Of a DNA stretch of 43,963 nucleotides, positions 1-43,963 are shown in pieces. Positions within the stretch are counted from its first letter, which is position 1. Every line of letters starts with the position of its first letter. This stretch comes from Urechidicola sp. (GTDB taxonomy: Bacteria > Bacteroidota > Bacteroidia > Flavobacteriales > Flavobacteriaceae). The position numbers and the translations under genes were made by a program. A model generated the notes under the pieces. That model searched no databases. It was not told where the DNA came from and worked only from the letters and a program-made list of their open reading frames with translations. Where the stretch lies: NCBI GenBank assembly GCA_028599075.1, contig JAQRMW010000177.1:1-43963 (forward strand), given 5' to 3'.

Positions 1-1
1 A

Positions 2-871
2 GAAGGTTGGACTACTACTGGTAAAATCACTTTTTTACTTAACCAAACTGCATTTTCTAATTGGGATGCTGGTGGCGATAACAGTCTTTCAGCAAGTATT
101 AAAGTAAATTATGATTTTAATCATAAAAAGGGAGAATGGTTGCTAGATAACAAATTATTAGCAAGTTACGGAATTAACGTTACTGAAGATGATGGTTTAA
201 GAAAAACAGATGATAGGTTTGAATTGAACTCAATTTTAGGAAAGAACACAAGGTGGGAAAATTGGTATTTTTCATTCTTTAATAATTTTAAAACTCAGTT
301 TACTGACAGTTATGATTATGAAGATGATTTCTTAGACCAAAACGAAAACCCAGGCGATCCCTTTTTTGGATTTGATAATGAAGATTTTGCCACATCAGGA
401 TTTTTTAAAACTGCTACTTTGCAATTTGGTCCGGGTATGTTATGGAAAAAATCAGACAATTTTAATGTAAATATTGCACCGTTTACTTCAAAAATTACTT
501 TTTTAACAAGTGAAAAATTCTCATATAATGATGACTATCCAGATGCTGTTTTTTACGAATCTAGTAATGATGTTGAAACAAACGGTGTTGCAGCAGGAGA
601 TAGTTCGCTATATGAATTTGGTATGAACATCAGAGGTTATTACAAAATTGATTTAATGGAAAATGTTTCTTTTGAAAACATTCTTACACTTTATTCTAAT
701 TATTTAGAAGACCCTCAAAATGTTGATTTAGATTATACATTAAATATTGTATTAACAGTTAATAAGTGGCTTTCTACCGATTTAACATTCCAAACTATTT
801 ATGACGATAATGCTTATAAAGGTTTTCAAATGAGAGAGACATTTGGATTGGGAGTAAATCTAAATTTTTAA
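2..871 (+). CDS. DUF3078 domain protein, 3' part
   Basis: The reading frame is open from base 2 to a stop at 871, so the gene begins upstream of the window and only its C-terminal ~289 residues are visible. No true start codon is seen; the TTG at 140 lies inside the frame. The text includes a FSNWDAGGDNS-type stretch, alternating aromatic/polar strands and a C-terminal segment ending in LGVNLNF. This is typical of DUF3078, a family of probable outer-membrane or periplasmic beta-strand-rich proteins common in Flavobacteria. Ending in Phe suits an outer-membrane beta-barrel (inference). Function is unknown. A strong terminator follows directly. Confidence 0.75.
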   Translation, partial: EGWTTTGKITFLLNQTAFSNWDAGGDNSLSASIKVNYDFNHKKGEWLLDNKLLASYGINVTEDDGLRKTDDRFELNSILGKNTRWENWYFSFFNNFKTQFTDSYDYEDDFLDQNENPGDPFFGFDNEDFATSGFFKTATLQFGPGMLWKKSDNFNVNIAPFTSKITFLTSEKFSYNDDYPDAVFYESSNDVETNGVAAGDSSLYEFGMNIRGYYKIDLMENVSFENILTLYSNYLEDPQNVDLDYTLNIVLTVNKWLSTDLTFQTIYDDNAYKGFQMRETFGLGVNLNF

Positions 872-889
872 AACTTTAACACATAAATA

Positions 890-921
890 AAAAGGCTTTC
901 TTAACTAAGAAAGTCTTTTTG
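890..921 (+). terminator. Rho-independent terminator after DUF3078 gene
   Basis: GGCTTTCTT and AAGAAAGTC form a 9-bp stem (one G-U pair) around a 4-base loop, followed by a T tract. It lies 19 bases past the DUF3078 stop codon. Confidence 0.75.
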
Positions 922-969
922 TTTTAAAGTAAATCATAAAATTGTAATTTAGCAAAAAACAAGCGCTCA

Positions 970-2028
970 ATGTCTCTACTAATTATTTACGCACTACTAT
1001 CTATTGTGTTTTCTTTTTTATGCTCAATATTTGAAGCTGTCTTGTTAAGCATTACTCAAACGTTTATAACTGTTAAAAAAAATGAAGGAGCAAAGTTTGC
1101 CAAACCTTTAAAGGTATTGAAAGATGATATTAATAAACCCTTGATATCAATTTTAACAGTCAACACAATTGCGCATACTGTTGGGGCTATTTTAGTAGGT
1201 GTACAAGCTGAAAAAACGTTTGGTTCTGGTAATAATGCTGTCGGAATTGTATCAGCCATCATGACTTTACTGATATTAATTTTATCAGAAATTATCCCAA
1301 AATCTATTGGAGCAACCTATTGGAAAAAATTAGCTAATTTTTCTACTAAAGGAATTTTGATACTCATGTTTCCATTAAGAGTGTCTGGAATTCTATGGCT
1401 ATTAGAGTTGGTAACAAATATTGTAGGCAATAATACTCATGAAGCAAATATAAGCAGAGAAGATTTTTATGCTATGGCAGATATTGCCAAAGAAGAAGGA
1501 GTGTTTCATGAATCAGAAAGTAAGGTAATTAAGAATCTTATTGACTTTAAAAAAATCTTAGTAAAGGATATTATGACTCCGAGAACAGTCTTGCAGTCGG
1601 CAAATGAAACTATGAAAATTCAAGATTTTTATGATCAAAATCCATTGTTAAAATTTTCTAGAATTCCTATTTATGATGATTCATTAGATGCCATCACTGG
1701 GTATTTTTTAAAAGACCACATGTTAGAAGCTATTATCAAAGGGAACGGGAATGAAGCCTTAAAAACAATTAAGCGATCCATTATTGTAACCGAACGAAAT
1801 GCTCAAATTAAACCTTTGTTTGAGGGTTTAATTGAAAAGCATGAACATATCGCATTGGTGGTAGATGAGTTTGGATCAATTAGCGGTATTGTTACCCAAG
1901 AGGATATTATTGAAACACTTTTAGGATTAGAAATTGTAGATGAAAGTGATAGCCATGAAGATTTACAAACTCTAGCTAGAAAAATGTGGAAAACAAGAGC
2001 AAAACGCCACGGAATAATCGATGACTAG
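970..2028 (+). CDS. CNNM/CBS-domain membrane protein (HlyC/CorC family)
   Basis: A 352-residue protein with an N-terminal CNNM (DUF21) membrane domain of about 160 residues with four hydrophobic segments, including the ILSEIIPKSIGA stretch typical of the family. Two CBS domains follow at about residues 190-320 (DIMTPRTVL at the first; VVDEFGSISGIVTQEDIIE at the second). Family members are implicated in Mg2+/Co2+ efflux or membrane-damage resistance; the ion here is not known. The C-terminal CorC_HlyC domain present in many homologues is missing, and the protein ends soon after the second CBS domain in a basic tail, which is normal for the short Bacteroidota subtype. It converges on hflX with only 6 bases between the stop codons. 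Confidence 0.85.
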   Translation: MSLLIIYALLSIVFSFLCSIFEAVLLSITQTFITVKKNEGAKFAKPLKVLKDDINKPLISILTVNTIAHTVGAILVGVQAEKTFGSGNNAVGIVSAIMTLLILILSEIIPKSIGATYWKKLANFSTKGILILMFPLRVSGILWLLELVTNIVGNNTHEANISREDFYAMADIAKEEGVFHESESKVIKNLIDFKKILVKDIMTPRTVLQSANETMKIQDFYDQNPLLKFSRIPIYDDSLDAITGYFLKDHMLEAIIKGNGNEALKTIKRSIIVTERNAQIKPLFEGLIEKHEHIALVVDEFGSISGIVTQEDIIETLLGLEIVDESDSHEDLQTLARKMWKTRAKRHGIIDD

Positions 2029-2034
2029 CAAAAA

Positions 2035-3252
2035 TTAGATACCCTCTCCGTTTTCATCATATTCATAATACAAGTAGTCATTGTATGGGAAACGTTGAAT
2101 GTGAATTTTCTTAACTTCTTCAAACACTTTTTTTCTAAAATCATCTAAGTTTTCTTTATTAAGTGCTGAGATAAATAAACAATTATCTCCAGAGTTCATC
2201 CAAGTTTTTTTCCAATCGTCTAATGTATAATGTGCCTTTGTGTGCTCAGTAACCAAATCATCATCATCAATAGTTTCATGATTATACGCATCAATTTTAT
2301 TAAAAACTAAGATGGTTGGCTTGTCAACACTTTCTATTTCGTCTAATATTTTATTTACTGATGCAATATGGTCTTCAAAATTTGGGTGCGAAATATCTAC
2401 CACATGCAATAACATATCAGCTTCACGAACCTCATCTAGAGTAGATTTAAAAGACTCAATCAATTGTGTTGGTAATTTTCTAATAAACCCAACAGTATCC
2501 GTCAATAAAAAAGGAATGTTTTTAATTACAACTTTTCTTACGGTAGTATCTAAGGTTGCAAATAATTTGTTTTCGGCAAACACATCACTTTTACTCACAA
2601 CATTCATTAAGGTAGATTTACCAACATTGGTATAACCCACCAAAGCAACGCGCACCATCTTGCCACGATTTTTTCGTTGGACCGCCATTTGCTTGTCAAT
2701 TACAACCAACTTCTTTTTTAGCAAAGCAATCTTATCACGCACAATACGTCTATCCGTTTCAATCTCTGTTTCCCCAGGACCACGCATTCCAATCCCCCCT
2801 TTTTGACGACTCAAGTGTGTCCATAACCTTGTAAGTCTTGGTAGTAAATACTGGCATTGCGCTAACTCAACCTGAGTTCTAGCATAAGATGTTTGGGCTC
2901 TTTGTGCAAAAATATCTAAGATGAGGTTTGTTCGGTCTAGAATTTTACAATCCAATACCTTTTCAATATTTCGTAATTGCGCTGGGTTTAATTCATCATC
3001 AAAAATGGCAGTACCTATATTATGTTGATCTATATAAGCAGCAATATCTTCTAATTTACCTGTTCCAATAAATGTTTTAGGATTAGGGCGTTCTAATTTT
3101 TGCGTAAATCTTTTTACAGATTTACCTCCAGCTGTAAGTGTCAAAAACTCCAACTCATCTAAATATTCGGTGGTTTTTTCTTCATCTTGATGTTGAGAAA
3201 CTACCGCTATTAAAACTGCTTTTTCTGATGTTGCTTTTTTTTCTTCGATCAT
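2035..3252 (-). CDS. hflX: GTPase HflX
   Basis: A 405-residue ribosome-associated GTPase that splits stalled or hibernating 70S ribosomes in characterised homologues. The N-terminal HflX subdomain carries the family signature GPGETEIETDRR at residues 158-169. The G domain shows G1 GYTNVGKST (206-214), G3 DTVGF (252-256) and G4 NKID (~318-321). Length is normal. The ATG at 3252 is used, followed by a charged N-terminus. It is transcribed alone and faces the CNNM gene with no terminator visible between them. Confidence 0.97.
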   Translation of the reverse strand: MIEEKKATSEKAVLIAVVSQHQDEEKTTEYLDELEFLTLTAGGKSVKRFTQKLERPNPKTFIGTGKLEDIAAYIDQHNIGTAIFDDELNPAQLRNIEKVLDCKILDRTNLILDIFAQRAQTSYARTQVELAQCQYLLPRLTRLWTHLSRQKGGIGMRGPGETEIETDRRIVRDKIALLKKKLVVIDKQMAVQRKNRGKMVRVALVGYTNVGKSTLMNVVSKSDVFAENKLFATLDTTVRKVVIKNIPFLLTDTVGFIRKLPTQLIESFKSTLDEVREADMLLHVVDISHPNFEDHIASVNKILDEIESVDKPTILVFNKIDAYNHETIDDDDLVTEHTKAHYTLDDWKKTWMNSGDNCLFISALNKENLDDFRKKVFEEVKKIHIQRFPYNDYLYYEYDENGEGI

Positions 3253-3282
3253 TTAAAAGGAGTGCTGTTTGTATTAATTTGT

Positions 3283-3330
3283 TGATGAGATTCCTCGTCG
3301 TTCGTTTCTCTCTCTGTCGGAATGACAATT
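3283..3330. repeat. Dispersed intergenic repeat, GTCATTCCGA type
   Basis: Read on the minus strand this begins GTCATTCCGACAGAG, passes through an acgaacgacgagg core and ends GAATCTCATC. It resembles the short 'GTCATT...GAATCTC' intergenic elements found in many Flavobacteriaceae genomes and is related to the copies at 14897 and 15769-15859. It lies between hflX and the DUF5689 gene. The ORF running through it is a translated repeat, not a gene. Confidence 0.6.
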
Positions 3331-3370
3331 CTTTTAATATCTACATATAGTTGATTACAAATGTACAAAA

Positions 3371-3402
3371 AACAAAAAAAGCCGAAGCAATTGCTTCGGC
3401 TT
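3371..3402 (-). terminator. Rho-independent terminator of TBDR-DUF5689 operon
   Basis: AAGCCGAAGCAATTGCTTCGGCTT is a perfect palindrome, given here as 12+12 bases (AAGCCGAAGCAA / TTGCTTCGGCTT), at 3379-3402. On the minus strand it is followed by a T-rich tract. It lies about 55 bases past the stop codon of the DUF5689 gene and would end that operon. Confidence 0.85.
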
Positions 3403-3428
3403 ATAAAAATATGTTTTGAAAAATTTGT

Positions 3429-3451
3429 AGATTCCCGTTTACACGAGAATA
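3429..3451. repeat. Degenerate ATTCCCG-type intergenic repeat
   Basis: GATTCCCGTTTACACGAGAAT is an imperfect short palindrome (ATTCcCGT / ACGaGAAT) of the same type as those at 9121, 14987, 15863 and 20770. It lies just downstream of the DUF5689 stop codon. Confidence 0.5.
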
Positions 3452-3456
3452 ATACA

Positions 3457-4893
3457 CTAGATTTCGTTTCCTGTAACTTTAATATTATCAATTTGGAAAG
3501 TAGTTGTTATACCACCATCAGCTCCTAAATACTTAAAGGCAACAAAAACGTTTCCTTCTAAACAAGAAATATTGATTGAACCTGATTCTGTAAATGTAGA
3601 TCCATATCCGCTTGAAGGACTGTCTGCTAAATCAGCATCTATTAAAGCCCAAGTTGCTGTATCAACATCACCTGTAAAATCAGTTGAAATAAATACGCTC
3701 AAGGCATCACCATTATGGTAACCAACTTTTGTTTCGAAAGTTAATTCTTCGTCAGTACTATTGCTTAAATCAATAGCAGGAGTCACTAACCAAACTTCCA
3801 TCGGGTTTTCACCAGATCTAAACGCACTTGCTTGCCAATAACTATTACCAGAAAAACTGCTTAGGCTAAAGTCATTACTTCCACCGTTTACATTAGTGTT
3901 TAACCAACCAGCAGTAATTAAAGCACCTTCACTAGTACCTTCAAAATCTTCGTCGTATACCACATAATCACCACCTACAGGATTATTACCACAGTCTAAA
4001 ATAACTGGGTCACATCTGTCAGCGCTAGAAAAATCTAAATCTGTTGGATTATTGATAATCATTACAAAGAAATCTGCTCTAAAATCTTTTGCCAATACAG
4101 CATTGATATTCCCTTGATCAGGATCAACAGTATGTGATTTAAAATCAGCAAACGTACTTGTTTGTAAAGTAGCTGTTGATTCATCAGCACAACTTAATAA
4201 AATTCTAAATCCGTCAAATGAATCATTAGCTTCACCGGCATAGGTTTTTCCTATTTCATTTCTTTCAAATTGTATCCCTTGAATTTGAATCATAGTGTTC
4301 AAATTATCTTGATCAAAATCTTCTATAGCTACAACAGTCGGTATAATTGTAGCAACCTCTGTTGAACGCATGATATGATTAGTATATGTAAATTGAGGAA
4401 TATCATCAACTCTACCACCAATTAATGAACCAAGGCTATAGCGTCCTGCAGTACCATCAGTTGGATCATTGTCATCACCATCATCATAAGAAACAGACAG
4501 TCCGTTTAATTTAATATATACTTTACGGCCAACTTCAAATGATTCGAATAAAGAAGTTTTATCTACTAATACTTCAATACCAAATTCTGGGTTTTCAGGA
4601 GCATCTTGTACTACTAATGTTTTGTAGAAGTTTCCTCCATAATCACTAGATACTACATATGCAGCTAAATATAAATCACCTGTATCTGTCGGGAAAGTAT
4701 AAATTTCTTCACCTGAGCTATTGTTGTGTTGATCCCATGCTGATCTTACTGCACTAATACTTGAATTTACAGTTACATCTGGTTCTGTACCACCTACTGC
4801 CGGTACATCATATTCATCATCTTGTACACAAGATATGGTCAATGCTGCGATGGCAGCGAATGAGATTAATTTTAAAAATTTAATTGTTTTCAT
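3457..4893 (-). CDS. DUF5689 lipoprotein with C-terminal choice-of-anchor J domain
   Basis: A 478-residue predicted outer-membrane lipoprotein. The signal peptide ends in lipobox LTISC (Cys22), followed by VQDDE, which matches the acidic lipoprotein export signal that sends Bacteroidota lipoproteins to the cell surface. Residues ~40-300 resemble DUF5689 (strands plus KVYIKLNGLSV). Residues ~310-478 look like a jelly-roll choice-of-anchor J domain (FEGTSEGALITAGW ... FQIDNIKV), which often binds ligand. It starts 33 bases after the TBDR gene, so the two are almost certainly co-transcribed and the lipoprotein probably works as the receptor's surface partner. The ligand is unknown. The divergent EEP hydrolases suggest a nucleic-acid or other phosphodiester substrate (inference). 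Confidence 0.85.
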   Translation of the reverse strand: MKTIKFLKLISFAAIAALTISCVQDDEYDVPAVGGTEPDVTVNSSISAVRSAWDQHNNSSGEEIYTFPTDTGDLYLAAYVVSSDYGGNFYKTLVVQDAPENPEFGIEVLVDKTSLFESFEVGRKVYIKLNGLSVSYDDGDDNDPTDGTAGRYSLGSLIGGRVDDIPQFTYTNHIMRSTEVATIIPTVVAIEDFDQDNLNTMIQIQGIQFERNEIGKTYAGEANDSFDGFRILLSCADESTATLQTSTFADFKSHTVDPDQGNINAVLAKDFRADFFVMIINNPTDLDFSSADRCDPVILDCGNNPVGGDYVVYDEDFEGTSEGALITAGWLNTNVNGGSNDFSLSSFSGNSYWQASAFRSGENPMEVWLVTPAIDLSNSTDEELTFETKVGYHNGDALSVFISTDFTGDVDTATWALIDADLADSPSSGYGSTFTESGSINISCLEGNVFVAFKYLGADGGITTTFQIDNIKVTGNEI

Positions 4894-4926
4894 TGTATTC
4901 GTTTTTTGTTCTGTTTTTTTATTTTA

Positions 4927-7809
4927 TTAAAATCTGAAGTACACATTTAAGTAATAAGATGCACCATAACCATACCAGTATTTTGATCCAAATACAGGAG
5001 TATCTCGCTCTTTATCGTCTTGTAAGACTCTATAGTTTGCGTTACGTGATTGTTCAAAACCACCTGTTTTATATTTTTTATTTAGCACATTACTAACGTT
5101 GGCAAAGAAGCCAATATAATAATCGTCTATTCTCCAAGACTTACCACCAACTATATTTACTAAATGGTAATTGTCAAACTTTTCTTGTGCTAACAGTTCT
5201 CTAGCAACTGCAGGGTCATAATCATTAAATGGTAATCCGTCAGCATCTAATCCAAAGCTCTCTGTTCTTGTAATTGGGGCAACATCAACATAAGCATTTG
5301 AAAAGAAATTGATTGTTGCACCAAACCACCAGTATTCAGGATCGCGGTATTCAAAACCTGCAGAAATTGCACGTTGAGGCCCACCAGCAACATGATAATT
5401 TTTTAGGTTGGTTTGTCCAAAATCAATTCTATCACCTTCATTTATTATATTACCATTAACATCTTCAAATTCACTAATTGCAGATGACGTTGCATATACA
5501 TTCGCATTGTCAGAATACACATAGTCTCCTAAAGCCAAGGCTCCTTTCAATTTAATTCTAGAAGTTACTTGTGCAGAAAGCCCTATTTCCATACCAATAT
5601 TACGCTTGTCGATACCTGTAACAACCTCTTGAATGAAAGCGTTGGATTCATTTTGTTGACCACCAGGTGTTAAAACGGTTATACCATCAGCATAGAAAAA
5701 AGAAATTTCTGTAGCATCAGTAAATTGAGTATAATATCCAGTAAACCTTGCTTGAATCATAGGAGTTCTTAAAATATAACTCGCATCAAAAGAGGCAATT
5801 GTTTCGCTCTTTAATTCAGAAACGACACCATTTTCAATATCAACAACTACATCATTATTTTCTCTTGAGTTTGAGAATGAATTACGAATAGATGGCGCCT
5901 TAGTTCTATATCCTAGATTTGCAGTAAATAAATGGCGGCCAGATAATTTATAGGTTAACCCTCCTTTAGCTCCGTAATTAGTAAAGTCTAATTTTTCGCT
6001 TTTACCAAAAGAGTTATCTTCGAAACGACCATTTTTATACAAGCCATTTCTTTGATATGTGGTATTTGATAATTGACCACCTACATAAAAATCGATTTTA
6101 TCATAAGAGAATTGGGCTTGGGCAAACCCGTCAATAATATTTGCATCGATTTCGAAATTATATTTAAAGGTATCTCCAACACCAACAATACGGTTTCTGT
6201 TATTTAAATCGTTTTGAGCTTCGTCAACAGAATCAGAAAATGAATCAGCATCTAAAAAGCCTGTTCCTCCCAAAAGGTCAAGCATATTAGCAAAATTCTT
6301 AGATTTTAAATTGCGATAAGTTATTGCTGCATTGATATCAATATTTTCATTCAATTCTGTTCTAAATATTGTATTAGCCGTGAATTGATTGTCATCATTT
6401 CTATCTTCATACAAGGCGTAAACTGAATTTCTTCCTTGTGTGCCAGCACTTAGGTTGGCAGAGTATAATGAGTTCCAGTCAATTTGACCATCGTTTTGAA
6501 ATTTTTGTTGAGCTAAATAAGCTTGTTCATAATCAGGATTATCTACATCGCGTAAATGATAACTTGGTAATTTTTGATAATAAGTTGGGTCTGGGTTAGA
6601 ACCACCACCAACAATAAATTCAGTTCCAGAAGTATCAGTCATCAAAGTAGTACCACCATAATCTAAACGACTGTTTCCTATTTTTCCAAATTGGTAAGCA
6701 ACGTTTGTGTTTAAGGTTGTTTTCTCATTGATATCCCAAAAATGGTTTAACATTAAAACAGGTTCTTCGATATTTCGTTCTCTAGAGTTTCTTTTATTAG
6801 AATCTTGTTCTCCCCAATAAGAGTTGTATCTCGTATTTTTTAAATCATAGACCTCTTGTGTATTTGGAGATGACTTACCCCTTCTATTTGGCGTATAAAA
6901 ACCAGTAAAGTTTAAACTGTGATTGTCATTAATTACCTTTTCTACAGAAACTGCAAAAGAATTTGCATCATATAAAGAAGCATCATTATACCCTTCAGTA
7001 CCAAAACGTCTAGCGGCTAAAAATGAATATGCCCATCCTTTTTCGTTTAAACCAGAACTGTAACTTGCCATTACTCTACCAGTATAAGACCTGTTAGATG
7101 AAGCATAAGACACTCTACCTCCTTGTCTGTATTCAGAAGCTCTCATGATTACATTATTAGACCCACCAACACCACCAAAAGTGTATTCTGAGGCGGCTAA
7201 ACCATTGGTTAAAACTTGATTCCTCATCAAGTCATTCATACCACCCCAGTTACCCCATTGAGGGCGGCCGTTGTAGATTTTGTTCATTTCGATTCCGTTG
7301 ATTAACAATTTTCCATTTTCAGAATTGTAACCACGTGCTCTAAAAAAAGTAGCGCTAAATTCGTAAGCAGCAGTACTTAAAAATATATCTCTAGACGCTT
7401 GTAGTAAACCTGCAGTGTTATCTGCAGCTCCTTCATCAGCACTCAACTCGTCTTCAGAAAGAGAGATGACACTTAAATCGGTTTGGTCTAAAGCAACTTC
7501 ATATAAAAGTATGCTTCCTAAATCTACTTCGCCACCTTCACTAATGGTGATAGGAAAATTCTGAGTTTCATATCCTTCTAGACTCAACTCTAAAAGTTGA
7601 TTACCCGCAGGAGCATTTTGAATCAGAAAATTACCTTCAGCATCTGTTAGCTGTTCAATTGTGGTTCCTATCAAAGTTACTTTCACGCTAGCCAATGGGG
7701 CTGCATTATAACTATCAGAAACACTTCCTTTAACAATACCCAATGATTGTGCGTTCGTAACAGATACGGTCGCCAAAGCAATGAGTATTGAAGTAATAAT
7801 TTTTCTCAT
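4927..7809 (-). CDS. TonB-dependent receptor with CarboxypepD_reg-like domain
   Basis: A 960-residue outer-membrane receptor. The signal peptide ends near TNAQ (residue 21). An N-terminal carboxypeptidase-regulatory-like beta-sandwich (GIVKGSVSDSYNAAPLASVK, about 24-110) precedes a plug domain (FRARGYNSENGKLLINGIEM, about 155-230) and a long 22-strand-type barrel ending in aromatic YLNVYFRF. It is the first gene of an operon with the DUF5689 lipoprotein, an arrangement that parallels SusC/SusD pairs although the partner is not SusD. A TATTTTTG -7 element lies 46 bases upstream. It is divergent from the EEP genes across a 147-bp intergenic region. The substrate cannot be read from sequence. 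Confidence 0.93.
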   Translation of the reverse strand: MRKIITSILIALATVSVTNAQSLGIVKGSVSDSYNAAPLASVKVTLIGTTIEQLTDAEGNFLIQNAPAGNQLLELSLEGYETQNFPITISEGGEVDLGSILLYEVALDQTDLSVISLSEDELSADEGAADNTAGLLQASRDIFLSTAAYEFSATFFRARGYNSENGKLLINGIEMNKIYNGRPQWGNWGGMNDLMRNQVLTNGLAASEYTFGGVGGSNNVIMRASEYRQGGRVSYASSNRSYTGRVMASYSSGLNEKGWAYSFLAARRFGTEGYNDASLYDANSFAVSVEKVINDNHSLNFTGFYTPNRRGKSSPNTQEVYDLKNTRYNSYWGEQDSNKRNSRERNIEEPVLMLNHFWDINEKTTLNTNVAYQFGKIGNSRLDYGGTTLMTDTSGTEFIVGGGSNPDPTYYQKLPSYHLRDVDNPDYEQAYLAQQKFQNDGQIDWNSLYSANLSAGTQGRNSVYALYEDRNDDNQFTANTIFRTELNENIDINAAITYRNLKSKNFANMLDLLGGTGFLDADSFSDSVDEAQNDLNNRNRIVGVGDTFKYNFEIDANIIDGFAQAQFSYDKIDFYVGGQLSNTTYQRNGLYKNGRFEDNSFGKSEKLDFTNYGAKGGLTYKLSGRHLFTANLGYRTKAPSIRNSFSNSRENNDVVVDIENGVVSELKSETIASFDASYILRTPMIQARFTGYYTQFTDATEISFFYADGITVLTPGGQQNESNAFIQEVVTGIDKRNIGMEIGLSAQVTSRIKLKGALALGDYVYSDNANVYATSSAISEFEDVNGNIINEGDRIDFGQTNLKNYHVAGGPQRAISAGFEYRDPEYWWFGATINFFSNAYVDVAPITRTESFGLDADGLPFNDYDPAVARELLAQEKFDNYHLVNIVGGKSWRIDDYYIGFFANVSNVLNKKYKTGGFEQSRNANYRVLQDDKERDTPVFGSKYWYGYGASYYLNVYFRF

Positions 7810-7854
7810 GTTTGAATTAAAATAGTTTATTTATTGTTGGTGCAATTTTGCCTT

Positions 7855-7862
7855 CAAAAATA
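7855..7862 (-). promoter_or_regulatory. -7 element of TBDR-DUF5689 operon
   Basis: On the minus strand this reads TATTTTTG, matching the Bacteroidota -7 consensus TAnnTTTG. It lies 46 bases upstream of the TBDR ATG. No convincing TTG -33 element is seen. Confidence 0.45.
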
Positions 7863-7879
7863 GTGATAATATATACATT

Positions 7880-7895
7880 TTAACTTATTTTAACA
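7880..7895. promoter_or_regulatory. Candidate Pho-like direct repeat in divergent TBDR/EEP promoter
   Basis: TTAACT-N4-TTAACA lies between the divergent TBDR and EEP promoters. The half-sites resemble those upstream of the phosphate-locus genes (TTAACA-N5-TTAACA), but the period is 10 instead of 11 bases and the distance to a -7 element differs. It could be a chance AT-rich pattern. Confidence 0.25.
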
Positions 7896-7925
7896 GTATT
7901 ATTATTTTGCTTTCAAAATAGTTCC

Positions 7926-7933
7926 TACTTTTG
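7926..7933 (+). promoter_or_regulatory. -7 element of first EEP gene
   Basis: TACTTTTG matches TAnnTTTG. A TTG at 7907-7909, 16 bases upstream, could serve as the -33 element. The gene's ATG is 24 bases downstream. Confidence 0.55.
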
Positions 7934-7956
7934 ATGATTCATTAATAAATATTTTT

Positions 7957-9003
7957 ATGACCCGTATTTTATTTTCCCTTTTAGTTGTCTTAGTAATGTC
8001 TAATAATTCTTTTTCACAAGACAAACAATATAAGATTAGAACAGTTGCTTTTTACAACCTTGAAAACCTTTTTGATACTATTAATAATCCTGCTAAAAAT
8101 GATGAAGCAAGTCCTATGATGGAATTAAAAGGTAACAAGTCTAAAGTATATTGGGATAAAATTGATAAGCTAGGAAGTGTATTGGCAGATATAGGTTTAG
8201 AGAAAACAAAAAACAGCCCAGTATTAATAGGTGTGTGCGAAATTGAAAATGATACTGTTTTAAAAGATTTGGTAAACGGTAAAAATTTAAAAGACAAGCG
8301 CTATAGCTTTGCACACCATGAATCACCAGACAAAAGAGGGATTGATGTTGCTTTATTATATCAGCCACGTTATTTTAAACCAGTAAGTCAAGAAGGGTTT
8401 TCTTTAATGATTTATGACACAGAAGGTGAGCGCGTATATACACGTGATCAATTATTGGTGTCTGGTTATTTAGATGATGAGTTAATTCATATTATTGTAA
8501 ACCATTGGCCGTCAAAAAGAGGCGGTTCTCGTAGTATTGCGTTTAGAGAAAAAGCCGCCGCATTGAATTTAGAAATTATTGAAAAAATTAGAGAAAAAGA
8601 ACCCAATGCAAAAGTGATTACGATGGGCGATTTTAACGATGATCCGATTGAATCAAGTTTCAAAAAAATCATGAAAACAAAATCTAAAAAAGATGATGTT
8701 GCAGAAAATGACATGTACAACCCCTATGAATCTAAGTTTAAAAAAGGTAGTTTTACTGGCGCGTATAGAGACAATATTTCTTTATTTGACCAAGTAATTG
8801 TGAGCTCTCAGTTTGTAACTGCTACTAATGATTTTAGTGATTATAAAATGTACGACGCTAAAATCTATAGTCCAAAAAGGTTAATAAATAGAAAAGGAAG
8901 ATTTAAAGGATACCCTAGAAGAAGTTTTTCTTACGGTAAATATGTAGAGGGTTATAGCGACCATTTTCCTGTTTATATTTTTTTAATGAAAGAAAAAAAA
9001 TAG
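7957..9003 (+). CDS. Secreted endonuclease/exonuclease/phosphatase family protein (copy 1)
   Basis: A 348-residue protein with a cleavable signal peptide (cut near NNSFSQ, residue 21), so it acts outside the cytoplasm. It has the metal-dependent EEP (DNase I-like) fold motifs: FYNLENLFD (32-40), CEIEN with the metal-ligand Glu (94-98), NHWPS (182-186), GDFND (224-228) and the catalytic SDH (334-336). EEP enzymes cleave phosphodiester or phosphomonoester bonds in DNA, RNA, phospholipids or inositol phosphates; which one applies here is unknown. A paralogue of equal length follows, and the divergent TBDR-DUF5689 operon suggests the products are imported (inference). Confidence 0.88.
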   Translation: MTRILFSLLVVLVMSNNSFSQDKQYKIRTVAFYNLENLFDTINNPAKNDEASPMMELKGNKSKVYWDKIDKLGSVLADIGLEKTKNSPVLIGVCEIENDTVLKDLVNGKNLKDKRYSFAHHESPDKRGIDVALLYQPRYFKPVSQEGFSLMIYDTEGERVYTRDQLLVSGYLDDELIHIIVNHWPSKRGGSRSIAFREKAAALNLEIIEKIREKEPNAKVITMGDFNDDPIESSFKKIMKTKSKKDDVAENDMYNPYESKFKKGSFTGAYRDNISLFDQVIVSSQFVTATNDFSDYKMYDAKIYSPKRLINRKGRFKGYPRRSFSYGKYVEGYSDHFPVYIFLMKEKK

Positions 9004-9120
9004 GACTTTACACTTAAAATCAGTACTTTAGCATCACGCCATTTTTAATTTCTCTATTAAAAATGAATCTCAAGTAATTATAATATAGAACCTTCAATTT
9101 ATTTGAAGTTTCCAAAATAG

Positions 9121-9146
9121 TGTCATTCCTGCGGAAGCGGGAATCC
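9121..9146. repeat. Dispersed ATTCCTGC-type palindromic repeat
   Basis: TGTCATTCCTGCGGAAGCGG continues into GAATCC. ATTCCTGC and GCGGGAAT pair around a short GAA-containing loop (one G-U pair). It lies between the two EEP paralogues and belongs to the same repeat family as the copies at 14929 and 20770. Confidence 0.6.
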
Positions 9147-9186
9147 ATTATACCCCTTAAATAATTTAAGGAAAACTGTTTTTGCT

Positions 9187-10233
9187 ATGAAACGGATATT
9201 TTTTGCTTGTGGCTTTATTCTTGTTTGCGGTTTTTGTTCTTCTCAAAATTCAGCTAAGAATAGCTATGTTATTAATACCATCGCTTTTTATAATCTCGAA
9301 AATTTATTTGATACTATTGACAATCCTTTAAAAAAGGATGAGTACAGTCCTATCCTCCAATTAAAAACAAATAAGTCTGAAGCTTATTGGAGTAAAATAG
9401 ATAATATGTCACGAGTATTATCAGAAATAGGAAAGGAAAAAACAGGAAAATCCGCAGCAGTTATTGGCGTCTGTGAAATTGAAAACAGCAATGTATTAGA
9501 TGATATATTAAACACCTCCTATTTTAAAAATCAACCCTATGATTACATTCATCAAGAATCTCCTGATTGGTGGGGTATTGATGTTGCATTAATTTATAAT
9601 ACGACTTTATTTAGTCCATCTGATTATAAATCTTTTGAGTTAAAAGCATGGAATGATAAAGGTTATCGTGTTAAAACAAGAAGCCAATTATTAGTGTCTG
9701 GATATTTAGACAATGAACTTATACACCTAATCATTAACCATTGGCCATCACAGAGAAGCGGTAAAGATAAAACAGCTTATTTAAGAAAGAAATCCGCCGA
9801 ACTCACTTTAAGTATTTTAAACCAAATTAAATTAGAAGAGTCAAATAGTAAAATAATTATTATGGGTGATTTTAATGACAACCCAACAGATGAAAGTATT
9901 AAAAAAACTTTAGGAGCTAAACCAGAAAAAAAGAAATTGAAAGAAAATGATTTATACAACCCTTTTGAAAACATGTTTAAAAAAGGCATGGGATCACTCG
10001 GGTTTAGAGATAATGTAAATCTGTTTGACCAACTAATTTTAACGTCAAATTTATCTATTAATAATTACAAAAATTATCAGTTTTACAAAGCAGGAATTTA
10101 TAACCCAACATATTTAACAACAAAACAAGGAAGGTATAAAGGCTATCCGTTTAGAAGTTTTTCTAACAATCAATTTACAGGTGGTTATAGTGATCACTAC
10201 CCTGTATATATTTATTTGATTCGCGAACAATAA
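9187..10233 (+). CDS. Secreted endonuclease/exonuclease/phosphatase family protein (copy 2)
   Basis: A 348-residue paralogue of the preceding gene, aligning over its full length without large gaps and roughly half identical by eye. A signal peptide ends near CSSQ. The EEP motifs are all kept: FYNLENLFDTI, GVCEIEN, INHWPSQRSG, MGDFND and GGYSDHYPVYI. Differences cluster in loops: WWGIDVAL replaces RGIDVAL and the C-terminal third varies, which could change substrate preference after a tandem duplication (inference). The 183-bp gap from copy 1 holds a dispersed repeat, so co-transcription with copy 1 is uncertain. I see no clear -7 element. Confidence 0.88.
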   Translation: MKRIFFACGFILVCGFCSSQNSAKNSYVINTIAFYNLENLFDTIDNPLKKDEYSPILQLKTNKSEAYWSKIDNMSRVLSEIGKEKTGKSAAVIGVCEIENSNVLDDILNTSYFKNQPYDYIHQESPDWWGIDVALIYNTTLFSPSDYKSFELKAWNDKGYRVKTRSQLLVSGYLDNELIHLIINHWPSQRSGKDKTAYLRKKSAELTLSILNQIKLEESNSKIIIMGDFNDNPTDESIKKTLGAKPEKKKLKENDLYNPFENMFKKGMGSLGFRDNVNLFDQLILTSNLSINNYKNYQFYKAGIYNPTYLTTKQGRYKGYPFRSFSNNQFTGGYSDHYPVYIYLIREQ

Positions 10234-10296
10234 TTGCTGGCATATTTTTTGCTAATTTTACACGAAACTAAATAATCAAATTAAACTTTATTTATT

Positions 10297-11001
10297 ATGA
10301 AAAAATTATTTTTTACTCTTTTTATTATTCCGGCACTCCTTATTGCCCAAGAAGAAGATGCTATTCTAAATGATGCAATAAATAGAAATTCTAGCAACGC
10401 TTTGCGAATAAACTACAAAACAGAGAATAAAGGAAATCCATATTTGTATGACGAGTGGAAAAAAGGTTATTTAGTTATTAATGATACTGTTATTTCTAAA
10501 CAAGATAAATTGCAAATGGATTTAGAAAAAGGAGAATTAATAGTTGGTATGGGTGAGGGTAGAGGAACAATAATTGATGATAAATCAGTTACTGGATTTG
10601 CCATTAATAAGCCAGATAACCTTAATAAACATTTTTATGTACGCTTAGAGCCATCACAGTTTGAAGATACAGACAGAACCTCTCAATTTTATGAAGTGAT
10701 TTCTAATCTAGAAAAAACAAACTATTTAGTAAAGGAGGTACAAAAGTATCTATATGACCCTAATAGGAGCAGAGGGTATCAAACGGAAAACAGTTTGCCA
10801 ATGGAATGGAAAAAAAGAACCTATTACTTTATTAAAAACAGTAGCGGTAAATACATTAAAACCAAACTAAATAAAAAAGCAGTCCTTAAGGTTTTGAGTG
10901 ATAAAAACAAAGAGGTAAAATCTTATGTAGCATCAAATAAAATTAATTTTAAAAAAGAACATGATGTGGTAAAGCTTTTAAATTACTATCACAGTTTATA
11001 A
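10297..11001 (+). CDS. Secreted protein of unknown function
   Basis: A 234-residue protein with a signal peptide (MKKLFFTLFIIPALLIAQEE, cut after about residue 18). The rest is charged and Lys-rich with no membrane segment or motif I recognise. Features include NPYLYDEWKKGYLVINDTV near residue 50, a glycine-rich turn LIVGMGEGRGTII near 85 and a C-terminal helix-rich tail ending NYYHSL. It may be a periplasmic protein of a flavobacterial hypothetical family. It is 63 bases after the second EEP gene in the same direction and ends at a strong terminator, so it may be the last gene of that unit. No function is proposed. Confidence 0.75.
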   Translation: MKKLFFTLFIIPALLIAQEEDAILNDAINRNSSNALRINYKTENKGNPYLYDEWKKGYLVINDTVISKQDKLQMDLEKGELIVGMGEGRGTIIDDKSVTGFAINKPDNLNKHFYVRLEPSQFEDTDRTSQFYEVISNLEKTNYLVKEVQKYLYDPNRSRGYQTENSLPMEWKKRTYYFIKNSSGKYIKTKLNKKAVLKVLSDKNKEVKSYVASNKINFKKEHDVVKLLNYYHSL

Positions 11002-11028
11002 TAACGTAGGTTTATAAAACTCTTACAG

Positions 11029-11058
11029 CCACTACCTAAATTAGGTAGTGGTTTTTTT
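11029..11058 (+). terminator. Rho-independent terminator
   Basis: CCACTACCTAA and TTAGGTAGTGG form a perfect 11-bp stem with a one-base loop (11029-11051), followed by seven T. It ends the plus-strand EEP/hypothetical unit. The T tract overlaps the recJ stop codon on the other strand. No T tract follows it in the minus direction, so it should work on the plus strand only. Confidence 0.85.
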
Positions 11059-12754
11059 ATTCCTCTTGAATGTCTTTCAGCATTAATTGTATCGATGTAG
11101 TTCCGTTCCAATGGTTTTCGTCAATGGTAAAAGCAGCTTTAAAAGATTTTCCATTTCCAATTAGTTGTAATTTATCTCCTAAACCAAAACCGATAGCATT
11201 GTATGTTTTTTGGTCAGCACCAGCTAAAATATTTAATTTAAGGTGACTTTTATCTGCCCCCACTTGTTTACCATAACCATTATCTCTTAATCCACTTGTC
11301 ATAAAAACAGGATGCATATTTAAGGGGCCGAAAGGGGCAAATTGTTTTAATATCCGAAAAAGTTTTGGTGAAATATCACTTAACTCTATTTCTGAGTTGA
11401 TAGATAATTGAGGTGTTTTTAATTCTTCTGGCATTGTTTTTTTAACAACATCTTCAAACTTCAATTTAAACTTCTCATAGTTTTCTGGTAATAGTGTTAA
11501 ACCAGCTGCATACTTATGTCCTCCAAATTGTTCTACAAATTCTGAGCATTGATCAATAGCATTATACACATCAAAACCTTTAACTGATCTTGCCGATGCA
11601 GCATATCTATCACCACTTTTTGTAAAAACTAAGGTAGGTCTATAATAAGTTTCTATCAATCTAGAAGCCACAATACCAATAACACCTTTATGCCAAGTTT
11701 CGCTATAAACAACAGTCGAAAGGTTTTGTTGTTCATTAGTTGCTTTAATTTGTTCGAGAGCTTCATCTGTTATTTTTTTATCTAGTTCTTTTCTGTCTGA
11801 ATTAAATTTTTCAATTCCACTTGCCAATTTTAAGGCTGATTCAAAGTCTGTTTGAGTTAAAATATCAACCGCATGCTGACCGTGTTTCATTCGTCCTGCA
11901 GCATTAATTCGAGGGGCAATTACAAAAACAACATCAGTAATTGTCAATTCTTTTCTATCTAATTGATGAATCAAAGCTTTGATTCCAACTCTTGGGTTTT
12001 TATTAATTACTTGTAATCCATGATATGCCAATACACGATTTTCTCCAGACATCGGAACAATATCTGCTGCAATTGCCGTGGCAACCAAATCTAAATACGG
12101 AATTAAATCCTCTATCTTTTGTTGCTGATTTATAGCCAATGCCTGAATCAATTTAAATCCAACACCGCAACCACACAATTCGTCATAGGGATAGTTACAA
12201 TCTTCTTGTTTTGGGTCTAAAACGGCTACTGCTTTCGGAATTTCACCACCCGGTCTGTGATGATCACAAATAATAAAATCAATATTTTTATCTGATGCGT
12301 AATCAACTTTATCAATAGCTTTGATACCACAGTCTAACGCAATAATAAGTGAGAAATCATTGTCATGAGCAAAATCAATCCCTTTATAAGAAACGCCATA
12401 ACCCTCATCATATCTATCAGGAATATAGGTTGCAACATTAGGATATAGCGACAACAAATAAGAAGACATTAATGAAACGGCAGTAGTACCATCAACATCA
12501 TAATCGCCATATACCAAAACATTTTCGTTGTTGGCAATTGCTTTTTCAATGCGCGTAACCGCCACATCCATATCTTTCATTAAATATGGGTCGTGTAAAT
12601 CTTTTAAGCTTGGACGAAAAAAATGTTTAGCATCTTTAAAAGTTTCAATGTCTCGCTGCACCAATAATTTGGCAATCAAAATATCTACTCCCAAATCATT
12701 TGCGAGCGTAGATACTTTTTCAGCATCAGGCTGTTCTTTTAAAATCCAACGCAT
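11057..12754 (-). CDS. recJ: Single-stranded-DNA-specific exonuclease RecJ
   Basis: A 565-residue DHH-family 5'-to-3' exonuclease acting on single-stranded DNA in recombination and mismatch/base-excision repair. Motifs: I GDYDVDGT (83-90), DCG (141-143), the eponymous DHH (164-166) and the DHHA1-type GGHK segment (QFGGHKYAAG, ~410). An OB-like C-terminal region follows. Length is normal. It starts 16 bases after the OsmC-like gene, with which it is probably co-transcribed. Confidence 0.97.
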   Translation of the reverse strand: MRWILKEQPDAEKVSTLANDLGVDILIAKLLVQRDIETFKDAKHFFRPSLKDLHDPYLMKDMDVAVTRIEKAIANNENVLVYGDYDVDGTTAVSLMSSYLLSLYPNVATYIPDRYDEGYGVSYKGIDFAHDNDFSLIIALDCGIKAIDKVDYASDKNIDFIICDHHRPGGEIPKAVAVLDPKQEDCNYPYDELCGCGVGFKLIQALAINQQQKIEDLIPYLDLVATAIAADIVPMSGENRVLAYHGLQVINKNPRVGIKALIHQLDRKELTITDVVFVIAPRINAAGRMKHGQHAVDILTQTDFESALKLASGIEKFNSDRKELDKKITDEALEQIKATNEQQNLSTVVYSETWHKGVIGIVASRLIETYYRPTLVFTKSGDRYAASARSVKGFDVYNAIDQCSEFVEQFGGHKYAAGLTLLPENYEKFKLKFEDVVKKTMPEELKTPQLSINSEIELSDISPKLFRILKQFAPFGPLNMHPVFMTSGLRDNGYGKQVGADKSHLKLNILAGADQKTYNAIGFGLGDKLQLIGNGKSFKAAFTIDENHWNGTTSIQLMLKDIQEE

Positions 12755-12770
12755 TTTTTATAGCATTTTT

Positions 12771-13184
12771 TTACTGTTCTATATATTCTACATTCACAGT
12801 TACATCCGTAAATTTACGAAACATTTCCATCACACCACAATAGCGCTCAACAGATAAGTCAACCGCCTTCTGAATTTTACCCTTTTTAAAATCGGATCCA
12901 AAAAACTGATAGGTCACCACTACATCTTTATATATTTTTGGATGCTCATCAGTTAACTCAGCAGCTACCTCTACTTTAAAATCATCTACCTCAGCACGCA
13001 TTTTTTTTAAGAGAGAAACAATATCTAACGCTCCACAACCTGCAAGCGAACTCAACATTAATGCCTTTGGACGCACCCCAATACTTTCAACTCCTTCTGC
13101 GGGTGCATCAATCATAATTGTATTGTCTCCTTGGTTGGATTCAAACAAGTTTTCACCCTTCCAATTCATTTTTATTTTTGCCAT
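12771..13184 (-). CDS. OsmC family peroxiredoxin-like protein
   Basis: A 137-residue OsmC/Ohr fold protein. The two conserved cysteines are present: Cys50 in SLAGCGALDIVSLL and Cys116 in RYCGVM, the pair that reduces organic hydroperoxides in characterised members. The substrate of this YhfA-like subgroup is not established. It is the first gene of a two-gene unit with recJ (16-base gap), linking oxidative-stress defence with DNA repair by position only. Confidence 0.92.
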   Translation of the reverse strand: MAKIKMNWKGENLFESNQGDNTIMIDAPAEGVESIGVRPKALMLSSLAGCGALDIVSLLKKMRAEVDDFKVEVAAELTDEHPKIYKDVVVTYQFFGSDFKKGKIQKAVDLSVERYCGVMEMFRKFTDVTVNVEYIEQ

Positions 13185-13270
13185 ATTATTAGTTTATTAA
13201 GTTTCAAAATTAAGCAAATATTGTGTCGGATTTTCGTAATATTGTTTACAATTTTTAAATTTTTTATTTC

Positions 13271-14893
13271 ATGAAAAGGATTCACGGACAATTTGTAGAT
13301 ATATTAGGGAAGCGTATTTTTTCGGCCGAAGTAAGTATTGAAAATGGGAGAATAAAATCCGTTTTAGAAAAAGAACATTCCAATAAAAATTTCATCCTTC
13401 CTGGATTTGTCAATGCACATATTCATATAGAAAGTTCTATGTTAGTTCCTTCAGAGTTTGCTAGAATAGCGGTGTTACATGGTACTGTTGCAACCATTTC
13501 TGACCCTCATGAAATAGCCAATGTATTGGGTAAAGATGGTGTTTATTATATGATTGAAAACGGAAAGAAAGTTCCGTTAAAATTTCATTTTGGCGCACCT
13601 TCTTGCGTTCCTGCAACAAGTTTTGAAACTGCGGGTGCTGTAATTGATTCTGATGGAATCAAAGAACTAATGGCTTCTCCAGACATTAATTATTTAGCTG
13701 AGATGATGAATTATCCCGGGGTTTTATTTGAAGATGAAGAAGTCCTTAAAAAAATTGCATGGGCAAAACATTTTAACAAACCGGTGGATGGGCATGCGCC
13801 TGGATTAAGAGGAGCCGATGCTAAAAAATATATTGATGCGGGTATCTCTACCGATCATGAATGTTTTACTTATGATGAGGCAAAAGAGAAATTATCCTAC
13901 GGAATGAAAATTTTAATTCGCGAAGGGTCTGCTGCAAAAAACTTTGAAGCCTTGATAGGTTTACTTCCAGAACATTTTGCAAACATGATGTTTTGTTCTG
14001 ATGACAAACCCCCAGATGATTTAATTTTAGGACATATTAATCAGTTGTGTGCTAGAGCAGTTGCTAAAGGAATTGATGTTTTCAAAGTATTGCAATCGGC
14101 GTGTATCAATCCTGTAAAACATTACAACATGAATGTTGGTTTATTAAATGTTGGTGACACTGCTGATTTTATCGTGGTAGAAGATTTAAAAAACTTCAAG
14201 GTTGTACAAACGTATATTGATGGTGAACCTGTTGCTGAAAACGGGCAGTCATTTGTTGAGCAAGTTTCGTTTGAATCACCCAATAATTTTAATGTAGATT
14301 CAAAATCTATTGAAGATTTTAGAGTAGAGGCTACTGGAAATAAAATTAGAGTAATTGAAGCTTTAGAAGGGCAATTAATCACAAATGAGATTCATGCAGA
14401 ATCATTAATTGAAAACGGAAATTTAGTTTCGGATGTAAAAAAAGATGTTTTAAAAATGACGGTGGTGAATCGTTATCAAAACACAGAACCATCCATTGCT
14501 TTTATCAAAAACTTTGGATTACAAAAAGGAGCTATTGCTAGTTCGGTTGCTCATGATTGTCATAATATTGTTGTGGTTGGAACGAGTGATGAAGAAATTT
14601 GTAAAGCAGTAAATCTGATTATTAAAAATAAAGGCGGAGTCTGTGCTGTTGATGGAGAAACTCAAAAGTCATTGGCATTACCTGTTGCCGGAATCATGAG
14701 CGACCAAGATGGTTGGACTGCAGGAAAAGCATATCAAGAAATAGATGCTATGGCAAAAGAATTAGGTTCTAATTTAAAAGCACCATTTATGACTTTATCG
14801 TTTATGGCTTTGTTGGTAATACCAGATTTAAAATTATCGGACAAAGGCTTGTTTAGCGGTTCTAAATTTGAGTTTGTCAACTTGCAGATGTAG
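13271..14893 (+). CDS. ade: Adenine deaminase
   Basis: A 540-residue amidohydrolase-superfamily enzyme converting adenine to hypoxanthine in purine salvage. Metal-binding and family motifs: [10 protein letters not shown] (49-58), [16 protein letters not shown] (~77-92), DGHAPGL, a STDHECFT stretch and [10 protein letters not shown]. The C-terminal adenine-deaminase domain contains [18 protein letters not shown]. Length is slightly below Bacillus Ade but complete. It is monocistronic and divergent from the OsmC-recJ pair across 86 bases. Confidence 0.96.
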
Positions 14894-14896
14894 ATT

Positions 14897-15014
14897 GTCA
14901 TGTTGAGCGCAGTCGAAACATCTCATTGTATTCCTGCGAAGGCAGGAATCTAAACCCAGTTTAGAAGAGTGACAAATCGATTTAATATGGATTCCCGTTT
15001 GCATGGGGAAGACA
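14897..15014. repeat. Cluster of three short dispersed repeats
   Basis: Three elements lie in a row after ade: a TGTCATGTTGAGCGCAGTCG element (14897-14925), a palindrome ATTCCTGCGAAGGCAGGAAT (14930-14949) and a degenerate ATTCCCGTTTGCATGGGGAA element (14991-15010). The second pairs ATTCCTGC with GCAGGAAT exactly. A short ORF over this stretch is spurious. Confidence 0.65.
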
Positions 15015-15043
15015 ATAAAAAGATTATTTCTAATTTCGTAAAT

Positions 15044-15721
15044 CTAACTTTTAGATTTTCCACCAACCACAATCACAATTTCACCTTTGGGTGGTTTATT
15101 GGTATAATATGCCAAGACTTCTGTTGCAGTTCCTCTAATGGTTTCTTCAAACAATTTGGTTAATTCTCGCGAAACGGATACTTGTCTGTCATTACCAAAA
15201 TACTCAGCAAAATGCCCTAAGGTTTTTATCAGTTTATGAGGAGATTCGTAAAAAATCATTGTTCTAGTTTCTTCTGCTAACAACTTTAATCGAGTTTGAC
15301 GCCCTTTTTTTACGGGTAAAAACCCTTCAAAAACAAACTTATCATTTGGCAATCCACTATTAACCAAAGCAGGGACAAATGCCGTTGCGCCAGGTAAGCA
15401 TTCCACTTCAATATCATTTTCTATACAAGCACGTGTCAATAAAAATCCGGGATCAGAAATGGCTGGAGTCCCAGCATCAGAAATTAATGCAACAGTTTCT
15501 CCACTTTTAATTCTATCTACCAATCTATCAACCATTTTATGCTCGTTATGCATATGATGCGATTGCATGTGAGTCGCAATCTCAAAATGCTTTAATAATT
15601 TTCCAGAAGTTCGGGTGTCTTCTGCTAAAATTAAATCGACTTCTTTTAAAACCTTAATGGCTCTAAAAGTCATGTCGTCAAGATTTCCGATGGGAGTTGG
15701 AACTAAATATAGTTTGGACAT
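15044..15721 (-). CDS. rsmI: 16S rRNA (cytidine(1402)-2'-O)-methyltransferase RsmI
   Basis: A 225-residue SAM-dependent methyltransferase of the tetrapyrrole-methylase fold that 2'-O-methylates C1402 in the ribosomal decoding centre. Diagnostic segments: LYLVPTPIGNLDDMTFRA (4-21), LAEDTRTSGKLL (33-44) and SDAGTPAISDPG (81-92). A later SRELTKLFEE motif is also typical. It lacks the C-terminal extension of the E. coli enzyme, which is usual in Bacteroidota. Flanked by repeat clusters on both sides, so monocistronic. Confidence 0.96.
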   Translation of the reverse strand: MSKLYLVPTPIGNLDDMTFRAIKVLKEVDLILAEDTRTSGKLLKHFEIATHMQSHHMHNEHKMVDRLVDRIKSGETVALISDAGTPAISDPGFLLTRACIENDIEVECLPGATAFVPALVNSGLPNDKFVFEGFLPVKKGRQTRLKLLAEETRTMIFYESPHKLIKTLGHFAEYFGNDRQVSVSRELTKLFEETIRGTATEVLAYYTNKPPKGEIVIVVGGKSKS

Positions 15722-15768
15722 TTGTACGTTTTCTAAAATGCGAAGTTACGAAGAAAAAACCTTGAATT

Positions 15769-15859
15769 ATGTCATTTCGAAATGAACATAAGTGATTGAG
15801 AAATCTCATAACAAATATTAGTAATAATGAGATATCTCACATTCGTTCGATATGACAAT
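15769..15859. repeat. Long imperfect inverted repeat built from GTCATT-type elements
   Basis: Two opposed copies, 15769-15810 (ATGTCATTTCGAAATGAA ... GAGAAATCTCAT) and 15827-15859 (ATGAGATATCTCAC ... TCGTTCGATATGACAAT), form a ~90-base imperfect hairpin around a ~16-base AT-rich loop. It is the most complete form of the repeat also seen near 3283 and 14897. It could be a non-autonomous palindromic element (MITE or REP-like); no transposase is nearby. Confidence 0.65.
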
Positions 15860-15862
15860 TAT

Positions 15863-15930
15863 TGTCTTTCCCGTGAAAACGGGAAACCACTTTTTGTTTA
15901 TCTGGATTCCGCATCAAGTGCGGAAAGACA
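15863..15930. repeat. Two adjacent short palindromic repeats
   Basis: GTCTTTCCCGTGAAAACGGGAA (CCCGT/ACGGG stem, 15863-15884) is followed by GGATTCCGCATCAAGTGCGGAA (TTCCGCA/TGCGGAA stem, 15904-15925). Both belong to the same short-repeat family as at 20770. Confidence 0.6.
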
Positions 15931-15938
15931 AAATTATA

Positions 15939-16283
15939 TTACTTCTTTCTTGTAAAATAAGAAACCAATAATAAAATCATTGATATAGTTGGAAACGGAT
16001 CAACCTCTCTAACCATCAAGTGAGCAAAAAAAGCCAATACAAAATTGAAGAAAAATCCAGCATAAGTCAATTCTACTAAAACTCGATTCTTATTAAATAA
16101 AATCACTAAAGAGCCAATAATTTTTGCAGCGGCTAAAGGGTAAATTAAATAGACTGGGTATCCATATCGTTCAAAATACATTACCAAGACATCATAATAA
16201 ATAACATACAAAACACCTATAAGAATCAGCAAACTAAATAATGAATAAGTCGCGATTTGATGTGTGGTTTTTCTATTAAGCAT
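15939..16283 (-). CDS. Small DoxX-like membrane protein
   Basis: A 114-residue integral membrane protein with four hydrophobic segments, consistent with the DoxX/DoxX-like fold (one segment contains GYPVYLIYPLAAAKIIGSL, matching the typical P-LAAAKI-GS pattern). The ATG at 16283 is preferred; an upstream in-frame TTG at 16301 would be weaker, and a TATATTTG -7 element at 16304-16311 lies correctly for 16283. Function unknown; DoxX-like proteins are tied to quinone or thiol metabolism in some species. Divergent from aspS. Confidence 0.8.
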   Translation of the reverse strand: MLNRKTTHQIATYSLFSLLILIGVLYVIYYDVLVMYFERYGYPVYLIYPLAAAKIIGSLVILFNKNRVLVELTYAGFFFNFVLAFFAHLMVREVDPFPTISMILLLVSYFTRKK

Positions 16284-16303
16284 AAAATCATAAGGTTTCA
16301 AAA

Positions 16304-16311
16304 CAAATATA
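16304..16311 (-). promoter_or_regulatory. -7 element of DoxX-like gene
   Basis: Minus-strand TATATTTG matches TAnnTTTG exactly and lies 20 bases upstream of the ATG at 16283. Confidence 0.55.
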
Positions 16312-16343
16312 GCAACTATCTTTTACAAGATTAGTTTAATCAC

Positions 16344-16351
16344 TAAATTTG
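16344..16351 (+). promoter_or_regulatory. -7 element of aspS
   Basis: TAAATTTG matches TAnnTTTG, 23 bases upstream of the aspS ATG. No clear TTG at -33. Confidence 0.5.
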
Positions 16352-16373
16352 CAGTCAATTTTTTAAGATACTT

Positions 16374-18128
16374 ATGTATAGAAATCATACAAATGGAGCG
16401 TTGCGCTTAGCCAATGTAAATGAAGAAGTTACACTTGCAGGATGGGTGCAAAAAGTAAGAAATAAAGGTTTTATGGTTTGGGTAGATTTACGTGATCGTT
16501 ACGGAATTACTCAATTGATTTTTGACGAAGAAAGAACAGATGCTACCGTTTTTGAACTTGCTAAAACATTAGGACGTGAATTTGTGATTCAGGTTAAAGG
16601 AACTGTGATTGAGCGTCAGTCTAAAAACCCAAAAATGGACACTGGTGATATCGAAATTCTAGTTTCTGAATTGACTGTTTTAAATGCATCTAAAACTCCA
16701 CCTTTTACAATTGAAGATGAAACTGATGGGGGTGAAGAATTGCGTATGCAATATCGTTATTTGGATATTAGAAGAAATCCTGTAAAAGAGAATTTAATTT
16801 TCAGATCTAAGGTAACGCAAGAGGTTCGTAATTATTTATCTTCTGATGGGTTTATAGAAGTAGAGACTCCGTATTTAATAAAATCTACTCCAGAAGGAGC
16901 ACGAGATTTTGTGGTACCAAGTCGTATGAATGAAGGACAGTTTTATGCTTTACCACAATCGCCACAAACCTTTAAGCAATTGTTGATGGTTGGTGGTATG
17001 GACAAATATTTTCAGATTGTAAAATGTTTTAGAGATGAGGATTTACGTGCAGATAGACAACCAGAATTTACACAGATAGACTGCGAAATGGCATTTATAG
17101 AGCAAGAAGATATCTTGAATGTTTTTGAAGGAATGACACGTCATTTACTAAAAGAAATTAACGGTGTTGAGGTTGGGGATTTTCCGAGAATGCAATATGA
17201 TGATGCAATGCGTTTGTACGGAAATGATAAACCAGATATCCGATTTGGAATGCAGTTTGGCGAGTTGAATGAAGTTGCGCAACACAAAGATTTTGGTGTT
17301 TTTAATAATGCCGAATTAGTAGTTGGAATTGCGGTACCAGGAGGGAACTCATACAGCCGTAAAGAAATCGACAAAATCATTGATTGGGTAAAGCGACCAC
17401 AAATTGGAGCCTTAGGAATGGTTTATTCTCGTTGCAATGACGATGGAACTTTTAAATCATCAGTAGATAAATTTTATAATCAAGATGATTTAGCAAAATG
17501 GGCTGAGGTTACCGGAGCAAAATCAGGTGATTTAATTTGTATTTTATCAGGAGACACAAATAAAGTAAGAGCACAATTAAGCGCTTTGAGAATGGAATTG
17601 GCAGAACGTTTAGGGTTAAGAGACCCAAAAGTTTTTGCACCATTATGGGTAGTAGATTTTCCGTTGTTAGAATTAGATGAAGAGACAGGAAATTACCACG
17701 CTATGCATCATCCATTTACATCACCAAAACCAGGGCAATTAGAATTGTTAGAAACCAACCCTGGAGACGTGAAAGCAAATGCTTACGATTTGGTATTGAA
17801 CGGAAATGAAATTGGTGGAGGTTCTATCAGAATTCACGATAAACAAATTCAAGCAACCATGTTAAAACATCTTGGTTTTTCTGACGAAGAAGCAAAAGCA
17901 CAATTCGGATTTTTAATGGATGCCTTTGAATATGGTGCACCTCCACATGGTGGTTTGGCATTTGGATTGGATAGATTAGTGTCAATTTTAGGAGGACAAG
18001 AAACGATACGTGACTTTATTGCTTTCCCAAAAAACAACTCAGGGCGTGACGTAATGATCGATGCACCTGCACCAATTAATGATGAACAATTAACAGAATT
18101 GAGTTTAAAACTCAATTTAAAATCATAA
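16374..18128 (+). CDS. aspS: Aspartate--tRNA ligase
   Basis: A 584-residue class II aminoacyl-tRNA synthetase charging tRNA-Asp. An N-terminal OB anticodon-binding domain (about 1-110, with [21 protein letters not shown]) precedes the catalytic core. Core motifs: [32 protein letters not shown] (motif 2) and [15 protein letters not shown] (motif 3). A bacterial GAD insertion separates motifs 2 and 3, marking it as bacterial-type AspRS. Length normal. Ends at a terminator that overlaps the ferritin promoter region. Confidence 0.98.
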
Positions 18129-18132
18129 AGCT

Positions 18133-18160
18133 AAAATCCTGCTTTTGGTAGGATTTTTTT
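18133..18160 (+). terminator. Rho-independent terminator of aspS
   Basis: AAATCCT and AGGATTT form a 7-bp stem around a 9-base loop, followed by further T residues. It starts a few bases after the aspS stop. Confidence 0.7.
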
Positions 18161-18167
18161 AACTTTG
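18160..18167 (+). promoter_or_regulatory. -7 element of ferritin gene
   Basis: TAACTTTG matches TAnnTTTG, 27 bases before the ferritin ATG. It directly abuts the aspS terminator T tract. The -33 element is not evident. Confidence 0.5.
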
Positions 18168-18194
18168 AACATATAACTTAAATACCCTTTTATT

Positions 18195-18695
18195 ATGATT
18201 TCAAAAACAATAATTGAAGCACTTAATTCGCAAATAAAATTAGAGGCAAATGCATCTATGCAATATTTATCTATGGCTTCTTGGGCAGAAATAAATGGAT
18301 TTAACGGAGTAGCAAATTTTTTCTTTGGGCAGTCAGAAGAAGAGAGAATGCACATGATTAAGTTGGTAAAATTTATTAACGAACGTGGAGAGGAAGCTGT
18401 GATTCCTGCCTTGGACAAACCAAAAAGTAAGTTTGATTCTTTGCAAGATATTTTTTCAACTTTTTTAGAAAGTGAAGAAACCGTTACTCACAATGTCAAC
18501 AAAATTGTTTTTCAATGTTTAGAAGCAAAAGATTATACGGTGCATAATTTTATGCAATGGTATGTTTCAGAACAAGCAGAAGAAGAAGCTTTGGCAAGAA
18601 CTATTTTAGACAAGTTTAAAATTATTGGCAACGATAAAGGTGGCTTGTATTTGTTTGATAGAGATATAGAAAATATAGCTGTAAATAAAGAGTAA
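18195..18695 (+). CDS. ftnA: Non-heme ferritin
   Basis: A 166-residue four-helix-bundle iron-storage protein that oxidises Fe2+ and stores it as ferric mineral in a 24-mer shell. Ferroxidase ligands line up with E. coli FtnA numbering: Glu17, Glu50, His53 and Glu94; the fourth helix carries QWYVSEQAEEE. There is no haem-ligand Met as in bacterioferritin. Length is normal. Own promoter and monocistronic. Confidence 0.95.
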   Translation: MISKTIIEALNSQIKLEANASMQYLSMASWAEINGFNGVANFFFGQSEEERMHMIKLVKFINERGEEAVIPALDKPKSKFDSLQDIFSTFLESEETVTHNVNKIVFQCLEAKDYTVHNFMQWYVSEQAEEEALARTILDKFKIIGNDKGGLYLFDRDIENIAVNKE

Positions 18696-18773
18696 GTTAA
18701 AAGCTCATTTATAAGATTTAATCTATACATCTTTAGTTTAAGGATAGCAGATATTCTTTTATATTAAATATAA

Positions 18774-20518
18774 ATGCCAAAAATTACTTTACTTCTTCGT
18801 AAATTTTTGATTTGGAAATACAAACATATTTCTGAACGCAATTTTGTTTATATCTTAAGTGTACTTGTAGGATTGTTAGCAGGGTTAGGTATCGTAACGT
18901 TAAAAAACATCACGCATTTTATACAATCATTATTAGAAGGTAAAATTATTGAAGGCTCTTCTGCCTTTTATTTTTCAAAAATATATACTTAAAAAAAAGA
19001 TTAGTCATGGTATAACTTCTGCGCTTCATTCCATTTCTAGACGTAATGGAATCATAGAGCCTTTTAAAATTTATGCACCTTTAATAGCAGCACCTTTAAC
19101 CGTTGGTTTTGGGGGTTCTGTAGGGCTTCAAGGACCTGCTGTTACCGTAGCTTCGGCAATAGGGTCTAACATTTCTCAAGTTTTTCATATCAATGCAAAA
19201 ACAAGAATGTTGCTTATTGGTTGTGCTACTGCTGGCTCTTTAGCCGCCATGTTTAAAGCACCCGTAGCAGCGATTATTTTTGCGGTAGAAATCTTTAGTT
19301 TAGATTTAGCATTTGCATCATTAATTCCATTATTACTCGCTTCTGTTTCTGCGATAATGACTTCCTATTTATTCTTGGGCTCAGATTCCTTTTTTGGTTT
19401 TGATTTACAAGACACCTTCGAAATGAAAGACCTTTTCTTTTATATCATCCTCGGAATCGGAACCGGAGTAGCATCCGTCTATTTTAATAAAATGTACTTT
19501 TTTATTACTGATTTTTTTAAGCGATTTAAAAATCCAATTCAGAAATTACTAATTGGAGGTGCTGCTATCGGGATCATGCTTTATTTCATTCCACCACTAT
19601 ATGGTGAGGGTTTTGACTTGATGAATGATCTGTTGTTAGGAAACGATATTAGGGCTTTAAACCAAACACCGTTTAATGCTGATTTAACCAACATTTGGAT
19701 CGTAATTGCGCTGTTAGTTGGTATTACTTTTTTTAAAGCAATTGCTATGACAACAACATTTGCTGCAGGTGGTGTTGGGGGGGATTTTTATTCCAACCTT
19801 GTTTATGGGAAGTACCATCGGTAATATTGTAGCAAAGGTTATCAATAATCTTGGGTTCGGATTTCATGTAGACGAATCTAGTTTTACATTGGTTGGTATG
19901 ACAGGATTGTTAGCAGGCGTTTTACATACTCCCCTAACAGCTATTTTCTTAATTGCCGAAATTACTGGAGGCTATGAATTGTTTCTTCCTTTAATGACTG
20001 TTGCAGCAATCTCTTTTGGGCTTACTAAATACTTTGTTCCAAATTCTATTTACACATCAGAGTTGGCAAAAAAGGGACAATTAATTACGCACAATAAAGA
20101 CAGCCACGTATTAATTATGATGAAGATTGATAAGATTATTGAACGGAATTTTATTAAATTAACTCCAGAAATGAAATTAGGAGATGTGCTTAAAAATGCT
20201 GTAGCAAAATCTTCTCGAAATCATTTTCCTGTGGTGAATGATGAAAATGAATTCTTAGGAATTTTATTACTTGATGATATTAGGAGTATGATGTTTGACA
20301 CTGACTTGTATGATAAAGTTACCGTAAAAGAATTGATGGACAGTGCCCCAGATATTATTGATTACGATAACGATTCTGTTGCACAAATCATGAAAAAATT
20401 CAAATATAGTGGCGCTTGGAATTTACCTGTAATTAAAGGAGGTGAGTATTATGGATTCATTTCTAAATCAAAATTATTGTCAGTTTATCGGCGTAAATTG
20501 GTTGAATTTTCAAATTAA
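18774..20518 (+). pseudogene. Broken ClC-type chloride channel/antiporter gene with CBS domains
   Basis: One ClC gene is spread over three frames. Part 1 (18774-18992) holds the N-terminus and first helix. Part 2 (frame of 18976-19824) resumes at KYILKKKISHGITSAL; helix B that should lie between is mostly absent, implying an out-of-frame deletion of roughly 40-60 bases near 18974. Part 3 (from ~19785) resumes at IFIPTLFMGSTIGN; restoring six instead of seven G at 19777-19783 would rejoin AAGGVGG to IFIPTLF. The third part ends with two CBS domains (~20130-20500). The gating-Glu motif (usually GxEGP) reads GLQGP. Homologues move Cl- or exchange Cl-/H+. A sequencing error could explain the G tract, but not easily the missing helix, so I call a pseudogene. 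Confidence 0.82.
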
Positions 20519-20537
20519 TTTTTTTATTTTTTGAACG

Positions 20538-20762
20538 ATGAAATATATTATTTTAGTATTTACAATTCTATCTTTTGGAAGTATTCTCACAGGTTTTTTA
20601 ATTGAAAGCGAATTCTCTGAAAAGTTTATTGGTTTTGGGGTTTTAGGAATCTTTTTTATTGTGATTCCATTATTTTCCTATCACCATTGGAAAGGAAAAG
20701 ACGTTAAAGATTATATGATAACCAAAGAGAGTTTAAAAAAGATGCGAGATAGTCAAAAATAG
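20538..20762 (+). CDS. Small membrane protein of unknown function
   Basis: A 74-residue protein with two hydrophobic segments (about 3-22 and 29-47) and a basic, Lys-rich cytoplasmic tail (HHWKGKDVKDYMITKESLKKMR). It lies 19 bases after the broken ClC gene, probably originally co-transcribed with it. No family recognised; the composition and start are gene-like and similar small proteins occur in Flavobacteriaceae. Confidence 0.65.
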   Translation: MKYIILVFTILSFGSILTGFLIESEFSEKFIGFGVLGIFFIVIPLFSYHHWKGKDVKDYMITKESLKKMRDSQK

Positions 20763-20769
20763 ATAGCTT

Positions 20770-20797
20770 TGTCTTTCCCGTGAAAACGGGAATCCAT
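20770..20797. repeat. Dispersed TCTTTCCCGT-type palindromic repeat
   Basis: TGTCTTTCCCGTGAAAACGG continues GAATCCAT. The CCCGT/ACGGG stem and flanks match the copy at 15863 almost base for base. Confidence 0.6.
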
Positions 20798-20841
20798 ACT
20801 TATCATTTATAAATAGATTCGTGCTTTTGCAGGAAATACAA

Positions 20842-21291
20842 TCAATTCAAATTGCGTTTTTCCACAAAAAAACGCGACAGCAATTTTCCGCATTCTTCTT
20901 CCAATACTCCACCGGTCATTTTTGTTTTTGGATGTAATGTTGTTTTCATCGAAATACAACCACGTTGTACATCTCTTGCACCAAATACAATTTTTCCAAT
21001 TTGTGTCCAATAACTTGCACCAGCACACATTTGACAAGGCTCAATAGTTACATACAAGGTGCAGTCTTTTAAATATTTTCCACCTAAAAAATCAGAAGCA
21101 GAAGTAAAAGCTTGCATTTCGGCATGTGCTGTAACATCATTAAGTGTTTCAGTTAAATTATGAGCCCTCGCAATAATTTGATCTTTACAAACAATCACCG
21201 CCCCAATAGGAACTTCTCCTAAGTTATAAGCTTGTTGCGCTTCTTGTAAAGCGCGTTTCATAAAATAAGTGTCGTCAAATGGTTTTAGCAT
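20842..21291 (-). CDS. tadA: tRNA adenosine(34) deaminase TadA-like
   Basis: A 149-residue zinc-dependent deaminase. Zinc and catalytic motifs are HAE (56-58) and PCQMC (85-89). The context PIGAVIV, the length and the following GASYWTQIGKIVFGA region fit TadA, which makes inosine 34 in tRNA-Arg; a general nucleoside (guanine/cytosine) deaminase of the same fold is the alternative. It starts 32 bases after tnaA in the same direction, so the two may share a transcript. Confidence 0.85.
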   Translation of the reverse strand: MLKPFDDTYFMKRALQEAQQAYNLGEVPIGAVIVCKDQIIARAHNLTETLNDVTAHAEMQAFTSASDFLGGKYLKDCTLYVTIEPCQMCAGASYWTQIGKIVFGARDVQRGCISMKTTLHPKTKMTGGVLEEECGKLLSRFFVEKRNLN

Positions 21292-21323
21292 AGCTTATAA
21301 ATTCAATTGTAAAATTAGTCAAA

Positions 21324-22703
21324 TTATATTTTTTCAAATTTCACGGTAAAATGTCGCATAATTGGCGCTTCATCAATTATTCTATAGCCTGTTTTAGCTT
21401 GATCTCTTGTGTCATGTATATTCTTTAAAACAGCTACTATGTAATCCATATGATTCTGAGAATAGGTTCTTCGAGGTATTGCCAACCTGACCAATTCTAG
21501 TTCAGGATATCTATTTTTACGAGTAAATGGATCTCTATCTGCCAAAACAGTTCCTATTTCAACGCCTCTAATTCCACCTAAAATATAAAGTTCAATTGCC
21601 AAAGCTTGCGCCCTATATTCATTTCTAGGAATGGTTGGTACAAATTTATTTGCATCGATAAAAATAGCATGCCCCCCAATTGGGTGTTGTACAGGAATCT
21701 CCAATTCAATTAGTTTTTCTCCTAAATAAGAAACTTGCTCAATTCTGCTTTCTAAATAATCAAATTCGGTCGCTTCATCCAAACCCACAGCCAAAGCAGC
21801 CATATCTCTACCATTCATACCTCCATAAGTAATAAACCCTTCATACATAATATTAAAGACAGTAGCTTTCTTATAAACTTCTTCGTCATTTAGTGCTATG
21901 AATCCACCCATATTTACCAATCCATCTTTTTTAGCACTCATGGTCATTCCATCACCATAGCTAAATAGTTCTTTAGCTATTTCTTTGATAGTTATATCTT
22001 CATAACCCTTTTCTCTTTTTTTAATAAAATAGGCATTTTCAGCAAACCTTGCCGAATCAAAATACAATGGGATACCGTACGATTTGCAAAGTTCCGATAC
22101 CTCTTTCACGTTCTGCATAGAAACAGGTTGACCACCAGAACTGTTGCATGTTATTGTTAGAATTACAAATGGTATTTTCTCTTTTGGGTTTTCTTTTAAA
22201 GCTTTTTTGAGCTTTTCTAAATCGACATTTCCTTTAAATGGGTGTTCAGCAGCAGTGTCAAATGCTTCATCAATTGTACAATCAACAGCAGTTGCTTTCC
22301 TAAACTCAATATGTCCTTTTGTTGTATCAAAATGTGAATTTCCAGGGATGAAATCTCCTTCATTAACTATAGCAGAAAACAATACATTTTCAGCAGCTCT
22401 TCCTTGATGAGTAGGTAAAAAATGAGAGAATCCTGTAATTTTTTTAACAACATCTTTTAGCTTTAAAAAAGATGCTGAACCTGCATAACTTTCATCCCCA
22501 CTCATCATAGCAGCCCATTGATTATCACTCATAGCTCCCGTACCAGAATCAGTTAACAAGTCAATAAAAACTTTATCAGAAGAAAGGTTAAACAAATTGT
22601 AGTCAGCCTCTTTAATCCATTTTTTTCGTTGTTCAACAGTTGATTTTTTTATGGATTCAACCATTTTAATTTTATAGGGTTCTGCATATGGTAAATTCAT
22701 CAT
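21324..22703 (-). CDS. tnaA: Tryptophanase
   Basis: A 459-residue PLP enzyme splitting L-tryptophan to indole, pyruvate and ammonia. Motifs: THQGRAAENVLFS (98-110), TITCNSSGGQPVSMQN (~183-198), YFDSARFAENAYFI (~214-227) and the PLP lysine in MSAKKDG (Lys258/259). The C-terminus reads RHFTVKF; His451 matches the tryptophanase His where tyrosine phenol-lyase has Phe, so tryptophanase is favoured. Start is ATG 22703 or the next codon 22700, as both are Met. A long leader with a possible Trp-containing peptide lies upstream. It makes indole, a signalling molecule. Confidence 0.94.
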   Translation of the reverse strand: MMNLPYAEPYKIKMVESIKKSTVEQRKKWIKEADYNLFNLSSDKVFIDLLTDSGTGAMSDNQWAAMMSGDESYAGSASFLKLKDVVKKITGFSHFLPTHQGRAAENVLFSAIVNEGDFIPGNSHFDTTKGHIEFRKATAVDCTIDEAFDTAAEHPFKGNVDLEKLKKALKENPKEKIPFVILTITCNSSGGQPVSMQNVKEVSELCKSYGIPLYFDSARFAENAYFIKKREKGYEDITIKEIAKELFSYGDGMTMSAKKDGLVNMGGFIALNDEEVYKKATVFNIMYEGFITYGGMNGRDMAALAVGLDEATEFDYLESRIEQVSYLGEKLIELEIPVQHPIGGHAIFIDANKFVPTIPRNEYRAQALAIELYILGGIRGVEIGTVLADRDPFTRKNRYPELELVRLAIPRRTYSQNHMDYIVAVLKNIHDTRDQAKTGYRIIDEAPIMRHFTVKFEKI

Positions 22704-22754
22704 TTGGTAATTTAAATATTAATAATAAGTTGTAAAATAATAGAGATAATATTC

Positions 22755-22787
22755 TCAAAAAAACGAAGAATTTTTAAACCAAGTCAT
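22755..22787 (-). CDS. Candidate TnaC-like leader peptide (11 codons including stop)
   Basis: A short minus-strand ORF upstream of tnaA encodes MTWFKNSSFF, with a single Trp codon at position 3 followed by Phe. E. coli TnaC has the pattern Lys-Trp-Phe-Asn around its essential Trp12. The stop is 51 bases before the tnaA start. It lies inside a predicted ~160-base leader starting from the TACCTTTG element at 22869. No Shine-Dalgarno-like sequence, which is normal here. Chance is a real alternative because the ORF is so short. Confidence 0.3.
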   Translation of the reverse strand: MTWFKNSSFF

Positions 22788-22868
22788 CTGGCCTTTTGAT
22801 GTTTAGACCAACATCCTTTAAAAAAATATTTTTAATGATAGCACTCATAAAATATAAATCTATATCAG

Positions 22869-22876
22869 CAAAGGTA
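22869..22876 (-). promoter_or_regulatory. -7 element of tnaA
   Basis: Minus-strand TACCTTTG matches TAnnTTTG. A start just downstream would give tnaA a leader of about 160 bases. No clear -33 element. Confidence 0.4.
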
Positions 22877-22945
22877 TACTTTATTTATAAAAATATAAGG
22901 TCATTATATTATAAATCTTATGTGTAAATCAGTAATAAAATATTG

Positions 22946-22953
22946 TAGTTTTG
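22946..22953 (+). promoter_or_regulatory. -7 element directly ahead of dxs
   Basis: TAGTTTTG matches TAnnTTTG and ends only four bases before the dxs ATG, so transcription from it would begin at or very near the start codon and give a leaderless mRNA. Confidence 0.45.
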
Positions 22954-22957
22954 CTTC

Positions 22958-24730
22958 ATGCAAAAATCATTGCTTCAACATATCAACAATCCAAAAGATT
23001 TACGGCGACTTTCTAAAAAAGAGTTGCATAAAGTTGCTAAAGAATTAAGGCAGTTTATTATTGAAATTGTCGCAACAAAAGAAGGACATTTAGGAGCAAG
23101 TTTGGGCGTGGTAGAGTTAACAATTGCACTTCATTATATTTTTGACACTCCTAATGATTTATTAATTTGGGATGTTGGCCATCAAGCATACGGTCATAAA
23201 ATTTTAACAGGACGGAAAAACATTTTTCATACCAACCGGCAGTTCGGTGGAATCTCAGGTTTCCCAAAAAGAAATGAAAGTAAATATGATGCTTTTGGTG
23301 TTGGGCATAGCTCTACTTCAATATCAGCTGCTCTCGGCATGGCAATTGCATCAAATCTAAAAGGAGATTTTGACAAACATCATATTGCAGTAATTGGCGA
23401 TGCATCTATAGCTTCGGGAATGGCTTTTGAAGGTTTGAATCATGCAGGAGTTTCTGATGCAAACCTATTGATAATATTAAACGACAATGCTATGGGAATT
23501 GATCCAAGCGTTGGTGCATTGAAAGAATATTTTACCAATGTAAAAGCAGGTAAATCTGTTCGAAGAAATAATATTATTGAGGCGCTTAACTTTAATTATT
23601 CTGGTCCAATAAATGGAAATGATTTGGATGCGGTATTATCAGAATTAGAAAGATTGAAACATGTAAAAGGGCCAAAGTTTTTACATATTATAACGACCAA
23701 AGGAAAGGGTTTAGAAAAAGCCGAGAAAGATCAGGTAAAATATCATGCTCCTGGAAAATTTGATGCAGCAACAGGAAATATTATTACAAAACAGGATGAG
23801 GTTTTAGCACCTAAATACCAAGATGTTTTTGGATTGACATTGGTTGAATTGGCTAAAGAAAACGATAGGGTTACGGGTATTACCCCGGCAATGCCAACGG
23901 GGAGTTCTTTAAAATATATGTTGTCAGAATTTCCTAAAAGAGCTTTTGATGTAGGTATTGCAGAGCAACATGCAGTAACCTTGTCTGCAGGATTAGCAAC
24001 CCAAGGAATGATTCCTTTTTGTAATATTTATTCTACTTTTTTACAGCGTGCTTATGACCAAATAATTCATGATGTAGCATTGCAAAATTTACCCGTAATA
24101 TTTTGTTTAGATAGAGCAGGATTGGTTGGTGAAGACGGCGCAACACACCATGGGGTTTTTGATATTTCTTTTTTACGATTGATTCCGAACCTCATCATTT
24201 TTGCTCCAATAAATGAGCAAGAATTGCGCAACATCATGTTTACAGCACAATTAGGTTTAGAGCATCCAATTGCGATTCGTTACCCAAGAGGAAGAGGTAC
24301 TATGATAGATTGGAAAACTCCTTTTGAAAAAATGGAAATAGGCGTAGCCGAACAATTATCATCAGGTAATAAAGTAGCTGTTTTAACTATCGGAACTATC
24401 GGAAATACAATTATTGAATTGGAGAAATACCTACCTAAAAATACTATTTCACATTTTAATATGCGTTTTGTAAAGCCTTTGGATAAAAAAACACTGCAAC
24501 AAGTATTTAAACAGTTTGATAAAATTATCACTATAGAAGATGGAACTATTGTTGGTGGATTTGGGTCGGCAATTTTAGAATTTGTATCAGAAAATAATTA
24601 TCAAAATAAAACCATTAAACGGTTAGGTATTCCAGATAACTTTATTGAGCATGGTAAGATAATAGAACTTCAAAAAATTGTTGGTTTAGATAAGCCCTCT
24701 ATTTTAGAAGAAATTCACTCGTTTATTTAG
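22958..24730 (+). CDS. dxs: 1-deoxy-D-xylulose-5-phosphate synthase
   Basis: A 590-residue thiamine-diphosphate enzyme joining pyruvate and glyceraldehyde 3-phosphate in the first step of the MEP isoprenoid pathway. Motifs: LIWDVGHQAYGHKILTGR (~69-86), the TPP motif GDASIASGMAFEGLNHAG (~147-164) ending near ILNDNAMGID, and transketolase-type GIAEQHAVTLSAGLA plus YSTFLQRAYDQI. Shorter than the 620-residue E. coli enzyme but all domains are present. Monocistronic, ending at a strong terminator. Confidence 0.97.
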   Translation: MQKSLLQHINNPKDLRRLSKKELHKVAKELRQFIIEIVATKEGHLGASLGVVELTIALHYIFDTPNDLLIWDVGHQAYGHKILTGRKNIFHTNRQFGGISGFPKRNESKYDAFGVGHSSTSISAALGMAIASNLKGDFDKHHIAVIGDASIASGMAFEGLNHAGVSDANLLIILNDNAMGIDPSVGALKEYFTNVKAGKSVRRNNIIEALNFNYSGPINGNDLDAVLSELERLKHVKGPKFLHIITTKGKGLEKAEKDQVKYHAPGKFDAATGNIITKQDEVLAPKYQDVFGLTLVELAKENDRVTGITPAMPTGSSLKYMLSEFPKRAFDVGIAEQHAVTLSAGLATQGMIPFCNIYSTFLQRAYDQIIHDVALQNLPVIFCLDRAGLVGEDGATHHGVFDISFLRLIPNLIIFAPINEQELRNIMFTAQLGLEHPIAIRYPRGRGTMIDWKTPFEKMEIGVAEQLSSGNKVAVLTIGTIGNTIIELEKYLPKNTISHFNMRFVKPLDKKTLQQVFKQFDKIITIEDGTIVGGFGSAILEFVSENNYQNKTIKRLGIPDNFIEHGKIIELQKIVGLDKPSILEEIHSFI

Positions 24731-24748
24731 TGTGAAAATAGAATACAA

Positions 24749-24776
24749 AAAAAGGGAAGCATTTGCTTCCCTTTTT
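24749..24776. terminator. Bidirectional Rho-independent terminator
   Basis: AAAAAGGGAAGCA / TGCTTCCCTTTTT-type hairpin with a two-base loop between the dxs stop and the end of the convergent large T9SS protein gene. It has A/T tracts on both sides, so it can serve both genes. Confidence 0.85.
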
Positions 24777-24808
24777 TGCTGTTTAGGTCAAAGACCTATT
24801 CTCTTTAT

Positions 24809-27800
24809 TTACTCAATAATAATCTTTTGAGTAGATTGAACATTATTAGCTGTAAATTTTACAATGTAAACTCCACTTGCTAAATTCAAGGACAGTTGTT
24901 GATTTGCACCTGTAGCAAAATCAAGATTAGAAGCGTGAACTTCTCTACCATTCACATCAAAAATATTTAAAGCACCTACTCTAACTTCAGAAGTAGGAGC
25001 AATGGTAATTTCACCATTTGATACTGTTGGGTAAATTTTAATCAAATTATTTTGAGCGAACTCATCAACAGATAATCCAGAAGCAGTATTGTCAAAAGTA
25101 CCAGTAAACATACCTCTACCATAGGTAGATGCTAAAACTGTATAATCAGAAGTTCTCATATCAAAACTTGTAACTTTTACATCTTTCATTCCATCTTGTG
25201 ATTGATACCAAGTTGGAGTTGCTGCTGAAAAATTATTGGTTGCCCAAACACCTAATTCAGTACCAACAATAACTTCGTCATAATTAAGTGGATTAGCTAA
25301 AATAGCTCTAGTTGGCATATCTGGCAAATTACCTTCTTTATTGCTCCACGTTGCACCTCCATCATCGCTAAAAAAGACACTTGTTACACCATAATTATAA
25401 AAAGTAACATAAATATCATTTTCTGTTTCTCCTAATTCTATACAAGAAATGCTTCCTAAAAAATCAGGACCAGAAATATCTGACCATGATGGTGAAGCAT
25501 TTGCATTGGTTAACTTTAATAATTCACCTCCAGAAGTACCAACAAACAACGTTGTCGTAGTAAAAGTAGATGGTTTAAAAGCTGTTGGGGTTGATGTTAA
25601 TAATGCATTAGTTAAGGCAGCCGGAGTAGCGGAGCTTGTTCCTAATGTATACCTGTTTATTTGACCACTACCATCAGTATATAAGATATTATTATCGCTG
25701 TCTAAGGCTGCAGGATTTATAAATTGTCCTGAACCTGTATCACTAACAATTGTATAGGAAGCCCCTCCCGTATTATAATTGTGGTAAGAAAATGAATTGT
25801 AAACATAAGATGCAATCATATAACCTCTATCTTTATCAATAAAGACATAAGCTCCATCTCCACCTCTGATTTCATTAGAACCTCCTATACCAGCAGAAGC
25901 ACTATTAATTAATTGCGAGCCATTATCTTGTGCTCCAGCCAAGAATTTTTCATCACCTACTTCTGGACCAATCGCGCCCTTATAAAACTGTAAGGTGTTG
26001 TAATTTTTATTTCTTGACGAGATTAATCCTCCTGAATTAATTAAATAATAAACCCCTCCATCATTACAAACCACTCCTTTTGTTGGGTCAGATGGGTCAA
26101 AAACAAGTGTGTGTTGATCAGCATGAACTAATGAAACGTTTAACCCAGCTAAAGCGTTGTTGTTAGACCATTTAGAAATTTGAGACCAATTGGCCGCAGA
26201 ATCGTTGGTTCTATATAAATCAATTCCTCCAACATAAACTTTTCCATCATCTGTTGGGTCAACCTCTAGTAATAAATCATAAAAAGCTTGACCTCTTGTA
26301 AAGTCATCTGATGGTTGGCCTGTATCAACAGGTGTTGGTTGTGTTAAGCTTGTTTCGTTTGCGAATTCATCCGTGGTTTTCATCAACTCTAAAGGAGCCC
26401 CAGCAGTTAACTCTGCAAGAACGTATACTGTACCAGAACTGGTTCCTGACACAGCAATTTGAGTTCTATCAGCATTAGGAATCGTTTGTCTTAATGAAAA
26501 ATTGATACCATCAGATGAAGATAAAATTCTACCTCCACCATCACCGTATGTACTACTATTTGTAGTTGATACCCATACTTTATTATCCGCTGCTATTTCA
26601 ATATCATTTGGCATATATGGGTTATCTCTCCCTATTTCTAAATCTATTTGGGTCCAATTTGCACCACCATCAGATGATCTAAACAATCCAAATTCATCAA
26701 TTCCAAAACCAGTTACCGGAGTTTCGCCAGGAGCACCTAGAGAATATCTAAAAGCAGAATCTGATGCACCTACAAAAACTTCAGAAACACCTTCACCTAC
26801 ATCACGTATAGCGATATCATTAATATGAGAAATACCTGTAACAAATGTACCTGTACCTCCAACAACAGATACGTTAACTGTATTGCTATTTCCTAACTCG
26901 GTTAAAATACCAGCACCATCTGCTTGTGAAATCATAAATGAAGGGATGGTTACGGTATCCCCAACTGCACCGGCTCCCATAGATATTGGAGCGCCAGCAA
27001 CATTATTTATTACAATAACAGCTACAGCACCTGCATTTTCAGCGTTTAATACTTTGGTTCCAAATTCACAATTTCCTCTTTCTATAACAGCGATATTACC
27101 ATTAATTGCACCTGCATTATTAAGGGCCGTACACGCTTCTGTTGGCACACCCGATGCGGTACTTGCTAAAACTAAATTTCCACTAAATGAACCTATTGCA
27201 GGACCAAAACCAGCAGGCACAAAATCATAATCGCCTGCAATACTACCTGGTGAGTTTACAGTTAGTACACTAAGTGTACCTGGAGTAACTCCTGTTTGTC
27301 CACCAAAAACTTGTGTCCAATTGGCTCCGCCATCAGTAGATTTCCATACACCATTCCCATTTACATCTCCAAAAACATACGATTCTCCAGTACCAACATA
27401 AAAGGTTTGAGTATCATTTGGGTCGTAAGCAATACAACTTATCCCTAAATTTTGAGGGATGTTAACTTCTGCCCAAGCTGAAGCTCCATCTGTAATATCG
27501 TCATTAACCCATAAACCTCCACTTACACCACCGGCAAAAACACGTTTGTTGGTTCCGTCATTAGGGTCAAACATAATGGCTCTTGTTCTACCACCTACAT
27601 TGTCTGGTCCTCTTTCTTCCCAACTATTAGAATTTTCTCCTGGAACTCTGCTAAATTGATCGTATAAAGTTTCTTGTAAAGCCAATACTCTTTCTGGATG
27701 AGGTCTTCCAGTCGAAGGATCCATCGTTAATTCAAACATTTGTTCAAAATACTTATTTGGAGGAATTCCTTTTGCTTTTCTTTCAGCCTTAGTAAGTTTT

Positions 27801-27952
27801 AATGTTTCTTTAAAAGGGCTATTTTCTAAATGAGAAGCATGTTTTTCTCTTAAAAGTTCTATTTCACTTTTAGAATTAAAATTGGTTTGAAGCACCAAGC
27901 CTAAAACTATTAACGTTGCAATACTACTTGCAATAAGTAATTTTTTTTTCAT
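24809..27952 (-). CDS. Large exported beta-propeller (VPS10/sortilin-like) protein with PA domain and T9SS sorting signal
   Basis: A 1047-residue protein with an N-terminal signal/hydrophobic segment (1-24). Repeated sialidase/BNR-type Asp-box motifs (STDGGANWTQV ~205, SSDGGANWTQI, SDDGGATWSN) indicate a beta-propeller like VPS10/sortilin. A protease-associated (PA) domain is inserted at about 225-370 (IAVIERGNCEFGTKVLNAENAGAVAVIVIN). The last ~75 residues are a type A T9SS sorting domain (IKIYPTVSNGEITI to VQSTQKIIIE), so it is exported through type IX secretion and probably held on or released from the surface. Its ligand is unknown. Confidence 0.9.
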   Translation of the reverse strand: MKKKLLIASSIATLIVLGLVLQTNFNSKSEIELLREKHASHLENSPFKETLKLTKAERKAKGIPPNKYFEQMFELTMDPSTGRPHPERVLALQETLYDQFSRVPGENSNSWEERGPDNVGGRTRAIMFDPNDGTNKRVFAGGVSGGLWVNDDITDGASAWAEVNIPQNLGISCIAYDPNDTQTFYVGTGESYVFGDVNGNGVWKSTDGGANWTQVFGGQTGVTPGTLSVLTVNSPGSIAGDYDFVPAGFGPAIGSFSGNLVLASTASGVPTEACTALNNAGAINGNIAVIERGNCEFGTKVLNAENAGAVAVIVINNVAGAPISMGAGAVGDTVTIPSFMISQADGAGILTELGNSNTVNVSVVGGTGTFVTGISHINDIAIRDVGEGVSEVFVGASDSAFRYSLGAPGETPVTGFGIDEFGLFRSSDGGANWTQIDLEIGRDNPYMPNDIEIAADNKVWVSTTNSSTYGDGGGRILSSSDGINFSLRQTIPNADRTQIAVSGTSSGTVYVLAELTAGAPLELMKTTDEFANETSLTQPTPVDTGQPSDDFTRGQAFYDLLLEVDPTDDGKVYVGGIDLYRTNDSAANWSQISKWSNNNALAGLNVSLVHADQHTLVFDPSDPTKGVVCNDGGVYYLINSGGLISSRNKNYNTLQFYKGAIGPEVGDEKFLAGAQDNGSQLINSASAGIGGSNEIRGGDGAYVFIDKDRGYMIASYVYNSFSYHNYNTGGASYTIVSDTGSGQFINPAALDSDNNILYTDGSGQINRYTLGTSSATPAALTNALLTSTPTAFKPSTFTTTTLFVGTSGGELLKLTNANASPSWSDISGPDFLGSISCIELGETENDIYVTFYNYGVTSVFFSDDGGATWSNKEGNLPDMPTRAILANPLNYDEVIVGTELGVWATNNFSAATPTWYQSQDGMKDVKVTSFDMRTSDYTVLASTYGRGMFTGTFDNTASGLSVDEFAQNNLIKIYPTVSNGEITIAPTSEVRVGALNIFDVNGREVHASNLDFATGANQQLSLNLASGVYIVKFTANNVQSTQKIIIE

Positions 27953-27988
27953 TTTTTATTTTTTGAAGTTGTTTTTTTTGAGTGTTAG

Positions 27989-27996
27989 CAAATATA
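27989..27996 (-). promoter_or_regulatory. -7 element of T9SS propeller gene
   Basis: Minus-strand TATATTTG matches TAnnTTTG exactly, 36 bases before the ATG at 27952, so this gene need not depend on the dgt promoter upstream. Confidence 0.5.
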
Positions 27997-28033
27997 CTAA
28001 TAATGTGTTCTTTACCGAACGGAAAGTGTTAAA

Positions 28034-29374
28034 TTAAAACACTTCACCCATAATTTTTTTGTGAATTAGGATTGCATAACTATCAGACATGATAGAAACA
28101 AAACTACACGCAATACTGATTCGGTCATATAAATTGTCTTTTGTAATTTGATAATTATCTGGCAACAACCTAATTACCAATTTATCATAATTAGAAGCTG
28201 AACCGTTATATGTATTATTAATTGCCGAAATAAATACGTTTAGTAAGTCTGACAATACACGGTAACCAGCTACCTCTTTTTCAACAACCTCTTTACTTTT
28301 ATAAATACGTTCAATACTTATTTTTATGATGTCGTTAATCTGCGCCTCATATTTACACTTATCTAACAATGAATTGTTATAATCTCCATTTAAGATAGTA
28401 GCTTCATTTTCTAAAAAGATAGTGGCAGCCTCGTTTATTAAATTACCAATAGCCAAAGCCCTTAGGTAACTGACTCTATCCTTTTTAGATTTTAACTGAT
28501 AGTATTTTTCTGTGTTGATGTTGTCTCTCACCAAATTAATGAGATACTCTAAAGCAAATTCTTCTTCTATCAAGCCAAGGTTGATACCATCTTCAAAATC
28601 GATTATGGTATAACAAATATCATCTGCAGCTTCTACTAAATACGCTAGAGGGTGTCTGTTAAAAGCAAGATGTTCATCAGCTCTAAGTCGAGGTAGCCCT
28701 AAAGTTTCAACCACATCTTTAAATGCATTAACCTCTGATTGAAACACACCATATTTTTTATCTACAATATGACTACTTGGTTTTTTAGGAAGCGATTCTT
28801 TTGGGTATTTCATAAAAGTTCCCAAGGTTGCATATGATAATCGCAAACCTCCTTCAACACCTTCTCTATTCTCTGTCAAAATTTTGAATCCGTTCGCATT
28901 TCCTTCAAAGTCTATTAAGTCTTGCCACTGTTTATCGGTCAAATCCTTTTTAAAATGCTGTCCATTACCAGACTTAAAATATTCGCCTATGGCTTTTTCT
29001 CCAGAATGTCCAAAAGGAGGGTTTCCAATATCATGTGCAAGTGCCGCTGCTGCTACAATAGCTCCAAAATCATTGGCTTGATATCCCTTTTCTTTAAGGT
29101 CTGGATATTTCTCAATCAATTTTTTTCCTACAATTCTACCTAAAGATCTCGCCACCACGCTTACTTCTAAACTATGAGTTAATCGAGTGTGTACAAAGTC
29201 GGTTTTAGACAAGGGTACTACTTGAGTTTTGTCTTGCAAGCTTCTAAAAGAATCAGAAAAAATAATACGATCATAATCAACTTCAAAGCCCAAACGAGTC
29301 TCGTCTTGGTCTTTTCTTAATCTGGTTTCTGTGTCGCCAAAGCGTTTTAAAGAGAGGAGTTGTTCCCAATTCAT
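28034..29374 (-). CDS. dgt: dGTPase (deoxyguanosinetriphosphate triphosphohydrolase)
   Basis: A 446-residue HD-domain enzyme hydrolysing dGTP (or other dNTPs) to the nucleoside and triphosphate. HD motifs: THSLEVSVVARSLG and AALAHDIGNPPFGHSGE (catalytic HD); the start has RLRKDQDETRLGFEVDYDRIIFSDSFRSLQDKTQV. The ATG at 29374 (MNWEQLLSLKRFG) is chosen. An open in-frame extension to 29455 adds 27 residues unlike the family and overlaps the divergent promoter region. Confidence 0.93.
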   Translation of the reverse strand: MNWEQLLSLKRFGDTETRLRKDQDETRLGFEVDYDRIIFSDSFRSLQDKTQVVPLSKTDFVHTRLTHSLEVSVVARSLGRIVGKKLIEKYPDLKEKGYQANDFGAIVAAAALAHDIGNPPFGHSGEKAIGEYFKSGNGQHFKKDLTDKQWQDLIDFEGNANGFKILTENREGVEGGLRLSYATLGTFMKYPKESLPKKPSSHIVDKKYGVFQSEVNAFKDVVETLGLPRLRADEHLAFNRHPLAYLVEAADDICYTIIDFEDGINLGLIEEEFALEYLINLVRDNINTEKYYQLKSKKDRVSYLRALAIGNLINEAATIFLENEATILNGDYNNSLLDKCKYEAQINDIIKISIERIYKSKEVVEKEVAGYRVLSDLLNVFISAINNTYNGSASNYDKLVIRLLPDNYQITKDNLYDRISIACSFVSIMSDSYAILIHKKIMGEVF

Positions 29375-29475
29375 GGTATAAAATTTTGTGTTGGCAAGAT
29401 ACAGTTTTCGAGGAAATAAAAATAGGCCTCTCTTAACATAAAAGAAACATAACAATCACATTGATTTAATAAGCC

Positions 29476-29510
29476 CTTAACATTCACTTAACTTCTGCAC
29501 AAGTTATTTG
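29476..29510 (+). promoter_or_regulatory. Putative Pho-box promoter of phosphate-locus TBDR
   Basis: CTTAAC (29476-29481), N5, CTTAAC (29487-29492), N10, GTTATTTG (29503-29510). The last is a near match to the TAnnTTTG -7 element and lies 25 bases before the ATG. Direct repeats with an 11-base period sit where a -33 element would be, the usual position for an OmpR/PhoB-type activator. The same arrangement, with the same spacings, is found at 33697-33731. Confidence 0.65.
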
Positions 29511-29535
29511 TAATATAAAATTAAGAGAAAAACTA

Positions 29536-32361
29536 ATGATAAAAAATAGATTACTCATACTCCTTTTTATTTTGACTTGTGGAAGTGTCTTTTCACAAAA
29601 AGGAATCATTTCTGGGCAAACCTTAGATGCCGAAATGAACAGTGAGCCATTACCTTTTGCCAATGTTTTTATTAAAGGAACAACCACAGGTGCCACCACA
29701 GATTTTGACGGGAATTTTTCACTAAATGTTGATGAGGGTATCGTTACTTTGGTGATTAGTTTTGTTGGTTACCAAACGATTGAAATAGAAAACATCAATG
29801 TTGTAGCTGGTGAAACGGTTGAATTGAATCCAATCATATTAAAAGCTGATGAAGGAGAATCTTTAGACGAAGTTGCTGTAACCGCTTCTACAAAAAAAGA
29901 ATCGGTCCAATCTTTATTGACCGAACAGAAAAAGGCAGTGGAATTAAAAACAGCTATCGGTGCTGATGAGTTGTCAGAAAAAAGTGTGAGTAATGCATCG
30001 GGTGCAGTCACAAAAATTTCAGGAGTTTCAAAAGAAGAAGGCTCAAACAATGTATATGTACGTGGTTTGGGAGATCGTTATTTAAATACCACATTTAACG
30101 GATTGACATTACCATCAAATAGTATTGATAAGAAAAACATCAACCTCGATTTATTTACTACAGATATTATTGAAAATGTGTCGATAAGCAAATCATACTC
30201 GCCACATTTCTTTGCAGACTTTTCAGCGGGGAATGTAAATATCAATTCAAAAGAATATACAGGCAATGGATTTTTTGATATTTCATTAAAATCAGAAATG
30301 AATACTAATGCTATTGGTAGTGATTTTGTGAAAAGTGAAGGAACTGGTCGTTTTGGATTTTATAATCGCTACGATAACAACCCGTTTGCGGTTGTTTTAT
30401 CTCACGGTGTTGACCCGGTGAGTGCTGGGACTCCGATTGCTTATTCAATTAGCGGAGCAGCAGGAAAATCTTTTAATATAGGTGATGATTCTAGATTAAG
30501 TTTATTTATTTCTGCATCGTTCGACAATAATTACACCTTATATAATGGTAGCGAAATTGACTATACCAATGATTATAACAAGCGTTTTCCAAATGTAGAT
30601 CGATATAAATATAGTACTAACACAACTTTATTGGGTAGTGCAATTTATCGATTTAACAGCGAGCATAAAATATCTTTCAATTCTTTATTTATAAATAGCT
30701 CTGGTGATGAAGTTGGTTTTTACGGAACACAAGGTGATGGGTTTTATAGAGATTCAAGATCGTTTGTTGATACTGATCGCGGGTTTTATCAAATGAATGT
30801 ACAGTTTAATCAAGATTTGATTTTTGTAAATCAATTGTTGGGAAATCATACACTTACCGAAAAGATAAAATTAGATTGGGGCATTGGATATAACAATGTG
30901 TATTCTCATGAACCTGATAGAAAAAGAATTTCTATCGAAGATTATTTTTACGCTTTGGATGATGACCTAAATACACATCCTGTTTTGTTGACCAATAACT
31001 CTTTTGACAATCAGCGCTATTTTCAAAAAGTGATAGACGATGAATTAAATGGTCGTTTAAAAATAAGCTATCAAGTTACTGAACATACAAAAATAAATAT
31101 TGGATATACGGGTAGAACAAAATCAAGAGAGTTTGAAAACATTCGTTACGGATACAAAAATTTTGATGACAGCTTAATTGTTGACCCAAGAAATTTGAAC
31201 AGTATATTTAATGGTAATAATGTATTGATAGATAGTTTGGTACAGACGGATGTATTTAGACCAATCCCGGGAATGAGTCCAACAAATAGACCTGGTTTAC
31301 CAGAAAACACTTATACAGGAAACATGGATGCACACGGAGGATTTGTATCTGCTGAATTCAATCTAAATGATAAATTGCTGCTAGTTCCCGGTTTTAGAGC
31401 CGAGTATTTTTCGCAAGAAATAAATTATGATGTTATCAATTTAGTAAACAATCCAAGCTCATTAAAGGTAACCGAAGAGTTTTATTTGCCAACATTAAAT
31501 GTTCGGTATGCTTTAAATGATTCTCAAAATTTAAGAGCGTCTGTAAGCAAAACAATATCGACTCCAGAGTTTAAAGAAATGGCTCCATATGTATATGAAG
31601 GGGTTACAGAAAGAGTCGGAGGTAATCCAGATTTATTAGGTTGGCAAGATGGTGTTTCATATATCAATGTAAAAGATGTTTCTTATTCTGACATTCTAAA
31701 TTTTGATTTAAAATACGAATGGTTTATGGGTAACGGGCAAATAGTTTCATTTGCTGGTTTTGCCAAACAAATAAAAAACCCAGTAAACTTAGTTGTGGCA
31801 AATGATGCTACAGGTACACAACGCTATTTTAGAACAGGTGACAAAGCAAGTGTTTACGGTTTAGAGTTAGAGCTTAGAAAACATATTTTGTTTAATGCTG
31901 ATGAACAAGCAATTTTAACCACAGGTTTTAATGCAACCTATATGCATACCGAACAAGACTTATTCAGTACAATTAGCGGTACATATAGTACAAGTTTTGC
32001 AAGGTCAAAAGATCAATTAGAAGGAGCTTCTCCTTTTTTATTGAATGCTGATTTAAGCTACAATGCAACTTTTGGAAAATCAATTAAATCAACTTTTAAT
32101 GTGGTTGCTAATTATTATTCTGATAGAATTTACGCTTTAGGATCTGGTCAATTAGGAAACAAAATTGAAAAAGGATTTGCCGCTTTAGATTTTATATGGA
32201 AAAATCGTATTGGCGATAATATAGAACTCAATTTCACTGCAAAAAACTTGTTAAACCCTGATTTACAAATTATCAGAGAAATACAAAACAATGATGAAAT
32301 ACTATTAAGTAACTATAAAAGAGGGATAAACCTCGGATTACAATTCAATTATAAATTTTAA
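29536..32361 (+). CDS. TonB-dependent receptor of phosphate locus
   Basis: A 941-residue outer-membrane receptor. Signal peptide to about CGSVFSQ (residue 21), an N-terminal carboxypeptidase-regulatory-like domain (ISGQTLDAEMNSEPLPFANV, about 25-110), a plug domain (VYVRGLGDRYLNTTFNGL, about 172-189), then a barrel ending LGLQFNYKF. It is co-transcribed with a lipoprotein 29 bases downstream and lies in a locus with a phosphate-selective porin and a PiT transporter. With the Pho-box-like promoter this suggests uptake of a phosphorus-containing compound under phosphate limitation (inference). Divergent from dgt. Confidence 0.92.
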   Translation: MIKNRLLILLFILTCGSVFSQKGIISGQTLDAEMNSEPLPFANVFIKGTTTGATTDFDGNFSLNVDEGIVTLVISFVGYQTIEIENINVVAGETVELNPIILKADEGESLDEVAVTASTKKESVQSLLTEQKKAVELKTAIGADELSEKSVSNASGAVTKISGVSKEEGSNNVYVRGLGDRYLNTTFNGLTLPSNSIDKKNINLDLFTTDIIENVSISKSYSPHFFADFSAGNVNINSKEYTGNGFFDISLKSEMNTNAIGSDFVKSEGTGRFGFYNRYDNNPFAVVLSHGVDPVSAGTPIAYSISGAAGKSFNIGDDSRLSLFISASFDNNYTLYNGSEIDYTNDYNKRFPNVDRYKYSTNTTLLGSAIYRFNSEHKISFNSLFINSSGDEVGFYGTQGDGFYRDSRSFVDTDRGFYQMNVQFNQDLIFVNQLLGNHTLTEKIKLDWGIGYNNVYSHEPDRKRISIEDYFYALDDDLNTHPVLLTNNSFDNQRYFQKVIDDELNGRLKISYQVTEHTKINIGYTGRTKSREFENIRYGYKNFDDSLIVDPRNLNSIFNGNNVLIDSLVQTDVFRPIPGMSPTNRPGLPENTYTGNMDAHGGFVSAEFNLNDKLLLVPGFRAEYFSQEINYDVINLVNNPSSLKVTEEFYLPTLNVRYALNDSQNLRASVSKTISTPEFKEMAPYVYEGVTERVGGNPDLLGWQDGVSYINVKDVSYSDILNFDLKYEWFMGNGQIVSFAGFAKQIKNPVNLVVANDATGTQRYFRTGDKASVYGLELELRKHILFNADEQAILTTGFNATYMHTEQDLFSTISGTYSTSFARSKDQLEGASPFLLNADLSYNATFGKSIKSTFNVVANYYSDRIYALGSGQLGNKIEKGFAALDFIWKNRIGDNIELNFTAKNLLNPDLQIIREIQNNDEILLSNYKRGINLGLQFNYKF

Positions 32362-32390
32362 ACTAAACAAAATTATTAAAATCAAAAAAA

Positions 32391-33587
32391 ATGAAAACAA
32401 CTTTATTAACATTACTAATTTTTATTGCAACATCTTTTTTATTAATTTCTTGTGGTGATGATGACACTGCTGATATTATTATTTATGATAACAGTGTAGT
32501 AAACAATGGTGGAGGAGACACTCCAACAAGTCAACAAATCAACCTATCTGGAACTTATGTAGACGATTTAACATTAGATGCAAACAACTCATATATTGTT
32601 AATGGTCCTTTGGTTATGACAGAGGGTACTACATTGACGATTCCTGCAGGAATGACCATTAGAGCATTAGCAGCAGGGTCTGATGTTTATGTTGCTATTG
32701 CACAAGGCGCAAAAATTATCGCAAACGGAACTGCTGATATGCCTATTGTATTTACATCAAATGCAAGCTCGCCACAAGCTGGTGATTGGGGAGGGTTAAT
32801 TCTTTTAGGAAAAGCACCTATTAATTCTGTAACTGGAGGTAACGAAACAGCAACATCTGAAATTGGGTCATTGCCTTATGGTGGTAACAACCCAAATGAT
32901 GATTCTGGGGTGTTGAGATATATCAGAGTAGAATATTCTGGTGGTAAAGCTGATGGGCAATCAGAAAATAATGGTTTTTCATTTTACGGTGTTGGTGATG
33001 CAACGGTGGTACAATATGTAGAAATGTTTGAAGGATTGGATGATGGTTTTGAGTTTTTTGGAGGCACCGTAAATGTTGATTTTTTGGTAGCGGTAAATGC
33101 TCAAGATGATTCAATTGACTGGACTGAAGGCTATATAGGAACAATTACAAATGCACACGTTATTCACGGACCAGAACATGATAAAGGAATTGAAGGTGAT
33201 GGATACAATACTGATATAGGGAATAATTCTAACCCAGTATTTTGGTCTCACCCAACAATTGAAAATTTAACAATTATTGGTTTGGGTTCTGATACAGGTA
33301 ATGAGGCTATCCGCTTAAGAGCGGGAACAAGAGTAACTATTACAAATGCTTATATCGAAGGGTTTAACGAAGGGTTTGATATGGATGGTGATGACACCAA
33401 TAACCCAACGGGTGAAGGAGTTTTGTTAGACGAAACAAATGCAGTTAACATTTCTTTTGTTGATGTAAACATTAAGCTAAAAAATGATACCGGAGTCTCT
33501 TTTACAGAAATAGATTTTATCCAAGGAGATGGAAATGGTAACGGAACCGATTTTGCTTTTTGGGGAGCACGTTGGACTGTTGAATAA
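32391..33587 (+). CDS. Surface lipoprotein, probable beta-helix, partner of the phosphate-locus TBDR
   Basis: A 398-residue protein. Signal peptide ends in lipobox LLISC (Cys21), followed by GDDD, fitting a Bacteroidota surface-export signal. The mature part is rich in Gly, Asn and Asp with repeated short strands ([43 protein letters not shown]), suggesting a right-handed beta-helix or similar solenoid. No catalytic motif is recognised. It is 29 bases after the TBDR and closed by a terminator, so it probably binds the receptor's substrate at the surface (inference). Similar proteins are often annotated only as hypothetical. Confidence 0.8.
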
Positions 33588-33651
33588 TAAAATTTGGATT
33601 AAGAATCATTTCATATAATTATTAGTTTTTGTCGACTATATTTTGAAATGT

Positions 33652-33677
33652 AAAGGCTGCCAATGGCAGCCTTTTTT
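33652..33677 (+). terminator. Rho-independent terminator of TBDR-lipoprotein operon
   Basis: AAAGGCTGCCA and TGGCAGCCTTT pair around a one-base centre, followed by further T residues, 65 bases past the lipoprotein stop and just before the porin promoter. Confidence 0.8.
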
Positions 33678-33696
33678 ATTGTTATAATAACCTCAA

Positions 33697-33731
33697 CTTA
33701 ACATTAACTTAACATTGAGGTTGGTTATTTG
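33697..33731 (+). promoter_or_regulatory. Putative Pho-box promoter of porin gene
   Basis: CTTAAC (33697-33702), N5, CTTAAC (33708-33713), N10, GTTATTTG (33724-33731), then 24 bases to the ATG. Inside it TTAACA-N5-TTAACA is an exact match to the Bacillus PhoP box form. Spacings are identical to 29476-29510. An 8-base inverted repeat (AACCTCAA at 33689-33696, TTGAGGTT at 33715-33722) overlaps and flanks it. Confidence 0.68.
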
Positions 33732-33755
33732 CAGCGACAAAAACTAGTACATTTT

Positions 33756-34952
33756 ATGAAACTCTATAAAGCACTTACACTTGTGTTTGCATTCTCATTT
33801 TTCTTTGTAAATGCACAGTCTAAAAAATTAAGTGAAACAAAATTTGGAAAAGGCATGGTTAACCATGTGGCAAAGGACAGCTCATGGAGCGTAAAATTTG
33901 CACCAAGAATACAAATGTTATCATCTACTAATTGGAATTATGATGGAGACCAATTTGGTAAGGCAAACACAAGTTTTTTAATTAGAAGGGCAAGATTTAA
34001 ATTTAGTGGTTTTGCATTCTCACCAAAACTTCAATACAAACTAGAAATAGGATTGTCAAACAAAGATATTTCTGGCGGAACAATATATACTGCTAATTCT
34101 TCTAGGTATATTTTAGACGCTGTTGTTAAGTGGAATTTTTACAAAAATTTTGTGCTATGGGCAGGACAAACTAAACTACCCGGTAACAGAGAACGAGTTA
34201 TTTCATCTGCAAACCTTCAATTGGTAGACCGTTCATTATTAAATGCCAATTTTAATATTGATCGTGATTTAGGGCTCCAATTAAGACATCATATTAATTT
34301 GACGGATTCTTTTGTGATTAGAGAAATTTTCTCTGTTGCTCAAGGTGAAGGCAGAAATGTAGTTACAGGAAATTTAGGAGGACATCAATATACGGGGCGA
34401 TTAGAATTTTTGCCTTTTGGTACTTTTAAAAGTAAAGGAGACTATCTTGGGAGTTCATTACAGAGAGAACCCAAACCAAAATTAGCTGTTGGTATTTCTT
34501 ATGATTTCAATGACAATGCGGTAAGAAACTCAAGCAATAGAGGTTTGTATATGGAAACAGATACAGGCTTACATGAAACAGATATTACAACCCTATTTAT
34601 AGATGCTATGTTTAAATATAAAGGATTTTCTTTTATGGCAGAATATGCAAATAGAGAAGCCGATGATCCGATTGTTAGAAATTCAGACGGCTCAGAAACA
34701 GGTGTTATTGCAAGAGAAGGAAATGGTATAAATTTACAATCAGGTTATTTATTCCCTACGAATTGGGAAGTAACAGGTAGGTTTTCTAGAATAGATGTTA
34801 AAAGTAAAGACATAAGCAATCAATATACAATAGGAGTATCAAAATATATTGTTGGACACAAATTAAAAGTACAATCAGATTTAAGTTATTTAGCCTTAGG
34901 TAGTACTAGTGAAAGCTTAATGTATAGACTACAATTAGAAGTTCACTTTTAA
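33756..34952 (+). CDS. Phosphate-selective porin O/P family protein
   Basis: A 398-residue outer-membrane barrel of the OprP/OprO family, trimeric anion channels specific for phosphate or polyphosphate in Pseudomonas. A signal peptide (cut near FVNAQ) is followed by AWSVKFAPRIQM-like first strands (SSWSVKFAPRIQMLSS), FLIRRARFKFSGFAFSPKLQYK typical of the family in its FxIRRAR motif, and a C-terminal strand YRLQLEVHF ending in Phe. The ATG at 33756 is chosen; an in-frame TTG at 33729 falls inside the -7 element. It has its own Pho-box-like promoter and is 70 bases before the PiT gene. Confidence 0.9.
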   Translation: MKLYKALTLVFAFSFFFVNAQSKKLSETKFGKGMVNHVAKDSSWSVKFAPRIQMLSSTNWNYDGDQFGKANTSFLIRRARFKFSGFAFSPKLQYKLEIGLSNKDISGGTIYTANSSRYILDAVVKWNFYKNFVLWAGQTKLPGNRERVISSANLQLVDRSLLNANFNIDRDLGLQLRHHINLTDSFVIREIFSVAQGEGRNVVTGNLGGHQYTGRLEFLPFGTFKSKGDYLGSSLQREPKPKLAVGISYDFNDNAVRNSSNRGLYMETDTGLHETDITTLFIDAMFKYKGFSFMAEYANREADDPIVRNSDGSETGVIAREGNGINLQSGYLFPTNWEVTGRFSRIDVKSKDISNQYTIGVSKYIVGHKLKVQSDLSYLALGSTSESLMYRLQLEVHF

Positions 34953-34960
34953 TTGTAATG

Positions 34961-34977
34961 ATAACTTTTTAATAACA
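34961..34977 (+). promoter_or_regulatory. Degenerate Pho-box-like repeat before PiT gene
   Basis: ATAACT-N5-ATAACA keeps the 11-base period of the two better boxes but has A for T at the first base of each half-site. The GTTATTTG element is absent at the matching distance; a TATATTTA at 34998-35005 could be the -7 element. Confidence 0.3.
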
Positions 34978-35022
34978 TAGATACCACGAAATAAAATTAT
35001 ATTTACACTTTAAAATAAAATT

Positions 35023-37281
35023 ATGGATAATGCTTACTTACTAATGATTATTGCCCTTGCAGTTTTGGCTATCGCCGATTTGATAGTGGGGGTGAGTAAC
35101 GATGCGGTAAATTTTTTAAACTCAGCCATTGGATCTAAGGCAATTTCGTTTAGAACCATTTTGATTGTTGCCAGCTTGGGTATTGCCTTTGGAGCAATTT
35201 TTTCTAGCGGTATGATGGAAGTTGCTAGAAAAGGAATCTTTGTTCCGGCAATGTTTTCGTTCGATAATATCATGGTCATATTTATGGCAGTAATGATAAC
35301 AGACATTCTCCTCCTCGACTTTTTCAATACAATAGGGATGCCAACTTCAACAACGGTATCCATCGTTTTTGAATTATTAGGCGCTGCAGTTGCTATGGCA
35401 ATTATTAAAATTGGAGCAAGCACTGGAGATTTTTCTGAATTATACAACTACATAAACACAACAAAAGCAACCCAAATTATTTTTGGAATTCTATTATCTG
35501 TTGTTGTTGCGTTTTCTGTCGGAGCGTTCGTACAATATGTTTCTAGGTTATTAATGACTTACAATTTCGAGAGAAAGCCTAAGTGGGTGGGTGCATTATT
35601 TGGAGGTGTTGCATTAACCGCGATGGTTTATTTTATTTTAATGAAAGGAATAAAAGGTGCAGAAATTGCTAAAGAAAGTTTTGATATTATTGGAGGCTTA
35701 ACCATTAGAGACTTTTTAGAGTCTTACGTTCTATCAATCGTAGCCGTCAGCTTTGTAATTTGGTCTGCTTTATCATATATTTTTATAGCTGTTCTAAAGA
35801 CAAATATCTACAAATTAATTATTATAGTAGGCACATTTGCATTAGCACTGGCATTTGCAGGAAATGACTTGGTAAACTTTATTGGTGTTCCAATTGCGGC
35901 ATGGCAATCATACGAAGCTTGGGTAGGAACTGGAATTCCTGCAACAGAATTTATGATGGATGTACTAGGTAAAAAAGTACCAACACCTACATTACTATTA
36001 TTTGTTGCTGGACTCATAATGGTATTGACATTATGGTTTTCAAAAAAGGCGCGATATGTTACACAAACAGAAATTAATTTATCTCGCGAAGGAGAGGCAA
36101 AAGAACGTTTTCAACCAAACTTTTTATCAAGAGGACTGGTAAGAGGTGCTATGTTAAGCTCAAAATATCTATCTCTAATAACGCCTAAAACTGTTCAGGC
36201 AAAAGTTGAAAAACAATTTGAAAAACCCGTTATTGAATTAATGCAAGGTAAGACACATGAATTACCAGCATTTGATATGGTACGTGCCGCTGTTAACTTA
36301 ATGGTTGCAGGAGTGTTGATTTCAATTGCAACTTCTTATAAGTTACCACTTTCTACAACCTATGTAACTTTTATGGTTGCAATGGGGACTTCATTAGCCG
36401 ATAGAGCTTGGGGAAGTGAAAGTGCAGTATATAGAGTTGCGGGTGTATTGAATGTAATTGGTGGTTGGTTCGGAACAGCAATTACTGCTTTTATTGCTGC
36501 TGCAATTGCCGCCTTTTTAATCAATTGGAACAAAGAAGTAATGATTCCAATTTTATTATTGATTGCCGTTATTTTGTTGGTTCGTAATTCTATCAATCAT
36601 CTTAAAAGGTCTAAAGAGACCAAAGCTGAAGATCGCTTAATTAGAGCTGAAAGTAAATCTGTACAAGGCGTAATTGAAGAAAGTGCAGATACTATTTCTA
36701 AGGTATTAAAACGTGTAAGTAAGATTAACGAAATTACTATCAACGGATTGATTAATCAAGATTTAGCATTACTTAAAAAAGGGAGAAAAACAGTTGTAAA
36801 ATTAGAAGATGAAATAGAAGATTTACAAAACAACATCTTCTATTTTATAAAAAACTTAGATGAAACCTCTGTTAATGCAAGTACATTTTACATGCAGGTA
36901 ATGGGAGATTTACAAGATATTGCTCAGTCTGTTGGGTTTATATCTAAAGTGAGTCATAAGCACATTAACAACAATCATAAAGCACTTAAGGTAAATCAAT
37001 CAAAAGAATTAAAACAAATTGATAAAGAATTAGGTGACTTATTTACAAAAACAAGAGCCGCTTTTGATTTACGTGCTTTTGATCAAATATCTATTTTATT
37101 AGAAGAAAAACAAGGTTTATTAAAGACAGTTTCTGAGTTTGCTCAAGTTCAGGTAGAAAGAACAAGAACAACAGAGTCGAGCCCAAAAAATACAACTTTA
37201 TACTTTAGTATTTTATTAGAAACTGAAGATTTAATTAAAGCTACAATTAGCTTGTTGGAGTTGTATGCTGCTAAGAAATAG
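35023..37281 (+). CDS. PiT-family inorganic phosphate transporter with PhoU-like C-terminus
   Basis: A 752-residue inner-membrane transporter moving phosphate with H+, Na+ or a metal ion. The two family signature repeats appear as SNDAVN (25-30) and GNDLVN (~280), each followed by hydrophobic helices; a large loop separates the transmembrane halves. After about residue 530 comes a soluble, helical, Lys/Glu-rich ~220-residue region resembling DUF47/PhoU-type regulators (KSVQGVIEESADTISKVLKRVSKINE). This long PiT form is typical of Bacteroidota. It completes the outer-to-inner membrane phosphate path with the upstream porin. Confidence 0.93.
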   Translation: MDNAYLLMIIALAVLAIADLIVGVSNDAVNFLNSAIGSKAISFRTILIVASLGIAFGAIFSSGMMEVARKGIFVPAMFSFDNIMVIFMAVMITDILLLDFFNTIGMPTSTTVSIVFELLGAAVAMAIIKIGASTGDFSELYNYINTTKATQIIFGILLSVVVAFSVGAFVQYVSRLLMTYNFERKPKWVGALFGGVALTAMVYFILMKGIKGAEIAKESFDIIGGLTIRDFLESYVLSIVAVSFVIWSALSYIFIAVLKTNIYKLIIIVGTFALALAFAGNDLVNFIGVPIAAWQSYEAWVGTGIPATEFMMDVLGKKVPTPTLLLFVAGLIMVLTLWFSKKARYVTQTEINLSREGEAKERFQPNFLSRGLVRGAMLSSKYLSLITPKTVQAKVEKQFEKPVIELMQGKTHELPAFDMVRAAVNLMVAGVLISIATSYKLPLSTTYVTFMVAMGTSLADRAWGSESAVYRVAGVLNVIGGWFGTAITAFIAAAIAAFLINWNKEVMIPILLLIAVILLVRNSINHLKRSKETKAEDRLIRAESKSVQGVIEESADTISKVLKRVSKINEITINGLINQDLALLKKGRKTVVKLEDEIEDLQNNIFYFIKNLDETSVNASTFYMQVMGDLQDIAQSVGFISKVSHKHINNNHKALKVNQSKELKQIDKELGDLFTKTRAAFDLRAFDQISILLEEKQGLLKTVSEFAQVQVERTRTTESSPKNTTLYFSILLETEDLIKATISLLELYAAKK

Positions 37282-37310
37282 CTGATATAGGTACTAACAA
37301 TTACAATAAA

Positions 37311-37346
37311 AAAATCCCTCAAACTAAATCTAGTTTGAGGGATTTT
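37311..37346. terminator. Bidirectional Rho-independent terminator
   Basis: A perfect 16-bp stem (AAAATCCCTCAAACTA / TAGTTTGAGGGATTTT) around AATC, between the convergent PiT and tyrS genes. A/T tracts on both sides suit both directions. Confidence 0.88.
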
Positions 37347-37365
37347 AACTTTTATAAAGTTTACT

Positions 37366-38652
37366 TTATATAATTTTCAATAAAAAATAAGACTTTTTAC
37401 CTCGCTGTAATAAAACATATTTATCAGCAATTAAATCATTTGCAGTGATAACAAAATCCTCTTTTACTTTTGTTTTGTTTACAGAGACTGAGTTTTCTTT
37501 TAATGCTCTTCTTACTTCTCCGTTCGATTTTAAAAACCCAGTTTCAGAAAATGCAGGCACAATCTCAAATCCATTTTCAATTTGAGATCTCGAAATTTCG
37601 GCTTGTGGCACACCACTAAATACATCTAAAAAAGTTTGTTCATCTAGCGATTTTAAATCTTCAGAAGTTGATTTTCCAAATAAGATATTCGATGCTTTAA
37701 TAGCATTATCATACGCTTCTTGACCGTGGGTAAGAATAGTAACTTCTTCTCCAATTGCTTTTTGCAACAACCTCATATGTGGAGCTTCTTTATGTTCAGT
37801 AATCAACTTTTCAATTGTACCCTGATTTAAAAAAGTAAATATCTTGATGTATTTCTCCGCATCTTTATCAGAAGAATTTAACCAATATTGATAAAACTTA
37901 TAAGGTGATGTACGCTTGGCATCTAACCAAATATTACCCCCTTCAGTTTTTCCAAATTTGGTACCATCAGCTTTAGTAACCAATGGAACCGTAATTGCAA
38001 ATGCCTTGCCTTGAGATTTTCTGCGGATTAATTCTGTACCTGTAGTAATGTTTCCCCACTGGTCAGACCCACCCATTTGCAACTTGCAATTTTTTGTATT
38101 GTACAAATGATAGAAATCATAGCCTTGAAAAAGTTGGTAAGTAAACTCCGTAAAACTCATTCCCTCAGTATTCTCTCCAGAAATTCTTTTCTTGACAGAA
38201 TCCTTCGCCATCATATAATTAACCGTTAAATGTTTTCCGGTTTCACGCACAAAATCGATTAAAGAAATATCTTTCATCCAATCGTAATTATTGACTAATT
38301 CTGCACCATTATCGGCATCAGAAAAATCAATATAACGCCCTATTTGCTCTTTTACACCAGCTACATTTTTAGCCAATGTTTCTTCATCTAACAAATTTCT
38401 TTCAGTAGATTTCCCAGAAGGGTCTCCTACCATACCCGTAGCACCACCAACCAAAGCAATCGGCTTATGTCCTGCTAATTGAAAGTGTTTTAGAATAAAA
38501 ATTTGTACTAAACTACCAATATGTAAAGAATCAGCCGTAGGGTCAAAACCAATATAAGCAGTTGTTTTCTCCTTAGCAAGTTGCTCTTCGGTCCCAGGCA
38601 TTATATCGTGCAAAAGTCCACGCCATTTTAATTCTTGTACAAAATCCTTCAT
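37366..38652 (-). CDS. tyrS: Tyrosine--tRNA ligase
   Basis: A 428-residue class I aminoacyl-tRNA synthetase charging tRNA-Tyr. The HIGH equivalent is in [17 protein letters not shown]; the tyrosine-binding region has [12 protein letters not shown]; the KMSKS equivalent is [10 protein letters not shown]-terminal S4-like RNA-binding domain follows (SVSVNKTKV ... [14 protein letters not shown]). The ATG at 38652 ([14 protein letters not shown]) is preferred to 38694, which would place a 14-residue hydrophobic extension over the promoter. Confidence 0.97.
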
Positions 38653-38671
38653 CTTAAAAAAATAATTTAGG

Positions 38672-38679
38672 CAAAGATA
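38672..38679 (-). promoter_or_regulatory. -7 element of tyrS
   Basis: Minus-strand TATCTTTG matches TAnnTTTG, 19 bases before the tyrS ATG at 38652, which supports that start. Confidence 0.55.
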
Positions 38680-38824
38680 AAAATCAATGAACAATTAAAA
38701 ATGAATAATGTATAATTCTTTTGTGTTGTTAAATGAATAGATTTTATTTTCAAAACCTGATACCTATCCAACTTTGCCTCTTTGATTCTTTGCCTCTTTA
38801 TATCTTATTTATTATTTTCGTTGT

Positions 38825-39826
38825 ATGATATTAGTAACAGGAGGTACAGGTTTAGTTGGGGCGCACTTATTGGCAGCTTTGACTCAGAAGTATGATAAGA
38901 TAAGAGCTATACACAGAAAAAGCAGCAATATTGATGATGTTAAACATGTGTTTTCATATTATTTTGATGACATCAATCCATATTTTTCTAAGATAGAATG
39001 GATGGAAGCCGATATTGTAGATTCTACTTCTTTAGAAAAACCCTTTCAAGGAATTAGTTATGTCTATCATTGCGCAGCCATTATTTCTTTTCACCCGAAG
39101 GCTTATCATAAAATGCGAAAAGTTAACATTGAAGGGACAGCCAACATTGTTAATTTTTCTATTGCTCAAAATGTCAAAAAATTGTGTTATGTGAGTTCGG
39201 TAGCCGCCGTAGGAAAAGCAGTCAAAAATAATAGTATTGATGAAGATTGTGAATGGACAGTTGAAAACAGCAACTATGGATATGCTATTACTAAACATGG
39301 TGCTGAGATGGAAGTGTGGCGAGGAACTCAAGAAGGATTGGATGCAGTAATTGTTAACCCAGGAATTATTTTTGGTGCAGGATTTTTTGATTCTGGATCA
39401 GGAAGTATGTTTAAAACAGTGAACAAAGGATTGAAGTTTTACACAGAAGGAGTTACCGGCTATGTTGATGTAAAAGATGTTGTAAAAGTTATGCAACAAT
39501 TAATGGAGGGAACTATAAAAAATGAACGCTTTCTTTTAGTATCTCAAAACTTGAGTTTTAAAGATGTGTTTAGACAAATAGCAAAAGCTTTTGGAAAAAA
39601 AGAACCAAGTATAAAAATTTCTAAATTTATGAGTGAAATTTTATGGAGAGTTTCAGTAGTAATAACAGTTATTACAGGTAAAAAACCAATGATAACTAAA
39701 CACTCGGCACAATCAATTCATAAGAATAATCAATTTTCTAATACTAAAATTAAAGATGCGATAGGCATTGATTTTATTCCAGTAAATGAAACTATAAAAC
39801 GGGTTTGTAAAGAATTTAGCGAATAG
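38825..39826 (+). CDS. NAD-dependent epimerase/dehydratase (extended SDR)
   Basis: A 333-residue extended short-chain dehydrogenase/reductase. The Rossmann motif TGGTGLVG (5-12) and catalytic Tyr153-xxx-Lys157 (YGYAITK) with upstream YVSSVAAVG (Ser at ~124-125) are intact. Probable substrates are nucleotide sugars or dihydroflavonol-like compounds; the sequence does not decide. It converges with the DUF4296 gene with no gap. The neighbourhood (epimerase, DUF4296, pyrC, DPM1-like, DUF4271, hemD) is a recurrent one in Flavobacteriaceae (from general knowledge). Confidence 0.88.
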   Translation: MILVTGGTGLVGAHLLAALTQKYDKIRAIHRKSSNIDDVKHVFSYYFDDINPYFSKIEWMEADIVDSTSLEKPFQGISYVYHCAAIISFHPKAYHKMRKVNIEGTANIVNFSIAQNVKKLCYVSSVAAVGKAVKNNSIDEDCEWTVENSNYGYAITKHGAEMEVWRGTQEGLDAVIVNPGIIFGAGFFDSGSGSMFKTVNKGLKFYTEGVTGYVDVKDVVKVMQQLMEGTIKNERFLLVSQNLSFKDVFRQIAKAFGKKEPSIKISKFMSEILWRVSVVITVITGKKPMITKHSAQSIHKNNQFSNTKIKDAIGIDFIPVNETIKRVCKEFSE

Positions 39827-40255
39827 TTATTTTACTAAAGAATCATTTACAGCAGGTTTAAATGTTCTCTTTTTCAACTTTGGGTAATTCTCTTTTTTTA
39901 TAGAATCTTGTTCTTCTAAAACAGCCTCATTTTCATCCTTCAATTTTTTCAATCTTGATTTTACTGTTTTAAGAATTTTAGTGTAATGATCGATGTCAGA
40001 GGCATAATAAAAACTACTCTCAGTAAAACGAGTACTGTCGATATTGTATTTTTCATACACCAAAGGCATATAATCTAGTCCGTATTTTTCATCGAGATTT
40101 TTACCAGACCTTGCTCCAACTGCCAATTGCATGTCGACCAGTAAATCAATCATCGAATCTTTTGGAATAAGATCTTTTGGTTTTTCGTAAATGGTATTGC
40201 TTGTGCATGAAAAAGCAAGACTGATGAGAAGAAATAAAACTATAATTTTTTTCAT
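39827..40255 (-). CDS. DUF4296 lipoprotein
   Basis: A 142-residue predicted lipoprotein: signal MKKIIVLFLLISLAFSC with lipobox LAFSC (Cys17). The body matches DUF4296 (KPKDLIPKDSMIDLLVDMQLA ... LVYEKYNIDSTRFTESSFYYASD), followed by a charged coiled-coil-like tail. The ATG at 40255 is preferred to 40273 because it puts the signal peptide at the N-terminus. Function unknown. It is the last gene of a minus-strand operon with pyrC and the glycosyltransferase. Confidence 0.87.
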   Translation of the reverse strand: MKKIIVLFLLISLAFSCTSNTIYEKPKDLIPKDSMIDLLVDMQLAVGARSGKNLDEKYGLDYMPLVYEKYNIDSTRFTESSFYYASDIDHYTKILKTVKSRLKKLKDENEAVLEEQDSIKKENYPKLKKRTFKPAVNDSLVK

Positions 40256-40277
40256 TACTATTTTTTTAGACAACAGT

Positions 40278-41618
40278 TTATCTATTAAATTCTAATCGTT
40301 TTCCTTTGGTGTTGTCATCAAATACACCATTGTTATAAATTAGGTTTCCATTTACAAAGGTATGTGTAATTTTTGATTGAAAAGTTGTTCCCTCAAAAGG
40401 AGACCATCCACACTTGTATAAAATATTACTTTTTTGAACTGTCCAAGGGCTAGAGGGATCAATCAAAACTAAATCTGCAAAATAACCTTCTTTAATAAAT
40501 CCTCTTTTATTGACTTGAAATAAGATAGCAGGATTGTGACACATTTTTTCGACAATTTTCTCTATTGATATTTTTCCTTCGAGATGTTTATTAAAAATTG
40601 CAGGCAATGCATGTTGTACTAAAGGACCTCCACTTGGTGCTTTAGTGTACACATTTTCTTTTTCTTCTAGGGTGTGTGGTGCATGATCTGTTGCAATCAC
40701 ATCAATTCTATCATCTAATAAGGCTTTCCATAAACCATCTCTATCTGCTACAGTTTTTACCGCCGGATTCCATTTAATAAATGTCCCTTTGGTGTTATAA
40801 TCATTTTCTTCGAACCAAAGATGATGTACACAAACTTCTGCCGTAATCTTCTTTTGCTCTAACGGAATGTCATTTCTAAACAACGCTGTTTCTTTTGCTG
40901 TTGACAAGTGAAAAACATGCAACCTTGCTCCTGTTCTTTTTGCTAAAGCAATGGCCTTCGAAGAAGATAAATAACAAGCCTCTTCGCTCCTTATTTTATG
41001 ATGTAAATTAATTGGGATATCATCACCATAAATATCCATTTGTGTTTTTAAATTCTTTTGAACGGTTGCTTCATCTTCACAATGTACGGCAATCAGCATA
41101 TCGGTAGATGAGAATATTTTTTCTAAAACATCTTCATTATCTACTAACATATTTCCTGTTGATGAACCTAAAAATAATTTAATAGCCGCTACTTTTTTTT
41201 GGTCTGTTTTTAGTAATTCTTCTAGATTGTCGTTGGTGCCACCAAACATAAAAGAATAATTGGCATATGATGTTTTAGAAGCAATATCAAACTTGTCTTC
41301 TAATAATTTTTGAGTAGTTGCTTGTGGAACTGTATTTGGCATTTCGATAAAAGTGGTGATTCCCCCAGCAACTGCAGCTTTGCTTTCAGTTTCGATATTG
41401 GCCTTATGTGTAAGTCCAGGCTCTCTAAAGTGTACCTGATCGTCAATAACTCCAGGTATCAAATAAGCCCCATTTGCATGGATAATATTAACTTCATCTT
41501 CTAAAACATCAATTGATTCACCAATTTGGATAATCAATTCACCTTTAATAAGAACATCCCCTTTATAAATTTGATTTTCATTAACTATTTGGGCGTTTTT
41601 TATAAGTGTCTTTGCCAT
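40278..41618 (-). CDS. pyrC: Dihydroorotase (type I, PyrC/AllB-like)
   Basis: A 446-residue amidohydrolase. Motifs: DDQVHFREPGLTHK (metal-binding His-x-Arg form), the KLFLGSSTGNM lysine region, VHCEDE, HVFHLSTA and ATDHAPHTLEEK. These fit dihydroorotase, which cyclises carbamoyl-aspartate in pyrimidine synthesis; allantoinase is a related alternative. The ATG at 41618 (MAKTLIKNAQIVNE) follows one base after the glycosyltransferase stop and fits homologues better than 41645, which overlaps that gene. Confidence 0.92.
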   Translation of the reverse strand: MAKTLIKNAQIVNENQIYKGDVLIKGELIIQIGESIDVLEDEVNIIHANGAYLIPGVIDDQVHFREPGLTHKANIETESKAAVAGGITTFIEMPNTVPQATTQKLLEDKFDIASKTSYANYSFMFGGTNDNLEELLKTDQKKVAAIKLFLGSSTGNMLVDNEDVLEKIFSSTDMLIAVHCEDEATVQKNLKTQMDIYGDDIPINLHHKIRSEEACYLSSSKAIALAKRTGARLHVFHLSTAKETALFRNDIPLEQKKITAEVCVHHLWFEENDYNTKGTFIKWNPAVKTVADRDGLWKALLDDRIDVIATDHAPHTLEEKENVYTKAPSGGPLVQHALPAIFNKHLEGKISIEKIVEKMCHNPAILFQVNKRGFIKEGYFADLVLIDPSSPWTVQKSNILYKCGWSPFEGTTFQSKITHTFVNGNLIYNNGVFDDNTKGKRLEFNR

Positions 41619-41619
41619 A

Positions 41620-42348
41620 TTAATCTTGCTTTGGTAATCCTTCAAATCTCATTTTTAATACGCCAAAAATAGCCTCTGAAATTATAGAACCATTCATTTT
41701 TGACTTTCCTCTAATCCTATCGGTAAAAATAATTGGTATTTCTTTTATGTTGAAATTATGCTTCCAAGCTTTGTATTTCATTTCAATTTGAAAAGCATAC
41801 CCTATAAATTGAATTTTATCTAATACCACTGTTTCTAGAACTTTTCGTTTATAACAAACAAAACCAGCAGTGGTATCTTTTACAGGAATACTGGTAATAA
41901 ATCGCACATATATCGATGCAAAATAAGATAATAAGATTCGTTTGATATCCCAATGTACTATTCCGATTTCTTCGTTTGTATAACGCGAACCAACAGCAAC
42001 ATCGGTATTGTTTGTAGCACATTCTCCATATAATCGAATTAGATCATCTGGGTCGTGAGAAAAATCAGCATCCATTTCTATAATGAATTCATAATCTCTT
42101 TTAAGTGCCCATTTAAACCCGTGAATATAAGCAGCTCCTAATCCGGTTTTCTCTTTTCGGACTTCTAAAAATAATTGGCCAGGGAACTCGGTCATTAAAT
42201 CAGTAACTATTTTTGAAGTTCCATCGGGAGAATTATCATCGACAACCAAAATATGAAACGCTTTTTTCTGAGAAAAAACTGCGCGAATAATTAATTCAAT
42301 ATTTTCCTTTTCGTTATAGGTAGGAATAATAACCAGCGTATCAGACAT
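41620..42348 (-). CDS. Polyprenol monophosphomannose synthase-like glycosyltransferase (GT2)
   Basis: A 242-residue family-2 glycosyltransferase of the dolichyl-phosphate-mannose-synthase type, moving a sugar from a nucleotide sugar to polyprenyl phosphate at the inner membrane face. Motifs: VIIPTYNEKENI (6-17), VDDNSPDGT (36-44), the DxD EMDADFSHDP (91-100) and a C-terminal FTDRIRGKSKMNG region. It has no C-terminal transmembrane helices, as in the soluble DPM1 subtype. First gene of the operon with pyrC and DUF4296, with a one-base gap to pyrC. Confidence 0.93.
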   Translation of the reverse strand: MSDTLVIIPTYNEKENIELIIRAVFSQKKAFHILVVDDNSPDGTSKIVTDLMTEFPGQLFLEVRKEKTGLGAAYIHGFKWALKRDYEFIIEMDADFSHDPDDLIRLYGECATNNTDVAVGSRYTNEEIGIVHWDIKRILLSYFASIYVRFITSIPVKDTTAGFVCYKRKVLETVVLDKIQFIGYAFQIEMKYKAWKHNFNIKEIPIIFTDRIRGKSKMNGSIISEAIFGVLKMRFEGLPKQD

Positions 42349-42387
42349 AAATTGATGTTATCAGGCAAATGTACGGTTTTTTATTCC

Positions 42388-42395
42388 TAATTTTG
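42388..42395 (+). promoter_or_regulatory. -7 element of DUF4271 gene
   Basis: TAATTTTG matches TAnnTTTG, 31 bases before the ATG at 42427. Confidence 0.55.
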
Positions 42396-42426
42396 TGTTA
42401 ACTTTATAAGGAAAATAGGCTATTTA

Positions 42427-43089
42427 ATGAACTTTTTAAAATTAAATTTACTCTTAAACAATGATTGGATTACAATTGTTTTTTTGGTTGTTTTTTTACT
42501 ATTAGTAGCTGTTAAACTTATTTATAAAGAGCGTCTCTTTGAATTATTAATACTTTTATTTTCAAAAAAGTATTTTTTAAAATACAGTAAAGAGACACCA
42601 TTGATTTTTAATGGATTTAATGCACTACTTTTCATTGTGCTTAACATCATATTGTCTCTAATAATTTTGGTATTTACAATTGAATATAAACCAGAATTAA
42701 TAGGCAGCCATAGCTTTAATTTTTTTATTAAAATTAATATGGGTGTAGCACTATTTTTCTTTTTTAGATTTCTTTTAGGATACGCTTTAGGGGTACTATT
42801 TGAGGCAAAACAACAGCAATTACTATTATCATTCGCTAAAATCAATTACTTATTTAATAGTGCTCTTATTGTCCTTCCATTTTTACTTTTTACTTTTTTT
42901 ATTAAAAAGCATAATTTTTTAGTGTTTCAATTCACATTACTTCTTTTTTCTACACTATTAATTATCAGATACATATTTGTGTTTAGAACTAACAAAAGCT
43001 TAATACAAAAGAAATGGTTTAACTTTTTTTTATATCTTTGCGCCTTAGAAATAGCGCCATTATTGCTAATTCTTAAAATAGTAAATTAA
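42427..43089 (+). CDS. DUF4271 membrane protein
   Basis: A 220-residue integral membrane protein with about six hydrophobic segments (WITIVFLVVFLLLVAVKLIY first) and no soluble domain, matching DUF4271, a Bacteroidota family of unknown function usually found directly upstream of uroporphyrinogen-III synthase, as here. The base composition is very T-rich, as expected for a membrane protein in this genome. Confidence 0.85.
   Translation: MNFLKLNLLLNNDWITIVFLVVFLLLVAVKLIYKERLFELLILLFSKKYFLKYSKETPLIFNGFNALLFIVLNIILSLIILVFTIEYKPELIGSHSFNFFIKINMGVALFFFFRFLLGYALGVLFEAKQQQLLLSFAKINYLFNSALIVLPFLLFTFFIKKHNFLVFQFTLLLFSTLLIIRYIFVFRTNKSLIQKKWFNFFLYLCALEIAPLLLILKIVN
43033..43040 (+). promoter_or_regulatory. 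-7 element of hemD inside DUF4271 gene
   Basis: TATCTTTG matches TAnnTTTG and lies within the 3' end of the DUF4271 coding region, 116 bases before the hemD ATG. Confidence 0.4.
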
Positions 43090-43156
43090 GTGTGGGTTTA
43101 ATTGAGTTGTGGATTTCAATTTTCTCGCATTAGCAAACGCCAAAAAAGCTATACAT

Positions 43157-43903
43157 ATGAAAGTGAAAACAATTCTGGTTTCACAACCAGCCCCTAAATC
43201 AGAGAGTTCACCTTACTTCGAATTATCCGACAAGCAAAAAGTTAAGATTGATTTTAGACCTTTCATTCATGTTGAAGGTGTAACAGCGAAAGAAGTAAGA
43301 GGTCAAAAAATCGATATTAGCGATTATTCAGCAATTATTTTTACAAGTAGAAACGCGGTAGATCATTTCTTTAGAATTGCAGAAGAAATGCGACATAAAG
43401 TGCCTGATGATTTAAAATATTTTTGCCAATCAGAAGCAATTGCTTTCTACTTACAAAAGTATGTTGTGTATAGAAAGAGGAAAATTTATGTTGGTAAAAA
43501 GACTTTCCCAGAATTAATCAAATTGATTAAAAAACATAAAGAAGAAAAATTCTTAATTCCCTGTTCAGATAAATTAAAAGCATTGGTTCCTCAAGAATTG
43601 GATGCTCTTAAAATTGATTGGGAAAGAGCTGTTTTTTATAAAACGGTGGTAAGTGATTTATCAGACTTAGAAGATGTTTTTTATGACATCTTAGTGTTTT
43701 TTAGCCCTTCGGGAATTGATTCGTTATTTAAGAACTTCCCTGAATTTCAACAAAAGCATACGCGTATTGCTGTTTTTGGAAACTCAACTGTTAAGGCTGC
43801 TGAAGATGCAGGTTTAGATTGCAATATCAAAGTTCCAACTCCAGAAATGCCTTCAATGACAATGGCTTTAGAAAAGTATATTGTTGATGTAAATAAGAGA
43901 TAG
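43157..43903 (+). CDS. hemD: Uroporphyrinogen-III synthase
   Basis: A 248-residue HEM4-family enzyme that closes and inverts ring D to make uroporphyrinogen III, the precursor of haem and sirohaem. Segments: SQPAPKSESSPYFEL near the N-terminus, YSAIIFTSRNAVDHFF, and a C-terminal VFFSPSGIDSLF followed by IAVFGNSTVKAAEDAGL, the typical two-lobe pattern. The ATG at 43157 is chosen; an in-frame GTG at 43109 adds 16 residues unlike the family. It follows the DUF4271 gene by 67 bases and ends at a strong terminator. Confidence 0.92.
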   Translation: MKVKTILVSQPAPKSESSPYFELSDKQKVKIDFRPFIHVEGVTAKEVRGQKIDISDYSAIIFTSRNAVDHFFRIAEEMRHKVPDDLKYFCQSEAIAFYLQKYVVYRKRKIYVGKKTFPELIKLIKKHKEEKFLIPCSDKLKALVPQELDALKIDWERAVFYKTVVSDLSDLEDVFYDILVFFSPSGIDSLFKNFPEFQQKHTRIAVFGNSTVKAAEDAGLDCNIKVPTPEMPSMTMALEKYIVDVNKR

Positions 43904-43920
43904 GAAATAAAAAATAAATT

Positions 43921-43960
43921 TTAAAAGCCGTTTTGCTAGAGCAAAACGGCTTTTAAAATT
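43921..43960 (+). terminator. Rho-independent terminator of DUF4271-hemD unit
   Basis: A perfect 18-bp stem (arms 43921-43938 and 43943-43960, core AAAAGCCGTTTTGC / GCAAAACGGCTTTT) around TAGA, 17 bases past the hemD stop. It is A/T-flanked on both sides, so it may be bidirectional. Confidence 0.85.
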
Positions 43961-43963
43961 TAT

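Follow-up and report, generated by a model that had tools for sequence, protein, structure and literature searches.

A conserved 11-bp-phased promoter element, probably a Pho box, and a putative porin-linked small RNA at an outer-membrane locus of Urechidicola sp.

In the Pho box of the E. coli phoA promoter, whose sequence matched at 100% over phoA, 11-bp direct repeats supplant the upstream promoter element, with 17 nt from the beginning of the second half-site to the -10 element. The PhoP box of Bacillus subtilis likewise consists of direct TTAACA repeats with 11-bp spacing, in another phylum and another kind of promoter. Pho boxes vary among species (review PMC4415409). For Bacteroidota, we found in the open literature searched only one PhoB shift, at the level of a fragment, and a single core motif from DAP-seq. 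The shift was obtained in Bacteroides fragilis, a member of the same phylum as Urechidicola, where PhoB binds the pstC promoter on one 512-bp fragment in which the box is undefined (PMC3547664). The DAP-seq core, TTTAACA, is that of PhoP from Riemerella anatipestifer, which belongs to the order Flavobacteriales too; several shifts were validated by EMSA, but the motif is ArcA-like, comes from 583 peaks, and is given neither a tandem phase nor an assignment to pst or porin genes in the accessible part of that source (PMC9603813). In a phoPR mutant of R. anatipestifer, pstS mRNA rose 8-fold, and a simple phosphate role was doubted by the authors (PMC5399024). A comparable gene arrangement is the phoBR cluster (PUSIV) of F. 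johnsoniae, in which a TonB-dependent transporter and the lipoprotein FII, both induced by Pi depletion, lie beside phoBR and an OprP porin, with no box or RNA described (PMC8115612).

The DNA analysed here, referred to as the window, is a stretch of 43,963 nucleotides from the marine flavobacterium Urechidicola sp. Its TonB-dependent receptor (TBDR) gene (29536..32361, + strand) encodes CarboxypepD_reg, plug and barrel domains according to domain profiles and has orthologues of 51-86% identity in 80 loci; the best NCBIfam match, TonB-Xanth-Caul, was under its cut-off. The following lipoprotein gene (32391..33587, +) matched no Pfam or NCBIfam profile and corresponds in position and kind to the low-Pi-induced lipoprotein FII of F. 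johnsoniae. Next come a Porin_O_P-family outer-membrane porin (33756..34952, +; PF07396, E 1e-12) and a PiT-type phosphate transporter (35023..37281, +; PHO4 domain profile), which is probably co-transcribed with the porin. In relatives, pstSCAB-phoU is interposed between these two genes. Unlike in F. johnsoniae, the candidate phoBR pair lies on another contig, and the neighbour is dgt, encoding dGTP triphosphohydrolase (28034..29374, -), which is divergent from the TBDR gene and kept beside it in relatives.

Tandem half-sites upstream of the receptor and porin genes

The initial annotation had claimed that the TBDR and porin promoters share the layout CTTAAC-N5-CTTAAC-N10-GTTATTTG, and this proved exact: the two copies, at 29476-29510 and 33697-33731 on the + strand, contain no mismatch, against a chance expectation of 0.01 for the shared pattern (at most 3 mismatches, within the window). 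The start codons at 29536 (TBDR) and 33756 (porin) lie 25 and 24 nt past GTTATTTG, respectively. Nowhere else in the 3.36-Mb assembly did the same pattern, with the G of GTTATTTG relaxed, match at fewer than 3 mismatches; a relaxed motif gave 6 sites in this genome versus 4 for a reversed control, and no extra regulon members are claimed.

The CTTAAC pairs were thus confirmed, but not the proposed count of two half-sites per promoter. Scanning of the window and alignment with 75 related promoters revealed six 11-bp-phased half-sites before the TBDR gene (29432..29492, +), namely CTTAAC at 29432, AGAAAC at 29443, AATCAC at 29454, TTTAAT at 29465, and CTTAAC at 29476 and 29487. The porin promoter, assessed by window scan and conservation, has three (33686..33713, +): AATAAC at 33686 and CTTAAC at 33697 and 33708. 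The six-repeat score was the highest in the window at the TBDR promoter, as was the three-repeat score at the porin promoter. In the 75 related TBDR promoters, TTWAC-like half-sites occurred at -44 (95%), -33 (88%), -22 (25%), -11 (84%), 0 (100%) and +11 (93%).

Downstream of the half-sites, GTTATTTG constitutes the sigma-A -7 element of both the TBDR (29503..29510, +) and the porin promoter (33724..33731, +). The flavobacterial -7 box TAnnTTTG is located at -12 to -5 (PMC9723704), which places the predicted porin +1 at 33736. From the start of the last TBDR half-site to the start of GTTATTTG there are 16 nt, and 17 nt to TTATTTG; the distance of 17 nt to TTNTTTG is constant, and the half-sites take the place of the upstream promoter element. 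Tandem direct half-sites with a conserved 11-bp period and this fixed distance are both traits of a Pho box, and both spacings are identical to those of phoA. The E. coli half-site CTGTCAT was absent from the TBDR and porin promoters, whose half-sites are CTTAAC-like; the element is instead characterized by TTAAC(A)/CTTTACA, up to six half-sites and a TTTG-type -7 element of Bacteroidota.

The repeat is kept 5' of the TonB receptor and porin genes across 80 related loci. Weight matrices trained on TBDR promoters scored 37 of 46 porin promoters above 12 bits (0 in shuffles) and matched none of 78 lipoprotein and none of 65 dgt upstream regions. Over both strands of the 80 loci (2.8 Mb), TBDR or porin promoters accounted for 118 of the 167 sites above 10 bits, and the remaining sites were mostly elsewhere within the cassette. 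Beyond these loci, the motif exceeded 20 bits at 8 of 12 true PstS loci of Flavobacteriaceae, three of the sites being immediately 5' of pstS, versus 0 of 18 LysR-type controls (Fisher p 8e-5); the controls were false matches from the same PF12849 search, half of whose fetched hits were LysR-like. An unbiased scan of 149 genomes with the exact pattern found 49 sites versus 11 with the reversed pattern, and most of the sites examined were followed by genes for a TBDR, an FII-type lipoprotein, a porin or pstS. Upstream of pst genes across the class Bacteroidia, 20 TTWAC pairs were spaced at 11 bp, the other spacings averaging 3.5, although the intergenic background of the 80 loci has a mild 11-bp excess too (124 vs a mean of 77).

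The enrichment that had been anticipated upstream of pst, oprP-like and phoX genes was therefore found for pst and porin genes and not for phoX, since regions upstream of PhoX (PF05787) genes contained no convincing box, the PF05787 matches being mostly partial, distant relatives. Similarly, the name "flavobacterial Pho box" is supported as to the link with phosphate and too narrow as to the taxon, because the spacing extends to pst operons across Bacteroidia.

A putative small RNA and its predicted pairing with the porin mRNA

Between the lipoprotein and porin genes lies a conserved putative small RNA of ~70 nt (33607..33677, +), comprising a hairpin (33607-33650) with the seed TAGTTTTTGTCG (33623-33634) and an intrinsic terminator (33652-33677). 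It is present in 57 of 120 Flavobacteriaceae genomes and is previously uncatalogued and absent from Rfam, in which no family matched at gathering scores and nearby matches were all far below. The terminator stem carries compensatory changes in 7 of 7 pairs; RNAalifold on a MAFFT alignment supported this stem only, and the seed hairpin is statistically weak and by itself not unusually stable (mean z -0.9). The Rfp sRNAs of F. psychrophilum are also conserved, structured and flavobacterial, and one of them, Rfp18, has mRNA targets; compared by description, Rfp18 differs in that its predicted targets are metalloproteases and an adhesin (PMC9723704).

The seed has a 12-nt perfect complement, CGACAAAAACTA, from about +1 of the porin mRNA (33735..33746, +), so that the loop of the RNA is complementary to nucleotides +1 to about +11. 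Seed and target paired in 92.7% of cells versus at most 58% when slid, and four of five measures were reached by 0 of 500 shuffles, p-values that overstate the significance because related sequences are not independent. Compensatory double changes within the pairing core occur in L020 and L276, and an alternative pair, TTTTAGTC/GACTAAAA, occurs naturally. A covarying intrinsic terminator and a seed covarying with its target mRNA are traits of base-pairing sRNAs, and these sequence comparisons suggest that the RNA pairs with the beginning of the porin message. In the window it begins 20 nt past the lipoprotein stop, so that the TBDR-lipoprotein transcript probably ends in it; in most relatives the RNA is preceded by a putative Pho-phased promoter of its own, and none is evident here.

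The exposed loop of such a transcript end would pair with the leading ~11 nt of the porin message, and we think it rather likely that the RNA thereby keeps porin translation in check when receptor expression is high. The RNA could instead act positively, protecting the 5' end of the porin mRNA and so raising expression, a possibility that we take seriously but hold only tentatively: pairing begins at the predicted +1, where it might shield the end, and Pho boxes precede both RNA and target, yet pairing stops ~10 nt short of the start codon, inside a usual ribosome footprint. In addition, OprP mRNA of F. johnsoniae showed no increase when Pi was depleted (log2FC -1.3, p 0.25; PMC8115612), which argues against protection; this result also counts against a phosphate response of the porin, yet would agree with RNA-mediated control. 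It is unlikely that the element acts in cis, as a stem formed over a long range within a read-through transcript or as a DNA inverted repeat. In most genomes 97-190 nt separate the seed from its target on the same strand, as would suit a cis element, but the intrinsic terminator and a separate porin promoter sit between them, the pair is retained at 2.85 and 3.17 kb in L021 and L272, and in most relatives the RNA has its putative Pho-phased promoter.

The candidate regulator and the proposed control

The best PhoB candidate of this genome is encoded on contig C232 and adjoins a PhoR-like kinase. Its two best families are TIGR02154 and NF053854, both under cut-off (207 vs 296 bits and 197 vs 270 bits, respectively). 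The adjacent PhoR-type kinase and the placement of orthologues beside Pho genes are traits of PhoB; in seven loci, phoB orthologues of 72-77% identity are divergent from the TBDR gene.

Upon Pi starvation, PhoB, an OmpR-family protein, would bind the tandem 11-bp half-sites (consensus nTTAACA/CTTTACA), which occupy the -33 region at a constant distance (17 nt) from the weak -7 element; PhoB would thus replace the -33 contact and recruit RNA polymerase. Up to three PhoB dimers might be accommodated by the six half-sites of the TBDR-lipoprotein promoter, and three half-sites would serve the porin-PiT promoter. We consider this model, a Pho box bound by PhoB with the small RNA layered on top, very probable. 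It builds on the sequence pattern itself, on how it is conserved and phased, on its placement 5' of pst, porin and TBDR genes, on phoB synteny and on the covariation of the RNA; from these we infer PhoB binding, a response of this organism to phosphate and the direction of RNA control. The reading as a Pho box, already put forward in the initial annotation, was strengthened by the enrichment at pstS loci, the 149-genome scan, the gene order porin-pstSCAB-phoU-PiT in relatives (with the same PiT gene as here), phoB beside the TBDR gene and published low-Pi induction. By analogy with the F. johnsoniae counterparts, which Pi depletion induces (PMC8115612), the TBDR and lipoprotein likely belong to the phosphate-starvation regulon, as had also been suggested.

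Another OmpR-family regulator, RprY-like or ArcA-like, might bind the repeats, with the phosphate link incidental: 11-bp direct repeats are common to OmpR-family proteins, this genome encodes two RprY-like regulators, and the R. anatipestifer PhoP motif resembles that of E. coli ArcA, its phosphate role being questioned (PMC9603813, PMC5399024). We regard this as quite improbable, as the sites cluster 5' of pstS, of porin-pst units and of the kinds of gene that low Pi induces, and the adjoining regulator gene is the PhoB-like one. That the likeness reflects merely a shared sigma-A promoter or a recent promoter duplication can be dismissed as highly improbable, for although both copies share a -7 element of general occurrence in flavobacteria, conservation and phasing across 75 TBDR promoters also take in the half-sites as far as -44, lipoprotein and dgt upstream regions have no TBDR-matrix match, independent genes such as pstS carry the box, and the pst spacing is Bacteroidia-wide.

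Neither Pst nor PhoU is detectable in this genome, and PF01895 (PhoU) matched no sequence in it, the PiT C-terminus included; in two relatives, PF01895 matches lie within reading frames of 724 and 765 aa. BLASTP and sequence profiles of the PiT C-terminus (36604..37278, +) reveal no link to PhoU; the fold alone does. In the AlphaFold2 model (pLDDT 88.8), this region is a PhoU-fold domain: the top 11 PDB matches in Foldseek were all PhoU or PhoU-like, and the best-superposing chain, 4q25_B, had a TM of 0.73 at ~11% identity.

On balance, we favour a flavobacterial Pho regulon in which PhoB, via tandem TTAAC arrays, would activate outer-membrane phosphate genes together with an RNA that pairs with the exact porin 5' end, either free-standing or carried at the tail of the receptor transcript, in most of the family without Pst and PhoU and with the PhoU role fused to PiT. 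This raises the question of how PhoR senses phosphate without Pst and PhoU when PiT itself bears a fused PhoU fold. The small RNA points to a phosphate-linked family that covaries with its target, and with the concrete, searchable definition of a Pho box for Bacteroidota, phosphate regulons become predictable in marine, soil-dwelling and gut members.

Repeated half-sites in the promoters of a phosphate cassette

The initial annotation described one promoter element, CTTAAC-N5-CTTAAC-N10 followed by a further fixed sequence, at 29476–29510 and 33697–33731, upstream of the TonB-dependent receptor (TBDR) and porin genes, and both copies were found in the sequence with 0 mismatches, ahead of start codons at 29536 and 33756, respectively. 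Dinucleotide shuffles of the window gave an expectation of 0.01 matches with ≤3 mismatches, and no third site with <3 mismatches was present in the entire 3.36-Mb assembly. Within the window, the TBDR promoter carries a ladder of half-sites from 29432 to 29492 (CTTAAC, AGAAAC, AATCAC, TTTAAT, CTTAAC, CTTAAC) in which the 11-bp phase is kept, and the porin promoter has three half-sites. TTATTTG begins 17 nt after the start of the last half-site; the same 11 and 17 spacings occur in the E. coli phoA promoter, whose sequence agreed at 100% with an annotated phoA locus. Since the flavobacterial -7 box lies at -12 to -5 (PMC9723704), the repeats cover the -33 region.

The genes served by these promoters encode the TBDR, a lipoprotein that matched no family, a porin of the Porin_O_P family and a PHO4-type (PiT) transporter; dgt lies upstream in divergent orientation. 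One scan yielded 80 loci in other Flavobacteriaceae and related MAGs, many of which keep dgt, TBDR, lipoprotein, porin and PiT together, and the repeats and TTTG element were found again at both the TBDR and porin promoters of relatives. With a matrix trained on TBDR promoters only, 37 of the 46 porin promoters exceeded 12 bits, a score reached by 0 of 230 shuffles and by no lipoprotein or dgt upstream region; strong sites lay nearly all within the cassette (2.8 Mb, both strands). The TBDR promoters of relatives contain a half-site ladder of 11-bp period, with TTWAC-like half-sites at -44 (95%), -33 (88%), -22 (25%, a TATGAC-like variant), -11 (84%), 0 (100%) and +11 (93%).

Minus-strand, dgt-facing matches of 12–18 bits were also observed upstream of dgt in seven related loci (L025, L059, L062, L066, L079, L081 and L084), so the dGTPase may be part of the Pho regulon in some relatives. 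In some genera, loci (L234, L235 and L239) carry a different lipoprotein (33–36% identical) at the same position, then a distant TBDR, with swapped order and the same box, which is a cassette replacement. A small minus-strand ORF of ~110–140 aa lies between lipoprotein and porin in locus L192 (6149–6508) and equivalents elsewhere and is missing in the window, where a 1047-aa protein (24809–27952, minus strand) with a PA domain, a T9SS sorting tail and partial similarity to M36 metallopeptidases adjoins the locus.

Association with phosphate genes and a candidate regulator

Among the 149 family genomes sampled, real PstS genes were found in only about a dozen. The expected enrichment upstream of pst was borne out, with the motif above 20 bits in 8 of 12 PstS loci vs 0 of 18 LysR-type false hits; three of the eight lay directly upstream of pstS. 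An unbiased scan gave 49 exact-pattern sites vs 11 with the reversed pattern. Among 31 sites read, 22 lay ahead of genes that BLASTP identified as homologues of the TBDR, lipoprotein or porin (one of the TBDR sites, in L162, is possibly intragenic), one was upstream of pstS and one upstream of the gene preceding pstS. Upstream of pst operons across the class Bacteroidia, 20 TTWAC pairs were spaced at 11 bp, whereas the other spacings averaged 3.5 pairs. Wider reads revealed porin-pstS-pstC-pstA-pstB-phoU-PiT operons in relatives, with pst genes above cut-off, and the window is this cassette minus the pst block.

No PstS, PstC or PhoU was detected in the genome of the window (assembly 95% complete), and most sampled Flavobacteriaceae likewise have no PhoU, which is present in only 12 of 149 family genomes. 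The C-terminal 225 residues of PiT (36604–37278) are predicted to fold confidently (pLDDT 88.8), and the top 11 PDB matches of this fold were all PhoU or PhoU-like proteins, with no match to PhoU at the sequence level. Such a PiT–PhoU fusion could carry the phosphate signal.

Another contig of the assembly, C232, encodes a PhoB-like regulator and a PhoR/PnpS-like kinase. The regulator scores below the PhoB family cut-off, with PhoB models still its best matches; two other regulators examined in the genome are RprY-like. Its orthologue (72–77% identical) is divergent from the TBDR gene in L037, L043, L053, L074, L080, L162 and L168/L236, and in L236 a box array was read between the two genes. 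The F. johnsoniae phoBR cluster includes OprP, TBDT and lipoprotein FII, and Pi depletion strongly induces TBDT and lipoprotein FII but not OprP mRNA (PMC8115612). In R. anatipestifer, the core bound by PhoP is TTTAACA (PMC9603813); as a caution, pstS was raised in a phoPR mutant of this species (PMC5399024).

A putative small RNA predicted to pair with the porin mRNA

Outside the claim of the initial annotation, a conserved putative small RNA (33607–33677, plus strand) was observed with covarying pairing to the 5′ end of the porin mRNA (33735–33746). In most porin loci, a conserved sequence in the lipoprotein–porin gap is complementary to the porin mRNA start over 12–15 nt (shuffles, ~8 nt). 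The RNA is predicted to form a hairpin and, behind it, an intrinsic terminator whose stem has compensatory changes at 7 of 7 pairs. Of 120 family genomes searched with a covariance model, 57 had a match, nearly always in single copy, and Rfam contained no match at gathering scores. In most relatives the RNA has a predicted promoter of its own, with half-sites 30, 41 and 52 nt ahead of TTTG (40, 40 and 45 of 53) in the phase common to other Pho boxes. The RNA of the window, like that of several relatives, directly follows the lipoprotein stop, as a 3′-end RNA.

Seed and target paired in 92.7% of cells vs ≤58% when slid, and 0 of 500 shuffles reached four of five measures. Invariance of the core in the first RNA set is partly by construction because the set was picked by seed string, a selection relaxed in later searches, including the covariance model. 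The core is altered on both seed and target sides in L020 and L276 (TTTTAGTC/GACTAAAA), and L018 and L189 are without the RNA and have degenerate targets. Seed and target are ~3 kb apart in L021 and L272, a distance that argues for action in trans. The predicted pairing starts at the predicted +1 (33736) and stops ~10 nt before the porin start codon, which makes a block of porin translation a first guess.

The element is most likely of an ordinary kind, a Pho box. Measured against the open literature that was searched, the novelty lies in the sequence definition and reach of the Pho box in this phylum; the element is accompanied by a putative, uncatalogued RNA.
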